Assembly (NCBI GenBank): GCA_002633185.1
Contig: NWBM01000002.1
Coordinates: 626,832-690,831 of the forward strand
Reading direction: 5' to 3'
DNA length: 64,000 nucleotides
From: Lachnospiraceae bacterium Phil5
GTDB taxonomy: Bacteria > Bacillota > Clostridia > TANB77 > CAG-508
Part shown: positions 1-64,000 of the stretch, piece after piece
Layout: every line of letters begins with the position of its first letter
Position numbering within the stretch: position 1 is the first letter of the stretch
Translations under genes and position numbers: made by a program
The notes under the pieces: model-generated
What the model was told of the DNA's origin: nothing
Seen by the model: only the letters and a program-made list of their open reading frames with translations
Databases searched by the model: none

Positions 1-236
1 CCACTAATATCAGCTATTTTATATAGATCACATAGTGCAACAATCATTGCACTATTTAAATCTAGTTCTTCAGAGCAACTTTTACAAAAGAATGTCCAAT
101 CACCATTTGCATCGTGTGATACATATTCAATAGGACTTTGTTTATTCATTATATGTCTACAAGTAAATGTAGCTTTATCCTTTCCATCACTATATTGAAA
201 ATTATCTTCTTTTTTGAATTTATCAAATAACCCCAT
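1..236 (-). CDS. hypothetical protein, truncated by the window edge (MGLFDKFKKEDNFQYSDGKDKATFTCRHIMNKQSPIEY...)
   Basis: Open frame on the minus strand from ATG at 236 to the window edge; strong RBS (TAAGGAGGATATTT) upstream. Confidence 0.65.
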   Translation of the reverse strand, partial: MGLFDKFKKEDNFQYSDGKDKATFTCRHIMNKQSPIEYVSHDANGDWTFFCKSCSEELDLNSAMIVALCDLYKIADIS

Positions 237-255
237 AAATATCCTCCTTAATAAA

Positions 256-1542
256 TTATTTAATCTTTGTATTTTTATATTTTCTATATTCTAAATAACT
301 AAATACTGATATAATTACAATTATAAAGGTTAAAACTGATGTACTTCCATATTGTCCAAATCCTTTTTTGGAAGCAGTACCATCGATTTTCTTTTCTTCA
401 ATTTTATTTTCAGTTTTGTTTTCTTCTTTTTTATCATCAGTTTTATTTTCTGTTTCTTTTGTATCTTCTTTTTTAGAATTTTCATTTTCTTCTTTTTTTT
501 CAGCTATTGTAACAGTTATTTCTTTACTTGCAATATTTCCTAATCTATCTTTTACATAGACTATATATTTTCCACTTTTATCTATTGCAATTTTATTGTT
601 TGTTGTCCAGTTTTCTCTATCTAATGAATATGCTTCTTTAACTAATCCAACACCATCATCTGTTGCTGTTACAATTATATTTTTACCTTGTTGTTCTAAA
701 CTTATTGTTGGTGCTGTATCATCTACTACTAAATATTGCTCTATCCCCTCTGCTGTAAAATTTTCTTCTATATATTCTTTTGCTTTACTATCAGATTTAC
801 AATATATCTTTGCTTTTTCACAATCTTGGAATACTGCACCTTTTATTTCTATTACAGAATTAGGAATTACTATTTTTTCTAAATTCTGACTTCCATCAAA
901 AGCCCCCCAACCAAGTTTAGTTACATAAGTTGGTACATCAAATTCTTTATCTGTCTTTCCAATTGGATATGCAACTAATTCTGTTTTATCTTTACTATAT
1001 AAAATTCCATCTACACTGGTATATTTTGTATTTCCTTGTTCTACAAGTATTTCCGTTAAAGAAGTACATCCTACAAAAGAATTAGCTCCAGAATCAGTAA
1101 GGTTCTTTGGTAATGTGACAGTTGTTAAACTTGTACAACCTGCAAATGAAGCCCAAGTTAATCTTTCTAAATTTTTAGGCAATGATATATTTTTTAGGCT
1201 TGTACATCCACTAAAACAATAATATCCTATTTCATTTAAACTATTTGGAAATTCAATATCTTCTAAATTTGCTAAACCATAAAATACTGACTTTTCTACT
1301 CCTATACTTTCAATACCTTCTTCAATTTTTATATGCTTAACATCATTTCTTGATACTTGAGAAAAACAATTATCCGTTATTTCTCCTGTTCCTATAAAAG
1401 TTAAAGTTCCTGTTTCTGTATTAAAACTCCAGGTATTGTTTTCTGTACTTCCTGTTAATGTTTCTGCATTTACCTTTGAAGTGCAAATAGATAGTATTAT
1501 TGTAATTATTATCCCTACTATAAATAAACTTTTCTTTTTCAT
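256..1542 (-). CDS. Secreted/cell-surface leucine-rich-repeat protein (BspA-like LRR_5), signal peptide and C-terminal TM anchor
   Basis: N-terminal signal peptide; repeats such as 'CFSGCTSLKNISLPKNLERL', 'SFAGCTSLTTVTLPKNL'; Lys/Glu-rich linker then C-terminal TM and basic tail. Confidence 0.85.
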   Translation of the reverse strand: MKKKSLFIVGIIITIILSICTSKVNAETLTGSTENNTWSFNTETGTLTFIGTGEITDNCFSQVSRNDVKHIKIEEGIESIGVEKSVFYGLANLEDIEFPNSLNEIGYYCFSGCTSLKNISLPKNLERLTWASFAGCTSLTTVTLPKNLTDSGANSFVGCTSLTEILVEQGNTKYTSVDGILYSKDKTELVAYPIGKTDKEFDVPTYVTKLGWGAFDGSQNLEKIVIPNSVIEIKGAVFQDCEKAKIYCKSDSKAKEYIEENFTAEGIEQYLVVDDTAPTISLEQQGKNIIVTATDDGVGLVKEAYSLDRENWTTNNKIAIDKSGKYIVYVKDRLGNIASKEITVTIAEKKEENENSKKEDTKETENKTDDKKEENKTENKIEEKKIDGTASKKGFGQYGSTSVLTFIIVIISVFSYLEYRKYKNTKIK

Positions 1543-1810
1543 TTGTTACTCCTCCCTGTTTTTTAGATTTTCCTTTGTATTGTCTAATTCATTATTTTTT
1601 ATTATTGTTAAATAAATTGTACCATAACTATCTCAACAAAAACAATGCTTTAAACAAATTTTATCTAACATATTTTTTACTCTTTCCTTTGCTTTTACCA
1701 AACACTTTCAATACATCTGTCTGCATCTTTTTTAATCATTTGTAAATAGGGATTTTCATTTGTAAGCTTTTTGTAATATCCTTTTCTATTTCAGACGATT
1801 TCTAGAAAAT

Positions 1811-1844
1811 AAAAAAATCAACCATTTTACTGATTGATTTTTTC
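1811..1844 (-). terminator. Intrinsic terminator downstream of the tRNA pair
   Basis: AAAAAATCAACCATTTTACTGATTGATTTTTT hairpin with flanking A/T tracts. Confidence 0.6.
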
Positions 1845-1859
1845 GAATATATTCATTAT

Positions 1860-1934
1860 TGGTTGGGCTGGCTAGATTCGAACTAGCGCATGTCAGAGTC
1901 AAAGTCTGATGCCTTACCGCTTGGCTACAGCCCA
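1860..1934 (-). tRNA. tRNA-Gln (anticodon TTG), CCA encoded
   Basis: Reverse complement TGGGCTGTAGCCAAGCGGTAAGGCATCAGACTTTGACTCTGACATGCGCTAGTTCGAATCTAGCCAGCCCAACCA; anticodon loop CTTTGAC; T-loop TTCGAAT; acceptor TGGGCTG/CAGCCCA. Confidence 0.93.
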
Positions 1935-1953
1935 ATATATTAAATTATTTAGA

Positions 1954-2031
1954 TGGGGTGGAAGATGGGTCTCGAACCCACGACCTCTGGGACCACAATC
2001 CAGCGCTCTAACCAACTGAGCTACATCCACC
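1954..2031 (-). tRNA. tRNA-His (anticodon GTG), CCA encoded
   Basis: Reverse complement GGTGGATGTAGCTCAGTTGGTTAGAGCGCTGGATTGTGGTCCCAGAGGTCGTGGGTTCGAGACCCATCTTCCACCCCA; anticodon loop TTGTGGT; extra G-1. Confidence 0.93.
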
Positions 2032-2132
2032 ATAAGTACGAACTCAAATCGCACTTTCTATTTTACCTCATCTAAATATTTTTGTCAATAGTTTAAAATA
2101 GTTTTAATCAAAATTTTTATTTTTCCGCTAAA

Positions 2133-2804
2133 TTATTGCGCTTCAGCCCTTGCACAAATAATAAGTCTATTTTTACCTGTTGCATCACAAGTATACAAAG
2201 TTACTTCAATAGCACCATTAGTATCTCTTGATACATAACTGTAATCATCACCTGGAGTATAATACTTCTTATAAATAGTATACTCAAGTTTTTTACCTTT
2301 CATATCAGTAATATAAATTTTATCACCTATTTGTAGATTTTTATTTCTTCCAAAGAACATCCAATTGTTGTTATTATGTCCTGCAATTACAACATTTCCC
2401 GGTTGATTAACTTCTGGTCCATAAATTTTTACAATAGAAAGTTCAATTGCACGTGCACTTGTTGTTTCTTGTAAAATTGGATATTTAATTCCTGTTTTAA
2501 GAATTTCTAATTTACCAGCAACTGGAAAGCCCTTGTATGTTAGTGGAACTGCATTATTATTTGAATTACCATTATTGCTTGGTGGCACATAATTAGTATT
2601 TGGATTAGTATTCTCTGTAGGTGTTTCTGGTACCTCTTCTTCACTTACATCAACAATTAACTTATCAAATTCTTCATCAAGAAATTTCTCCGCATCAGAT
2701 ACTTTTTTATATGAAGTGTAATAAGTATAAATTAGATATCCACCTGCTACAATAACTGCTATTACTAATATAATTAAAATTGTATTTAATACTTTTTTAT
2801 ACAT
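2133..2804 (-). CDS. Class D/E-like sortase
   Basis: N-terminal TM; 'NVVIAGHNNNNWMFFGRN' (catalytic His) and 'VTLYTCDATGKNRLIICAR' (TLxTC...R). Confidence 0.85.
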   Translation of the reverse strand: MYKKVLNTILIILVIAVIVAGGYLIYTYYTSYKKVSDAEKFLDEEFDKLIVDVSEEEVPETPTENTNPNTNYVPPSNNGNSNNNAVPLTYKGFPVAGKLEILKTGIKYPILQETTSARAIELSIVKIYGPEVNQPGNVVIAGHNNNNWMFFGRNKNLQIGDKIYITDMKGKKLEYTIYKKYYTPGDDYSYVSRDTNGAIEVTLYTCDATGKNRLIICARAEAQ

Positions 2805-2885
2805 TTAATAATATCCTCCGAATTCTATATAATAAACTATATACCTTTGTTGATATTTTAAAAATGCCTACTTACTCTTTAGTTT

Positions 2886-3236
2886 TTATTCAGCAACTTT
2901 TGTACCTAATTTTTTTCCAGCTAATATATGATAATGTAAATGTTTAACCTCTTGTCCCCCATTTTCTCCACAGTTTGCTACAACTCTGAATCCTTCTTCA
3001 TCAATATTTAGCTTTTTAGCAATTTCGTTTATTGCTTTGTGAATGCTTTTTACATATTCGTAATCTTCTTCACTTTCAAGTTTTACAATTGATTCAATAT
3101 GCTTTTTAGGAATTACTAATACATGAATTGGTGTAACTGGATGTATGTCATAAAAAGCTAATACTTTTTCGTCTTCATATACTTTATTTGATGGAATTTC
3201 TCCATTTATTATTTTACAAAAAATACAATTATCCAT
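2886..3236 (-). CDS. hinT: HIT family protein (HinT-like)
   Basis: 'CIFCKIINGEIPSNKVYED' and 'HLHYHILAG' HIT motif; ATG at 3236 with AAGGAGA RBS. The longer ORF in the track reads into a repeat. Confidence 0.9.
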   Translation of the reverse strand: MDNCIFCKIINGEIPSNKVYEDEKVLAFYDIHPVTPIHVLVIPKKHIESIVKLESEEDYEYVKSIHKAINEIAKKLNIDEEGFRVVANCGENGGQEVKHLHYHILAGKKLGTKVAE

Positions 3237-3278
3237 AATTTTTTTATCTCCTTTTCGTCTTGTCTGTGTCCTGTCTGT

Positions 3279-3323
3279 GGACGGGGACAAAAGTGGACAA
3301 AATGTCCGATTTTGTCCCCGTCC
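3279..3323. repeat. G-rich inverted-repeat hairpin, family B copy 1
   Basis: GGACGGGGACAAAA ... TTTTGTCCCCGTCC, 14-nt perfect arms; inner TGGACA/TGTCC. Confidence 0.8.
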
Positions 3324-3339
3324 CCAAATAGGACATTTT

Positions 3340-5109
3340 TTATTCTAGAACAGCCTTAATTCTTCTAACTCCAGCCGAACTAGCTTCTTCCTTTTTAATT
3401 TTGAAAGTTCCAAGTTCAGACGTATTAGAAACATGAGGTCCCCCGCATATTTCAAGTGATACATCACCAATTTTATAAACTGAAACTATGTCTGGGTATC
3501 TTTCTATAAATTGACATTCAGCTCCCATCTTTACTGCTTCTTCTTTTGGCATTTCTAATCTTTCAACTGGAATTGCCATTTTTATATATTCATTAACTAA
3601 GTCTTCAGCTTGTTTCTTTTGCTCATCTGTCATTTTTTCATCTTGAGTAAAGTCAAATCTCATTCTTTCTGCTGTGATGTTGCTTCCTCTTTGATGAACA
3701 TGTGCTCCTAAAACTACTTTTAATGCTGCATTTAGAAGATGTGTTGCTGTATGATATTTAGTTTCCATTTCTCCTGATGAAGCTAAACCACCTTTGAATT
3801 TTTGTTCTGAACCTGCTCTTGATTTTGCTTGATGTTCTTCAAATTTTGCTTTGAATCCAGCCATATCAACTTTTAAGCCTTGTTCTTTTGCAAGTTCTTC
3901 AGTTAATTCAATTGGAAATCCATAAGTATCATATAATCTGAATGCTGTATCTTTATCAATTTCATTATTTTGAATGTTTTTGCTTATTTTTTCAAATTCT
4001 CTTAAACCTTTTTCAAGAGTTCTGTTGAATTTTATTTTTTCATTTTTTAAAGCATCTAAAATGAAATCTTTGTTTCTGTCTAATTCTAAGTAATATTGCT
4101 TATACTCGTTTATTACAATATTTGCTAATTCTTGCTCCCAATTTGATTCAATATTTATATCGATTTGACGAGCATATCTTATCATTCTTCTAATTAATCT
4201 TCTTAATATATAACCTTGATCTTTATTAGAAGGCATTATTTTTGCGTCATCACCTAGAATCATTACGACAGCTCTAATGTGATCTGCAATAATTCTCATG
4301 AATTTTGTGTATTTTTCATCATCATATTTTTTATTTGATACTTCTTCAATTTTTGAAATTATATTTTTCCAAATTGATGATTTGTAATTATCTGTTTGTC
4401 CTTCTAGAATTGCAGTTACTCTTTCTACACCCATTCCAGTATCAACATTTTTGTTTTTTAACTGAGTAAATGTTCCATCTGGATTGTGCATATATTGCAT
4501 AAATACGTTGTTCCAAATTTCTACCCAATTGTCGTTCTCTGGATCGAATTTTTCTGGAATAGCTTCAGTGCTTCTCCAGTAGAAAATTTCTGTATCTGAA
4601 CCACATGGTCCTGTTGATTCCATGTTTGGCCACCAGTTGTCATCTTCACCTAAATATGCAATTCTTTCTTCTGGAATACCTTGTTCCATCCATATTTTTG
4701 CAGCTTCTGTATCAGCTGGAATCATATCATTTCCTTTAAACACAGTTACAGCAAGTCTTTCAACTGGAATATTTAAATGTTTTGTTAATAATTCAAAACT
4801 CCATTTTATAGATTCTTCTTTAAAATAATCTCCTAAAGACCAGTTTCCAAGCATTTCGAAAAATGTGTGGTGTGTTGTATCTCCAACCTCGTCTAAATCG
4901 TTTGTTCTAAAACATTTTTGAACATCTGTTAATCGTGTTCCTTCAGGATGTGGTTCACCTTTTAAATAAGGTACCAATGGTTGCATTCCAGCCACATTAA
5001 ATAAAACTGTTGGATCATTTTCCGGAATAATTGGCGCACTTGGAATTATTTTGTGACCTTTACTTTCAAAAAAATTTAAATATGTATCTTTTAAATTTAT
5101 AGTTTCCAT
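3340..5109 (-). CDS. alaS: Alanine--tRNA ligase, short form
   Basis: Class II AlaRS catalytic core ('FNVAGMQPLVPYLKGE', 'FFEMLGNWSLGDYFKEE'), editing motifs HTATH and CGGPH; ends right after the editing domain. Confidence 0.93.
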   Translation of the reverse strand: METINLKDTYLNFFESKGHKIIPSAPIIPENDPTVLFNVAGMQPLVPYLKGEPHPEGTRLTDVQKCFRTNDLDEVGDTTHHTFFEMLGNWSLGDYFKEESIKWSFELLTKHLNIPVERLAVTVFKGNDMIPADTEAAKIWMEQGIPEERIAYLGEDDNWWPNMESTGPCGSDTEIFYWRSTEAIPEKFDPENDNWVEIWNNVFMQYMHNPDGTFTQLKNKNVDTGMGVERVTAILEGQTDNYKSSIWKNIISKIEEVSNKKYDDEKYTKFMRIIADHIRAVVMILGDDAKIMPSNKDQGYILRRLIRRMIRYARQIDINIESNWEQELANIVINEYKQYYLELDRNKDFILDALKNEKIKFNRTLEKGLREFEKISKNIQNNEIDKDTAFRLYDTYGFPIELTEELAKEQGLKVDMAGFKAKFEEHQAKSRAGSEQKFKGGLASSGEMETKYHTATHLLNAALKVVLGAHVHQRGSNITAERMRFDFTQDEKMTDEQKKQAEDLVNEYIKMAIPVERLEMPKEEAVKMGAECQFIERYPDIVSVYKIGDVSLEICGGPHVSNTSELGTFKIKKEEASSAGVRRIKAVLE

Positions 5110-5175
5110 TATATTCCCTTCTTTTTGCTAATTTCTAATAATACAAAATCTTTTCAAATTATATAATAAAGTTAA

Positions 5176-6504
5176 TTAATTTGCAATAAAATTTCCTATC
5201 AATCTATTTTTTTCTGCATATGTAATATTAACTCTTGCTATACAATTTTCTAAATGTTCATTTTCCGCTTCTGCCCATACTTCTATATAATTTGTTGTAT
5301 GGCCTTTGAAATATTTGCCATCTTTTTCTTCAAATAATACTTCTACATTTTTTCCAATATATTTTGAATTATACCATTCTTCATTTTCATCTGATAACTC
5401 TAATAATTTTTTACTTCTTTGCTCTTTTATTGTTCCATCTATTTGATTTGGCATTACATCTGCTTTTGTGCCTTTTCTTTGTGAATATTTGAAAATATGC
5501 ATTTTGTAAAATTCGATTCTTTTTAAGAATTCATATGTTTCGTTAAATTCTTCTTCAGTTTCACCTGGGAATCCCACTATTACATCTGTTGTTAATGCTG
5601 CATTTGGGAACTTTTCTCTTAATAGTTTAGTTCCTTCTTCAAACTCCTTAGTTGTATATCTTCTATTCATTCTTTTTAATGTTTCATCACATCCACTTTG
5701 TAATGATAAATGAAAATGATCACATATTTTATCTAATTTTGATAGTCTGTTTACAAATTCTTCTGTAATAATTTTAGGCTCTATTGATCCCAAACGGATT
5801 CGTTTTAATCCTTCAATTTCGTTTAATTTTTCTAGTAAATCTATCAAACCAATGTCTTCTTTAAAATCTTTTCCATAAGATGCAATATGTATACCTGTAA
5901 TTACGACTTCTTGTAAGCCATTTTCCACAATTTGTTTTACTTCTGTTATAACATTTTCCATCTTTCTACTTCTAACTCTTCCACGAGCATATGGAATTAT
6001 ACAATATGAGCAAAATCTGTCGCATCCATCTTGAACTTTTATAACAGCTCTTGTTTTTTCAGTGTATGTTGTTGGGCCAAATTCAACGAAATCTTTTTGA
6101 TGCATTACATCTGAAATATAAGTGTATGAATTTATTTCTGCAACTGCATTTTCTCTATCATTAATATATTTTTCAACAATTTCAACAATATCTTTTTTCT
6201 CATTGTTTCCAATAATTAAATCTATTTCTTGCATTTTATTTAATTCATCTTTTCCAACTTGAACATAACATCCACATGCAACAAGAATTGATGCTGGATT
6301 TATATCTTTTACTCTTCTTAACATTTGTCTAGACTTTCTATCTGCAATATTAGTAACAGTACAAGTGTTAACAACATAAACATCAGCTTTATCTTCATGA
6401 TTTACCACTTCATATCTACATTTCATAAACTCTTGCGCCATTGCATTTGTTTCATATTGATTAACTTTACATCCAAGTGAAATAAAAGCGACTTTTCTTG
6501 CCAT
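5176..6504 (-). CDS. mtaB: tRNA (t6A37) methylthiotransferase MtaB
   Basis: 'VAFISLGCKVNQYETNAM', radical SAM 'CDRFCSYCIIPYARGRVRSR', TRAM-like C-terminus; ATG at 6504. Confidence 0.9.
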   Translation of the reverse strand: MARKVAFISLGCKVNQYETNAMAQEFMKCRYEVVNHEDKADVYVVNTCTVTNIADRKSRQMLRRVKDINPASILVACGCYVQVGKDELNKMQEIDLIIGNNEKKDIVEIVEKYINDRENAVAEINSYTYISDVMHQKDFVEFGPTTYTEKTRAVIKVQDGCDRFCSYCIIPYARGRVRSRKMENVITEVKQIVENGLQEVVITGIHIASYGKDFKEDIGLIDLLEKLNEIEGLKRIRLGSIEPKIITEEFVNRLSKLDKICDHFHLSLQSGCDETLKRMNRRYTTKEFEEGTKLLREKFPNAALTTDVIVGFPGETEEEFNETYEFLKRIEFYKMHIFKYSQRKGTKADVMPNQIDGTIKEQRSKKLLELSDENEEWYNSKYIGKNVEVLFEEKDGKYFKGHTTNYIEVWAEAENEHLENCIARVNITYAEKNRLIGNFIAN

Positions 6505-6587
6505 TTTTGAATAATTCACTCCCTTTTTATATAATAAAATATACTTGCAATATTATATCACAAAATATAATTAATAGCAAGGGACAA

Positions 6588-6623
6588 TTGGGGACAGATT
6601 AGTATTACCTAACCTGTCCCCAA
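6588..6623. repeat. G-rich inverted-repeat hairpin, family B copy 2
   Basis: TTGGGGACAG-ATTAGTATTACCTAAC-CTGTCCCCAA perfect 10-nt arms. Confidence 0.75.
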
Positions 6624-6630
6624 AATCTAT

Positions 6631-7971
6631 TTAATTTGATGTAGTTGTATTTGAAGCAGAATTTGTTTGTGCTTCAGTAACTGTACCATATGCAGGAACT
6701 GCATACATTGTACTGTCTAATTTTTGTATAACTTTCTTATATGTTTCATACACACTCTTGTAATTTCCTAAATATTCTCCAATATGTTCATTACTAAATG
6801 GTATTACTTTAAAGTTTCTCCATGTGTTTTTGTTGTAATATGTAAATATAAGTTCATTTTTTACATCACTTATTTTAATTTTTACATCACTACCTTTAGT
6901 AGTTTTTGTAATTTTTAATGAACTCATTAATCCTACCATTTTGTTGTAATTCTGGTCTTGTAATTGTGCTGATACAAAGTTTCCTAATGAATAGAAAACT
7001 ATTGTATCCCCTATCCATTCAACTGGTTGAATTACGTGTGGATGCGCTCCAATTACTATATTTACTCCATTTTCAGCTAAGAATTTAGCCATGTCTTTTT
7101 CGTATGCTGTTGGTGTATGTGTGTATTCAACTCCCCAGTGCATTGCAACCATTAATACATCAACTTGGTCTCTTACTGCTTCAATATCTTTCTTAACTTG
7201 TTCTTTATATTTTTGATAATTTGTATCTTTTGCTGGATCATTTAAACTTAAATCTGTTGGCCATACATTACATAAATATTCTTTTCCTTTTGGAACAGGA
7301 ATTCCATTTGTTCCATATGTATAGCTAAGCATCGAATACGATATTCCATTTATAGATTTTATTCTAACTTTATTTTTTTCTTCAAATGATGAATAACTTC
7401 CTACAGCTAGTGCTTCATCTTCATGTTTCTTCCAGTATTCAGCTGAATTTAATACTGCTTTTTCTCCTCTATCCATTGTATGATTTGTAGCTAAACTTAC
7501 CAAATTGAAGCCAGCATCTAGCATTGCATCTCCAACTTCTTGTGGTGAATTAAATGTTGGGTAATCTGATACTCCCATTTCACTTCCACCTAAGATTGTT
7601 TCCTGATTATAATATTTTAAATCATATCCTGAAACTGCTTGTTTAATGTACTCAATTATTGGTTTGAAATCATATCCGTTTCCACCTGCTAGTCTGTTTG
7701 CATCTTTGTAAATACTACTGTGAATTAAATTATCTCCTACCATTACTAATGTAGCTGAAGTAGTGGTTTCCTGTTCTTCAACTTTTGCACTTTGTGATGA
7801 TTGTGCTTTTCCTCCATTTGTTGTATTTGCATTCTTACCAGATATTTTATCTGCAAAAATTTTTATTGCAAATACTAACGCAATTATCAATAAAATAAGT
7901 GTTAATAACTTCAAGCGAGCTTGTTGTCTTCTTCTCTTTTTTGATATTTTCGCCATTTTTTCATCCCCCAT
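6631..7971 (-). CDS. CapA family protein (poly-gamma-glutamate biosynthesis-type metallophosphoesterase), membrane anchored
   Basis: 'LVMVGDNLIHSSIYKDA', 'NLVSLATNHTMDRG', 'VAMHWGVEYTHTPT', 'VIGAHPHVIQPVE', 'FYSLGNFVS'. Confidence 0.88.
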   Translation of the reverse strand: MGDEKMAKISKKRRRQQARLKLLTLILLIIALVFAIKIFADKISGKNANTTNGGKAQSSQSAKVEEQETTTSATLVMVGDNLIHSSIYKDANRLAGGNGYDFKPIIEYIKQAVSGYDLKYYNQETILGGSEMGVSDYPTFNSPQEVGDAMLDAGFNLVSLATNHTMDRGEKAVLNSAEYWKKHEDEALAVGSYSSFEEKNKVRIKSINGISYSMLSYTYGTNGIPVPKGKEYLCNVWPTDLSLNDPAKDTNYQKYKEQVKKDIEAVRDQVDVLMVAMHWGVEYTHTPTAYEKDMAKFLAENGVNIVIGAHPHVIQPVEWIGDTIVFYSLGNFVSAQLQDQNYNKMVGLMSSLKITKTTKGSDVKIKISDVKNELIFTYYNKNTWRNFKVIPFSNEHIGEYLGNYKSVYETYKKVIQKLDSTMYAVPAYGTVTEAQTNSASNTTTSN

Positions 7972-8084
7972 TTTCCCCTTTTTTATTCGCAGTTCTATAT
8001 TATCATAATTTGTCGAAAAATGGCAATAGGATTTTAGAATAGTTTTTTAGTTCTTGCATAAGCTTTACAAATTGGAGGTGTTAT

Positions 8085-8876
8085 ATGAACTTCATAAAAA
8101 ATAACAAGAAAAAATTAATTATTTTTTTATCTATTTTAAGTTGCTTTGTTTTAATTTTTGTTTGCACTAAATCATTTGGTATGCAGCATTATTATAATTT
8201 AAATTTTTCCACTGGGTTGGTTACAGCTAGTAAATTAAATGTTAGAAGTGGACCTGGTACTGCTTATTCTGTTGTTACAACCGTTAATAAAGGTGAATAT
8301 GTTAGAGTTTTTGCCGGTGTTGGTAGCTGGTATATTGTTCAGGTTGAAGGCGATTATGTTGGGGCTGTTAGTCAAAAATATATTAAGCCTATTTATCCTA
8401 ATACTGGTTCAAGTGGTGGTACAGGTGGCAGTAGTGGTTCAGGCTCATCTTCATCAGGTGAATCTGGTAGTAATTCATCAAACACAGCGTCTCTTACAGC
8501 TGATGAATTAGAAACTTTCAATTTAATTAATCAAGAACGTAATAAAAATGGTTTAGCAAGTTTGAAAATTGATGCAGAAGTTCAACGTGTTGCAAGAATT
8601 AAAGCTCAAGATTTGGTTAATAATAATTATTTTGCTCATGAATCTCCTACTTATGGTACGCCTTTTAATATGCTTAAGAATTTTGGTATTTCATATAAAT
8701 CTGCTGGGGAAAATTTAGCAGGCAATTCTAGTAATTCTGGTGCTGTAAATGCATGGATGAATTCTTCTGGGCACAGGGCTAATATTTTGAATAGTAGTTA
8801 TAATTATACTGGACTCGCTGTTGTTAGTAGTCCTAAGTATGGGAAAATTTATGTTCAGATGTTTATTGGAAGATAA
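8085..8876 (+). CDS. Secreted SH3b domain plus CAP/SCP-domain protein
   Basis: Signal peptide; 'LNVRSGPGTAYSVVTTVNKGEYVRV' SH3b; Ser/Gly linker; 'FNLINQERNKNGLASLKID...YFAHESP...AGENLAG...WMNSSGHRANIL' CAP domain. Confidence 0.9.
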   Translation: MNFIKNNKKKLIIFLSILSCFVLIFVCTKSFGMQHYYNLNFSTGLVTASKLNVRSGPGTAYSVVTTVNKGEYVRVFAGVGSWYIVQVEGDYVGAVSQKYIKPIYPNTGSSGGTGGSSGSGSSSSGESGSNSSNTASLTADELETFNLINQERNKNGLASLKIDAEVQRVARIKAQDLVNNNYFAHESPTYGTPFNMLKNFGISYKSAGENLAGNSSNSGAVNAWMNSSGHRANILNSSYNYTGLAVVSSPKYGKIYVQMFIGR

Positions 8877-8921
8877 AAAGTAATTTTGTCTAGACTTTGA
8901 AATCTAGATAAAATTACTTTT
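8875..8921 (+). terminator. Intrinsic terminator
   Basis: AAAAAGTAATTTTGTCTAGA-CTTTGAAA-TCTAGATAAAATTACTTTTTT. Confidence 0.8.
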
Positions 8922-8967
8922 TTATTTTAAGATTTCATAATCTATATTAGCTTTTACAAATTTTCAA

Positions 8968-8996
8968 TTGACATTCCTCGCATTTAGCCATATACT
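8968..8996 (+). promoter_or_regulatory. Sigma70/SigA promoter of the por operon
   Basis: TTGACA-17 nt-TATACT, upstream of porC ATG at 9031. Confidence 0.75.
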
Positions 8997-9030
8997 AAAC
9001 ATGTAAATCTATTTAAGGAGGTAATATTAC

Positions 9031-9612
9031 ATGAATGATTTAATCGAAATCAGATGGCATGGTAGAGGTGGTCAAGGTGCTAAAACAGCTTCACTTTTAC
9101 TAGCAGACGCAGCTTTCAACACTGGTAAATACATTCAAGGTTTCCCTGAATATGGACCAGAAAGAATGGGAGCTCCAATTACAGCATACAACCGTATTAG
9201 CAGTACACCTATTACTATTCACAGTAATATTTATGAACCAGATTATGTTGTTGTTGTTGATGATGGCTTATTAGATGTTGTTGACGTTACAGCAGGTCTA
9301 AAAGAATCTGGAGCAATTGTTATTAACACAACTAAAACTGGAGATGAACTAAAATCTAAACTAAAAGATTACAAAGGAAGCATTTACACAATAGATGCTA
9401 GAAAAGTTTCTATTGAAGCACTTGGTAAGTATTTTCCAAATACACCAATGCTTGCAGCTATTGTTAAAGTAAGTGGAATTATGAACGAAGATGATTTTGT
9501 TAAAGATATGGAAGGTTCTTTCAAGCACAAGTTTGCTAAAAAACCTGAAGTTATAGAAGGAAATATGAAAGCAATAAAACTTGCGTTAGAGCAAGTAACT
9601 AAAATAAATTAA
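9031..9612 (+). CDS. porC: Pyruvate/2-oxoacid:ferredoxin oxidoreductase gamma subunit
   Basis: 'EIRWHGRGGQGAKTASLLLADAAF' gamma signature; first gene of the Por operon. Confidence 0.9.
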   Translation: MNDLIEIRWHGRGGQGAKTASLLLADAAFNTGKYIQGFPEYGPERMGAPITAYNRISSTPITIHSNIYEPDYVVVVDDGLLDVVDVTAGLKESGAIVINTTKTGDELKSKLKDYKGSIYTIDARKVSIEALGKYFPNTPMLAAIVKVSGIMNEDDFVKDMEGSFKHKFAKKPEVIEGNMKAIKLALEQVTKIN

Positions 9613-9645
9613 AATTTTTTAGGCAACCATCCAATAAACTATGAT

Positions 9646-9675
9646 GATGTTTTTTGGAGGTGTCCAAAAAAATCT
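9646..9675 (+). repeat. 30-nt element family A, copy A1
   Basis: GATGTTTTTTGGAGGTGTCCAAAAAAATCT between porC and porD. Confidence 0.85.
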
Positions 9676-9691
9676 GGAAAGGAGAATTAAA

Positions 9692-9988
9692 ATGACAAAT
9701 ATAGATAAAAATACACCAGCTAGTGAATTAACTATTGGTGGTACAATTTATGAAGCTGGTAATGCTCGTGAGTTTAAAACTGGTGACTGGAGAAGTGTTA
9801 GACCAGTTTTCTACAGCGATAAGTGTAAACAATGTGGATTATGCTTCCCTGTTTGCCCTGATGATGCTATTCCAGTAAATTGCGAGCAAAAAAGAGAAGA
9901 TTTTAATTTTGATTATTGTAAAGGTTGCGGTATATGTGCTAAAGTATGCCCTTTCGGTGCAATAGAGATGAAGGAGGAAAATGAATAA
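9692..9988 (+). CDS. porD: Pyruvate:ferredoxin oxidoreductase delta subunit (2x[4Fe-4S])
   Basis: 'CKQCGLCFPVCPDDAI' and 'CKGCGICAKVCPFGAI'; ATG at 9692 after GGAGAATTAAA. The track start at 9641 lies before the repeat. Confidence 0.9.
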   Translation: MTNIDKNTPASELTIGGTIYEAGNAREFKTGDWRSVRPVFYSDKCKQCGLCFPVCPDDAIPVNCEQKREDFNFDYCKGCGICAKVCPFGAIEMKEENE

Positions 9989-11169
9989 TGGGAATTAGAG
10001 AACGTTTAAGTGGTAATGAAGCTGCTGCTATTGCAATGAAACAAATTAATCCTGATGTTGTTGCAGCTTTTCCTATAACTCCATCTACTGAAATACCTCA
10101 ATATTTTTCAACTTTTGTTAGTAATGGAGAAGTTGATACTGAATTTGTTGCAGTTGAAAGTGAACATAGTGCTATGACAGCATGTATTGGTGCTGAAGCT
10201 GCTGGAGCAAGAGCTATGACAGCAACATCTGCAAATGGTCTTTCATTTATGTGGGAGCAAATCTATATTGCCTCTTCCCTACGTTTACCAATTGTTATGT
10301 CTTTGGTAAACCGTGCTGTATCTGGACCTTTAAATATTAATAATGATCATTCAGATGCAATGGGTGTTAGAGATGCTGGATGGATTATGCTATTTAGTGA
10401 AAGCAACCAAGAGGCTTATGATAACTTACTTATGGCACATAGAATTGCTGAGCACAAAGATGTTCAATTACCTTTAATGGTATGCCAAGATGGATTTATT
10501 ACATCTCACTCAATTGAAAATATTGAATTACTTGAAGATGATAAAGTAAAATCATTTATTGGTGAATATAAACCAGAACACTACTTGTTAAATAGAGATG
10601 AGCCAATTGCTGTTGGTCCATTAGATGTACAAGCATATTTATTTGAACATAAATATCAACAAGCTGAAGCTATGAGAAATGCTAAAAAAGTTATAGCTGA
10701 AGTTTCAAAAGATTTTGAAGAATTAACAGGAAGAAAATACTCTTTCTTTGAAGAATATAAACTAGATGACGCAGAAATTGCTATAGTTTGTATGAACTCT
10801 ACTGCAGGTACAACTAAATTTGTTGTAGATGAACTTCGTAGCAAAGGTATTAAAGCAGGATTATTAAAAATTCGTATGTTTAGACCTTTCCCTTCTGAAG
10901 AAATTGCAAAAGCATTATCACATTTAAAAGCTGTTGCAGTACTTGATAAATCAGACTCTTTAAATGGAGCTGGTGGAGCATTATTCGAAGATATTACATC
11001 TGCAATGTACACAAATAAAGCACAAGTACCTGTTATAAACTATGTTTATGGTATTGGTGGACGTGATACTACATCTACAGATATTGAAAGTGTATATACA
11101 GATTTAGCTGAAATTGCAACAAATGGTGGAACAAACGATTTCTACAGATATTTAGGACTTAGAAAATAA
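9988..11169 (+). CDS. porA: Pyruvate:ferredoxin oxidoreductase alpha subunit
   Basis: 'GNEAAAIAMKQINPDVVAAFPITPSTEI', TAATG overlap with porD. Confidence 0.92.
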   Translation: MGIRERLSGNEAAAIAMKQINPDVVAAFPITPSTEIPQYFSTFVSNGEVDTEFVAVESEHSAMTACIGAEAAGARAMTATSANGLSFMWEQIYIASSLRLPIVMSLVNRAVSGPLNINNDHSDAMGVRDAGWIMLFSESNQEAYDNLLMAHRIAEHKDVQLPLMVCQDGFITSHSIENIELLEDDKVKSFIGEYKPEHYLLNRDEPIAVGPLDVQAYLFEHKYQQAEAMRNAKKVIAEVSKDFEELTGRKYSFFEEYKLDDAEIAIVCMNSTAGTTKFVVDELRSKGIKAGLLKIRMFRPFPSEEIAKALSHLKAVAVLDKSDSLNGAGGALFEDITSAMYTNKAQVPVINYVYGIGGRDTTSTDIESVYTDLAEIATNGGTNDFYRYLGLRK

Positions 11170-11197
11170 TAGATTTTAAGGAAGGAGATTTTTTAAA

Positions 11198-12148
11198 ATG
11201 GCATATAATTTAAAAGAAATAATGGCTACAAAACCAGCAAGATTTACAGCTGGACACAGAATGTGTGCTGGATGTGGTGCTCCTGTGATTGGAAGAACAG
11301 TTTTAAGAGCATTAAAAAATGAAGACCACGCAGTTGTATCTTGTGCAACAGGATGTATGGAGGTTTCAACTTTCATCTATCCATATACATCATGGACAGA
11401 TTCATTTATACATACAGCATTTGAGTGTGCTGCAGCTAATACATCTGGTGTTGAAGCAGCTTACAAATCACTTAAAAAACAAGGGAAACTTTCTAGCAAA
11501 GGTGAAACAAAATTCATCACTTTCGGTGGAGATGGTGGAACTTATGATATAGGACTTCAAAGTTTATCTGGTGCTATGGAAAGAGGCACAGACATGGTAT
11601 ATGTATGTTATGATAATGGTGCATACATGAACACAGGAACACAACGTTCTAGTGCTACACCAAAATTTGCAGATACAACAACAAGTCCTGCAGGAAAAGT
11701 AATTCCTGGAAAAATGCAATCTAGAAAAGACTTAACAAAAATAATGGTTGGACATCATATTCCATATGTTGCACAAAGTATTGCAATAAATAATTTTAAA
11801 GATTTATATGAAAAATCTGAAAAAGCAATTTATACAGAAGGACCTGCATTCTTAAATGTCTTATCACCATGTCCAAGAGGATGGGGTTACCCTTCAGAAG
11901 ATATGATGGAATTAAATAAACTTGCTGTTGAAACATGTTACTGGCCTTTATATGAAGTAATAGATGGTAGATATGTTATAAACTATAAACCAGCTAACAA
12001 GAAACCAATTGAAGAATTCCTACGCCCACAAAGACGTTTTAAACACATGTTTAAACCAGGAAATGAATGGATGATTCAAGAATTCCAAGCTGAAGTTGAT
12101 AAAAGATGGCAAGAATTATTGGATTTAGAGGAACTTACTAATAAGTAG
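11198..12148 (+). CDS. porB: Pyruvate:ferredoxin oxidoreductase beta subunit (TPP-binding)
   Basis: 'HRMCAGCGAPVIGR', 'FGGDGGTYDIGLQSLSGAMERG' TPP motif. Confidence 0.92.
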   Translation: MAYNLKEIMATKPARFTAGHRMCAGCGAPVIGRTVLRALKNEDHAVVSCATGCMEVSTFIYPYTSWTDSFIHTAFECAAANTSGVEAAYKSLKKQGKLSSKGETKFITFGGDGGTYDIGLQSLSGAMERGTDMVYVCYDNGAYMNTGTQRSSATPKFADTTTSPAGKVIPGKMQSRKDLTKIMVGHHIPYVAQSIAINNFKDLYEKSEKAIYTEGPAFLNVLSPCPRGWGYPSEDMMELNKLAVETCYWPLYEVIDGRYVINYKPANKKPIEEFLRPQRRFKHMFKPGNEWMIQEFQAEVDKRWQELLDLEELTNK

Positions 12149-12158
12149 ATTTTGGAAG

Positions 12159-12188
12159 AGTTTTTTGGGGACACCTCCAAAAAACATC
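12159..12188 (-). repeat. Family A element, copy A2
   Basis: AGTTTTTTGGGGACACCTCCAAAAAACATC (reverse complement of consensus), directly downstream of porB. Confidence 0.85.
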
Positions 12189-12202
12189 TAGATTAAAAAT
12201 CG

Positions 12203-12232
12203 AAAAAAGCAGGATTGTTAACCTGCTTTTTT
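12203..12232. terminator. Bidirectional intrinsic terminator between convergent porB and the symporter gene
   Basis: AAAAAAGCAGG-ATTGTTAA-CCTGCTTTTTT. Confidence 0.85.
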
Positions 12233-12244
12233 ACTTTTTATTAT

Positions 12245-13525
12245 TTAAGATGTTTTTTGGAGGTGTCCCAAAAAATCTTTTCCATCTACCATTCTACCTA
12301 CTAGCATACTTGATGCTGTGTTTCCAGTAACATTTAACATTGTTGCTGGTGAATCTATTATTGTTGCTATTATTGTTAATATTGGAAGTGCTGCAACTGG
12401 GTAGCCTAGCATTGTTATAATCATCATTTCTGAAATTGTTCCTCCGCCTATTGGCACTGCACTTACTAATAATGTTGCAAGTAATCCTACTATTATAATC
12501 TGTGCAATTCCTGATGGGCTTGCAATATTTGTTCCGAATAAACATACTAAAAACATTATTTTAAATACTGTTCCTATTATTGAACCATCTTTATGGAAGC
12601 TTGTTCCTAGTGGGATAACTGTTTCCGCTATATCATCACTTACTCCCATTTTTCTACTTGCTTCTGTATTTCCTGGAATACATGCTGCTGATGAACATGT
12701 TGCAATTGATGTTACTGTTGGATCTATTATATTTCTCCAAAATACTTTTATACCTTTTTTTCCTCCTGCAATAAATGCATATAGTGTATATATAACTATA
12801 TAAAATGCGACTGCAACGGCTAAATAAATTACAAAAGTTTTTACATATCCTATTGCTATGCTCTCTCCAAAAGTTCCCACTAATACTGCAAAATAGCATC
12901 CAAGTCCTATTGGTGCATAATATGTTATTAATTGAAGTACTTTCATTACTACTTCATTTGCTGAAATTAACACTCTTTCAAATGGCTTAGCAGACTCCCC
13001 TGCCATACGCATTGCAATTCCAAACAGAATTGAGAAAATCATTACTGCTAATAAATTTTGTCTTGAAAATAATCCTGAAAAATCTGTAACAGTTATTGCC
13101 TCAACTGTTCTATCTAAAATAGTTTTCTCTTCTTCAGAACTTTTTTCAGATTCTTCTTCACTGCTTTCTTCAGCAAAACTAGACTTTATTGCCTCTGTAT
13201 CTTTTGGTTCAACTAATTTTATAAAATATGTACTTGCTATTCCCACTAAAACTGCAATAATTGATGTTATTATTATTACAAAAATTGTTGATCCCATAAT
13301 TTTACCTAATCTTTTAGGTGATTTCATTTTTGAAATTGATGTTGAAATTGTTAAAAATACTAGTGGTATTATAATTACAAACATTAAATTGATAAATATA
13401 TCTCCTAATGGTTTTACTACTTTTGTTTGCTCCTTATAAATTAATCCAAAAATTGCTCCTATAATTATAGATGCCAATAGTATTATAGTTTGTCTATAAT
13501 TCTTCCAAAAAATCTTCATACACAA
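12245..13525 (-). CDS. Dicarboxylate/amino acid:cation symporter (DAACS family)
   Basis: Multi-TM; 'FINLMFVIIIPLVFLTISTSI', 'ATCSSAACIPGNTEASRKMGV...PLGTSFHKDGS', 'GGGTISEMMI'. C-terminal codons are repeat-derived. Confidence 0.88.
   Translation of the reverse strand: MCMKIFWKNYRQTIILLASIIIGAIFGLIYKEQTKVVKPLGDIFINLMFVIIIPLVFLTISTSISKMKSPKRLGKIMGSTIFVIIITSIIAVLVGIASTYFIKLVEPKDTEAIKSSFAEESSEEESEKSSEEEKTILDRTVEAITVTDFSGLFSRQNLLAVMIFSILFGIAMRMAGESAKPFERVLISANEVVMKVLQLITYYAPIGLGCYFAVLVGTFGESIAIGYVKTFVIYLAVAVAFYIVIYTLYAFIAGGKKGIKVFWRNIIDPTVTSIATCSSAACIPGNTEASRKMGVSDDIAETVIPLGTSFHKDGSIIGTVFKIMFLVCLFGTNIASPSGIAQIIIVGLLATLLVSAVPIGGGTISEMMIITMLGYPVAALPILTIIATIIDSPATMLNVTGNTASSMLVGRMVDGKDFLGHLQKTS
12249..12278 (+). 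repeat. Family A element, copy A3 (overlaps symporter 3' end)
   Basis: GATGTTTTTTGGAGGTGTCCCAAAAAATCT exact consensus. Confidence 0.9.
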
Positions 13526-13635
13526 CTCCCCTTTCTCATTTGTGTATATATGCTTTATTTCTTAGACACTCATAAAATTCAAAACGCGCTTAACCTGTAC
13601 ATTATGCACAGTTCAAACGCGTCCTTTATTTTATA

Positions 13636-13809
13636 TTATTCGTCTTCAACTGGAGCAGAAACAGGACAAACTCCCGCGCATGTACCACATCCTATGCATG
13701 CATCTTTATTAATAACAAATCTTTCATCACCTTGAGATATACATCCTACTGGGCATTCAGCAGCACAAGCTCCACATGAAATACAATTTTCTGTAATTTT
13801 ATATGCCAT
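13636..13809 (-). CDS. 2[4Fe-4S] ferredoxin, 57 aa (absent from the ORF track)
   Basis: Reverse complement translates MAYKITENCISCGACAAECPVGCISQGDERFVINKDACIGCGTCAGVCPVSAPVEDE*; two CxxCxxCxxxCP motifs; upstream GGTGGTGAT RBS. Confidence 0.95.
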   Translation of the reverse strand: MAYKITENCISCGACAAECPVGCISQGDERFVINKDACIGCGTCAGVCPVSAPVEDE

Positions 13810-13872
13810 TACAAATCACCACCTTTCAGTTTTATTTCAATATTATAACTGTTCAAATATTATCATTACAAA

Positions 13873-14790
13873 TTAAATATCTTCACTACTATTCTTAGTA
13901 TCCATTTTTTCAAGTTTTTCTAATTCTTGAAGTTCTTTCATATTTTCTGCTTCTTCAGGATCAATTTGTTTGCTAGCAATATTTTTAATTATTTTTACCT
14001 CTGAAGCTGGATATTTTTTATAATAGAATTCGTCACCATCTTTGAATTTTATTTTAACAATTTCTTTAAGAATTTCCACGTTGTCTACAACGCCTTCTCC
14101 TTCATCAGTTTTAACAATTGCCCCTACTTTTGGAAGATGATTTAATTTATCTTCATATGCTTCTTGTTCATATTTCAAACAACACATTAATCTTCCACAG
14201 TTTCCTGAGATTTTTGATGGATTTAGTGCAATATTTTGTTCTTTTGCCATTTTTATAGAAACTGTTTCAAAGTTTCCTAAAAACGAACAACAACATAATT
14301 CTCTACCGCAAACTCCGTTTCCACCAATTCTTCTAACTTCATCTCGTACGCCTATTTGTCGTAATTCAATTCTTGTTTTAAAAATACTTGCTAGTTCTTT
14401 AACTAACTCTCTAAAATCTATTCTACCATCTGCTGTGAAATAAAATAATATTTTGCTTCCATCAAATTTATATTCAACACCTGTTAGCTTCATATCTAAA
14501 TTATTTTTTTGAATTTTTTCTTCACATATTTTTAATGCTTCAGCCTCTTTTGATTTATAGTAATCTCTATTTTTTAAATCTAATGATGTAGCAATTCTTA
14601 CAACTTTTTTTAATGGAGTTGTTATTTTTTCGTCTGGTAATTCCCTGTTTGGAACTACTACTTCTCCAAGTTCATCCCCCATTGCAGTTTCAACAACTAC
14701 CATATCATTCATTTTTATTTGTAAATTTTTCGGATCAAAAAAATATATTTTTCCTGGTTTCTTAAATCTGACTCCAATTATTTTTTTCAT
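13873..14790 (-). CDS. ricT: PSP1 domain protein, RicT/YaaT-like
   Basis: 'GGNGVCGRELCCCSFLGNFETVSIKMAKEQNIALNPSKISGNCGRLMCCLKYE'; adjacent to holB as in other Firmicutes. Confidence 0.9.
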   Translation of the reverse strand: MKKIIGVRFKKPGKIYFFDPKNLQIKMNDMVVVETAMGDELGEVVVPNRELPDEKITTPLKKVVRIATSLDLKNRDYYKSKEAEALKICEEKIQKNNLDMKLTGVEYKFDGSKILFYFTADGRIDFRELVKELASIFKTRIELRQIGVRDEVRRIGGNGVCGRELCCCSFLGNFETVSIKMAKEQNIALNPSKISGNCGRLMCCLKYEQEAYEDKLNHLPKVGAIVKTDEGEGVVDNVEILKEIVKIKFKDGDEFYYKKYPASEVKIIKNIASKQIDPEEAENMKELQELEKLEKMDTKNSSEDI

Positions 14791-15700
14791 TAATCTCCTC
14801 CCACATATTAAAAAGCAATCTGTCTATTGTCATATCATAATTTGCATTTGCATTTAAACGTTGCTTTGTTTCTTCTACTAATTTTATAGAATTTATATAC
14901 TTTAAATTATTAACATTTTCTTTTGCAAAATTATATAATATAACATTCATATATTCTAAATAATCCATTATATTATCTTTATTTTTATACATAATTTCAG
15001 ATTGCTTTAGCATTGCAGTTAGTGTATTATTCATATTTTTCATTATATTTTCTACTTTATTATATTCATCATTTTTTTCATTCACTTGAATACATTTTCC
15101 AATGCTTCCATCGCATAATTTTAAAATATTTTTGCTTACATTTTCCATTGAGCAATTATTTTTTAAATATTTTCCTATTTCATTATCTGAAATTTTTTGG
15201 AATTGAAGTTTCATACATCTTGATTTTATTGTTGTTAGCATTTTACTTTCATTACTAACAATTAATATAATTACAATGTATTCTGGTGGCTCTTCTAAAG
15301 TTTTTAATAAACAGTTTTGAGCCTCTTTTGTCATTAAATCTGCATCATTTATTACATAAACTTTTTTATGTGAGATAATAGGTTTTTCAATTATTTTATT
15401 TTGCATTTCTCTTATTTGTTCTATTTTTAATGTTCTACCATCTGGCTCAATGTATTTGTAATCTGGATTATTATTTTCTCCTTCAAATTCTATACACGAT
15501 TTGCATTTTCCACATTCTCTTGAATTATGTATATCAAAATTCTCACACAAAATCATTTTGGCAAATTGTTCTGCAATTATTTTTTTTCCGATACCTTCAT
15601 TTCCAATAAACATATAGCTATGTAAAATTGTTTTATTTCTTAAAGATTTTAATAAAATTTCTTTAGCTTTTTTATTTCCAATTATATCTTTAAATTCCAC
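14762..15700 (-). CDS. holB: DNA polymerase III delta-prime subunit
   Basis: 'DIIGNKKAKEILLKSL...HSYMFIGNEGIGKKIIA', zinc motif CGKCKSC, 'KTLEEPPEYIVIIL'. Confidence 0.85.
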   Translation of the reverse strand: MEFKDIIGNKKAKEILLKSLRNKTILHSYMFIGNEGIGKKIIAEQFAKMILCENFDIHNSRECGKCKSCIEFEGENNNPDYKYIEPDGRTLKIEQIREMQNKIIEKPIISHKKVYVINDADLMTKEAQNCLLKTLEEPPEYIVIILIVSNESKMLTTIKSRCMKLQFQKISDNEIGKYLKNNCSMENVSKNILKLCDGSIGKCIQVNEKNDEYNKVENIMKNMNNTLTAMLKQSEIMYKNKDNIMDYLEYMNVILYNFAKENVNNLKYINSIKLVEETKQRLNANANYDMTIDRLLFNMWEEINEKNNWSQI

Positions 15701-15750
15701 AATTTCACCACCATTTTATTTTGCTTGTAATTTTATTTTTCTTACAATTT

Positions 15751-16413
15751 TTATTTAGCTACCAAACCGCCTATTTTATTTAATGGCCAAAATCTACATA
15801 CAGCAACACTTTCAATTTTTTTAACTGGAATACATCCAAAAAATCTACTATCTTTTGAACCTGGTCTATTGTCTCCTAGAACATATACACAATTTTCTGG
15901 TACTACAATATCTGTGTATAAACCTCCCATAGACTCTGTAATTACTGTATCTTGTAAGTAATCTTCTTGTAATTTTTCACCATTTATATAAACTGCGCCT
16001 TCTTTTATTTCAACATGTTCACCTGGAAGACCTATTACTCTTTTTATATAACTTACTTTTCCTATTTCCAAAACATTGTATATAAATTTAGTAATAATAT
16101 TTCCTGGTTCATATTCATATGGTGCAACTGGGTTTGATAAATCAACATGATTTAAATCTAATGCTGTTGTTCCTTTTGCTGTGTTTGGAGCTTCAAATGT
16201 AATAACTTCTCCTCTTTTTGGTAATTTATTAAAATTTGCTTCCCATTTATTTAACCATAATCTTTCATTTTGTTTTAATGTTGGATACATTGATTCTTGT
16301 TTTACTACTGTTGGAACTCCAATAAATGTTTTTATTAAAAGAACGATTATTACTGCAATTACAATACAATATACCCATTCCATAATTTCTTTTGTCTTGC
16401 TTTTATTCTCCAT
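15751..16413 (-). CDS. lepB: Signal peptidase I
   Basis: 'VKQESMYPTLKQNERLWLNK', 'YIKRVIGLPGEHVEI', 'VLGDNRPGSKDSRFFG'. Confidence 0.92.
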   Translation of the reverse strand: MENKSKTKEIMEWVYCIVIAVIIVLLIKTFIGVPTVVKQESMYPTLKQNERLWLNKWEANFNKLPKRGEVITFEAPNTAKGTTALDLNHVDLSNPVAPYEYEPGNIITKFIYNVLEIGKVSYIKRVIGLPGEHVEIKEGAVYINGEKLQEDYLQDTVITESMGGLYTDIVVPENCVYVLGDNRPGSKDSRFFGCIPVKKIESVAVCRFWPLNKIGGLVAK

Positions 16414-16467
16414 TTTAATTAGAACTTCCCTTCTATTATTTTTTATATTATTATCTTCAGTAACATT

Positions 16468-17889
16468 TTATTTTTTCGTTGGAACTCTAATAACAACTTC
16501 TGTTCCTTTTCCAAGTTCACTCTTAATATCTATGCTTCCATTGTTTTGATCTAGTATTTCTTTTGCAATTGATAATCCTAAACCAGTTCCTCCAAGTTCA
16601 CGGCTACGAGCTTTATCTACTCTGTAAAATCTTTCGAATATTCTAGATAAATCTTCTTCAGGAATTCCAATTCCATTATCAATTATTTTTATGTATGCAT
16701 CATTATAAACAAATCCAACATAGATTTTTATTATTCCACCTTCTTTAGTATATTTTATACTGTTTGTAAGAATGTTTAAAACAACTCTTTCAATTCCAGA
16801 TTTATCTGCATATACTAGTGGAACATTTGCTGTAACTAGGTTTTCGACTTTATGATGTTTTTTATTAATTTCAATTTCAAGTTTTTCTTGACATTTTTTA
16901 ACAAGGTCACCTAAATCAAATTCAGTTTTTTCTTGTTTAACAGTATTGTTATCATATCTAGAAAGTGCTAATAAATCTGTTACTAATTTAGCCATTCTTC
17001 TTGCTTCTGATGCTATAACACCTAGAAATTTATTTTTTGTTACATCATCATATTCACCCTCTAATAATGTGTCTGCATAACCCATTATTGATGTAATTGG
17101 TGTTTTCAATTCGTGTGATACATCTGCAACAAATTCTTTTCTCATGTTGTCTAATTTAACATGTTCTGTTATATCTTGAATAACTGCAATAACACCTGCT
17201 GGTTTTTGATTATTATCTTTATATGGAACAAATAATAAATTTATGTATTTATCACCAACATTTATTTTTCTGTCTGATGATGTCCAATCCTCTAAGTATA
17301 TTATTTTTTCTAAATTGATTCCTACATCAAATTTATCAAATACTTTTTCAAATGTGTCATCATCTTTTGATAAATCTAATAATCTTTCTGCAGCAATGTT
17401 TTTGTGTGTTACTTGTCCTTCTAAATTGAAAGCAACAATACCATCTGTCATGTGTAATAATATTGCTTCTATTTGCATTTTTTGTTTATCAACATCTTTT
17501 AAATGCTCTTTTAATTCTAGTGTTGCATCATTTAACGCTGTTGTTAATTCATCGCTTTGTTTTCCATTCGGCAATATTTTTTCTTTGTCATTACCTTCTG
17601 TAACCATTTTTCCAGCATCTTTTACAATACTAATCATTGCTTGTTTTGTTTTATTTTTTAATATTGTGCTAAATATAATAAATATTGCTATAAATAATGC
17701 AATTGTAATTAATAAATATCTTTTTGTAATATCTACAATTTGTGCTGTCTCTTGTATTACTGAAATATTTTTAATGTAAATAAATCCTACTAGTCCTATT
17801 ACTATTATTCCTAATAAAATAAAAATAACTGTTAATTTGTTTTGAATTGATTTCATGTCTAAAGTACCTTCCCCTATTAATTTTTTCAT
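16468..17889 (-). CDS. Sensor histidine kinase (WalK/PhoR-like: PAS, HisKA, HATPase_c)
   Basis: 'FVADVSHELKTPITSIMGYADTLLEGE', N/G1/F/G2 boxes 'GIGIPEEDLSRIFERFYRVDKARSRELGGTGLGLSIAKEI'. Confidence 0.9.
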   Translation of the reverse strand: MKKLIGEGTLDMKSIQNKLTVIFILLGIIVIGLVGFIYIKNISVIQETAQIVDITKRYLLITIALFIAIFIIFSTILKNKTKQAMISIVKDAGKMVTEGNDKEKILPNGKQSDELTTALNDATLELKEHLKDVDKQKMQIEAILLHMTDGIVAFNLEGQVTHKNIAAERLLDLSKDDDTFEKVFDKFDVGINLEKIIYLEDWTSSDRKINVGDKYINLLFVPYKDNNQKPAGVIAVIQDITEHVKLDNMRKEFVADVSHELKTPITSIMGYADTLLEGEYDDVTKNKFLGVIASEARRMAKLVTDLLALSRYDNNTVKQEKTEFDLGDLVKKCQEKLEIEINKKHHKVENLVTANVPLVYADKSGIERVVLNILTNSIKYTKEGGIIKIYVGFVYNDAYIKIIDNGIGIPEEDLSRIFERFYRVDKARSRELGGTGLGLSIAKEILDQNNGSIDIKSELGKGTEVVIRVPTKK

Positions 17890-17927
17890 TTGAATTTTAT
17901 ATTTTTTGTATTTTCTGTATATGTTGC

Positions 17928-18683
17928 CTATTTGCTTTTTTGTGTAGAAATATAATATCCTACGCTTCTTTTGGTCATAAGTATTCTTGGTGTTGATGTG
18001 TCTTTTTCAATTTTTTCTCTTATTCTTCTTACTGTAACATCAACAGTTCTTATATCACCATAATATTCATAACCCCATACTTTTTCAAGCAGAATTTCTC
18101 TTGTTATTACTTGACCTGGTTGTTTTGCAAGATATTTTAAAACTTCAAATTCTCTTAAAGTTAAATCAACAACTTCACCTCTAACCTTTACTTCGAACTT
18201 ATCTAGATTCAATGATAAGTCTCCAACTGAAATTACATTACCTTCTTGAACTTCCTGTTCTTGTTTTACTTCACCATAGTTTTCTGCATTCATATCTACT
18301 TTTCTTAAATTTGCTTTTACTCTAGCCATAAGTTCCCTAACACTGAAAGGTTTTGTTACATAGTCGTCTGCTCCTAATTCTAGACCTAGTATTTTATCTA
18401 TTTCTTCATCTTTGGCAGATAGCATAAGAATAGGCACATTTAAGCTTTGTCTTATCCTTTTGCAAACAGATAATCCATCTATCTTAGGAAGCATTATGTC
18501 CAATAAAACTAAGTCCGGTTTTTTATCTAAAGCTAGTTGAATTCCTTCTTCACCATCATTTGCTTCTATTGTTTCATATCCTTCTTTTTGTAGGTTGTAT
18601 ACCAAGATGTCAACTATTGGTTGTTCATCATCTACTATTAATATTGTTCTCTTTGGTTTAGCCTTAATCAAATTTTCCATCAA
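17928..18683 (-). CDS. OmpR/PhoB-family response regulator (WalR-like)
   Basis: Receiver 'ILIVDDEQPIVDILVYNL...DLVLLDIMLPKIDGLSVCKRIR' plus winged helix 'LTLREFEVLKYLAKQPGQVITREILLEKVWGYEYYGDIRTVDVTVRRIREKIE'. Confidence 0.92.
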   Translation of the reverse strand: MMENLIKAKPKRTILIVDDEQPIVDILVYNLQKEGYETIEANDGEEGIQLALDKKPDLVLLDIMLPKIDGLSVCKRIRQSLNVPILMLSAKDEEIDKILGLELGADDYVTKPFSVRELMARVKANLRKVDMNAENYGEVKQEQEVQEGNVISVGDLSLNLDKFEVKVRGEVVDLTLREFEVLKYLAKQPGQVITREILLEKVWGYEYYGDIRTVDVTVRRIREKIEKDTSTPRILMTKRSVGYYISTQKSK

Positions 18684-18797
18684 AAAAGCACTCCTTTTTT
18701 TAGGTTTTTATACATTTATTTATATCATATTATTTAGTAATAAACAAGCTTTTTGTTGCATTTTGTGTAGTTTTTTTGAGTATGGTTTTTGCCACAA

Positions 18798-18852
18798 TTG
18801 GGGGACTGGGTAGATTTGTGTAAAAATGAAACATTTTAACCCTGTCCCCCAA
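18798..18852. repeat. G-rich inverted-repeat hairpin, family B copy 3
   Basis: TTGGGGGACTGGGT ... ACCCTGTCCCCCAA just 3' of the glucan synthase stop. Confidence 0.7.
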
Positions 18853-18861
18853 CGTAGCAAA

Positions 18862-21800
18862 CTACAAGAAAACCTCTACCTCGTTTACATTTCCGTCGTC
18901 AATAAGCTTTATTTTACATGCCTCAATAACACTTCCATTTATTACAACCTTTTGCACTCCATTATTTTTCCCATATAAATTGTAAACCTTAATATTGTAT
19001 ATGCTTTCTCCTATTTTGTATTTTATACTGTATTCTTTCCAATTACTTGCTATTGCTGGATTAAAAGTCATATATCCGTTTTCTATATTTATTCCCAAAA
19101 TATATTTTATTCCTGCTATATACATCCAGCTGCTTGAACCGGTGTACCATGTCCAGCCTCCACGGCCGGATAGGTTGTCTTTTCCGTACACGTCTGCAGG
19201 GATAACATATGGCTCTACTTTGTATTTCATTACTTCTTCTTTTGTCCTTGTGTGTTCTATTGGATTTATCATTCTAAAGTATTCTACTGCTTTGTTTCCA
19301 AATCCTAGAATTGCTTCTGCTATAATTACCCAGACCGCTGCGTGGGTATATTGTCCACCGTTTTCTCGTGTTCCTGGGAGATAAGCTTTTATATAGCCAG
19401 GTTCTAGTGTTCCGTTTTCAAATGGAGGATCTAATAATTTTATTATTCCGTTTTCTGAATCAACTAGATGATTTTCTAAGCTTTCCATTGAAATGTATTT
19501 TTTGTCATTGTCCCCCATATTTGAAATTACAGACCAGCTTTGTGCTATGCTGTCTATTTTGCATTCATCATTTTGTAAACTTCCTAGTTCGTCTCCATTG
19601 TCCATAAATGCCCTTTTGAACCATCTTCCGTCCCATGCATTTTGATTTATTGATTTTTTTATTTGTTCAACTATTTGCTTGTATTTTTCAGATTTGCTAT
19701 CCCCAACATATTCACAAATTTGGATGAATTTATTTAACACTGCACATAAGAAAAATGCAAGCCATACACTTTCTCCCTTTCCTTTATTTCCTACTGTACT
19801 GAAGCCATCATTCCAGTCCCCCGAGCCTATTTTAGGTAATCCATGTTCTCCTATATTAATTGATTTTTCTATAGCTTTTATACAGTGCTCATAGATTGTT
19901 CCCTTTTTATCTGATTGAATATATAAATCATATTTTTCATCTATTCCATCTTCTAATACATTTCCATCTAAATAATTGGTCTCTATATTTAAAATACTAT
20001 AATCTCCTGTAAATTCTATATAATCGGCTACTGTGTATGGAAGCCATAATAGGTCATCTGAAAATTTAGTTCTTATTCCTCTTTTTGTTTCTTCATGCCA
20101 CCAGTGTTCAACATCTCCTTCTATAAACTGATGCTCGCTGTGTTTTATTATTTGATCTTTTGTTATTTCAGGATTTAGATATTTTGCACTTAAGCTATCT
20201 TGAAGCTGGTCTCTAAATCCATAGGCTCCCCCAGACTGATAAAATCCAGTTCTTCCAATTAATCTGCTTACTATAGTTTGATACATTAGCCATCCGTTTA
20301 ATAAAATATTCATTGATTCCATTGGGGTATTTACTTGAATTTTATTTAATAAATTATTCCAATATTTTTTTACTAATTCATTTTCTTGATTGCAATTATT
20401 TAAATTGCTGTATTTATATGCTAAATCTTGACATTCAATTACACTATCTGAAGCGCCTAAAACAATTGATAATTCCTTGTTTTCAAGTGATTCAAGTTCT
20501 ATTTCAAGTTCCACTGCAATAATTTCACTAATTTTATCATTCAATTTATTACTAAAATTATATAATTTTAATCCATCTGGATTTGACATTCCTCCGTTTC
20601 CTAAGAATTCTTTTTTTAGTCCGGTATATGATTTTATTTTTTCACTACTTGAAATAAAAATATTATTTTTATAATCAGTATTTTTTAAATTTTTTGCTAT
20701 TATTGTGTTGCTATTTTTATCAAATTTTATATTGAAAAATTGACTTGTTTGTGTTTCATCTTCTCCTATTACTGGTTTAATATAATAAATTAATTTTATT
20801 TTTCTTTTTCTTGGAGTTTCATTTTTTAATTTAATTATTTGTATTTTTGCACTATCTTCTTGTGGAACAAAAATTTCTAATTCTTGCTTTATTCCGCAAC
20901 TTGTGTGAATATATTTTGCGTAACCGAATCCATATATTGCATAATATTCGTTATCATCTGGCATTGGGTTTAGACCAAGTGACCAGGCTTTTTTAGTATC
21001 ATCATCTTTAATATAAATTACTTCTGAAGGGATGTCTAAAATTGGGTTATTTGACCATGCAGTTATTCTATTTAATCTACTATTTTTAGACCACGAATAA
21101 CCTCCCATTGAGTCTGTAATTAATGTTCCGAAATTTTTATTTGCTAAAATATGACTCCATGGCATTGGAACATTTTCATGTTTGTTTAATTTTATAAAAT
21201 ATTCTTTTCCATCTTCTGAAAATCCGCCATACCCATTAAAATATTTAAAATTATCAAATGAAATATTATTATCTTGTTCATCTTGAAATAATTCTATTGT
21301 TTCATTAATATCATTTTTATTTATTTGTGGAGTTTCCTCCTCTATTTCTTTTAATTGCATATTTAAGTTTCCATTTTGCGCATCTAATATTAATTTTGAA
21401 TATTTTTCAATTAAATTTTTATCCTGTTTTTTTATATTATTTAAAATAAATATTCCACCTTTTATATTCAACATATATGAAATATTTCTGTTTAAAATAA
21501 CATTGTGAATTGCTTCTTTTACATAGCTGTCGTAATTTTCTTTTTCTTCATTTAATATAACTAAATCAATTTCTAAATTTTTTGTTTTAAAATATTCGAA
21601 TGCTTTTACTAATTCTTCAATTACATCTATGTCATTAATATTTTTTATTTTAATAAAAATAATTGGTACATCGCCTGAAATTCCGAACTTCCATAATTCT
21701 GTTATTGGATATAATTCGCTATTTTCCGAATTATTTTTTTCTGCTGAAATATTAGAAATATTTGAATTATTTCCTATAATATAGGTTAATATTTTTTGAT

Positions 21801-24800
21801 AATTATCTATATCTTTCCCACTTAATCCTAAATATCTATTTTCTGCTTCTATTCTTGCTTTTGATAATTCAAAAATTCTTTTGTTACTTTCACTATTTAA
21901 ATATTTTTTTATATTTTCTAATACCTCTTTCCTATTTTCTGAAACACAAATAATTAAATCTAAATTAATATTTTCTTTTGCTTTAATATTAATTGTTTTT
22001 TTCATTGCAATAATTGGATCTGTTGTTAATTCTATTTTTTTACTAAATGGCTTAGAGTTTTCAATTAATTTAGGAATTCCAAAATTATTTCTCCCAATGA
22101 ATTTTTCTTTATTTATTTCATATTCAATTTCGCCTAAACCTTTGTCTTCAGAGTAAAAATTAACAGCCATATATATTGCTTGTTTTGAGTTTGAACGATT
22201 TTTTCTTTTTACTAAAATTGTATTTGTTTCAGGAATAAATTCATAATTTAAAAATAAATTATTAAATGCTGTATGTGCGTAATCCTGCTCTTTTGTTGAT
22301 AATACTGGTTCTAAATATGAACTAATTTCTAATGTTTCATCTGTGTTTCCTAAATTTTCTATTTCTAATCTTCTAATTTCTACAGAGTCATTTGGACTTA
22401 CAGTAATTTTTGTTTTGGTTTCTATATTTCCATCAATTCTATCAATTTTTGTTTTATCAGGTGCAAATGTAACTGTGTATTTATCAGGTTTATCAGCCAC
22501 TTGATTATAACCATTTGTCCATATTTTTTTATTTTTTATATTTTTTATATAAAAATAAATTCCCTCATTTACATCAGATGTTTGCTTGTATCTATTTATT
22601 AAAATATTTTTATATTTGCTATATCCATTACCTTTTTCATCTGTAATTATTGAATAATTTTTATTAGAAATTAAATTGTATTTTTCTAAATTTTCGCTAA
22701 TTTTATTTAACGTTTTTTCTGAATAAAAATCATAATTACTATATTTTATTTTTTCAACTTTTTCCTTTTTCTCTTTTGCAATAATTACATTTTCTGGCAT
22801 TCTTTCTTCTAACAAAATATTTATAGCTTGCATTTCCGGATTTTTCATAAATCTTTTTTGAAAAATATTATTATTAAATAAATTATTTATACTAAGCAAA
22901 ATTAGTGCTTGATGGTGTGCCATATATGTTTTTACATTTTCATATTTTTTATTTTTATTTAATCTACTTGGAGTGAAATCTATAGATTCATAAAATCCAT
23001 ATTTATTTAACATTCCTTGATTCTCTAGTATTTTTAAATTTTGAATTACTCCTTTTGGATCTTCTGTTATAGCAAGTATTGATCCATAAGAAGAAACCAC
23101 CATTTCATCTGCTAGTCCTCTTTTTAATCCAAGCCATGGTATTCCAAATGCCTTATATTGATAATTATTGTTTAAGTCTTTTAAATTAAATGCAGATTCA
23201 GAAATTCCCCATGGAATACCTAATTTTTTAGCATATTCTTTTTGACTCATAATCATAAATTTGCAAGATTCATCTAATAAACTTCCTGGATATTTAGGAA
23301 TATTTATATTTGGCATTAAATATTCAAACGCTGTTCCAGACCACGAAATTAACCCTTTATATTTATTTAAAACTGTTAAAGTTCTACTTAAATTGTACCA
23401 ATTTTTTACATCAATGTCTTTTTTAGCAATTGCAATTAAACTTGCTTGTCTTGCTTCAGAAGCTAATAAATCATAATATGAATCTACTAATTTATTTGCC
23501 TCAACATCAAAACCAATTGAAAATAAATTATTTTTATAATCAAATAATTTTGAAAAATCTGTGTTTTTAATTAAATCTGAAATTTGTATTTTCATTAATT
23601 TTATTTTTTCTATAAAAAAAGACTTCTCTTCTTCTGCAATTTTTTCTGAATTTTCTACTTCATTTAAAAATTGCAAAACAACATAAAAATATCCAACCAA
23701 ATTTCCACTATCAACTGATGAAATAAATCTTGGTGTTAGCGGTTCTAAATTCTCTAAATTATACCAGTTATATAAATGCCCATTCCATTTTTGAAGGCTT
23801 GCTACCGTGTTTATCATTTTTTCTAATAAATTAATTGTGTCTTCTAAATTTTCAAATTTTAAATCATAACTTGCAATCACTGAAAGCATTGCAAGTCCTA
23901 TATTGGTAGATGAAGTTCGCAACATTACTTTTGGTTTTCTATCTTCCTGATAATTATCTGGTGGTAAATAATTTGTGTTTTCATTTATATAATTTTTAAA
24001 ATATTGCCAAGTTTTTTCAGCAATATTTTTTACATATTCTTTTTCATTTTTATTTAATAATTCTATTTTGTTTATTTCTTTTATTGGCTTACCTATTAAA
24101 TAAATAATTGCTGGTGAAATAAGCCATATTACTGAAATTGTTGCTACAAAAATACCTTCTATTAATTCTAGATCTCCAAAAATAAATAAAATAATTCCTA
24201 AAATCCCAAATATTAAATTAGGCATCATATTTATATAATAATTTTGCAAATTATTTTTAGAATTTTTTTCTGCCTCTTCTGCTGTAACCCATTCAAGTAA
24301 ATGTTTTTTACTATAAATCATTCTATATAAACTTTTACATTCTGCGTTTAATGTCATATACGCTTTATCTGGTAATGTTGCAATAGCAAGACCAATTTTT
24401 ATAAAACTATTAATTATTGTTGTTTGCTTCTTTTCAAATGTTTTTTGTAAAGTTTCTCCATCTTTTTTAAAAATAATTTTATTTAAAATTTCTAAAATAT
24501 ATGGAATAATTAAACTAAAAATTAAAAATAAAATTATTGGAAAAATAGTTATTCCATCTACATATTTTTCAAATAATAAAATTAAAATTGATACTAAAAT
24601 ACTTGTTTCTAATTTGCTTCTAAGAATATTATCTATAATTTTATATTTTGATAAAATATTAATTTTTTTATTTTTAATCCATTTTAAAATTTGATAATCT
24701 CCCCTAATCCATCTGTGGAGCCTTTTCTTAAATGCTAAATAATTAGTTGGAAATCCATCCATAAGCATAACATCTGAAACCATACCACATCTTAAATATG

Positions 24801-27039
24801 AGCCTTCTAGCAAATCATGGCTAAGAACTGTATTTTCTGGAATTTCATTTTTTAATACTTGAGAAAAAACATTTAAATCATAAATTCCTTTCCCTGTAAA
24901 AATTCCCTCGTCAAAATTATCTTGGTAAACATCAAAAATAGCATTAACATACGAATCTGTTCCACCTAGTCCAGAATAAATTTTAGTAAATTGACTACGT
25001 CTAACTTCTAATAAACCAACACCTACTCTAGGCTGTAACAAAGCATGACCAGCCACAACAACATTTTTATTTTTATCAATTTCAGGCTTATTCAAAATAT
25101 GAGACATTGCACCAATTAGCTCTAACCCCGAATTCAAGGTTAAATCAGTGTCACTGTCTAGGGTAATTATATATTTTATTTGTAGGATGTTTTTTGGAGG
25201 TGTCCCAGAAAAAATATTTTTTGGGACACCTCCAAAAAACATCTCTTCATTTTCAAAGCTATTAAATAAAAATGGATTTTTTATATTTCCTAATAAATAT
25301 TCATTAAATTGATTTATTGCTCCCCTTTTTCTTTCCCAGCCTAAATAGCAGTTTTCTCCACTGTTCCATGTTCTTTTTCTGTATATAAAATTAAATTTAT
25401 TGTATTTTTCATCTGGATATTTTTCATTTAATTTTTTTATTTCTTCAATACCTGCTTTAATTATTTCATCATCAAAATTTTCTTTTTCATTTTTTCCGCT
25501 TGAACAATCTCCTAATAAAGTGAAATATAAATTATCACTTTTATTTGCAATATAATACACTTCTAATTTAGAAAATAATTCATGTACTTTTTCTGCATTT
25601 TTCACAATTGTTGGTATTATTACCATTGTTGCATATTCAGCTGGCACTCCATATTTAAAATCTAATTTAGGTAATATTTTAGGCTTTATTAATTTGCTTA
25701 AAAAATACTGAATTATTTGCACTATAATTGTCTGACTTGGAACTAATGTAGCAATAAAAATAATTACAGAAATTATTAAATTTTGAGACTCTCTATACAC
25801 ATATATTCCACTTAACAAGCTTGTCAAAATTGATAATACTACAATTCCTAAAATATATAATTTCATTTTTGTTTTATTTGATGAAAACTTTATTTTTTTA
25901 TTTAATAATTCTGATAATAAAATACTCTTCCCACTTGAAATTAAATAATAACCAATATGTGTTTCTTTCTCATTTTTCAAATCATTTCTTTGCGCTAATT
26001 CCAAGCATTTTTTTGCAATATACATTTCAGAAATTTTGGTTTTCTTTGCAATTTTTTCAATTTCCTGTCTATAATATGCTCTTGTTTTATAATCCATTTT
26101 GCTATAAACATCTGCAGGATCTTTTTTTAATATTTCCTCTACCCCATTTATTTGTTCAAAAATCTCTAAAAAATTCACCCTAATTATTGTATTAATACTT
26201 GTTATTGAATTTCCCATTGAAACTTTTTTTAAAGCAATATCAAAATGCTCTTTTTGAATAACCTCTGAAATTGTTAATCCCATTTTATCAACTTGCTCTT
26301 CTAAAATTTTTAAAAAAGCATATGCTTGCTTACCATACTGCTTCAGTCTGTATGACATATACTCAATAAAAGGATATTTCATTTCACCATATCCATACGT
26401 TCTATTTGATGAAATACTTTTAAATTTTAAATTATTTTTATTTTCTATTAATCTTTCAATAATATTTTCAACTTTATATTTTTGCATTTGAGATGAATAT
26501 ATTTTTTCACAAATTCCTCGAATATTTTCAATTAACGCAATTTGCAAAAAAATTCCGATATTCCAAATTTCATCCATGCTCAAGCTTTTCTTAGACTGAT
26601 ATGCTTGAAGTAAATTACTTAAATTATTTCTATCTATTACTCCATCTGTATAAGCTACAATTTCACTTGCTAAAACATAAACACGAGCAAAACCTTTATA
26701 ATTTCCATTATCTATACCAATAAAATTTTTATATTTTTTTAGTGGCATATCTTTTATAATTGTTTTAACCGTTTTTTCAATTATATAATAATTATCTAAA
26801 AGCCACTCCCCTGCTGGATGAATTGGTATTCCCAATTTTAAATGTTCTGTTAAAACATTATAAACATTTGTTATATATTCAAAATTTTCTTTTACTCTTG
26901 GTATTGGAAAAGTATTTTTTTCTGATTTATTTTTTAAAATATTATCTGATGCAAGTTTTGCTAAATAATTCTCTAATTGATTTTTATCTAATAGCACACC
27001 TTTTATATTCAAAACTCTGTAATCTTCCAAATTTGACAC
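18862..27039 (-). CDS. Cyclic beta-1,2-glucan synthase-like protein (NdvB/ChvB type: GT84 plus GH94-like domains), 2725 aa
   Basis: 'WERKRGAINQFNEYL', 'IKYIITLDSDTDL', 'LSHDLLEGSYLRCGMVSDVMLMDGFPTNYLAFKKRLHRWIRGDYQ'; C-terminal 'GSGDWNDGFSTVGNKGKGESVWLAFFL' and 'SGRGGWTWYTGSSSWMY'. Confidence 0.88.
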   Translation of the reverse strand: MSNLEDYRVLNIKGVLLDKNQLENYLAKLASDNILKNKSEKNTFPIPRVKENFEYITNVYNVLTEHLKLGIPIHPAGEWLLDNYYIIEKTVKTIIKDMPLKKYKNFIGIDNGNYKGFARVYVLASEIVAYTDGVIDRNNLSNLLQAYQSKKSLSMDEIWNIGIFLQIALIENIRGICEKIYSSQMQKYKVENIIERLIENKNNLKFKSISSNRTYGYGEMKYPFIEYMSYRLKQYGKQAYAFLKILEEQVDKMGLTISEVIQKEHFDIALKKVSMGNSITSINTIIRVNFLEIFEQINGVEEILKKDPADVYSKMDYKTRAYYRQEIEKIAKKTKISEMYIAKKCLELAQRNDLKNEKETHIGYYLISSGKSILLSELLNKKIKFSSNKTKMKLYILGIVVLSILTSLLSGIYVYRESQNLIISVIIFIATLVPSQTIIVQIIQYFLSKLIKPKILPKLDFKYGVPAEYATMVIIPTIVKNAEKVHELFSKLEVYYIANKSDNLYFTLLGDCSSGKNEKENFDDEIIKAGIEEIKKLNEKYPDEKYNKFNFIYRKRTWNSGENCYLGWERKRGAINQFNEYLLGNIKNPFLFNSFENEEMFFGGVPKNIFSGTPPKNILQIKYIITLDSDTDLTLNSGLELIGAMSHILNKPEIDKNKNVVVAGHALLQPRVGVGLLEVRRSQFTKIYSGLGGTDSYVNAIFDVYQDNFDEGIFTGKGIYDLNVFSQVLKNEIPENTVLSHDLLEGSYLRCGMVSDVMLMDGFPTNYLAFKKRLHRWIRGDYQILKWIKNKKINILSKYKIIDNILRSKLETSILVSILILLFEKYVDGITIFPIILFLIFSLIIPYILEILNKIIFKKDGETLQKTFEKKQTTIINSFIKIGLAIATLPDKAYMTLNAECKSLYRMIYSKKHLLEWVTAEEAEKNSKNNLQNYYINMMPNLIFGILGIILFIFGDLELIEGIFVATISVIWLISPAIIYLIGKPIKEINKIELLNKNEKEYVKNIAEKTWQYFKNYINENTNYLPPDNYQEDRKPKVMLRTSSTNIGLAMLSVIASYDLKFENLEDTINLLEKMINTVASLQKWNGHLYNWYNLENLEPLTPRFISSVDSGNLVGYFYVVLQFLNEVENSEKIAEEEKSFFIEKIKLMKIQISDLIKNTDFSKLFDYKNNLFSIGFDVEANKLVDSYYDLLASEARQASLIAIAKKDIDVKNWYNLSRTLTVLNKYKGLISWSGTAFEYLMPNINIPKYPGSLLDESCKFMIMSQKEYAKKLGIPWGISESAFNLKDLNNNYQYKAFGIPWLGLKRGLADEMVVSSYGSILAITEDPKGVIQNLKILENQGMLNKYGFYESIDFTPSRLNKNKKYENVKTYMAHHQALILLSINNLFNNNIFQKRFMKNPEMQAINILLEERMPENVIIAKEKKEKVEKIKYSNYDFYSEKTLNKISENLEKYNLISNKNYSIITDEKGNGYSKYKNILINRYKQTSDVNEGIYFYIKNIKNKKIWTNGYNQVADKPDKYTVTFAPDKTKIDRIDGNIETKTKITVSPNDSVEIRRLEIENLGNTDETLEISSYLEPVLSTKEQDYAHTAFNNLFLNYEFIPETNTILVKRKNRSNSKQAIYMAVNFYSEDKGLGEIEYEINKEKFIGRNNFGIPKLIENSKPFSKKIELTTDPIIAMKKTINIKAKENINLDLIICVSENRKEVLENIKKYLNSESNKRIFELSKARIEAENRYLGLSGKDIDNYQKILTYIIGNNSNISNISAEKNNSENSELYPITELWKFGISGDVPIIFIKIKNINDIDVIEELVKAFEYFKTKNLEIDLVILNEEKENYDSYVKEAIHNVILNRNISYMLNIKGGIFILNNIKKQDKNLIEKYSKLILDAQNGNLNMQLKEIEEETPQINKNDINETIELFQDEQDNNISFDNFKYFNGYGGFSEDGKEYFIKLNKHENVPMPWSHILANKNFGTLITDSMGGYSWSKNSRLNRITAWSNNPILDIPSEVIYIKDDDTKKAWSLGLNPMPDDNEYYAIYGFGYAKYIHTSCGIKQELEIFVPQEDSAKIQIIKLKNETPRKRKIKLIYYIKPVIGEDETQTSQFFNIKFDKNSNTIIAKNLKNTDYKNNIFISSSEKIKSYTGLKKEFLGNGGMSNPDGLKLYNFSNKLNDKISEIIAVELEIELESLENKELSIVLGASDSVIECQDLAYKYSNLNNCNQENELVKKYWNNLLNKIQVNTPMESMNILLNGWLMYQTIVSRLIGRTGFYQSGGAYGFRDQLQDSLSAKYLNPEITKDQIIKHSEHQFIEGDVEHWWHEETKRGIRTKFSDDLLWLPYTVADYIEFTGDYSILNIETNYLDGNVLEDGIDEKYDLYIQSDKKGTIYEHCIKAIEKSINIGEHGLPKIGSGDWNDGFSTVGNKGKGESVWLAFFLCAVLNKFIQICEYVGDSKSEKYKQIVEQIKKSINQNAWDGRWFKRAFMDNGDELGSLQNDECKIDSIAQSWSVISNMGDNDKKYISMESLENHLVDSENGIIKLLDPPFENGTLEPGYIKAYLPGTRENGGQYTHAAVWVIIAEAILGFGNKAVEYFRMINPIEHTRTKEEVMKYKVEPYVIPADVYGKDNLSGRGGWTWYTGSSSWMYIAGIKYILGINIENGYMTFNPAIASNWKEYSIKYKIGESIYNIKVYNLYGKNNGVQKVVINGSVIEACKIKLIDDGNVNEVEVFL
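25186..25243. repeat. Inverted pair of family A elements (A4/A5) inside the glucan synthase ORF
   Basis: GATGTTTTTTGGAGGTGTCCC-AGAAAAAATATTTTTT-GGGACACCTCCAAAAAACATC; 21-nt perfect arms; read in frame as MFFGGVPKNIFSGTPPKN. Confidence 0.95.
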
Positions 27040-27111
27040 CTCTTATATTTTTTTATTTTTAGATGTATTTTCTCCAAATTTGGAATTATTTATGCAAAAA
27101 AAGATACAAAT

Positions 27112-27160
27112 GGAGACGGGATAAAAATGTGTCAAAATAAAACATTTTTCCCCACCCCCA
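27112..27160. repeat. G-rich hairpin, family B copy 4 (degenerate)
   Basis: GGAGACGGGATAAAAATGT...ACATTTTTCCCCACCCCCA, 3' of pyrB. Confidence 0.55.
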
Positions 27161-27181
27161 TTACGTCATTTATGTCGAATT

Positions 27182-28078
27182 TTATTCTAAAACTTCCAAC
27201 AATAGCGCCATTCTCACCCACATTCCATTGTGAGCCTGTTCAAAATAAATTGCTCTTTTATCATTGTCAATATCAGTTGAAATTTCATCAACTCTTGGCA
27301 ATGGATGCATAACTAATGTATTATCTGAAAATTTATCCAGAACTTCTTTATTAATAATAAACTGCTCTTTTCCTAAATCTTCATCACTTCTCTCTGCCTG
27401 TATTCTGGTATGATACATTATATCTACGTCTTTTGGAATATCATCAAATGAATAGCATCTATAATATTTATTTCCTGTATCTTCAATTATTTTTATATAT
27501 TTTTCAGGCAAAGCCAAATTTTCTTTTGATAAAGCATAAAATTCAATATTCTCATATAGTCCAAATAATTTTATTAGTGAATGAATTGTTCTTCCATTTA
27601 CCAAATCCCCTAAAATTGCAATTTTTAAGTTGTCTAATCTTCCCTTTTTATTTCTAATTGTATATGCATCTAACAAACTTTGTGTAGGATGTTCACCTTT
27701 ACCACTTCCTGCATTTATTATTGGAATATTAGAAACTCGTGCTGCTCTTTCAGCTGCATCATTAAATGAATGGCGCATTACAATTGCATCTGAATATCCA
27801 CTTACAACACTTATTGTATCTTCCAAAATTTCACCTTTTGTTGAAGATGAATTTTCTCTAGCATTTTCTGTTGAAATTAATTTTCCACCTAAACGTTCAA
27901 TTGCAGTTTCAAATGACAATCTTGTTCTAGTACTTGGCTCAAAAAAAAGAGTAGTAACAACTTTTCCATCTAAAGCATTTGAATACTTTTTCGGATTAGC
28001 TCTTACTACATCTGCTAAATCAAATAATTCTTTTAAATCTTGTTTTGATAGTTGCTCACAACTAATTAAATTTTTCAT
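27182..28078 (-). CDS. pyrB: Aspartate carbamoyltransferase catalytic subunit
   Basis: 'FFEPSTRTRLSFETAIERLGG', 'INAGSGKGEHPTQSLLDAYTI', 'MHPLPRVDEI'. Confidence 0.95.
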   Translation of the reverse strand: MKNLISCEQLSKQDLKELFDLADVVRANPKKYSNALDGKVVTTLFFEPSTRTRLSFETAIERLGGKLISTENARENSSSTKGEILEDTISVVSGYSDAIVMRHSFNDAAERAARVSNIPIINAGSGKGEHPTQSLLDAYTIRNKKGRLDNLKIAILGDLVNGRTIHSLIKLFGLYENIEFYALSKENLALPEKYIKIIEDTGNKYYRCYSFDDIPKDVDIMYHTRIQAERSDEDLGKEQFIINKEVLDKFSDNTLVMHPLPRVDEISTDIDNDKRAIYFEQAHNGMWVRMALLLEVLE

Positions 28079-28180
28079 ATGTTTTTCCTCCTAACATCCT
28101 TTGTTATCTTTCGACACTTTTCATTATTTTCTGACTCATTATATAGATAATTATTTGGGATGTCAAGGAAATTTTTTTAG

Positions 28181-29377
28181 TTACATACGAGGTCTTCTTC
28201 TGCTACTCATTCCATATAGCCAATCTTCTTCCTCTTGTTGTTTTTCTTCTTTTTCTTCCTCGATTTCTATTTCATCATCTTCCTCAGTTTTTTCAAACTC
28301 TTCAACTTCATTTTTTACTTTTTCATCTAAAATATTTTCAGTTGGATTTTCTTTTTTAGCATATTCAATAACTTCATCTCTAATAGAATTCATTTCGTCA
28401 GCATCTTTTTGTTTTTTAGAATATTCTAAAATTTTAGGATCAACTTCTTTTTCAACTTCTTCTAAAGTCATTACAGCATTTGGATTATACGTTCCATCTT
28501 GCTCAACCTTGGCGCGATTTAATTCTTCTTCAGTTGGATGCATATAATCAGTTCTTATTGGTAATGCTTTATTATCATTTCCAGGTGATGTGTCTATTTG
28601 TTGTAAATCAATTCTCCCTGTAGATGTTTTATTTATAATTATTTCCTTATTTTCTATCATTGGAATTCTAATAGTACAATGTCTACCCGTTTCTTCTTCA
28701 GCATTTTTGTCCATAGTTTCAACTTTTGATTTAAATGTATTATACTCTCTTGCATCCTCTGTCAAATCTACAATTTCGTTTGTTCCAAGTGTTTTAGCTA
28801 AAATTTTAAATTTACCATCAACCTCTGCAACAATAATACTATTTTTATCAATTTGAGTACCATCTTTTGTTGATGGATTAATTGCTTCTATAAATTTACT
28901 ATCATCAATTCTTGTCCAGGATGTAACATTTTTGTACTTAGGATTTTCCATTAAATCTTGATGCATTATTCTTGTTGATGTTGAACGCTCTAACCTTGCT
29001 TTTTCTTCTCTTTGTTTATTTTGTTCTTCATTAATTTTTTGTTGTTCACGTTCTTGCATATTTCTTTCATGTTGAATATCACGTTCATGTCTTTGTTGTT
29101 CTTTAATATTTTCAGCATCTTCAATTACAATCTCTTTAGAATCTAAGCTTATTCCTTCTACTTGCTCAATTTTCTTTTTATATTCAGGAAATATTGTTAT
29201 TTTATTTTCTGGAGTAATAATACCAATTTTTTGATTATTTTTTCCATACATAACATACCCATCTTTTGTCATTTCGTAACGGTCAACCCAAACTTTATAA
29301 ACACCTTTATTTTCTTTATTGTTTACACGTTCAAATTCACTTTTTTTAATTTCATTTCTATTATTTTTATATGGCAT
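28181..29377 (-). CDS. Hypothetical highly charged protein
   Basis: Long ORF; ATG at 29377 with AAAGAGGTGATTTT RBS; Glu/Lys/Gln-rich, no recognised domain. Confidence 0.7.
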   Translation of the reverse strand: MPYKNNRNEIKKSEFERVNNKENKGVYKVWVDRYEMTKDGYVMYGKNNQKIGIITPENKITIFPEYKKKIEQVEGISLDSKEIVIEDAENIKEQQRHERDIQHERNMQEREQQKINEEQNKQREEKARLERSTSTRIMHQDLMENPKYKNVTSWTRIDDSKFIEAINPSTKDGTQIDKNSIIVAEVDGKFKILAKTLGTNEIVDLTEDAREYNTFKSKVETMDKNAEEETGRHCTIRIPMIENKEIIINKTSTGRIDLQQIDTSPGNDNKALPIRTDYMHPTEEELNRAKVEQDGTYNPNAVMTLEEVEKEVDPKILEYSKKQKDADEMNSIRDEVIEYAKKENPTENILDEKVKNEVEEFEKTEEDDEIEIEEEKEEKQQEEEDWLYGMSSRRRPRM

Positions 29378-29465
29378 AAAATCACCTCTTTTTAAATTAT
29401 AAATACCTATAAATATTATACCACATTTTTCCATAAATTCAAACTAAACAATTGAAACACTTAAT

Positions 29466-29508
29466 GACGGGGATAAAATGTTTCATTTTGTAACATTTTA
29501 TCCCCGTC
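29466..29508. repeat. G-rich inverted-repeat hairpin, family B copy 5
   Basis: GACGGGGATAAAATGTT-TCATTTTGT-AACATTTTATCCCCGTC, 17-nt perfect arms; a further degenerate unit runs to about 29561 over the ATPase C-terminus. Confidence 0.85.
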
Positions 29509-29534
29509 CCCAAGCATGTTAAAATGACACTTTT

Positions 29535-32247
29535 TTACCCCGTCCTCAATTGAGACATTTTTGTTTCTTTATGAATTCTCTTTCCAAACTTCAATTCATC
29601 ACTTAATTTCTGCAATTCCATAATAGCAATAGGCATTAATGAAATTCCAATTGTATACATCCATTGTCTTAAAGTTAATGCTGTTAGCTTAAATATACTT
29701 GCAAATTGTGGAACAACTACAACTACTACCTGTAAAATTGTACCTCCAATAAAAGCTAAACATAAATATTTATTTTGAAGTAGTCCAAATTTGAAAATTG
29801 ATTCATCAGTTCGAATGTTAAAACAATGAACTAATTCTAGTAAGCCTAAAGACACAAATGCCATTGTTCTTCCTACTTCTAGACTGTATAAATTTTTGCC
29901 TACAGTAAATGCAAATAAATTTAATATTCCAATCATACCTCCTTCTAATAAAATTCGTGCCCATAGGCCATCTGCAAACAAGCTCTTATTTGGGCTTCTC
30001 GGTTTTTCATTCATAATATTTTTATCAGATTTTTCTAAGCCTAACGCAATTGCTGGTAATGAATCTGTTATTAAATTAATCCATAATAATTGAATTGCTA
30101 TTAATGGAGATTTCATGCCAATTACAAGTCCTAAAAATATTGTTACTATCTCCCCCACATTTGTTGAAATTAAAAAATGGATTGCTTTTTTTATGTTATT
30201 GAAAATTGTTCTTCCATATTTTACAGCTTCAACAATAGTTACAAAATTATCATCTGTAAGAACCATATCTGCTGCACTTTTGGCAACATCTGTTCCATTA
30301 AGCCCCATTGCAATACCTATATCTGCCTTTTTTAGAGCCGGTGCATCATTCACCCCATCTCCAGTCATTGCAACAACTTCGCCTGCTTTTTGAAATGCAT
30401 TTACAATTCTAACTTTATGCTCAGGAGTCACTCGTGCAAAAACTGAATAATTCTTTATATTTTTTTGAAATAAATCGTCTGGAATTTTGTCTAAATCACT
30501 TCCTGTAATTGATAAATCTCCATTTTCTAAAATTCCAAGTTCATTTGCAATAGCATTTGCGGTTGTAATGTGGTCGCCTGTAATCATTACGGTTTTGATT
30601 CCTGCTTTTTTACAGGTAGCTATTGCCTCTTTTACGCCCTCTCTTGGCGGATCTATCATTCCAATTAATCCCACAAAAATTAAATCTTTTTCTATGTAAT
30701 TACTTTCAATCTTCATTGGCAATGTGTCTACATCTTTATACGCTACAGCAATTACTCTTAGTGCTTTTTCAGCCATTTTATTATTCTGATTTTCTATTGA
30801 TTTCATATTTGAAATATTCATGCTGAGAATTTTATTTTTTTCAAAATATTTACTACATCTTTTTAAAAGCACATCTGGCGCACCTTTTGTAATAATTCTA
30901 TAACCGTATGGCGTTCTGTGAATTGTGGTCATCATTTTTCTTGTTGAATCAAATGGAATGTCGTTTATTCTTTCAAATTCAGAATTTAATATTTTTTTGT
31001 TTTTGCCAATTTGTTGTACTGCATTTAAAATTGCAATTTCTGTTGGATCACCTCTTGCAGTTGCATTTCCATTTTCATATGTTATTTCCGCATCTGTACA
31101 TAATGTTGCAAGCTCTATTGCTAATCTTTGATTTGCATTATCCACAATTAATTCACTATTTAAATTAATTTTTAAATTATTTAATATGTATGTATCTATT
31201 GGTGTAACGATATTTGTAACTTTCATTTTATTTTGTGTTAAAGTTCCTGTTTTATCAGAACATATAACTGTGCTACTTCCTAGGGTTTCAACAGCTGGAA
31301 GCTTTCGAATTATACTGTTTTTCTTAGCCATTTTTGTAACTCCAATTGAAAGCACTATTGTAACAATTGCTGGCAAACCTTCTGGAATTGCTGCAACTGC
31401 CAGTCCTACAGATGTCATAAACATTTCTATTGGCGAAATGTGTTTTAATAATCCTATGCAGAAAATAAATAAGCAAATCCCTAGACATGCTAACCCTAGT
31501 GTTTTTCCAACCTCTGCTAATTTCTTTTGAATTGGAGTTTCTGGAGTTTCATTATTGATAATCATTTTTGCAATTTTTCCAACTTTTGTATTCATTCCAG
31601 TTTCAGTAACAACTGCTTCAGCATGTCCATTTACAATAACTGTTGTTGCAAAAACCATATTGCTTATATCTCCTAGCGAAGTTTTTTCTGCAAAAATTTT
31701 ATTTTCATCTTTATCAACAGGAACAGTTTCACCTGTTAAACTTGACTCTTCAGCCTTCAAATTATTAGATTTAATTATTCTACAATCAGCTGGAACAAAA
31801 TTTCCAGCCTCTAATAAAACAACATCTCCGAGGCACAAGCTCTGTGCTATTAATTGACCTAACCCTGCCTTCTCTTCTAACATTAACTTTAGGTGTTGTC
31901 ATGCTTTTCAGCGCCTCTAAAGATTTTTCAGCTTTGTATTCTTGAATTACTCCCATCATTGCATTTAAAACAACAATTGCAATAATTATAATTGAATCTA
32001 TGTAATCATTCTCACCCTGCATTTTTGTTATAACCGCAGAAATAATGGAGGCGATAATTAAAATAATAATCATAAAATCATTAAACTGCTTTATAAATTT
32101 AATTGCAATACTCTCTTTTGGCTTGTCCTCCAGCTTATTTGGTCCATACCTCGAATAACGTTTTTCAGCCTCATCATTGGTTAATCCATATTGATAATTT
32201 GTCCTTAATTTTTGCTTAACTTCACTTAAATTTAAAGAATGCCACAT
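29535..32247 (-). pseudogene. P-type (Ca2+-like, PII) cation-transporting ATPase, split by a +1 frameshift near 31830
   Basis: N-terminal ORF 31786-32247 and main ORF 29535-31883 in different frames; 'CSDKTGTLTQNKMKV', 'TGETVPVD', 'MTGDGVNDAPALKKADIGIAMG'. Removing one base restores ...STELVPGDVVLLEAGNFVPADCRI. Confidence 0.85.
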
Positions 32248-32313
32248 ATCAATCTCTCCTTTGTAAAAATTGTTTATATTACAGTATATGCAGTATGAAT
32301 AAAAAAAATGAGT

Positions 32314-32343
32314 AGATTTTTGGGGACACCTCCAAAAAACATC
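32314..32343 (-). repeat. Family A element, copy A6
   Basis: AGATTTTTGGGGACACCTCCAAAAAACATC, abutting the stop codon of mntP. Confidence 0.85.
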
Positions 32344-32344
32344 C

Positions 32345-32899
32345 TTAAAAAAGATGCTCCATTAATATTCGAATTCCCATTAAAATTAAAATAATTCCTC
32401 CTAGAATTTCTGCTTTGTTTTGAAATTTATCTCCAAATTTATTTCCAATTTTTACTCCTAGTGTGCAAATTAAAAATGTTATTATTCCAATAAATATTAC
32501 AGAAGTTATTATATTTACTTTTAAGAAACCAAATGTAATTCCAACTGCTAAGGCGTCTATGCTTGTTGCAATTGATAGTACCATCATTGTTTTTACATCT
32601 AAGCAATCATTTCTATCTTCTAAATCCTCGGAAAAACTTTCTTTTATCATATTGAATCCAATTCCCAGTAATAAAGCAAATGCAATCCAATGGTCTATTT
32701 TATAAATAATATGTTGAAATGAATTTCCTAAAAAATATCCAATTAATGGCATTAGCATTTGGAAGGCTCCAAAATACAAAGCAATTTTTATTGTTTTTTT
32801 AGTATTTAAGTTTTTTATTGCTAGGCCTTTACATATTGAAACTGCAAATGCGTCCATTGCCAAGCCTATGCCTATGAACATTATTTCAAAGAAATCCAT
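32345..32899 (-). CDS. mntP: Putative manganese efflux pump MntP
   Basis: 'GIGLAMDAFAVSICKGLAIK', 'SIATSIDALAVGITFGFL', six-TM DUF204 pattern. Confidence 0.9.
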   Translation of the reverse strand: MDFFEIMFIGIGLAMDAFAVSICKGLAIKNLNTKKTIKIALYFGAFQMLMPLIGYFLGNSFQHIIYKIDHWIAFALLLGIGFNMIKESFSEDLEDRNDCLDVKTMMVLSIATSIDALAVGITFGFLKVNIITSVIFIGIITFLICTLGVKIGNKFGDKFQNKAEILGGIILILMGIRILMEHLF

Positions 32900-33020
32900 T
32901 TTGAAACTCTCCTAAATTTATTTTTACAATTATATGCTTATTAAAGAAAAGTTTTACAATTTTGACGAAATTATTTAATATGATGTGTCGCAAATTGTAC
33001 ATTATGCCTAAAGAACACTA

Positions 33021-33057
33021 AAAAATCGGAAAGCTAATATTCTGCTTTCCGATTTTT
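33021..33057. terminator. Intrinsic terminator
   Basis: AAAAATCGGAAAGC-TAATATTCT-GCTTTCCGATTTTT. Confidence 0.75.
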
Positions 33058-33119
33058 ATTTATTGAGTCTTAATTTACAAACTCTTATCTTATAAATAAT
33101 TCACATATAAATTCTTCTA

Positions 33120-34418
33120 TTAAAATTCCATATCTTTTTTACTATTTTTCATTTTTTCAACTTCAACCATTAAATCTTCTATTTTCATAGTTTTCTTTGC
33201 GCCATCTCTTGTTCTTTCAATTTCAACATATCCATTTTCAGTATTATTTCCCATAATTGCAACATAAGGAATTCCAAGTATTTTGGCATTTCTAATTTTT
33301 TCTCCTATAGAACCTTTAACATCATCAATTACAGTATCAACATTTTTTTCTTCTAAACAATTATATAGACTTTCAGCTGCTTCAGCCTTTTTATCTGTGC
33401 TAATAATATATAAATAATATGGCACAACTGATAAAGGTAAAGAGAATCCAACAATTTTGTCATTTTCCTTTATAACATTATTTTCATATATAATACCTAG
33501 AACTCTACTTACACCAATTCCATAGCATCCCATATAAAATGGTTTAGCATTGTTTTCGCTATCAATAAAATTTATTCCCATTGTTTCAGTATATTTTGTA
33601 CCTAATGCAAAAATATGTCCTAATTCTATTGCTTTTCTTTCAGATAATTTTTTTACATTATTTATATTATATTGTTCTGCTAAATATTCTTCAGCATTTT
33701 CTTTTTCTAATACTTCAACATTTAAACCTTGTTTTGTATCTTCATCAAACAAAATCGTATCTTCACCAATTGGAGATAATGCCATTATTTCTTCTGAATT
33801 TTTTCCACCCATTGAACCATTATCTGCTGCAACAGCAACTATGTCTAATCCTAACTCAGCAAATGTTTTGAAATATGTATCTCTTACTTTTTTATATGTA
33901 TTCATCATTGATTCTTCATCTTTGTCGAAACTATATAAATCAAACATAAGAAATTCTCTGCCTCTTAATAAATAGCCTCTATTTCTTATTTCATTTCTGA
34001 ACTTTGGACCAATTTGATAGAATGCAGCTGGTAATTGTTTATGTGATGTAATTCTGTTTTCAACAAAAACTGTAATAGCCTCTTCTGCAGTTGGTGCTAA
34101 GCAATATGTTCCCTTATCAGTTTCAGTAATCATTGTAACACCATCTTCTAGATATTTGTCATATCTACCTGATCTTTTCCAAATTTCTGCTTGTTGAATT
34201 AATGGCATTTGGACTTCAATACAATCTGATTTATTAAAATTTCTTTTAATAATTTCTTCAATATTATCTTGAACTTTTAATGGTATATTATCATACGCAT
34301 ATACACCGCTTCCATATTGTTTAATTTGATTTGTTTGCATTAGTATATCTTGTGCTGGATACATTTCGTCTAAATTGCTTAATTTAACACTTTTCATTCC
34401 CATTTTTGATACTCTCAT
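33120..34418 (-). CDS. proS: Prolyl-tRNA synthetase lacking the INS editing insertion (432 aa)
   Basis: 'EVQMPLIQQAEIWKRSGRYDKY', 'LAPTAEEAITVFVENRITSHKQLPAAFYQIGPKFRNEIRNRGYLLRGREFLMFDLYSF', 'MGCYGIGVSRVLGII'; motif 2 to motif 3 spacing is short. Confidence 0.9.
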   Translation of the reverse strand: MRVSKMGMKSVKLSNLDEMYPAQDILMQTNQIKQYGSGVYAYDNIPLKVQDNIEEIIKRNFNKSDCIEVQMPLIQQAEIWKRSGRYDKYLEDGVTMITETDKGTYCLAPTAEEAITVFVENRITSHKQLPAAFYQIGPKFRNEIRNRGYLLRGREFLMFDLYSFDKDEESMMNTYKKVRDTYFKTFAELGLDIVAVAADNGSMGGKNSEEIMALSPIGEDTILFDEDTKQGLNVEVLEKENAEEYLAEQYNINNVKKLSERKAIELGHIFALGTKYTETMGINFIDSENNAKPFYMGCYGIGVSRVLGIIYENNVIKENDKIVGFSLPLSVVPYYLYIISTDKKAEAAESLYNCLEEKNVDTVIDDVKGSIGEKIRNAKILGIPYVAIMGNNTENGYVEIERTRDGAKKTMKIEDLMVEVEKMKNSKKDMEF

Positions 34419-34459
34419 AAATCATCTCTCCTTTTTTCATATTGATTAGAACTATTATA

Positions 34460-34660
34460 AAAAACAAAAAAGGATAGTACCTAAAGGCGTGCGATTTGCA
34501 CGGTACCATCCTATAATTTCACTTTTCATTTTAACGGTATCTAACCGGAAATAGTTTGCTATTTCACTCATAGGTAGGAATTAAATAATATTATAATTTG
34601 GCTCTCACCTAACCCAAACTCTCTTTATATAAGTGATTATTTAATTATGTCCTAATCAAC
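34460..34660 (-). promoter_or_regulatory. T-box leader (putative Pro specifier) upstream of proS, with terminator/antiterminator
   Basis: Minus strand: stem I AATTAAATAAT/ATTATTTAATT, 'GGTGAGAGCC', candidate specifier CCT in AATTCCTACC, and T-box AGGATGGTACCGTGC followed by GGTACTATCCTTTTTTG terminator. Confidence 0.85.
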
Positions 34661-34737
34661 ATTTTTTATATTTACATAATAGCATTATATAAGAATTAGT
34701 AATAATTGTCAATATTTTATTTTGAAATTATTGATTA

Positions 34738-35421
34738 TTAATCATCTCTACGTCTCAAAATCATTACCAATCTTAAAACTTGAAGCACTGCACTAGCAAC
34801 ACTTGCAACATATGTTAAAGCAGCTGAAGTAAGCATCTTTCTAGCGCCATTGTTTTCTTTATTTTGAAGTAATCCCAATTTCTTAATCTGCTTCAATCCC
34901 CTATTTGATGCATTAAACTCAACTGGCAATGTTACTAATTGGAAAAATAAAATTATCAATTCTAATAAAATACCAACTTTAATTAACACAGATAATGAAA
35001 AAATCAATCCAATAACAACTGCATAATAACCAGCATGTGATGCAAAATTTACTACAGGAATAATTCTGCTTCTAATTCGCAAAAAAGCATACCCCTTTTC
35101 GTCTTGCATAGCGTGACCACACTCATGAGCAGCAACACTTACAGCAGCAATTGTTCTACCATTGTAAATATCTGTAGATAAATTAACAGTTTTATTTCTA
35201 GGATCATAATGGTCTGATAATTCACCCTCTACCATATTAATTCCAACATGTTGCAAACCATTATTATCAAGAATTTTTCTTGCAGCCTCATATCCAGAAT
35301 TTCCAGTTTCAGTCTGTTTTTTTGAATATTTTTTATAATTATGTTTTATATACAATTGTGCAGCTAACGCAATAATTGTAGAAATTATTATTAAGCCATA
35401 ATCCATATACATATAATCCAT
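34738..35421 (-). CDS. Zinc metallopeptidase, YugP-like membrane protease
   Basis: 'SVAAHECGHAMQDEKGYAFLRIRSRIIPVVNFAS', multiple TMs. Confidence 0.88.
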   Translation of the reverse strand: MDYMYMDYGLIIISTIIALAAQLYIKHNYKKYSKKQTETGNSGYEAARKILDNNGLQHVGINMVEGELSDHYDPRNKTVNLSTDIYNGRTIAAVSVAAHECGHAMQDEKGYAFLRIRSRIIPVVNFASHAGYYAVVIGLIFSLSVLIKVGILLELIILFFQLVTLPVEFNASNRGLKQIKKLGLLQNKENNGARKMLTSAALTYVASVASAVLQVLRLVMILRRRDD

Positions 35422-35543
35422 TTTTATCTCTCCTTTTTGCTTATTTTCTTCTCTATATTGGTTTTATATTATAATAAAATTAATATTTTTTCAAGTGTTA
35501 GATTTGTGATATAATATAAAAAAACTTGAAAGGATTTTATTAA

Positions 35544-36620
35544 ATGAAACTACGTGCTCCTAATTATTATAAAAAATTTAAATGTATTGCAGACAAGTGT
35601 AAAGACAGTTGTTGCTCTGCTGGGTGGGAAATTAATATTGATGAAAGAACTGCGAATTATTATGAAAACGTTCCAGGTGAATTTGGTGATAAACTTCATG
35701 AAAATATTTGTAATAATTCAGATGGCTCAAGCAAATGCTTTAAGCTAGATATCAACAACAATTGCCCATTTTTCAATAATCAAAAATTATGCGAAATTTA
35801 TATAAATCTTGGTGAAGAACACTTATGCCAAATTTGCACAGATCATCCTCGTTACTATGAATGGTTCAAAAATGCAAAAGAAGCCGGAATTGGGTTATGT
35901 TGTGAAGAAGCAGCTAGAATTATTCTTTCTCAAACAGAACCTTTTTCAACATATGAAATCGAAATTCCTGATGAAGATTGTAGTGAATATGATGAAGAAT
36001 TATTTTTATATTTATTAAATGCAAGAAATAAAATAATAAATTTGCTAAATAATTCTAATTCAGAAAATTTTAATTCTTCAATTCGAAGCATACTTGAATA
36101 CTGCAATAGACTTCAGCAAAATATTGATAATTATTTATCAGATGATGAAAATTTTATAGAAATTAACAATTATTCAAAAGCAGATATATTAAAAATAATG
36201 GATTTTTTCCTAACATTAGAACCAAATGACAAAAATTGGCTTAATTATTTTAAAAATTGCATACACACATATAACTCTTCTGCAGCAAAGCTTTCAAAGT
36301 ATGAAAAATTGCATCCAGAAATTAATAATTATTTAAAAAATATTTCAATTTATTTTATTTGGAGATATTTTTTGAAAGGCACTTTTGATGAAGAAATTAT
36401 TTCTAAAATAAACCTTATGGCAGTAAGCATTGCTGTACTTAAAATTTTATTTTTCTGCAAGTGGATTGAATGTGGAAATATAACTTTATCAGACTGTATT
36501 AATATAGTAAAAAAATATTCAGAAGAAATTGAATATGATGAAAATAATATAATAAAACTTGCAGATGCATGTTATGAAATACCCGAATTTAATATTGAAA
36601 ATTTAATTGGATTATTTTAA
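35544..36620 (+). CDS. FliB-like (flagellin lysine-N-methylase) Cys-rich protein
   Basis: 'APNYYKKFKCIADKCKDSCCSAGWEINID', 'CEIYINLGEEHLCQICTDHPRYYEWF' FliB family pattern. Confidence 0.8.
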   Translation: MKLRAPNYYKKFKCIADKCKDSCCSAGWEINIDERTANYYENVPGEFGDKLHENICNNSDGSSKCFKLDINNNCPFFNNQKLCEIYINLGEEHLCQICTDHPRYYEWFKNAKEAGIGLCCEEAARIILSQTEPFSTYEIEIPDEDCSEYDEELFLYLLNARNKIINLLNNSNSENFNSSIRSILEYCNRLQQNIDNYLSDDENFIEINNYSKADILKIMDFFLTLEPNDKNWLNYFKNCIHTYNSSAAKLSKYEKLHPEINNYLKNISIYFIWRYFLKGTFDEEIISKINLMAVSIAVLKILFFCKWIECGNITLSDCINIVKKYSEEIEYDENNIIKLADACYEIPEFNIENLIGLF

Positions 36621-36659
36621 AAAAAGAAAATACTTTTCTTCAAAGTATTTTCTTTTTTT
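36619..36659. terminator. Bidirectional intrinsic terminator
   Basis: AAAAAAAGAAAATACTTT-TCTTC-AAAGTATTTTCTTTTTTT. Confidence 0.85.
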
Positions 36660-36894
36660 ATTTTTCATTTTCCATTTCTTCATTATTTTCTGTTCTAGAA
36701 ATATATTCTTCTTTATTATCTTGACCTTTTATTATATTGTCTCTAATCTTCATTGCTTCTTCCATAATTTTTCGTTGTTCATTTATTTTAGAAATCCTTG
36801 TTCCTCTAAGAATTGAAGCTTCTACAGCACTTGAAATCAAATCATCTTTTTTATTTAAGTCTTCAACATTGTTTCTTTTTTCTTCTCCATCCAT
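36658..36894 (-). CDS. Hypothetical protein (78 aa)
   Basis: ORF with AAAGGAGATAATAAAT upstream of ATG. Confidence 0.6.
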   Translation of the reverse strand: MDGEEKRNNVEDLNKKDDLISSAVEASILRGTRISKINEQRKIMEEAMKIRDNIIKGQDNKEEYISRTENNEEMENEK

Positions 36895-36909
36895 ATTTAT
36901 TATCTCCTT

Positions 36910-37386
36910 TTATTCTTCATTTTTATTTGAAAAAAATTTCTTTATTTTCTTAAAAATTTTCTTAAAAATTGATTGCTGATATTCTGCTACATCTGGCAAA
37001 TTTTCTTTTACCTCATCAAGTGATTCTTGAAAACCTTCACTATTATTCTTCTCAAATATTTTTTCAGGATCATATTTTTCTTTCATATATTTAAAATATT
37101 TATCATCATTGTCAGAATAAATTTTTTCCAACCTTTTTCTTTCATCATCATCATCACACCAATATTGCAAATTTAATAATGCAAGAATTGCAAGTGTCTC
37201 ATCTTTCAAACCTTGATCTTTTATTGGAATATTTGGATTAATACCTTTATAATAATTTAGATCTTTTTCTTTTTTAAAAAATTCTCTTAATTTTTCAGGA
37301 ACCTGCCATTTTTCCCAATCATCTAATAACTCAATAAATTCGTCAACTTCTGAATATGCTTGCCTTGTATTATTATCAATACTCAC
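36910..37386 (-). CDS. Hypothetical protein (158 aa)
   Basis: ORF in tandem with 36658-36894. Confidence 0.6.
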   Translation of the reverse strand: MSIDNNTRQAYSEVDEFIELLDDWEKWQVPEKLREFFKKEKDLNYYKGINPNIPIKDQGLKDETLAILALLNLQYWCDDDDERKRLEKIYSDNDDKYFKYMKEKYDPEKIFEKNNSEGFQESLDEVKENLPDVAEYQQSIFKKIFKKIKKFFSNKNEE

Positions 37387-37465
37387 CAGCCAACACCCCC
37401 GATTTTCATTTGTTTATATATATTATATTATTAATATTATTTATTGACAATATAAAATAAAAAAA

Positions 37466-37503
37466 TTTTTTTGGAGGTGTCCCAAAAAACACCTCCAAAA
37501 AAT
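37466..37503. repeat. Family A hairpin variant, copy A7
   Basis: TTTTTTGGAGGTGT-CCCAAAAA-ACACCTCCAAAAAA directly 3' of the flavodoxin stop codon. Confidence 0.85.
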
Positions 37504-37971
37504 CTATACAACCCATTCACAAACTTCTTTCTTATAAAAGCTTCCGTTAAATCTTTTTCCGCTAATAAAGCTAATATTTGGATATGTACGTTGTAAGTCT
37601 CTAACACATTTTTCAACGCCTGTTGCACCACTTGTTACAAAAACATATACCTTTTTTCCGTTCAAATTATTTTCCTCTATGAATGTATTAATAATTGTTG
37701 GAGCTGTATTATACCATACTGGAAATCCCATCAGAATTATATCATAGTCATCTACATTACTCAACTTGTTTAATACGAGAGGCCTAAACCTTTTGTTTCT
37801 CATCTCGATATATGACCTGTTTGTTCTACTAGGCCACTTCAAGTCTTCTGTGGTATATTTTACTACCGGCTCAATCTCAAATGTATCAGCGCCAAGAATT
37901 CCTGCGATTTTTTCACCCATCCTTTTTGTTGCGCCTGTTGCCGAAAAATAACAAACTAAAATCTTGCTCAT
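37504..37971 (-). CDS. Flavodoxin family protein
   Basis: 'ILVCYFSATGATKRMGEKIAGILGAD', 'YDIILMGFPVWYNTAPTIINTFIEE'. Confidence 0.88.
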   Translation of the reverse strand: MSKILVCYFSATGATKRMGEKIAGILGADTFEIEPVVKYTTEDLKWPSRTNRSYIEMRNKRFRPLVLNKLSNVDDYDIILMGFPVWYNTAPTIINTFIEENNLNGKKVYVFVTSGATGVEKCVRDLQRTYPNISFISGKRFNGSFYKKEVCEWVV

Positions 37972-38323
37972 AATACACCACTTCCTTTTCTTTATAATTT
38001 ATATTATTAAAGCATTTTCTATCTGCTTAATAAACAACTTAATTATTTTAGAAAAGGCTGCAATAAACTTTTTTACTACAGAATTATTTATTTTTCCATA
38101 ATAACAAAAGAAGGCCATTAGATAGTGATGTAATATCACTTTCTAACTGCCTTGGCTGCCTATCTATTTGATAAATTTATATCATAAATTTGCAATTTTG
38201 TCAATTGGATTTTTCCTATTTTAAAATATTTTTTTATAAATTTTTCCCACTTTTCAAAATTGAAAATTTGTGATTTAATATACATATATAAAAAACATTT
38301 TTCAAATTAAGGAGGTACAAAAA

Positions 38324-38887
38324 ATGAAAAAAAGTACAATAGTATTAATTGTAGTTCTAGCAATTGTTGCAATTCTAGCACTTTCACTTATTGGAACTTA
38401 CAATGGATTAGTTTCTAAAAAAGAAGCTGTAACAAAAGAATATTCAAACCTTGAGGTTATGTTACAAAGAAGAGCAGATTTAATTCCTAACCTAGTAAAC
38501 ACAGTAAAAGGCTTTACTGCACATGAAAATGAAGTAATAGACAAAGTTACTACAGCAAGAGAACATTTAGTTAATGCTAAAAGCATTGATGACAAACAAA
38601 AAGCAAATGATGAATTAACTAGTTCATTAAATGCATTAATGGTTGTTGTTGAAAACTACCCAGACTTAAAATCATCTCAAAATTTCATAAATTTACAAGA
38701 TGAATTAGCTGGTACAGAAAACAGAATTTCTACAGCAAGACGTGATTACAACAATGCTGTAAACACTTATAATGGACAAATTAAAAAATTTCCAAATAAC
38801 ATGCTAGCATGTATGTTTGGATTTGGAGAAGAAAAATATTTTCAAGCTGATGTAAAGGCTCAGGAGGTTCCTAGTGTTAACTTCTAA
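38324..38887 (+). CDS. lemA: LemA family protein
   Basis: 'LIGTYNGLVSKKEAVTKEYSNLEVMLQRRADLIPNLVNTVKGFTAHE'; 'ARRDYNNAVNTYNGQIKKFPNNMLACMFGF'. Confidence 0.93.
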   Translation: MKKSTIVLIVVLAIVAILALSLIGTYNGLVSKKEAVTKEYSNLEVMLQRRADLIPNLVNTVKGFTAHENEVIDKVTTAREHLVNAKSIDDKQKANDELTSSLNALMVVVENYPDLKSSQNFINLQDELAGTENRISTARRDYNNAVNTYNGQIKKFPNNMLACMFGFGEEKYFQADVKAQEVPSVNF

Positions 38888-39770
38888 TAAAAAATTTATA
38901 ATAATATTTTCAATTTTTATATTATTATTTAATTTAATAATTAGTAAAAGTTTTGCTATAGTGCCACAATCTTACGAATTCTACGTTAATGACACAGCAA
39001 ACGTGTTAAGTGAAGATACTGAAAAATATATAATTGATATTAACAAAAAATTATATGAAAAAACTGGTGCACAAATTGTGGTTGTAACCGTAAATAATCT
39101 AGAAGAAAAATCAATTGAAGAATATTCAACTGAATTATTTAGAAGTTATGGAATTGGTAGCAAAGACAAAAACAATGGAGTTCTACTTATTCTTTCTATT
39201 GAAGACAGAAAAACAAGAATTGAAGTTGGTTATGGCTTAGAAGGCCGCTTAACTGATGGAAAAACCGGTAGAATTTTAGATGAATACGCTGTTCCCTATT
39301 TCAAAGATAATAATTGGAATGATGGAATTAGAAATACATTTAATGCAATTTTGAACGAAGTGTGTAAAGAATATGATATTACAATTGAAGGTCTAGATGA
39401 ATTTAAAGATGTTGAGTTTATTGATGATGTTACATACTTAACGCCACTTATTGTGTTTGTTATATGTTTAATTACAAGGCATATTTTTAAGAAAGGTATG
39501 TTTACTAAATGGCTTGTAGGAGCTGGAATTGCAATTGTTGCAACAATTGTTGATGGTATACTTTTACATACTTTTGCAATATGGGAAATACTGCTTTTCA
39601 ACCTAATAGCAGCTTTGCTTGGAACCATTGGATTGTTTAATTTGCTATTAATGATTTTTTCTGGCAGTGGAAGCTCTTCAAGTAGTGGCTGGTCTTCTGG
39701 CGGAGGCGGTGGCGGATCATCTGGAGGCGGTGGCTCTTCTGGTGGTGGCGGAAGTAGTAGAGGATTTTAA
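38874..39770 (+). CDS. TPM domain (YgcG-like) membrane protein with Gly/Ser-rich tail
   Basis: 'FYVNDTANVLSEDTEKYIIDINKKLYEKTGAQIVVVTV...YGIGSKDKNNGVLLILSIEDRKTRIEVGYGLEG'; overlaps lemA by 14 nt; GGGGGSSGGGGSSGGGGSSRGF tail. Confidence 0.9.
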   Translation: MLTSNKKFIIIFSIFILLFNLIISKSFAIVPQSYEFYVNDTANVLSEDTEKYIIDINKKLYEKTGAQIVVVTVNNLEEKSIEEYSTELFRSYGIGSKDKNNGVLLILSIEDRKTRIEVGYGLEGRLTDGKTGRILDEYAVPYFKDNNWNDGIRNTFNAILNEVCKEYDITIEGLDEFKDVEFIDDVTYLTPLIVFVICLITRHIFKKGMFTKWLVGAGIAIVATIVDGILLHTFAIWEILLFNLIAALLGTIGLFNLLLMIFSGSGSSSSSGWSSGGGGGGSSGGGGSSGGGGSSRGF

Positions 39771-39774
39771 CTAT

Positions 39775-39809
39775 AAAAAGCTTAAATGCAAATACATTTA
39801 AGCTTTTTT
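39775..39809. terminator. Bidirectional intrinsic terminator
   Basis: AAAAAGCTTAAATG-CAAATA-CATTTAAGCTTTTTT. Confidence 0.85.
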
Positions 39810-40163
39810 GTTTTTTATAGTTAATTCAAAACTAATATCAATTAATTCACAAATTTCCTTCTCTTCAACCGTTCCATCTAACAAAACCGAAATCCAATGT
39901 TCCTTATTCATGTGATACGCTGGCAATATTCCCTTTCTTTTTCTCAAACCGCCTATTAGTTCCGGAATATTTTTTAAATTTATTACATCAACTGTTCCCT
40001 CTTTTTCAACACTAAGTTTCTCATAAGGAACATCCATTATAAGAGCAAACCATTTTTTATTATCTGGATGCTTAAAAGTTGTATGATTTGGAGTATCCAT
40101 CCATGGATGCTCTTGCAAAGGCTTGTACGTTTTATTAATATATTTTTCTATTTTTGCCCTCAT
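39798..40163 (-). CDS. MmcQ/YjbR family DNA-binding-like protein
   Basis: 'MRAKIEKYINKTYKPLQEHPWMDTPNHTTFKHPDNKKWFALIMDVPYEKL'. Confidence 0.8.
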   Translation of the reverse strand: MRAKIEKYINKTYKPLQEHPWMDTPNHTTFKHPDNKKWFALIMDVPYEKLSVEKEGTVDVINLKNIPELIGGLRKRKGILPAYHMNKEHWISVLLDGTVEEKEICELIDISFELTIKNKKA

Positions 40164-40191
40164 ACAAACCACTCCTATTTTCTAATTTATT

Positions 40192-40584
40192 TTAAAACTC
40201 TACAACTCTTGGAGGCTCTGTAAATGAACAAAATATAGCTTTCGCATTTTTCAAATATAAAACCTCTGTATTATCATCATCTGCTGAATACATCATTTTT
40301 AATTCAGGATGATTTTCTAGCATGCTTACTTTTGCATCTCTTCTACTATCTTCAACTACCTCCGCTTGTAGTCTTATCCATTTTCCATCTATTGCAGCTG
40401 AAATTTCAACCTTTGGATTAATATGCATTTGTTTTGATACATTTTTTACCTTTCCTGTTTGAATATATAATTTTCCATCAAAAATATTTACTGCCCCAAA
40501 AGGCCTTACTCTTGGCTGATTTTCTTCCTCTGTTGCAATAAAAAATACTCCACATTTTCTTAAAAATTCATATACCTCTTCCAT
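40192..40584 (-). CDS. Pyridoxamine 5'-phosphate oxidase family protein
   Basis: 'FLRKCGVFFIATEEENQPRVRPFGAVNIFDGKLYIQTGKVKNVSKQM'. Confidence 0.85.
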   Translation of the reverse strand: MEEVYEFLRKCGVFFIATEEENQPRVRPFGAVNIFDGKLYIQTGKVKNVSKQMHINPKVEISAAIDGKWIRLQAEVVEDSRRDAKVSMLENHPELKMMYSADDDNTEVLYLKNAKAIFCSFTEPPRVVEF

Positions 40585-40721
40585 AATTCATTCTCCTTTT
40601 TTTATTTGTATTATATCACACATTAATCAATATACAATTAAATTTAAAAATTGTATTTCATTAATTAAATTATTTTGCTATAATCTATTTAATGATATAT
40701 CTATATAAAGGAGTATTAAAT

Positions 40722-41216
40722 ATGAAAAAAGTAATTATTATTGGAAGCCCTGGAGCAGGGAAAAGTGTATTTGCTAGAAAGCTACATGAAATTACAAACT
40801 TACCACTATACCATATAGATATGCTTTTCCATAATACTGACGGCACACACATTACAACAGAAGAATTGATTGAAAAGTTTGAAGAAATTTTTAAAACCGA
40901 TGCATGGATCATGGATGGTAATTATCAAAGAACTTTAGAAATGCGTATTAAAGAATGCGACACCATATTTCTTTTAGATTATCCTGTTGAAGTATGTTTG
41001 GCCGGAGCTGAAGCACGTGTAGGTACCAAAAGAGATGATTTACCTTGGGTCGAAGATAAATTAGACGAAGAATTTAAGAAAGTTATTCTTAATTTTTCTA
41101 CGGAAAAACTTCCTAAAATATATGAGCTATTAGACATGTATAAAAATGAAAAAGCGATTATCATTTTTAAGAATAGATTAGAAGCTGAAGAATATATTGA
41201 AAATTTTCGTAACTAA
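40722..41216 (+). CDS. P-loop nucleoside kinase / topology-modulation-like protein
   Basis: 'KKVIIIGSPGAGKSVFARKLHEITNLPLYHIDMLFH'; ATG at 40722 after AAAGGAG. Confidence 0.8.
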   Translation: MKKVIIIGSPGAGKSVFARKLHEITNLPLYHIDMLFHNTDGTHITTEELIEKFEEIFKTDAWIMDGNYQRTLEMRIKECDTIFLLDYPVEVCLAGAEARVGTKRDDLPWVEDKLDEEFKKVILNFSTEKLPKIYELLDMYKNEKAIIIFKNRLEAEEYIENFRN

Positions 41217-41228
41217 GAGGTGATTAAA

Positions 41229-41735
41229 ATGTCAAAATTATATATTATAACAGGACCTGCAGGTGTTGGAAAAAGTACAATTTCAAAGAAACTTGCAGAA
41301 TGTAGTAGCAAGTCTGCCCTTATTGAAGGAGATGAAATATATCATCAAGTTGTTGGAGGATATTCCCCAGCATGGAAGGACGGAAATCATTTAAATGTGT
41401 TTTGGAAAATATGTATTGATACAATAAAAACATATTTGAAAGCTGGTTATGATGTTGTTTTTAATTATATTGTTAATCCGGATAAACTAAGTTTTCTTAA
41501 GCAAAGCCTTGGAGATTTCGAAATAAAATTTGTTGTTTTAATGGTTGATGAAGAAACTCTTCTTCTACGAGACAGCCAAAGACCTGAGGACTGCCAGATG
41601 AAAGAACGTTGTATTACTTTGTTGAATAGTTTTAGGAATAAAGGTTTTGATGATAATAATGTTTTAGATACTAGTAAATTGTCTGTTGAAGAAACCATTG
41701 AAATTATCTGCAATAATAACAAATTTAATATTTAA
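41229..41735 (+). CDS. P-loop kinase (AAA_33/zeta-like fold)
   Basis: 'LYIITGPAGVGKSTISKKLAECSSKSALIEGDEIYHQV'. Confidence 0.78.
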   Translation: MSKLYIITGPAGVGKSTISKKLAECSSKSALIEGDEIYHQVVGGYSPAWKDGNHLNVFWKICIDTIKTYLKAGYDVVFNYIVNPDKLSFLKQSLGDFEIKFVVLMVDEETLLLRDSQRPEDCQMKERCITLLNSFRNKGFDDNNVLDTSKLSVEETIEIICNNNKFNI

Positions 41736-41754
41736 TTATACTTTCCCAAAATAT

Positions 41755-41788
41755 AAAAAAGCAGTATTAAGATAACTACTGCTTTTTT
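41755..41788. terminator. Bidirectional intrinsic terminator
   Basis: AAAAAAGCAGTA-TTAAGATAAC-TACTGCTTTTTT. Confidence 0.8.
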
Positions 41789-41797
41789 TCTTGTATT

Positions 41798-43201
41798 TTA
41801 TCTTTCTATTTTAGCCTCATCCTTGTCTGCAAAAACCGCTTTACACTCCCTACTCTCAGCCGCTCTTCTATCCACATCAGCTTTAACTGCATCAACCAAA
41901 GAATCAATTGCCTCGCTATCAATAACAAATCTTCCCCACTTTATAAATGGAGCTCCAATCTCACCAAGCAATTTCATTTGCTTTTCTTCATCACTATATG
42001 AACACACATATGCTTCAGCACACTTATCTAGCACATCTTTGGAATTTAATTCCCCGCTTAAAGTTCTTTCATGCAAATATGTTGCATATGCATACCCCAT
42101 CACATGGGCAAGCCTAGCAAGCAACTGTGATGTATACATTTCCGGCAATTTAGTATTCTCCTGCCATTCTCTTGTTACAGTAATAAAATCCAACAACTGC
42201 CCCATTTCTTCGTCTGTAATCGTACCATTTTCTGTATACAATTTCGATATTTTAAGCCATCTATCCAAATCGTCAATATAGTCATCTGGAATTTCATTTT
42301 TTGAAAATTTATCAAAAAACTTCCATCTAAAATCTGCAAAAAATTGCAAAGTATCTGCATCTTGATAATGCTCTTTTAAATAATCCGCAAATAACTGCTC
42401 TGAATAAATTGAGCAAGTTTCCTTTAATATCAATTCATTCAAGAAATCTGGAGTTTTCTCGCTATTTTTATAACTGTCAAGCTCCTGTATCTGCTCAGGC
42501 TTTAAAATGCTTGTATCTACATTAATTGTAAGAAATCTGTGCATCAATTCATGTGCCATAGTCATTGCCGTGCAATAACTTCCAGCAATTGGAATATTCA
42601 TACTATGTGCTTCATTTAGCGTAAACTCTGGAATCATTATTCCTTGTTTAACTACATTGAACACATAATCCTCATCATTATACCATTCCATTGGAATTGT
42701 AAGTTTCGCATTTCGTAGCTCATTGTGAGCCATTTCACCATACATTGGACTTATGGTTGAATAGAAATCTTCAATTATTTCTGTAATTTTTTCTATAGGA
42801 ATCTCTCTTTCCAAACGTTTTCTGTTATGATCTATTGAAGTCCAGCCACGATGCCACATGAATTTTTTATCTGCACTTTTTTCATTCACCCCATATGGCA
42901 TATATTTGCTATTTGGTGCTAATTCTGCCGACATTAAATTCTCTTTCCATGGTGAGTTTGTTACCGGTTTTTGTTTAACTTTTTCCGCAGAAACCTGGGC
43001 TAAGCGCCAATAGTTGATTGATTCTTTTTCTGATTGTTGATTGTTATTAGTATAATAACCTTTTTCCGTTAGATATCTACCAATTTGAACTGTTAATATT
43101 TGAACGCCTTTGAAGAAGGATTTATCAACCTTTTCAAAAGTTTTTGATGAATATTCTAGCATTTTCAAGGTAATTTCTTCTTCTAATTCTCTCTCATCCA
43201 T
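41798..43201 (-). CDS. Hypothetical protein with HExxH motif (putative metallopeptidase)
   Basis: 'SYCTAMTMAHELMHRFLTINVD' and downstream 'KETCSIYSEQLFADYL'. Confidence 0.6.
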   Translation of the reverse strand: MDERELEEEITLKMLEYSSKTFEKVDKSFFKGVQILTVQIGRYLTEKGYYTNNNQQSEKESINYWRLAQVSAEKVKQKPVTNSPWKENLMSAELAPNSKYMPYGVNEKSADKKFMWHRGWTSIDHNRKRLEREIPIEKITEIIEDFYSTISPMYGEMAHNELRNAKLTIPMEWYNDEDYVFNVVKQGIMIPEFTLNEAHSMNIPIAGSYCTAMTMAHELMHRFLTINVDTSILKPEQIQELDSYKNSEKTPDFLNELILKETCSIYSEQLFADYLKEHYQDADTLQFFADFRWKFFDKFSKNEIPDDYIDDLDRWLKISKLYTENGTITDEEMGQLLDFITVTREWQENTKLPEMYTSQLLARLAHVMGYAYATYLHERTLSGELNSKDVLDKCAEAYVCSYSDEEKQMKLLGEIGAPFIKWGRFVIDSEAIDSLVDAVKADVDRRAAESRECKAVFADKDEAKIER

Positions 43202-43278
43202 TGGTGCGAAAACTCCTTTCTGTTTAATGTCAATTTTTCAGCTATTATATCATACAATTACTGATATTAAAAGCATTT

Positions 43279-43307
43279 TTGACATTTTACCATTTTAACA
43301 GTATAAT
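43279..43307 (+). promoter_or_regulatory. Sigma70 promoter
   Basis: TTGACA-17 nt-TATAAT upstream of ATG at 43328. Confidence 0.75.
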
Positions 43308-43327
43308 AATTCAAACAAGGAGGAACT

Positions 43328-44401
43328 ATGAAAAAAATATTTTTAATGGCATATGTACGAAAAAATTTAGGAGACGATTTATTCATAAAAATGCTAACTC
43401 ATAAATATCCAGACTGCACATTTTTTATGAATGTCGACACCGACACATATATTGATTATTTGCAAGCAATTCCAAATTTAAAAATTTCTGTAGTAAATAA
43501 TCTTAAAGAAGAACTCTATAACTCAGATGTATCAGCCTATGACGCTTATATTTATATTGGTGGTTCAATTTTTATAGAGCCTAAAAATAAAACTTTATAT
43601 TATAATAATTTCAATGATTTTATAGATAAATGCAAAGCACATGGCAAGCCTTTTTACTATATAAGCTGCAACTTTGGGCCATATAGCACTCAAAACTATT
43701 TTGATTATTCAAGAAAAATATTCGAAAGTTGCACAGATATTTGTTTTAGAGATAAATATTCATATAATCTTTTCAAAAGTATTAGCACAGTGCGCTATGC
43801 ACCTGATTTTATATTTAACTATAAAAAGCCACATGACAAAATTATTAGCAATAGCGTTGGAATTTCTGTAATAGATTTATCAATTAGACAAAATTTAAAT
43901 ATTTCAACTGAAGATTATTTAGATTTTTTAACTACTAATATATCAAATTATTTAAAAGAAAATAAGCAAGTTTATTTATTTTCATTTTGCAAATATGAAG
44001 GTGATGAAACCACAATTAATTCACTTATTGAGAGATTCCCAAATGAAAAAAATATTCACGCTATAAAATATAATGGAAATTTAGATTCATTTTTAGATTT
44101 ATACAGTCAAATGGAATATGCAATTTGCACTAGATTTCATTCATTTGTATTGTCTAGCTTATTTAGAAATAAGGTTTATGTGTTATCATATAGTTCTAAA
44201 ATTGATAACGTGCTTGATGATTTAAATTTAGATTTGCCTTCTGTTCATTTAAGTAGTATTAATAAAAATTTGGAGTTGAATCTTGATAATTTTAAGGCAG
44301 CTAATAGTGAAAATCTTAATAATGCAATAGAATTAGCACAGGAACAATTGGATGGGGTTAATAGATTTTTTGGGACACCTCCAAAAAACATCTTGGATTG
44401 A
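43328..44401 (+). CDS. Polysaccharide pyruvyl transferase family protein
   Basis: 'GDDLFIKMLTHKYPDCTFFMNVD', 'YIYIGGSIFIE', 'YAICTRFHSFVLSSLFRNKVYVLSYSSK'. C-terminus FFGTPPKNILD is repeat-derived. Confidence 0.82.
   Translation: MKKIFLMAYVRKNLGDDLFIKMLTHKYPDCTFFMNVDTDTYIDYLQAIPNLKISVVNNLKEELYNSDVSAYDAYIYIGGSIFIEPKNKTLYYNNFNDFIDKCKAHGKPFYYISCNFGPYSTQNYFDYSRKIFESCTDICFRDKYSYNLFKSISTVRYAPDFIFNYKKPHDKIISNSVGISVIDLSIRQNLNISTEDYLDFLTTNISNYLKENKQVYLFSFCKYEGDETTINSLIERFPNEKNIHAIKYNGNLDSFLDLYSQMEYAICTRFHSFVLSSLFRNKVYVLSYSSKIDNVLDDLNLDLPSVHLSSINKNLELNLDNFKAANSENLNNAIELAQEQLDGVNRFFGTPPKNILD
44363..44392 (-). repeat. Family A element, copy A8 (overlaps pyruvyl transferase 3' end)
   Basis: AGATTTTTTGGGACACCTCCAAAAAACATC exact reverse-complement consensus. 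Confidence 0.9.
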
Positions 44402-44443
44402 AAAAAGTCGGAAAAAGAAATTAATTTCTTTTCCGACTTTTTT
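44401..44443. terminator. Bidirectional intrinsic terminator between convergent genes
   Basis: AAAAAAGTCGGAAAAAGAAATTAATTTCTTTTCCGACTTTTTT. Confidence 0.85.
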
Positions 44444-44461
44444 CGATTTTTTTCGCTTGAA

Positions 44462-44491
44462 GATGTTTTTTGGAGGTGTCCCAAAAAATCT
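44462..44491 (+). repeat. Family A element, copy A9
   Basis: GATGTTTTTTGGAGGTGTCCCAAAAAATCT exact consensus, 3' of the GT2 gene. Confidence 0.9.
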
Positions 44492-44503
44492 CCCAAACCT
44501 CTA

Positions 44504-45295
44504 TTAAAAATATTTTCTAAAATTATTCTCCCCACTTTCAATTAATTCATTAAGAATTTCTAATCTAAGTGGTAATTTATCATTTTTAATTCTATTTAAA
44601 ATACTTTGTTTATATTGTGGATATTTAAAACATAAGTAATACATTTTTGAAATTTCTGTAATTAAATCCACCATAATTACACCAGATACTTCTTGTGTTG
44701 TATTGCTGTTTTCTACTTTTCTATATGTAAAAAATGATTCTTTAAAATAGTCATAAACTTTGCATTTGCATAGGCATTCTATTGTAAAAAATACATCTTC
44801 ATATTTGGCATTTTCAGTAAATCTTGTATCCCCTATTATCTCTTTTTTGAAGCATTTTACTGGACATCCTAATAATCTTGTTTTTTCAATTTTCTCTTCT
44901 ATTGAATCTTCATTTTCTACTAATAAAGTTTTCTCTCCAAAATTATCTTTTGTAAATGATAGTGAAATAATATCTTGATTTATGACCATGCTATCTAGTT
45001 TTGATAACACTTCGTTGTTTGTGTAATAATCATCACTATCTAAAAATAAAATATATTCACCAGTTGCTTTTTCAATTCCTAAATTTCTTGCTCCTCCAGC
45101 ACCTTTTCTTTCGGTATGAAATAATTTTACTGGATATTTTTTTATAATATCTAAACTGTTATCTGTGCTTCCGTCATCAATTACAAGCACTTCATATTTT
45201 GATTTATCTAGAGTCTGATTTGTAATGCTTTGTAGACATTCTTCAATATATTTTTCTTTATTATAATTAGGTATAATTATTGAAAATTTACACAT
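44504..45295 (-). CDS. Glycosyltransferase family 2
   Basis: 'FSIIIPNYNKEKYIEECLQSITNQTLDKSKYEVLVIDDGSTDNSLDII', 'GAGGARNLGIEKATGEYILFLDSDDYY'. Confidence 0.92.
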   Translation of the reverse strand: MCKFSIIIPNYNKEKYIEECLQSITNQTLDKSKYEVLVIDDGSTDNSLDIIKKYPVKLFHTERKGAGGARNLGIEKATGEYILFLDSDDYYTNNEVLSKLDSMVINQDIISLSFTKDNFGEKTLLVENEDSIEEKIEKTRLLGCPVKCFKKEIIGDTRFTENAKYEDVFFTIECLCKCKVYDYFKESFFTYRKVENSNTTQEVSGVIMVDLITEISKMYYLCFKYPQYKQSILNRIKNDKLPLRLEILNELIESGENNFRKYF

Positions 45296-45310
45296 TTTTT
45301 TCTCCCTTAA

Positions 45311-46333
45311 TTAAATAATATTTTCCCATTTTTCAATTAGTTCTTCATTGTTCCACTTGAAATCTTTAAGTTTTTCTTTGTAGATTTTTTTATTTTTAAT
45401 TATTGTATCAATTTTATCTTCGTATGAATCTATATTTTGTCTGCTTAAAATAACGCCTGTTTCGTTATCTAGTATTTGCTCATATGCAACTTCAAAATCT
45501 GTTACAATACATGGTACTCCTAAGATTTTGGCTTCTGTTATTACTAACCCCCATGTTTCATTTTCGCTTAGAAGCACTAAGTAATCGCAATGTTTTATTA
45601 TATTAAATGGATTATCTAAAAATCCTAAAAATTCGAAATTTTCTTTTAGCTCGCTGTACTTTTTCCTTATTTCTGTTTCAATGTCTTTATAATAATTTCC
45701 ACCTATAATGTACCATTTGAAATCTATGTTATGTTTTTCTAAAAATTTTGCAAGACTAAATTGTCTGTCAAATCCTTTTTCGTAGCATACTCTACTAACT
45801 GAAACTAAGGTTAGTTGATGATTTGTATCTATATCTATTTCACATTCTCTTTCAGATTTTTCTATAATTTTTTCAACGTCGATGATATTATAAATTACAT
45901 TTATTTCAATGTTATGCTCTTTAAATTTACTTGCATAGTCTTGCTCTAACATTACTTTTTTGCATGTTTCGCTAACTGTTACAACTTCGTCAACAATATT
46001 GTAAAAAGAATCTTCGTAGAAAACTGATGCATCTCTGTTTCCGAAATGATGGAACCATAAAATTGTTTTATCTCTTTTAATTTTATTATCTATTTCTAAT
46101 ACAGATTTATATGGAGAACATAAAATTATGGTATCCATTTTTTCATTGAAATTGTCATCAATTTTAACAACTTCAGCGTATCTGCTATATCTTTTTAGAA
46201 GATTCTCGTCTGATGTATCATCTGTATAGCCTACATAAAATTCATAACCCTTCATTTTTCTAAGCAAACTTAGAATAGCCATTTCTGTTCCACCCATATA
46301 GTACATTGGTCTAAAAAACATAACTTTTTTCAT
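45311..46333 (-). CDS. Glycosyltransferase family 4-like
   Basis: 'MYYMGGTEMAILSLLRKMKG', 'LVSVSRVCYEKGFDRQFSLAKFLEKH', 'LLSENETWGLVITEAKILGVPCIVTDFE'. Confidence 0.88.
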   Translation of the reverse strand: MKKVMFFRPMYYMGGTEMAILSLLRKMKGYEFYVGYTDDTSDENLLKRYSRYAEVVKIDDNFNEKMDTIILCSPYKSVLEIDNKIKRDKTILWFHHFGNRDASVFYEDSFYNIVDEVVTVSETCKKVMLEQDYASKFKEHNIEINVIYNIIDVEKIIEKSERECEIDIDTNHQLTLVSVSRVCYEKGFDRQFSLAKFLEKHNIDFKWYIIGGNYYKDIETEIRKKYSELKENFEFLGFLDNPFNIIKHCDYLVLLSENETWGLVITEAKILGVPCIVTDFEVAYEQILDNETGVILSRQNIDSYEDKIDTIIKNKKIYKEKLKDFKWNNEELIEKWENII

Positions 46334-46479
46334 CTTTCAATCTCCTTAGGTTTTAGAATATTTTAACATGAATTGTGATTTTTTTCAATATGTTTTTGAC
46401 TTTTAGTATAGTTTTTATGTGAATTGAGATTACGTGAATTTTGTGTTTGAATTTTTCTGTTTGCAATGCAAAAAGAAAA

Positions 46480-46511
46480 AGACGTCCTTTGAATTTCAAA
46501 GAACGTCTTTC
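46480..46511. terminator. Hairpin, possible terminator
   Basis: AAAGACGTCCTTTGAATTTCAAAGAACGTCTTT. Confidence 0.6.
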
Positions 46512-46543
46512 ACACGGTTTTCATTCGACAAATTTCGATGCAT

Positions 46544-46573
46544 GATGTTTTTTGGAGGTGTCCCAAAAGCTCT
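46544..46573 (+). repeat. Family A element, copy A10 (divergent end)
   Basis: GATGTTTTTTGGAGGTGTCCCAAAAGCTCT 3' of the 46572-46997 gene. Confidence 0.8.
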
Positions 46574-46997
46574 ACTCACCTTTTTTCAGAGCTTCAAGTG
46601 CAGCAAATGCTTCGTCTTTATCAGTGAAAAATTTTTTTCCAATTTCATAAATGTATTCGCTTTCTGCATATTTGAAGTAAATCTTGGGGATATCGTAATA
46701 ATCTACAGTTGTTTTCCTCACTCTAAGCCAGTTTTCTTCAATTACATAAACCTTTTGTCCCATGATTGGAAGTTTGTCTATTAATGCTTGCGCTTCTTCC
46801 TCTGTTGTAAAGACAGTTAAATAAAAGTCTCTTATTCTGAATCTTCGGAAGTCACTTTGCGAGACTTGAACAATAAATTCGGCGCGTTTTTCACCAACAT
46901 CGTATATTGTGCCAGATACCACAAAAGGCTTTGGCGTCATTATGCGACTATCAATGAAATACACGTTTTTCTGGTCCCGGTTTCTTTCGTTCGACAT
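46572..46997 (-). CDS. Hypothetical protein
   Basis: 141-aa ORF; AAGGAGGAATATTTTC RBS before ATG. Confidence 0.65.
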   Translation of the reverse strand: MSNERNRDQKNVYFIDSRIMTPKPFVVSGTIYDVGEKRAEFIVQVSQSDFRRFRIRDFYLTVFTTEEEAQALIDKLPIMGQKVYVIEENWLRVRKTTVDYYDIPKIYFKYAESEYIYEIGKKFFTDKDEAFAALEALKKGE

Positions 46998-47122
46998 GAA
47001 AATATTCCTCCTTGTGTAATAAATGAATTACTGTCGTTTCTTCTGCACACGCTCTTGGCGTTTGTGTGATGTTATAATATCACATAATTATAGATTTTTC
47101 AATGGTTTCGTTTCACTTTAGT

Positions 47123-47151
47123 TTGTAAATTTACATAAAATATGGTATAAT
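47123..47151 (+). promoter_or_regulatory. Sigma70 promoter
   Basis: TTGTAA-17 nt-TATAAT upstream of ATG at 47204. Confidence 0.65.
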
Positions 47152-47203
47152 ATTACTAGAATGATTTATTCATTCTATATTAATTTACACGGAGGGTAAG
47201 AAG

Positions 47204-47665
47204 ATGAACATTAAGCGGACACTGAAACTGCACCACTCATACTATTGTATGCAAAGAAGTTACCTGTTAGATTCCATTGTTGCATTTATATGCTGCGAAT
47301 ATCGTAGACCTAGAGCAGCACTGGAAAAGGCCAATTACTATATCAGCGGATGCTGTGACAGAAATACAAGACTCAGTTTTCTAAAAATTACGCAAATACA
47401 CATCATTGCTAGACACTTTCTTATTCTGGCAACCATTCTTGGTTGGTTTTCTATGTTTGCATTCGGACTGTACTGGAATGTATTAGAAGAATGTATGGAA
47501 AACGTAATTTTAGCATCTTGTATTCTGCTCGGAATTTCTCTTACATTAATTCCGTGGGGCAAGGAGTTTCGCAAGCTGATTAATGATTATAAAACTATTG
47601 ACAGTAAATATTCAGTTTGTATTTTCGACACAGACCTTCGCCCTAAAACAGAAGAACTCTCATAA
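47204..47665 (+). CDS. Hypothetical membrane protein
   Basis: 153-aa ORF, two TM segments; GGAGGGTAAGAAG RBS; terminator immediately 3'. Confidence 0.65.
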   Translation: MNIKRTLKLHHSYYCMQRSYLLDSIVAFICCEYRRPRAALEKANYYISGCCDRNTRLSFLKITQIHIIARHFLILATILGWFSMFAFGLYWNVLEECMENVILASCILLGISLTLIPWGKEFRKLINDYKTIDSKYSVCIFDTDLRPKTEELS

Positions 47666-47679
47666 GTTTGAGAGTTCTT
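47653..47679 (+). terminator. Intrinsic terminator
   Basis: AGAACTCTCA-TAAGTT-TGAGAGTTCTTTT. Confidence 0.75.
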
Positions 47680-47699
47680 TTGTTGTTTTATATTTAGAG

Positions 47700-47746
47700 T
47701 AAAATGTCCCACTTTTTGCCACGTCCCCAAAATGGGGCATTTTTTA
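47700..47746. repeat. G-rich hairpin, family B copy 6 (partial)
   Basis: AAAATGTCCCACTTTTTGCCACGTCCCCAAAATGGGGCATTTT just 3' of the HD-domain gene. Confidence 0.6.
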
Positions 47747-47748
47747 TT

Positions 47749-48423
47749 TTATAGCACCCAAGGCTTACCATCTAAAAGAATAATATATTTCAATTCTAAT
47801 TTGTTTGAAAATGCTTCAATAGCCTTAAACACTTTAGCTGTAAAATAATATTCGTTTGCTTCCTGTATATCCATGTTACCATCTGTTATAAAATTTATTG
47901 TTAATGTTTGGCTTTGAATACTTATATCAATATCTTCAATATGCCCATATTGGCGATTTCCAACTACCTTCTTACCTTCTTCAGAAATTCTTGTTTTCTT
48001 GACGTCTAGTTTGTCAGCCAGAATTATTGATAGTGTTATTATATTATTGCTGTTAAAACCGGCACTGTGGTTTTTAATTGCATCTAGAACATCTTCGTAG
48101 CCTTCGAATATCCAATTATTGTTTTGAAAAAGCTGTTTTGCGTATTCGTAGCTTCTTTCGGCATGGCCTTCTTTTCCTTCTACTGCACCAACATCGTGTA
48201 GTAGGCATGCTATTTTGCATTTGTATATGGTTTCTTCATCGAAGTTCATGTCCATTAGAATTTTTTCGGCTATGTTTGATACGTTTTTTACGTGTTCGTA
48301 GTTGTGAAAGGCCCAGCCTCCGCCGTTTGTTTCTCTTTGTTCTATTTGGTTGTAGATGGATAGGATGGTTGGGTTTTGTTTTAGCTTGCTATATACTTGT
48401 TGTGGGGTTGTTGTTGGTTGCAT
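47749..48423 (-). CDS. HD domain phosphohydrolase
   Basis: 'WAFHNYEHVKNVSNIAEKIL', 'CKIACLLHDVGAVEGKEGHAERS' HD motif. Confidence 0.88.
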   Translation of the reverse strand: MQPTTTPQQVYSKLKQNPTILSIYNQIEQRETNGGGWAFHNYEHVKNVSNIAEKILMDMNFDEETIYKCKIACLLHDVGAVEGKEGHAERSYEYAKQLFQNNNWIFEGYEDVLDAIKNHSAGFNSNNIITLSIILADKLDVKKTRISEEGKKVVGNRQYGHIEDIDISIQSQTLTINFITDGNMDIQEANEYYFTAKVFKAIEAFSNKLELKYIILLDGKPWVL

Positions 48424-48580
48424 TTAAAATACCTCCTATTTTATTTGGTTAATATTTTATCATATTGTTTCCCAAAATGAAAGTAGCTATTTACGAATTT
48501 TAAAACATAATAAATCAATGAAATTTATATACTTTTATTGTTGTTATATGTTATAATTCAAGCAATAGGAGGATTTTGAG

Positions 48581-49042
48581 ATGTTAAAAATATTTAATAT
48601 AAAAGATAAGCCTGAATACATAGAGGAAGTTTGCATTCTTACCCAAAGAGAATGGGGAGATAAAAATTTATCTGAAGATGAATTTAAAAATAGAGTTAAT
48701 ACGAAGATTCAAAAGCTTTATGGGGCTTTGGATAATCCTTATTATTGTAAATTGATTTTATTGGATGATGATGTGCTAATTGGCTTTATTTCTATTTTTG
48801 AAAGTGATGGAGATGAGCGATTGGATTTGAAGCCTTGGTATGCGACGATGTTTGTGAAGGAAGAGTTTAGAGGGAAAGGTTATTCTAAGATTTTGAATGA
48901 TGCTATTTTAGATGAGGCTAGGAAGCGTGGATTTTCTAGGTTGTATTTGAAAAGTGATTTGGTTAATTATTATGAGAAGTTTGGGGCGAAGTATATTGAG
49001 GATTTGAATTGTGGGGAGAAGTTGTATTATATTGAGGTGTAA
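48581..49042 (+). CDS. GNAT family N-acetyltransferase
   Basis: 'LDLKPWYATMFVKEEFRGKGYSKILNDAILDEARKRGFSRLYLKSD'. Confidence 0.88.
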   Translation: MLKIFNIKDKPEYIEEVCILTQREWGDKNLSEDEFKNRVNTKIQKLYGALDNPYYCKLILLDDDVLIGFISIFESDGDERLDLKPWYATMFVKEEFRGKGYSKILNDAILDEARKRGFSRLYLKSDLVNYYEKFGAKYIEDLNCGEKLYYIEV

Positions 49043-49056
49043 AATAATTACAAATA

Positions 49057-49095
49057 CTGTAGAAATTTCATATATACACTATGAAATTTCTACAG
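49057..49095. repeat. Perfect inverted repeat (16-nt arms)
   Basis: CTGTAGAAATTTCATA-TATACAC-TATGAAATTTCTACAG. Confidence 0.85.
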
Positions 49096-49122
49096 CCAAT
49101 AACAATTTATTTTAACGTTTGT

Positions 49123-49242
49123 TTAGTTCGGAGTTGATCTACGATGTTGACTCACTCTTGTTCCAATCTTCTTTGTATATCCCTTTACTGGTACTATTTT
49201 CTTTTCCTGTTTTCCCGATTTGCTACTTTTTGTTTTTGCCAT
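49123..49242 (-). CDS. Small basic protein, 39 aa (absent from the ORF track)
   Basis: Reverse complement MAKTKSSKSGKQEKKIVPVKGYTKKIGTRVSQHRRSTPN*; AAAAGGAGATGAGAATA RBS; overlaps the 3' end of the upstream gene. Confidence 0.7.
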   Translation of the reverse strand: MAKTKSSKSGKQEKKIVPVKGYTKKIGTRVSQHRRSTPN

Positions 49243-50149
49243 TATTCTCATCTCCTTTTATATACTTATTTATCTTTTCTTCCCAATTCATATAATGATA
49301 AATTCTATCAATATGCAACTTATAATTTAACACTTCAGATTTTGAAAGTTTTGAAACATCTTCCCAATTTTTTTCTAAAATATATGTGGCATTATTTGGC
49401 ATTAGACTTTCTAAAATTGCATATTTACCACATATAAAAACAATATAACCTTTAAATTCTTTTGTACCAACAGCAATATTATCTTCACTATTGTCAATGA
49501 GTTTTTCAATATTTCTTATATACATTCCTTCTCTATTTTTACTTACTTTCTCTCTGACTATATTTCTTAATATTTCCTTTGTCTTTTTCCCAGGTCTTAG
49601 TATCTCCCAATTTACAGTTTTGACTATTTTTAATGGTTGTTCCATGTTTTTATTAATTATTTCGCATTCATCAAAAATGCTTAATAATATATTGATAAGT
49701 AGTTTTATATCATTGTGATTTTTTTCATTATTCTTCAGTATATGAGAAACTACCCATTTATTTTCTTCTTTATCTTCTAATATCATAAATTCAAGTGCTC
49801 GAGGCGGTACATAATCTCTTTGATATCTTTCATATGGAATGTACTTAAAATCTGTATACTTATTGTGTCCATAATCTTCCCACGACCATTCCCAATATCT
49901 TTCAGCTTTTTCTTTTGGTAAATCTTTTCTTACAATACATTTTCCTTCCGAATTTTCATAAGCACTTTGAGAAATATCTGAATTTGGCACTATCACTTCT
50001 CCAACAATAAATTCGGAGTCAAAGCCCATTTTTACTACCTTTTCTTTATTTTTCTCTTCAATTTTTATCCCGACTCTAAGTTCTTCATCTTCTTTAAATT
50101 CAACTAAATATCTTTTTACATTTCTTATTCTTCTTTTTTTTATTTTCAT
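49223..50149 (-). CDS. Hypothetical protein (309 aa)
   Basis: ATG at 50149; C-terminus 'NATYILEKNWEDVSKLSKSEVLNYKLHIDRIYHYMNWEEKINKYI'. Confidence 0.7.
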   Translation of the reverse strand: MKIKKRRIRNVKRYLVEFKEDEELRVGIKIEEKNKEKVVKMGFDSEFIVGEVIVPNSDISQSAYENSEGKCIVRKDLPKEKAERYWEWSWEDYGHNKYTDFKYIPYERYQRDYVPPRALEFMILEDKEENKWVVSHILKNNEKNHNDIKLLINILLSIFDECEIINKNMEQPLKIVKTVNWEILRPGKKTKEILRNIVREKVSKNREGMYIRNIEKLIDNSEDNIAVGTKEFKGYIVFICGKYAILESLMPNNATYILEKNWEDVSKLSKSEVLNYKLHIDRIYHYMNWEEKINKYIKGDENNGKNKK

Positions 50150-50218
50150 ACATATCACATTCCTTTCTTCTGCTTAGTTGCACATAATTAAAATTTTAAA
50201 AAAATCCTTTCTGCCCTA

Positions 50219-50316
50219 TTGTAATTTAAAAAAGAAATATGTATAATTGAACTAGTAAAAGATCTTGTCTAATTCTTTTATTTTCGTTCAATGTATAAAC
50301 ATTGGGCGTTTTTTCT
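50219..50316 (+). ncRNA. Candidate small RNA (promoter plus about 60-nt transcript ending in an intrinsic terminator)
   Basis: TTGTAA-17-TATAAT at 50219-50247; transcript with UAAAAGA/UCUUUUA hairpin then CGTTCAATGT-ATAA-ACATTGGGCG-TTTTTT terminator (50285-50314); no ORF. Confidence 0.5.
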
Positions 50317-50426
50317 TTTTTAGCAACTATTCAAATTAATATTAGAAATTTTTGCAATAATATACAAGTTGCATTTGCAACTTTATGTAATCTTTTTTAA
50401 CTTTTTATGTTTCTACATTTTTAAAC

Positions 50427-50455
50427 TTGCACCTTTCCCCAATCTATGCTATAAT
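50427..50455 (+). promoter_or_regulatory. Sigma70 promoter with about 120-nt structured leader
   Basis: TTGCAC-17-TATAAT; leader hairpins CAAGA/TCTTG, CACGG/CCGTG, AAACATTTT/AAAATGTTT before ATG 50577. Confidence 0.6.
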
Positions 50456-50576
50456 AAACCTACAATTTAAATATTCAAAAGAACAAGAAAAACTCTTGTA
50501 CACGGCTAAAAGCATTAACCGTGATAATATTAAAAACATTTTAAAGAAAATGTTTATTTTAAATGGAGGTGTTCTT

Positions 50577-50945
50577 ATGAATAATACAATTACTGAATAT
50601 TTAAATTGTGGTAAATGCAAGAGTTTCAATGAAACACTTTTCTCTTACATAGATAAAAGTGGTCATACGGACTCTGAAATTTACAAGGCGGTAGACATAG
50701 ATCGTAAGTTATTTTCTAAAATTAGATGTAACGAGGACTACATTCCCAGAAAGAATGTGGTAATCAAATTGTGTTTTGCCTTAAAGCTTAACAAAGCCGA
50801 ATTTAACAACTTGTTAAACTCAGCTGGTTACTCTTTAAGTTCAAACAAATTTGACCTGGTTATCACCTACTGTTTAGAAAACGGCATTTATAATATAAGC
50901 ATCATAAACGACTACTTGTATACCAACTGCGGCGCTATTCTATAG
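50577..50945 (+). CDS. Helix-turn-helix-like regulatory protein
   Basis: 123-codon ORF after TGGAGGTG RBS; 'IYKAVDIDRKLFSKIRCNEDYIPRKNVVIKLCFALKLNKAEFNNLLNSAGYSLS'. Confidence 0.7.
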   Translation: MNNTITEYLNCGKCKSFNETLFSYIDKSGHTDSEIYKAVDIDRKLFSKIRCNEDYIPRKNVVIKLCFALKLNKAEFNNLLNSAGYSLSSNKFDLVITYCLENGIYNISIINDYLYTNCGAIL

Positions 50946-50980
50946 CGTTATTTTTTTGTCGCTTTTTAGGCGACCTTTTT
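50932..50980 (+). terminator. Tandem terminators
   Basis: CGCTATTCTATAGCG-TTATTTTTTT and GTCGC-TTTTTAG-GCGACCTTTTTT. Confidence 0.75.
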
Positions 50981-51036
50981 TGTTTTCGTTTGCCTTATAA
51001 TTGAATCAAATTACAATTATCAAGGAGGAAATAAAA

Positions 51037-51543
51037 ATGAAAATTAATTTATCAAGTTTAATGGGTTTAATTAATGAGAGCGAAACTCAATACAGCTCAT
51101 TGTTATATTCATTAAAGCAACACGTTTTTAACTCAACTGTTCAAGAGCTTAATGGCACAACAAATATAATTGAAGACAACAAAAAGGATTTCCAAGAGGA
51201 AATGGCAGAAGTTGAAAGATTATCTAAGGAAATTACTAAAATGAAAAGCATTCTTTACGCCAAAAATAATTCTTTTACTTTATCTGATGGTAGAACCATT
51301 CAAGCTGCAATAGTTGAAAACGCCAATTTGCGCAAGTTAAGAGATGGCTTGCAAAACTTGCTTCGCTACCGTAATTCTAAGCAAAGGGTTACTGAAGTTA
51401 ATAATTCATACTTTCAAATTCAAGAAATTAATTACAACGCAGATGAATTGAAGTCTAGAATCTTGCAATTAGATAATGCTATTAGACGTACAGATTTTGA
51501 GATTTCTAAGCTTAATAGTGTTGAATTTGATGTTGAATTGTAG
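51037..51543 (+). CDS. DIP1984 family protein
   Basis: 'MKINLSSLMGLINESETQYSSLLYSLKQHVFNSTVQEL...LSDGRTIQAAIVENANLRKLRDGLQNLL'; AAGGAGG RBS. Confidence 0.75.
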   Translation: MKINLSSLMGLINESETQYSSLLYSLKQHVFNSTVQELNGTTNIIEDNKKDFQEEMAEVERLSKEITKMKSILYAKNNSFTLSDGRTIQAAIVENANLRKLRDGLQNLLRYRNSKQRVTEVNNSYFQIQEINYNADELKSRILQLDNAIRRTDFEISKLNSVEFDVEL

Positions 51544-51589
51544 CTTCTTCGTTTGCGAAGCTTTAATTGAATAGTGATTATGGGGTCTG

Positions 51590-52105
51590 GTTAAGGTATT
51601 TTACTGGTTAAATTGAATATAAAGTTTCAAGCCCTTGCCTTTTTGAACGACTAGTTTTTGTAAAATTATTAATGTGCTTATAGGTTTTAAGTTATTTGAT
51701 TTTTTAAGGTTATTTATAAGGCTCTGGTTTTTGATGTGAGGCCTAAATGATTAGTTTATAGATTATTTTTTGATTACAATTTTTTGTGCGCTGATTATCT
51801 GATTAACAGAATTTTTAATAGTTGTTCAAGAAGGGCCAACTGGCAAGAAAATTGACTAGGCGAATGTCCACAGATTCTGATGTTCGCCGAGGATTGTTGG
51901 TATGGAATGTGGTACTGACAAAGCGATGATACTTAAGTTACGTTGATTTTCTTGAGTGCTGTCCTGTATCTGGAATAGTGGGATGGTATGGCTGGTTGGA
52001 GTAAAAAATGAAATGTGCTAAATTCGTAGGGAATTGAACCTTGCCTAATTTAGTGCATTTCATCAAAAAAGCAGCTACGGTGCTATAGCCCGTACCTGCT
52101 TTTTA
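51590..52105 (+). ncRNA. Candidate large structured noncoding RNA
   Basis: About 500 bp with no ORF of 60 aa or more, visibly higher GC than its surroundings, several helices with G-U pairs, a long hairpin and a terminator at the 3' end. Confidence 0.35.
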
Positions 52106-53107
52106 TTAATTATCATTCGAAATATTCTTTAGTCCGTCTCCTACCTTTTTTATAATGTCTGTAAATTCTGTTGCATCTTTTTGAGAAAAAACAATTCTTT
52201 CTCCAATTTTATAACTATTATCACCTGTTTTCCTTATATAATTAGCATCTACAATTCCATTTTTATGTATTAACAAATGCCTTTTTTGATAATATACCTT
52301 CATTTTAGAAAACTCTTCCTCTTTTAGCCAATTCTCGAACGAAATACCAGCTAACTGTTTCCATATTCTATCAGCATCATCGATTCTCTGAAATGTATTC
52401 TGACTTAATTTTTCATATTCTGGAAATTTTTCATATATAGACTCGCTTAGACATTGTATAGCTTCAACTAAATCATTTGGTATACTTTCAAGCAATGCTC
52501 TAATAATTCTATTAGCTTCATCTTTATTTTCTATACTTTCTCCTATTACTTTTAAGTTGTTTAGTTTGGAATATGTCGTTTTAATAAATTCTTCAAATGT
52601 ATTAATTGCAGAATTGTTCCCACACGCTGGACAATAAAATGCAGAGCCTATAACAGCAAACCTAGCATTACATTTTTCACATTGAATCTTTTGTTCAATC
52701 AACTCTCGACATGATAACGGCAAATTATTTTCAAAATGTCTAAATCCTGAAACTTGCATATTTAATCTTAGTAAACCATTCTTCTGGTTTCTATTAAACT
52801 CCATTGCATCTCTTCTTAATGCCTGCCCTATTCTATATTTTACAGATTCAATTGCTCTTTGTTTTGCTTCTTCAATTTGTTCAGTTGTGAACCATTTGTC
52901 AGATGTTTCAGTTTTTCCACATCTTGGACAATATATTGCTTCATCTTTACATATATTTCGCCAATCTTCCTCATAAATTTTGAATTTATATAAACACTCT
53001 TCATTTGGACATTCCTTGTCAATATATCCCTCTTGATCTATGGGAACAGGTATTATATACTTGTATGATTGTAATTGGTATAACTCATTATTTAAATTTT
53101 TAAACAT
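52106..53107 (-). CDS. Zinc-ribbon protein with C-terminal HEPN-like motif
   Basis: CPNEEC/CPRC and CEKC/CPAC; 'YYQKRHLLIHKNGIVDANYIRKTG' (RxxxxH). Confidence 0.65.
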   Translation of the reverse strand: MFKNLNNELYQLQSYKYIIPVPIDQEGYIDKECPNEECLYKFKIYEEDWRNICKDEAIYCPRCGKTETSDKWFTTEQIEEAKQRAIESVKYRIGQALRRDAMEFNRNQKNGLLRLNMQVSGFRHFENNLPLSCRELIEQKIQCEKCNARFAVIGSAFYCPACGNNSAINTFEEFIKTTYSKLNNLKVIGESIENKDEANRIIRALLESIPNDLVEAIQCLSESIYEKFPEYEKLSQNTFQRIDDADRIWKQLAGISFENWLKEEEFSKMKVYYQKRHLLIHKNGIVDANYIRKTGDNSYKIGERIVFSQKDATEFTDIIKKVGDGLKNISNDN

Positions 53108-53118
53108 TTCAATCCCTC

Positions 53119-54786
53119 CTACTTTTCAGGAATTACTTTTAATAACAACTCATTACTCATTGTCAACATTAAATAAATTACTATCAACACATTGTTGAAA
53201 CTACATATTTCTTTCAGATTATTGTTGTGGTGGCATATATCATTTCTTAAGTTTTTTCCTACCGAATCAAACGATGTCAAATAAAATCTCATAGTTCTTA
53301 TATTAGCCTGTCCTAAAAATTTTTCTACTTCTGGTAAAGATAGAATACTTTCAATTGATAAATTATTATAAGGTATATATTTATTTACGATTACAGATTT
53401 ATAACATATCTCCCTTAATACTTTTTCGATTATTCCTATGCCTAAGTTCAACGCACTGAAATTCCAATACTCACAAACTAACATATCTTTTTCTTCCTTC
53501 TGCAACTCTAGTAATAAGTTTTTTAAAGCAAAACTAAACATATTAAAATCATCATCAACATTAGGAATCTCAATTCCATTTTTTTCTATATAGTTCGCCA
53601 CGCCAGCAAACATATAATTAAGCAATTCTTTAAATTTTGCATCGTCTAATAACATATACTTAATCATCATTTCACCTAATAGAATTGTAATATTCAGACG
53701 ACTTTGAGTAGAATATGTAAAATATTCATTAACATCAATATTAGTAGAAGCAATTCGATCTAAAAAAGAAGGTTCAACTTTACTTTCAATTGCAGATTGA
53801 ATTCTACTACACATTTTTTGTTTTATCCTTGTATGTGTTATCATTAACGATTTTATTTCCCAACTCAATTTAGGATCGTCTAATGCTTTTAATACTTCCT
53901 GTAAGTTTATTTCATATTTCATATGATGCCCATTTTTTTCTATGTATTCATTTAATAAAACTTTCTGTCTTTTTAATTCTTCTTTAAATTCATCAAATAA
54001 GACATTTTCTCCTATACCTTTAAAAAGTTGCATTGTTTCTTTAATATCGTTATATGTGTATGTCACATTTTCAATATTGGCATTAAATGCTCTACTTTTT
54101 ACCATATTAGAAATTGTTTCTATACTTGCATTATATAATTCTTTATTATCTTTTTTTAACATCATTAATGCATCTTTTAATAATTCGACTTTTGTCGCCA
54201 TTTGCCCTTCAATAATGTCTTTTGAAAACAATTCTACTTCTAACTGCGGATATTTTGAAAAAATCGGTTTATATTCTTCAATCTTTGGAAAAATTTTATA
54301 TGCATAATTTTTAACAATATACTCATATAACTCGAAATTTTTCTTGTCCTTGAAGTATTGGTAATTAGATTTAATATAATTTAATGAATACTCTATTATT
54401 TCATATGCATTTAAATCATATTTTTTTAATTCCTTTCTTGACAAAATAGTCTTATAATTACTTTTTATAAAATTGTTAACGTCAGATATTTTATAATTTT
54501 CTTTCATAAGTTTTATATCTTCAATTTTTTTTAAAACTTCAGTTTGCAAATCTTTTCTTACAATAGGAACTACTTCTTTAAGTTTAGAAAAACTATCCAA
54601 AAATATATAATCTATATAATCATCCAATGTTTTAATTTCTCTATTTTTTCCATTATAATACTTTTCAATATCATCATAACTATCAACCAATGTTTTAATT
54701 TGAAATCCACTGGCCATATCATTTTTCCCATAATACATTAAATTGCAAGAACTTTTTACGCTTTTTAATAATTTGAAAATATTCAT
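53119..54786 (-). CDS. Large protein with C-terminal HEPN-like RNxxxH motif
   Basis: 'SFDSVGKNLRNDICHHNNNLKE'; ATG at 54786 with GAGGTGAGGGAA RBS. Confidence 0.65.
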   Translation of the reverse strand: MNIFKLLKSVKSSCNLMYYGKNDMASGFQIKTLVDSYDDIEKYYNGKNREIKTLDDYIDYIFLDSFSKLKEVVPIVRKDLQTEVLKKIEDIKLMKENYKISDVNNFIKSNYKTILSRKELKKYDLNAYEIIEYSLNYIKSNYQYFKDKKNFELYEYIVKNYAYKIFPKIEEYKPIFSKYPQLEVELFSKDIIEGQMATKVELLKDALMMLKKDNKELYNASIETISNMVKSRAFNANIENVTYTYNDIKETMQLFKGIGENVLFDEFKEELKRQKVLLNEYIEKNGHHMKYEINLQEVLKALDDPKLSWEIKSLMITHTRIKQKMCSRIQSAIESKVEPSFLDRIASTNIDVNEYFTYSTQSRLNITILLGEMMIKYMLLDDAKFKELLNYMFAGVANYIEKNGIEIPNVDDDFNMFSFALKNLLLELQKEEKDMLVCEYWNFSALNLGIGIIEKVLREICYKSVIVNKYIPYNNLSIESILSLPEVEKFLGQANIRTMRFYLTSFDSVGKNLRNDICHHNNNLKEICSFNNVLIVIYLMLTMSNELLLKVIPEK

Positions 54787-54803
54787 TTCCCTCACCTCTT
54801 GTT

Positions 54804-55238
54804 TTACATTATATCATCTACATCGTATTTTTCTATATTGAATTCTGAACATTTGTGTGATATTTTTTCAGTTTTGTTCATTTCGCTATACATGTCTATT
54901 TCTTTTAATTCTTGGCTAGCTAAATCTGTATATAGCTTTTTAATTACATCCTTTCTTTCTACTATTGGTATTAAATTATTGGATGTATATCTTTCAGCAA
55001 TGCCCATAAAGTCTTCAGACAATAGTTTTTTATTGCTTATAAGATTATCCAAACTAATACCTAATAGTTCACAAAACTTAATCATCTCATTTGCAGTCAT
55101 ACTTTGTTTTCCCGTTTCAATTCTTGATATTTTAACTCTATCACCTATATTTAATTTATTTGCAATCTCTTCTTGCGTAAAACCTCTCATTTTTCGCAAA
55201 TGTTGTATTCTATTACCAATTTTTCTATCATCTAACAT
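54804..55238 (-). CDS. XRE-family transcriptional regulator
   Basis: 'IGNRIQHLRKMRGFTQEEIANKLNIGDRVKISRIETGKQSMTANEMIKFCELLGISLDNLI'. Confidence 0.9.
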   Translation of the reverse strand: MLDDRKIGNRIQHLRKMRGFTQEEIANKLNIGDRVKISRIETGKQSMTANEMIKFCELLGISLDNLISNKKLLSEDFMGIAERYTSNNLIPIVERKDVIKKLYTDLASQELKEIDMYSEMNKTEKISHKCSEFNIEKYDVDDIM

Positions 55239-55252
55239 ATCTTACCTCCAAC

Positions 55253-55302
55253 AGAAAAGCAAAATAATCTTGTTATATTAAACATTCATATTTTGCTTCT
55301 CT
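55253..55302. promoter_or_regulatory. Inverted repeat upstream of the XRE gene (possible autoregulatory operator or terminator)
   Basis: AGAAAAGCAAAATA ... TATTTTGCTTCTCT. Confidence 0.4.
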
Positions 55303-55318
55303 TAACATTTTATTCAAT

Positions 55319-55792
55319 TTATTCTTTTGTATGCTTATACTCTTCCCCATCTTCCGCAACCTTCATTTCACCATCTCCAGCAGCTTCAGCATCAGAATAA
55401 TACACATTGCCATTTACTCCACTAAGCCTCATCCTCAAATACTCCGCCAACTTCTCATCCGTACAATAAATATAGCACCCTTTCTGCCCCCTAGTCATCA
55501 ACGTTCTATAAGTATTCTTAATAATCTCATCAACAACCTTTTCAGCTTTATCAGCATCCTCTCTAAACAACTTATTTATCCCTTTAATAGATTGATCTGT
55601 TCTAGCTCTTGCATTAACATCAGTAACAATTCTACCATCCTCATATCTCAAATCATCACCAATAATAACCCCCACATAATCAAACTCCAACCCCTGCGCA
55701 GTATGTATACAACCAATTTCATTAACAGACTCGGCATCAATTGCCCACGTTTGGCTATTGCCTAAATTCCAGCTCATTGCAAAATCATGCAT
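55319..55792 (-). pseudogene. C-terminal fragment of a DUF2075-type (Schlafen-like) helicase
   Basis: 'ESVNEIGCIHTAQGLEFDYVGVIIGDDLRYEDGRIVTD...YRTLMTRGQKGCYIYCTDEKLAEYL'; the Walker A half is missing upstream and a stop precedes the frame. Confidence 0.75.
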
Positions 55793-56132
55793 AGAAATGG
55801 ATTTGTTGATGGCTCTCAGTTAGTTATGTGATGTTTTGAAAAATAGAAATCAAGAAAAATGCTTTGTTTCCATTAAAAGGTTCAAAGCATTTTTGATTTT
55901 TATTGCCATAAAACAGATAGCTTACTTCTTCTTTCATTATATAAATACAATGTAGCATTACCATCTTTCTTTTATCTTCTAATTTTTTCAAAATTGTGAG
56001 ACTTACCTTCACGAACTAACTTTTTTTGCCATTTCTCTGGTTTATGAGCAGGCTTTTCCATTTCTAATACCTCTTCTCTTTCTTCTTTTATTTCATAATA
56101 TTCAATCAATTAGGTACAAGTAAAAGAAATAA

Positions 56133-58328
56133 TTATTCTTCTATATTATTTTCCTTTTCTTCTTTATCGTATCTATCTCTTTTATCTTGGAGTGTTTCAG
56201 TTTCTCCATATTTTGACATATATTCATAAATACGAATGGATTTCCAACCTGTTACTTTGCATCCCCATTCATTTATAGTTATTTTTTCGCCATTATACTC
56301 AACATATTTACCATCAATTAAAGTTGCGATAGATTCCTTTGGGAATAATGTCAAAAAGACTTTATCCCCTGGTTTTAAATCACCTAATTCAATAAAATCA
56401 TTAATATCTTTAAATTTTTTAATTTTTTTCTTAGATTTACCGATATCTATATTTTTTATATCTACAGGTATATTAGGGATACATTTATCAAATATTACCT
56501 CCACCATTTTTGTAGCTCTTTCTTTTACATTTTTATAATTGTAAAAATCTTTGATTTCTGGCAATGAAATAGCATCATTTTGTCTGCCAGAATTTTTATC
56601 TCTGTAATAAATTCTTAAATTGCCAATTCTATTCAATATAGATTTTTCAAAAACATCATAGTCCATACCAGATTGAGCAAGTTCTTGTGGAAAATCATGT
56701 CCTTCTTTTAGTACTAAAGTATTTGATTCTTTATTCTTATAATATTTAAAATGTGAATCTTCTTTATTAGGAGTTTGAACTAATAAATGATCTAAACTGT
56801 ATAATTCTGAGAAATCATTAACCAATTCATAAGCTTGATCATATGATGTATTATATTTAATTTCACCATTGTTTTCTTTTTTTACTTCTGTACTTTCATA
56901 TAATGCTATTAATGGTATTGCTATATCTCTCTTTTCTTCATAACAATCTAATCCTTTTATAGTATTTTTTAATGTCTCAGATGTAATTCCTTTAAGTAAT
57001 AATTGACTTTCAAATTTGTTTATTATACTTTGTTTATCTATCTTTTTATCCTTAATTATATCTGTCATAATATCTTTGAAAACATTAATAGCATCTTTAC
57101 TATCTCTATCGCTAATAGTTAAAAATTTAACCATAAATGAAACCGTTTCTAAAGTAATATCCTCAACATCTTTTTTTGATATATTCTCATCTTTGTATTC
57201 GATTAACATTCTAAATAAAAGTGGTTTAGGATGTTTATAACTATTATTTACAAACATTTTATAAAAAAATCTAAATTTAGAAGACTTAACTAAATTATAC
57301 GCTAAATCCGAATCAAAAAGCATATTATAGTAATCTATTTTATCTTCCAATTCATCTATTAATTTTTTTAATGCTTCCTGTTCACTGTCTACTTGGAACA
57401 CGGTAAGCAACTCACTAGAACTTAAACTTTTAAAATTATCTATATTTATATTTTGGCGGTAATATGTAATAAATGCTCTAATATATGTGTATAAATAATC
57501 ATATAGATTATCTTTTGTTTTATTGATTAATTTACCCCATTTTTTTGAATATACAGAATATGATTTTTCATCCATTTTTGAAAATACATATGTTTTAAAT
57601 AAATCTATTACTTCTAATTTCTTTCCCTTACTATTAATAGATTCAAACATTGTAAATACTTCTTGTTGCTTACAATTTGCTTCAATCGCAATGAATTTCA
57701 TCCCCATTAATAGATAATCAGCAAAATCTAATATTGCACTTTGAGAATTCTTAACAATTCTCTCATTTAATAATTTATAACAACATAAAAAATTAGAAAT
57801 TATTCGTTCATCGAACACATTCTTACATTCATAATTATTGCAAAATTCTACAATATCTTTTGGCGCATCAAAACAGCTATCATATAGTGCTTCATAACAT
57901 TCTTTTTCTATACTATTTAAAATTACAGCACGTGTTTCTTTTTGATTTTGTCTGTTGATAATCTTCCATAATGATTCTTTAATTTTTAACATTGTGCTAT
58001 CAGTTTCACTAGAACCATTTGATAACGCCAATGAATAAGTTGCTAAAAGAATCAATGAAAATGTTGTTAATCTTTGTTGTCCGTCTATAATATCATAACT
58101 TGTAATATGACCATCAATTTTATCGTCCTTATCGTAAATAATTATGTTTCCAGTATAATATCCTTCTTCTTTTTCTGAAGAATCAAATTTAGCAAAAATA
58201 TCATTTAACAATACTTCAACTTGTTCTTTATCCCATGAATAAGGTCTTTGATATACTGGTACATTATAAACACACTTAAATAAAGTTTCTAAATCCCACA
58301 TATGTGGATCCAATAATTTTTTCGCCAT
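56133..58328 (-). CDS. DUF262/DUF1524 GmrSD-like protein
   Basis: 'VPVYQRPYSWDKEQVEVLLNDIF', 'YDIIDGQQRLTTFSLILLA'; C-terminal 'LDHLLVQTP...LNRIGNLRIYYRDKNSGRQND'. Confidence 0.85.
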   Translation of the reverse strand: MAKKLLDPHMWDLETLFKCVYNVPVYQRPYSWDKEQVEVLLNDIFAKFDSSEKEEGYYTGNIIIYDKDDKIDGHITSYDIIDGQQRLTTFSLILLATYSLALSNGSSETDSTMLKIKESLWKIINRQNQKETRAVILNSIEKECYEALYDSCFDAPKDIVEFCNNYECKNVFDERIISNFLCCYKLLNERIVKNSQSAILDFADYLLMGMKFIAIEANCKQQEVFTMFESINSKGKKLEVIDLFKTYVFSKMDEKSYSVYSKKWGKLINKTKDNLYDYLYTYIRAFITYYRQNINIDNFKSLSSSELLTVFQVDSEQEALKKLIDELEDKIDYYNMLFDSDLAYNLVKSSKFRFFYKMFVNNSYKHPKPLLFRMLIEYKDENISKKDVEDITLETVSFMVKFLTISDRDSKDAINVFKDIMTDIIKDKKIDKQSIINKFESQLLLKGITSETLKNTIKGLDCYEEKRDIAIPLIALYESTEVKKENNGEIKYNTSYDQAYELVNDFSELYSLDHLLVQTPNKEDSHFKYYKNKESNTLVLKEGHDFPQELAQSGMDYDVFEKSILNRIGNLRIYYRDKNSGRQNDAISLPEIKDFYNYKNVKERATKMVEVIFDKCIPNIPVDIKNIDIGKSKKKIKKFKDINDFIELGDLKPGDKVFLTLFPKESIATLIDGKYVEYNGEKITINEWGCKVTGWKSIRIYEYMSKYGETETLQDKRDRYDKEEKENNIEE

Positions 58329-58349
58329 TTTTTTCACTCCTTTTATCTA

Positions 58350-60311
58350 TTAATAATTAGTTATTAATACCTCTTTGGTAATTTGTTTTTTATCTTTTAT
58401 ATGATAATTTGAATTACTATAATTATAATTTAAATTATGTATATTATATTGATTCTCTATTGCCCAGTCTATTAAAATTTCATTTTTTAATCCTTTATGT
58501 TCTGTAACATTTGAGAGAGCAAATTTTATTCCATGTTTATCTACTTTATTTAAGTAAGCTAAAAGTTCTTTTTCTTTATTTTCATTCCATCCATCATTTT
58601 CATTATAACTTGCGTCTCCGAGATAATATGGTGGATCAAAATAACAGAAATCCTTTTCCGTTAAAGAGTCTATTTCAAAATTTTTATAATCTGTATTTAC
58701 AAAAGAAATATTTTTAACAACCAATTTTCTACAAAAATCTAATAAGTTTTTTCTAATCGAACTATTAAAATCTCTTTTCCCAACTGGCATATTAAATTCA
58801 CCTTTACTATTAAATCTAATTTGATGATTGAAAGCAAATATTACTAATGTGAGAAATATAAAATCTTTTTCTTCTGAATCCTTCATATGATTATAATCAT
58901 TTCTCAAATTTAAGTAATATTTTTTATTATATTTTCCTAAACCTGAAGAACTATCCTGACCATAAAACTCATATCCATTTTTATATGTATTACTTAAATT
59001 ATATTTTTCAATAATCGAATCTAACCTGTTAACTATGTCGATGTAGTCATAATTCTTAAAAAGTTCTAATATTTTAATTAAATTTGTTTCCTTGTCTATC
59101 GCAATTATCTTTTTAGCATTACTATTAATTGCAACATTTCCTCCACCACAAAAAAAATCAACAAAAGTATCTATATCTTTTGGAAATAAATTATCAAATT
59201 GTGGTAATAATCTGTATTTACCGCCTGTGTAATTTAATGGAGATTTTGCAAATATATTATTGTCCTTTAGTTCTATCTTACTATCGTCGCAAGCTTCTTC
59301 AGTTTCGCATAAAAATAGTCTTTCTTTATGATCTAATGATACACTTTTTCCTGTTGTAAAGTTATTATAGTCTTGCTCAAACACTTTGACTTTTCCTTTT
59401 TTTTCTAATATTTGTTTGATTTGCAAATCAGATATTTTAGCATTACTACGACTATTAGATTTATCTCCCGTATTATTATAAGAAACTAAAATATATTTAC
59501 TATTGCAGTTTTTTACTAATTCATCAAAAGCTTCAACAGCTTTGTTAGTACAATATTTGCTTTTTAAATTAGTTCTATCCATCTTTTTAGCTACACCATA
59601 AACTTTAGGTTTATTCCATTCAGCAACATTTTCCAGTAAATGATAAGCATCACAATATTGTCTTGAATTATAAGGCGGATCTATATATACTAAATCTGCT
59701 TTTACATTTTTTATAAATTCATTTGCATCTAAGTTACTTATATGCGATTTTTTCTCTCCTTTTTCGCTAACATCAAGCATATACATAAAAAATTTATCTT
59801 CAATATTTTTTATTTTTCTATATGCATCATAATGTCCAACCGTGTTTGCAACTCTATCCATTGAATATATAAGACTAGCAATCAATACGCTTTTTTCTCT
59901 TTCATTAATATCTTTTTCTATAAATTTATTTTCAATATCATCCCTAATAAATCCAATTTTTTTGCAATCTTTACTGCTAAAATATGTATCACTAAAGTTA
60001 TCTGAAAAATAATTTTCTTCTTCTATTTCAACGACATTATAATCATTTATTATTTTTTCGATTTTCTTTATATCAATTTTCATTGGTTCATAAAATGCTT
60101 TGTAGGTATAACAATTGGATTTTAAATAATCATTAAAATATACTTCTTTACCATCTTTCAAGAACATGCTTCCTACAACACCTGTTCCTGCAAATACATC
60201 AACCACTGAATTAATATCTTTACAATTACTATTAACTGTTTCTTCAATAAAATTTAATAACTTATACTTACTTCCTAAAAATCTTCTATTATTTATCTCT
60301 AGTTTTTTCAT
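58350..60311 (-). CDS. Fused double D12-class DNA adenine methyltransferase (M.FokI-like architecture)
   Basis: Two MTase cores: 'GSKYKLLNFI..DVFAGTGVVG...YIDPPYNSRQYCDAYH' and 'NYTGGKYRLLPQF..DFFCGGGNVA...YFDPPYY'. Confidence 0.88.
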   Translation of the reverse strand: MKKLEINNRRFLGSKYKLLNFIEETVNSNCKDINSVVDVFAGTGVVGSMFLKDGKEVYFNDYLKSNCYTYKAFYEPMKIDIKKIEKIINDYNVVEIEEENYFSDNFSDTYFSSKDCKKIGFIRDDIENKFIEKDINEREKSVLIASLIYSMDRVANTVGHYDAYRKIKNIEDKFFMYMLDVSEKGEKKSHISNLDANEFIKNVKADLVYIDPPYNSRQYCDAYHLLENVAEWNKPKVYGVAKKMDRTNLKSKYCTNKAVEAFDELVKNCNSKYILVSYNNTGDKSNSRSNAKISDLQIKQILEKKGKVKVFEQDYNNFTTGKSVSLDHKERLFLCETEEACDDSKIELKDNNIFAKSPLNYTGGKYRLLPQFDNLFPKDIDTFVDFFCGGGNVAINSNAKKIIAIDKETNLIKILELFKNYDYIDIVNRLDSIIEKYNLSNTYKNGYEFYGQDSSSGLGKYNKKYYLNLRNDYNHMKDSEEKDFIFLTLVIFAFNHQIRFNSKGEFNMPVGKRDFNSSIRKNLLDFCRKLVVKNISFVNTDYKNFEIDSLTEKDFCYFDPPYYLGDASYNENDGWNENKEKELLAYLNKVDKHGIKFALSNVTEHKGLKNEILIDWAIENQYNIHNLNYNYSNSNYHIKDKKQITKEVLITNY

Positions 60312-60411
60312 TTTATATCGTTTCCTTTCAATGCATCTAATGCACACTGAAATTATAACAATAAAAAAAGAGTTTTTCAACTCCTTTTTTATAATATTTT
60401 TTAATTGTTTT

Positions 60412-62529
60412 TTATAATATTTGACTTATAAATTTATTTCTCCATTCCATGTCAAAATCTGGATTATCTATTTCAAACAAACCTCTAACTTTATCAACAA
60501 TATCATCATATTCATTTGATTTATCCATCAAACTAGTTAATTCATCATTATTTATTGGCATTATAACAACATTATCTGTAAATCTATCTCTATAAATAGA
60601 TGATTGTAGTGGTACTGAAGCAATTGCCTTCCAAATATTTATAGTATTATAATCAAAATTCTCAGCAATAAAAAATGATGTAACTTTTCTATTTTGTCCA
60701 TTTAATTCTTCTTCAATTTTTAGGTTTATAGAATGACGTAATACAGGTTCCCATTCTCCTCTTTTCTGACTATTCTCCTTCATTAAAGTTGCTTCAAGCA
60801 TAATAACTTTATCTTCTTCAAAAATTACTATATCACCTTGACCTCCACCTGCATGAATTAATGGTTCAAAATCAGCTGATAATGTTAAGTTAAAACTTTT
60901 TAACAAATTTATTCTTTCTCCTGAGAAATAATACCAAGCTATTCCAACAATGTATTCATATATTGTTGGTACCGTTGCTTCAGTGCTAACTAAAGCTTTT
61001 ATAACACTATCATTAGTTCTATCTTTAAATAATCCTAAAATTTCTTTTATTTTTTCTTTTGGATATTTTGTCTTTATATAATTTTCAAATTCAAGTCTTC
61101 TCTTATCTTGTATTATCTTAAGAATTTCATCTAACTCTTTTGCTTCAAATTCACTTCTTATTTTAATAAGAATATCTTCTATTTCTTTTCCATAAATTCC
61201 AAAGATTTCACAAATAGAAAAAGACTTACAATAATAACTTTCAGTTCCAATTTCATATTCATCATATACTTCAAAATATTGACTTAATTCCTCTTCAATA
61301 TTTCCAAATATTTTATTCTTAATATATTCATCTTTAAAAATATGATTTAACAATTCTTTGTATTCTAATTCTACATATCCATTATCAAAACTTATAATTC
61401 CTGTAGCTTTAAATATTCTCTTAGTAGTATCTGAATATTCGTGAATTGCGTCAAGCTGTTTTGATTTGATAAATTCTCTATATAATTTTTCATTTATATT
61501 TCCATTAAATATCTCTTTATTTTTTTCTATAAAATCATTTGGATTATTAATAACATCTCTTCTATTAGAAAAAATATTTTTCCCCTTGCAAAATGCTTTT
61601 TTAATTATTTCTCTTTCGGATTCAAAATAGTGTAATAATGCTTCAAATGATTCTGTATCTCTTTTTTGATTAAATTCGTATATTAAATTATAATATTGCC
61701 AATAAATTTCAACTTGAGTTTGACTCCTTTGGTTCCTAAACCAATTTACAAATTCATTTTTATCTATTAAATCTTCGTTTTTTAATATTAATGGAATGTC
61801 TATTTCTAGATTGTTTACTACATCTCCAATCTCATAATTATTTATAAGTAAATCTAAATCTTTTATTTCATTATAAGGGTTTAGTCCTTGTATGATTTCA
61901 AGAAAAACATCTTCTGATATTCTATCATTTTTTGTTAACATATATAAAGCTAAATTAAACGGTGAATAATAAACTTGTCTATTTATATCAAATATTCTCA
62001 ATTTTAATAATTGCCTTAAATATATTATATTTATATTATCTATTGGTAATATTTTTTCTATTTGATCTTTTTTTAATTTATCTATATTTAATAATAATTC
62101 TCCTGTTTCAGATATATTACGATTAGAATCTGAGAAACCTAATTTAACCAAATTGCTTGTATAATGTCTCGCCCTATCTTCAATTCCAGTATCAAATCTT
62201 CTGAATAATTCAGCATATTCTTCTGAATTAAAATAAACATTGTCAATTTCATCATTTTCAATTGCTTTCTTTAGTTCCGGATATTGTTCTATTTTTCTCA
62301 TTAAATTATCATATGGTCCATGTTGTCTAAATACATCTGGAGATTGTTCTATAGCTTTTTGATAAAATTCAAATTGAGCAAGACTATTAGGCAAATTACC
62401 CCATGTTCTTTTTTTCCTTACTGTTACCTCTTCCAAAATAGAAATATATCCTTGAATAGCATTTATAACATCATTTCTTCTTCCATTTGTATCCATTAAA
62501 TTAAATACTTGATTATATTTAACTATCAT
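60412..62529 (-). CDS. Putative type IIS restriction endonuclease, AlwI-like
   Basis: Directly upstream of a double MTase; 'HAGGGQGDIVIFEEDKVIMLEATLMKENSQKRGEWEPVLRHS' PD-(D/E)xK-like core. Confidence 0.65.
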   Translation of the reverse strand: MIVKYNQVFNLMDTNGRRNDVINAIQGYISILEEVTVRKKRTWGNLPNSLAQFEFYQKAIEQSPDVFRQHGPYDNLMRKIEQYPELKKAIENDEIDNVYFNSEEYAELFRRFDTGIEDRARHYTSNLVKLGFSDSNRNISETGELLLNIDKLKKDQIEKILPIDNINIIYLRQLLKLRIFDINRQVYYSPFNLALYMLTKNDRISEDVFLEIIQGLNPYNEIKDLDLLINNYEIGDVVNNLEIDIPLILKNEDLIDKNEFVNWFRNQRSQTQVEIYWQYYNLIYEFNQKRDTESFEALLHYFESEREIIKKAFCKGKNIFSNRRDVINNPNDFIEKNKEIFNGNINEKLYREFIKSKQLDAIHEYSDTTKRIFKATGIISFDNGYVELEYKELLNHIFKDEYIKNKIFGNIEEELSQYFEVYDEYEIGTESYYCKSFSICEIFGIYGKEIEDILIKIRSEFEAKELDEILKIIQDKRRLEFENYIKTKYPKEKIKEILGLFKDRTNDSVIKALVSTEATVPTIYEYIVGIAWYYFSGERINLLKSFNLTLSADFEPLIHAGGGQGDIVIFEEDKVIMLEATLMKENSQKRGEWEPVLRHSINLKIEEELNGQNRKVTSFFIAENFDYNTINIWKAIASVPLQSSIYRDRFTDNVVIMPINNDELTSLMDKSNEYDDIVDKVRGLFEIDNPDFDMEWRNKFISQIL

Positions 62530-62778
62530 ATAAACTATCTCCCCTAATTCATATACTTACAATATTTATATCATAAAATAATAATTTGCTCAATAAAATG
62601 TGAAAAATTTCGCATAAAAAATAATTAATAGAATGTACAGTCATAGATACAGTAGTACAGACAACTTTTAAAATCATTTGTGTACATTTGAAAAATATCA
62701 AAAATCAAAAAGCCTTGAAAATTCTAACTTTCAAGGCATAATAAAACCTAGGTGCGGTTACCTAGGCTCTTTAATTTT

Positions 62779-62821
62779 TGTTGCGGGGTAAGGCTCGAAC
62801 TTACGACCTTCGGGTTATGAA
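62779..62821 (-). other. 3' half of tRNA-Met (CAT), truncated at the anticodon loop; possible att site
   Basis: Reverse complement TTCATAACCCGAAGGTCGTAAGTTCGAGCCTTACCCCGCAAC; no 5' half upstream. Confidence 0.8.
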
Positions 62822-62851
62822 TTCTATATTATTTTATCAAGATATACTTTT

Positions 62852-63781
62852 TTAATAATTCTTTTCAAACTCCTCACACATCCCAACAATCTCTTCCAAC
62901 ATCAACAACTCTCTCTTCCAATCCTTATTAATGCTCTCCTCACCATACAAAATACCCGCCAACGCACCAACACAAGCCCCAACCGTATCAGTATCATTGC
63001 CAAGATTAATTGCCTTAATAATCGCATCATCAAAACAATCCGTATTCATCAAACACCAGAAAGTAGCCTCCAAAGTATCAACAACATACCCCGTAGACCT
63101 AATTTCATCCATACTGCAGCTATAAATCTCTCCACGAATTATCCTATCATATCTGCTTATGCAATTTTGTGAAAAAAAGTGATAATCTTCATTTTGTATT
63201 ACCTTATAAGCCTCCAATAAATTATTATTCTTCAACAACTCAATTCCAAAAAGCACGTAAATATAGCACCCCATTACACTTATCTCATGCTTATGTGTAA
63301 TTGATGATACCGTTTTCACGCATTCATATATTTCTTCTTTATTCATGTTTTTAGCATAGCAATAAAATATTAATGGAGAAATTCGCATTAATGATCCATT
63401 TCCATTACTGAATTCTCCATCTTCTCCACATTCTTCTGGTTTTGCTAAATTTCCTCTATATCTAACTATTGCTCTTAAGCATGTTCCTCCAACATCAAAT
63501 ACTCTGCCACCTGCTGTGAATTCGGCGTTTTCTAACCATTTTATGAAGTTGTCTGCTATGTCTTTTGGCACTATTTTTCCTGTTTTGTTTATGGCTGCTA
63601 TTGTAGCTAGGGTCATGGATGTGTCGTCGGACCATGTGCCTTTTGGTACGTTATGGCTGCCGTAGCCTTTCATTTCGGTTGTTGGGTTTGCTTGGAGTTT
63701 TTCTCTTGGTTTAAATTCTAGTGGTACGCCTAGGGCGTCGCCTATTGCTATGCCGATTGTTGCGTCTTTTATGGTTCTCAT
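62852..63781 (-). CDS. ADP-ribosylglycohydrolase family protein
   Basis: 'GIAIGDALGVPLEFK', 'GTWSDDTSMTLATI', 'AINLGNDTDTVGACVGALAGILYG'. Confidence 0.93.
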   Translation of the reverse strand: MRTIKDATIGIAIGDALGVPLEFKPREKLQANPTTEMKGYGSHNVPKGTWSDDTSMTLATIAAINKTGKIVPKDIADNFIKWLENAEFTAGGRVFDVGGTCLRAIVRYRGNLAKPEECGEDGEFSNGNGSLMRISPLIFYCYAKNMNKEEIYECVKTVSSITHKHEISVMGCYIYVLFGIELLKNNNLLEAYKVIQNEDYHFFSQNCISRYDRIIRGEIYSCSMDEIRSTGYVVDTLEATFWCLMNTDCFDDAIIKAINLGNDTDTVGACVGALAGILYGEESINKDWKRELLMLEEIVGMCEEFEKNY

Positions 63782-63881
63782 ATTATCACCTGGACTTTCT
63801 TTTATTACTTTTCTACATTATTTATATCATGTAAAGAAAAAAATAATCAACCCTAACTTTAAAAGAGCTGATTATCCATAC

Positions 63882-64000
63882 TTAAATAATATCATTAATT
63901 ATCTCTATTAAATTAATAACAATATTATCATCATATTCATTTTCTGTAAACAGATTCTTATAATTATAACTATTGTTGATAATGAAGCTTATAAATTCAT
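63882..64000 (-). CDS. C-terminal end of a CDS running off the window
   Basis: Open minus frame from window edge ending ...IVINLIEIINDII*. Confidence 0.35.
   Translation of the reverse strand, partial: EFISFIINNSYNYKNLFTENEYDDNIVINLIEIINDII

Follow-up and report, generated by a model that had tools for sequence, protein, structure and literature searches.

An in-frame palindrome within a cyclic beta-glucan synthase gene

The minus strand of the window, the 64,000-nucleotide stretch of DNA analysed here, which comes from an uncultured gut Clostridia bacterium, carries a gene for a 2725-aa cyclic beta-glucan synthase (CGS; NdvB/ChvB-like; 18862..27039), identified by PDB 8rf0/8rf9 and by PF17167, PF06165 and PF10091 and comprising a synthase region, Glycoamylase and GH94. 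Inside this ORF lies a 58-bp head-to-head dimer of a REP/TIR-like element (GATG...CATC; 25186..25243, minus strand), whose minus-strand letters from 25243 to 25186 are GATGTTTTTTGGAGGTGTCCCAAAAAATATTTTTTCTGGGACACCTCCAAAAAACATC. As originally predicted, the palindrome is in frame, and the minus strand reads straight through it: the translation runs ...FENEE-MFFGGVPKNIFSGTPPKNI-LQIKYIITLDSDTD..., in which MFFGGVPKNIFSGTPPKNI corresponds to the 19 element-encoded codons (25186..25242, minus strand). The 393 residues around the insert match PDB 8rf0/8rf9 (E 1e-75), with the GH94 domains downstream, and MFFGGVPKNIFSGTPPKNI falls between two motifs of the enzyme, GWERKRG, which is conserved, and ITLDSDT (DxD).

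The inverted repeat had been described as 58 bp long and perfect; the length is right, but the palindrome is near-perfect, since 27 of the 29 arm positions pair between its two 29-nt halves. Folding it as single-strand DNA gives a single long hairpin, interrupted by a bulge of one base, at -27.2 kcal/mol (z = -9.9), and none of 200 shuffled sequences folded equally well. There is only one other copy of the dimer (G000:C3:98319-98376), which is 56/58 identical and lies in the gene of an HtrA-like protease. The unit common to both copies, GATG...CATC, measures 58 bp (3x19+1) and contributes the final base of one codon and the 19 complete codons that follow, both dimers entering at a codon third base, and all six frames are open in the dimer. 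Because 58 is not a multiple of three and no target-site duplication was seen by eye, we leave the insertion unit as 57 or 58 bp.

Repeats cause misjoins, and the genome is a four-contig draft (1.04 Mb, 77% complete), so we considered whether the CGS ORF is a pseudogene or has been assembled wrongly at the repeat. This is very improbable, given that the two flanks are parts of a single gene that is collinear with its homologs, that 2725 codons are open, that codon-usage scores are strongly coding on either side of the insert (204 and 773), and that independent assemblies carry other repeat families in the same loop of the enzyme (see below).

We surveyed this loop across the family, finding a CGS match in 199 of 216 genomes and reading 117 loops, 107 of them distinct, named MAGs included. 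Among the distinct loops, length ranged from 37 to 71 residues (median 44), mostly with no element present. None of the examined homologs carries the residues of the insert, an absence that the original prediction had required. An exact insertion of 19-20 aa, which it had also anticipated, is not demonstrable against a conserved empty site, because the position is a hypervariable loop: in the closest homologs (77-81% identity) the loops are unrelated and differ in length, and no clean empty site close enough was found among 15 congeners and the 107 distinct loops. The same hypervariability makes the loop a permissive landing site. In an AlphaFold model of the 393-aa region (mean pLDDT 63, with poor quality beyond about residue 190), pLDDT drops below 50 in only one stretch between residues 5 and 190, namely residues 150-163 within the insert; we give this little weight, as a segment that has no homologs would be expected to be modelled with low confidence. 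One further loop (L302) contains GGTGTCCC, a possible remnant that we left out of the insertion count.

A dispersed repeat family and its accompanying transposase gene

The element belongs to a high-copy family. Its 15-mer core TTTTTGGAGGTGTCC has 124 matches at up to one mismatch in the 1.04-Mb genome, compared with 0 for the reversed control and far more than chance would give, and the 16-mer TTTTTGGAGGTGTCCC was not found in any of the 15 congeners. Among 113 copies surveyed in sequence context, 104 lie between genes (72 between tandem, 24 between convergent and 8 between divergent genes), in surveyed sequence that is about 85% coding; the rest comprise 8 copies within coding ORFs and 1 at an edge. 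The hairpins have a constant apex, GGAGGTGTCCC, set between stem arms that often vary yet still pair (GTAGAG...CTCTAC, GGATG...CATCC, GTAGAT...ATCTAC). The hairpin foot is GATG or a variant of it, rather than the GTAG tetranucleotide by which GTAG REPs are recognized. The GGGGWSAS motif appears as GGGGACAC in several copies, including those of the HtrA-like protease, an ATPase and the family of a congener, G006; the match to this motif is only approximate, because many of the genome's own copies, and those beside its own transposase gene, read TGGGACAC, one G short.

A repeat search of the window illustrates this distribution. Most of the window copies are intergenic, as the original prediction stated for the same DNA elsewhere in the window: 9646..9675 (plus strand; an ORF start apparent over this copy is probably not real), 12158..12189 (minus), 32314..32343 (minus), 37467..37490 (plus) and 44462..44491 (plus). 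A further copy (46544..46573, plus) lies at a gene 3' end. That statement does not extend to the partners with which 12158..12189 and 44462..44491 form -/+ pairs, at 12248..12278 (plus) and 44363..44392 (minus) respectively, both of which occupy gene 3' ends and encode C-terminal tails. Throughout the surveyed copies, 21 close pairs are -/+, and only two are +/- (head-to-head), these being the two dimers inside proteins. The +/- form inside proteins may have been selected because of what it encodes, or may be a by-product resembling a junction.

Other repeats were seen alongside this family. A second family of palindromes (GACGGGGACAAAA...TTTTGTCCCCGTCCCC), which likewise has GGGGAC as its core, occurs in the window at 3267-3335, 18804-18851 and 29466-29513; a second Y1 transposase was not found in the 77%-complete genome. 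Nested or serial copies, and tandem CCCAAAAAATCT-like units adjoining the hairpin core, were observed at three loci (L044 1600-1760, L071 3729 and L072 1557).

We detected one Y1/HUH transposase gene in the genome, encoding a 253-aa protein that matches PF01797 above its cut-off and NCBIfam REP_Tyr_transpos with an E of 1e-18 and a score of 67, below the curated cut-off of 80. The protein contains NHSH and YIHQNPVKA, and the NHxH and Y(I/V)HxNPVKA region is conserved in seven homologs; a C-terminal HTH is clear only in a congener RAYT (L186; HTH_23, E 3e-5), not in the genome's own protein. Inverted copies of the element lie close to the transposase ORF on both flanks, and the same holds for RAYTs in congeners and in other genomes, which have inverted hairpins of their own on their flanks; these hairpins differ in sequence and mostly share a GGGAC/GTCCC core.

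These arrangements bear on whether the element could be an orphan protein-coding palindrome of unknown spreading route, like most Rickettsia palindromic elements (RPEs), with the transposase-adjacent copies representing just two more insertions. With more than 100 copies in the genome any gene may have neighbours, and an assembly 77% complete could miss another mobiliser; still, the position of inverted copies close to the ORF on both of its flanks, and the recurrence of this layout with unrelated families around other RAYTs, make an orphan origin unlikely. Because the element flanks the transposase gene, we read it as a REP/TIR element of the RAYT/TIRYT class instead of an orphan repeat. Judged from sequence, the family is a RAYT/TIRYT-associated REP/TIR family: dispersed, high-copy, mostly extragenic and flanking a Y1/HUH gene. 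The arrangement resembles that of the TIRYT/GGGGWSAS class, and the transposase probably falls in TnpAREP subclass 2.1.

In-frame copies in other proteins and other genomes

Internal in-frame copies are present in three unrelated proteins of this genome: as dimers in CGS and the HtrA-like protease, and as a monomer in an AAA/SbcC-like ATPase. The protease carries the same dimer with the same junction and in the same frame as CGS, just past its N-terminal membrane helix, and its anchor-to-anchor segment spans 49 residues compared with 33-34 in congeners (net +15). The ATPase monomer reads DVFGDTSKKHPQN, within a segment of 19 residues compared with 14 (net +5). The homologs examined do not have the inserted residues. 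As both gains fall short of the length of the element, we assume that target sequence was lost or that later indels occurred.

These unequal gains, together with low-complexity loop expansions that congeners show with no element present, would also fit an origin without transposition, in which a repeat copy acted as donor, by recombination or gene conversion, to a disordered loop that had expanded beforehand. Such conversion would need homology around the site, and we saw none; moreover, the two proteins that carry this 58-bp unit, with one and the same junction, are unrelated and share no common flank, leaving this explanation with a slim chance, slightly below that of the orphan palindrome. 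The best reading is still the one originally proposed, a palindromic element that is mobile and that a protein tolerates in frame. It is supported by the second dimer in an unrelated protein, by the lack of these residues in the homologs examined and by the family's position around a transposase gene.

Element-encoded C-terminal tails occur in three additional proteins, a symporter, a pyruvyl transferase and a thioesterase. Two of these lie in the window: an SDF-family (dicarboxylate) symporter (12245..13525, minus strand), whose minus-strand ORF ends in ...DFLGHLQKTS-stop within the copy at 12248..12278, and a polysaccharide pyruvyl transferase-like protein (43328..44401, plus strand), whose plus-strand ORF ends in ...NRFFGTPPKNILD-stop within the copy at 44363..44392. 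ORFs whose N-terminus overlaps an element were dismissed as probable mis-called starts, and short ORFs over elements were excluded from the protein-insertion count.

Different families occupy the same CGS loop in related bacteria. A separate REP family, of 79 copies, is present in the congener G006, where it flanks that genome's own RAYT and contributes three internal in-frame copies, two in a 610-aa ORF with no Pfam match and one, GGTGAGACTTTTGGGGACACTGACAAAAAGTCTCACC, in the CGS loop, where it encodes the peptide GETFGDTDKKSHP in frame. In two genomes outside the genus set (G060 and G061), a third family, with 74 and 47 copies respectively, adjoins the RAYTs and also occupies the CGS loop in frame, with the peptide TIGDVSKRY. 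Finding different hairpins at the same CGS spot in related bacteria suggests that proteins repeatedly acquire short peptides from such elements. By this comparison of genomes, the CGS loop is a permissive site that appears to have been entered independently by at least three REP families, and not the seat of a universal insertion.

Some further loci of these lineages deserve mention in their own right. Seven element copies crowd the G006 RAYT gene (G006:C5:1-4400), two of them being those inside the 610-aa ORF, and local hopping around this gene is possible. In G062 (L203 3350-3700), the CGS loop contains a stretch resembling an element, and the reading frame breaks there, as would be expected of an insertion that had escaped filtering or of a faulty assembly. 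Near position 3460 of L204, a diverged look-alike of the G060 element lies in the CGS loop of a genome almost devoid of that family, and is possibly a decayed old insertion.

The monomer inserts also share a reading frame. On the sense strand, GGG-GAC is the reading of all five independent cases (the ATPase, three in G006, and one for G060/G061, taken as a single lineage), with five to six frames open in each; if open frames were equally likely, the chance of this would be about 1 in 750, a figure obtained on a small sample and with a post hoc criterion.

A model for hairpin insertion and its relation to known systems

Combining these results, we propose, with a probability of roughly 0.83, that two head-to-head hairpins of about 30 nt, of RAYT/TIRYT class, make up the 58-bp palindrome as a compact REPIN-like dimer, spread by the genome's own transposase. 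In this model, the HUH/Y1 transposase would recognise single-stranded hairpins and spread them as non-autonomous elements; most copies would survive between genes, and a minority would land in genes. In-gene copies would be kept only if they supply whole codons free of stops, enter a permissive loop or a C-terminus, and encode a tolerable peptide, and the CGS loop between GWERKRG and DxD would be such a permissive place, with at least three lineages each showing entry by a different REP family. Copy number and architecture point to mobility of the element, and the flanking arrangement to movement of these copies by the genome's own transposase. A single-strand mechanism is suggested by analogy, as cleavage and strand transfer in vitro have been demonstrated for E. 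coli and related TnpAREP (PMC8266576). The insert-carrying proteins are presumably made and functional, and selection presumably retains only in-frame, tolerable insertions.

More tentatively, transposase-spread hairpins could be a recurring source of new protein segments in these gut Clostridia: cognate families might repeatedly enter the same loop, be filtered for one frame (GD-T/V-S/D-K) and then be retained, decaying as ordinary coding sequence, such that part of the loop diversity would be fossil REP. We regard this broader scenario as possible but doubtful. A mobile element can in any case underlie length variation in a conserved enzyme, which calls for caution.

The closest relatives of the family appear to be the TIRYT or 'TIRtron' elements of Di Nocera et al. 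2013 (PMC3733652). These combine a Y1 transposase flanked by inverted repeats bearing GGGGWSAS (here GGGGACAC) with moderately abundant dispersed repeats, often dimers, as in the present genome. The copies described here differ in lying in frame inside proteins, which the sections of that paper considered here report only for GTAG and CGTC repeats. According to PMC6006769, no REP-like sequences were found beside TnpAREP subclass 2.1 genes, whereas here self-complementary families of tens to more than 100 copies accompany the transposase genes. Pseudomonas REPINs (Bertels and Rainey 2011, PMC3116915) likewise place two inverted REPs in one hairpin with a RAYT in the genome; the present elements differ in having no GTAG tag and in the orientation of their close pairs, which is -/+ between genes and +/- within them.

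A likeness to Rickettsia elements had been proposed from the outset. It holds for the in-frame palindrome, and is refined by assignment to a RAYT/TIRYT-associated REP class, which is more than analogy. RPEs, as described in PMC10969869 and PMC3733652, are palindromic selfish DNA of about 150 bp, nearly half of it in ORFs, and CGTC REPs, the counterparts of RPE-4 and RPE-6, have no dedicated transposase. Compared by description, both groups are palindromes tolerated in frame in unrelated ORFs (here three internal and three C-terminal), but the present family is shorter than about 150 bp and flanks a transposase gene. The protein-inserted palindromes of Rickettsia have no identified mobiliser; here, the element, a probable transposase and in-protein copies co-occur, in several related genomes with different families, and this conjunction makes it possible to test directly how selfish hairpins get into proteins and reshape them.

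In-frame REPs in proteins are already documented, from RPEs and from GTAG/CGTC REPs. In PMC3733652, intragenic GTAG/CGTC REPs are single or dimeric, more than half of the inserts being dimeric or grouped and encoding 20-30 aa, and two Xanthomonas species carry different REPs at about the same recB site. The present system shares both the single or dimeric in-gene REPs and the occurrence of different REPs at about one site, and differs in its tag (neither GTAG nor CGTC), its phylum and its target proteins. Within the literature searched, what is new here is the finding of TIRYT-type protein inserts with the transposase present, in a Clostridia host, and their recurrence in one enzyme loop.
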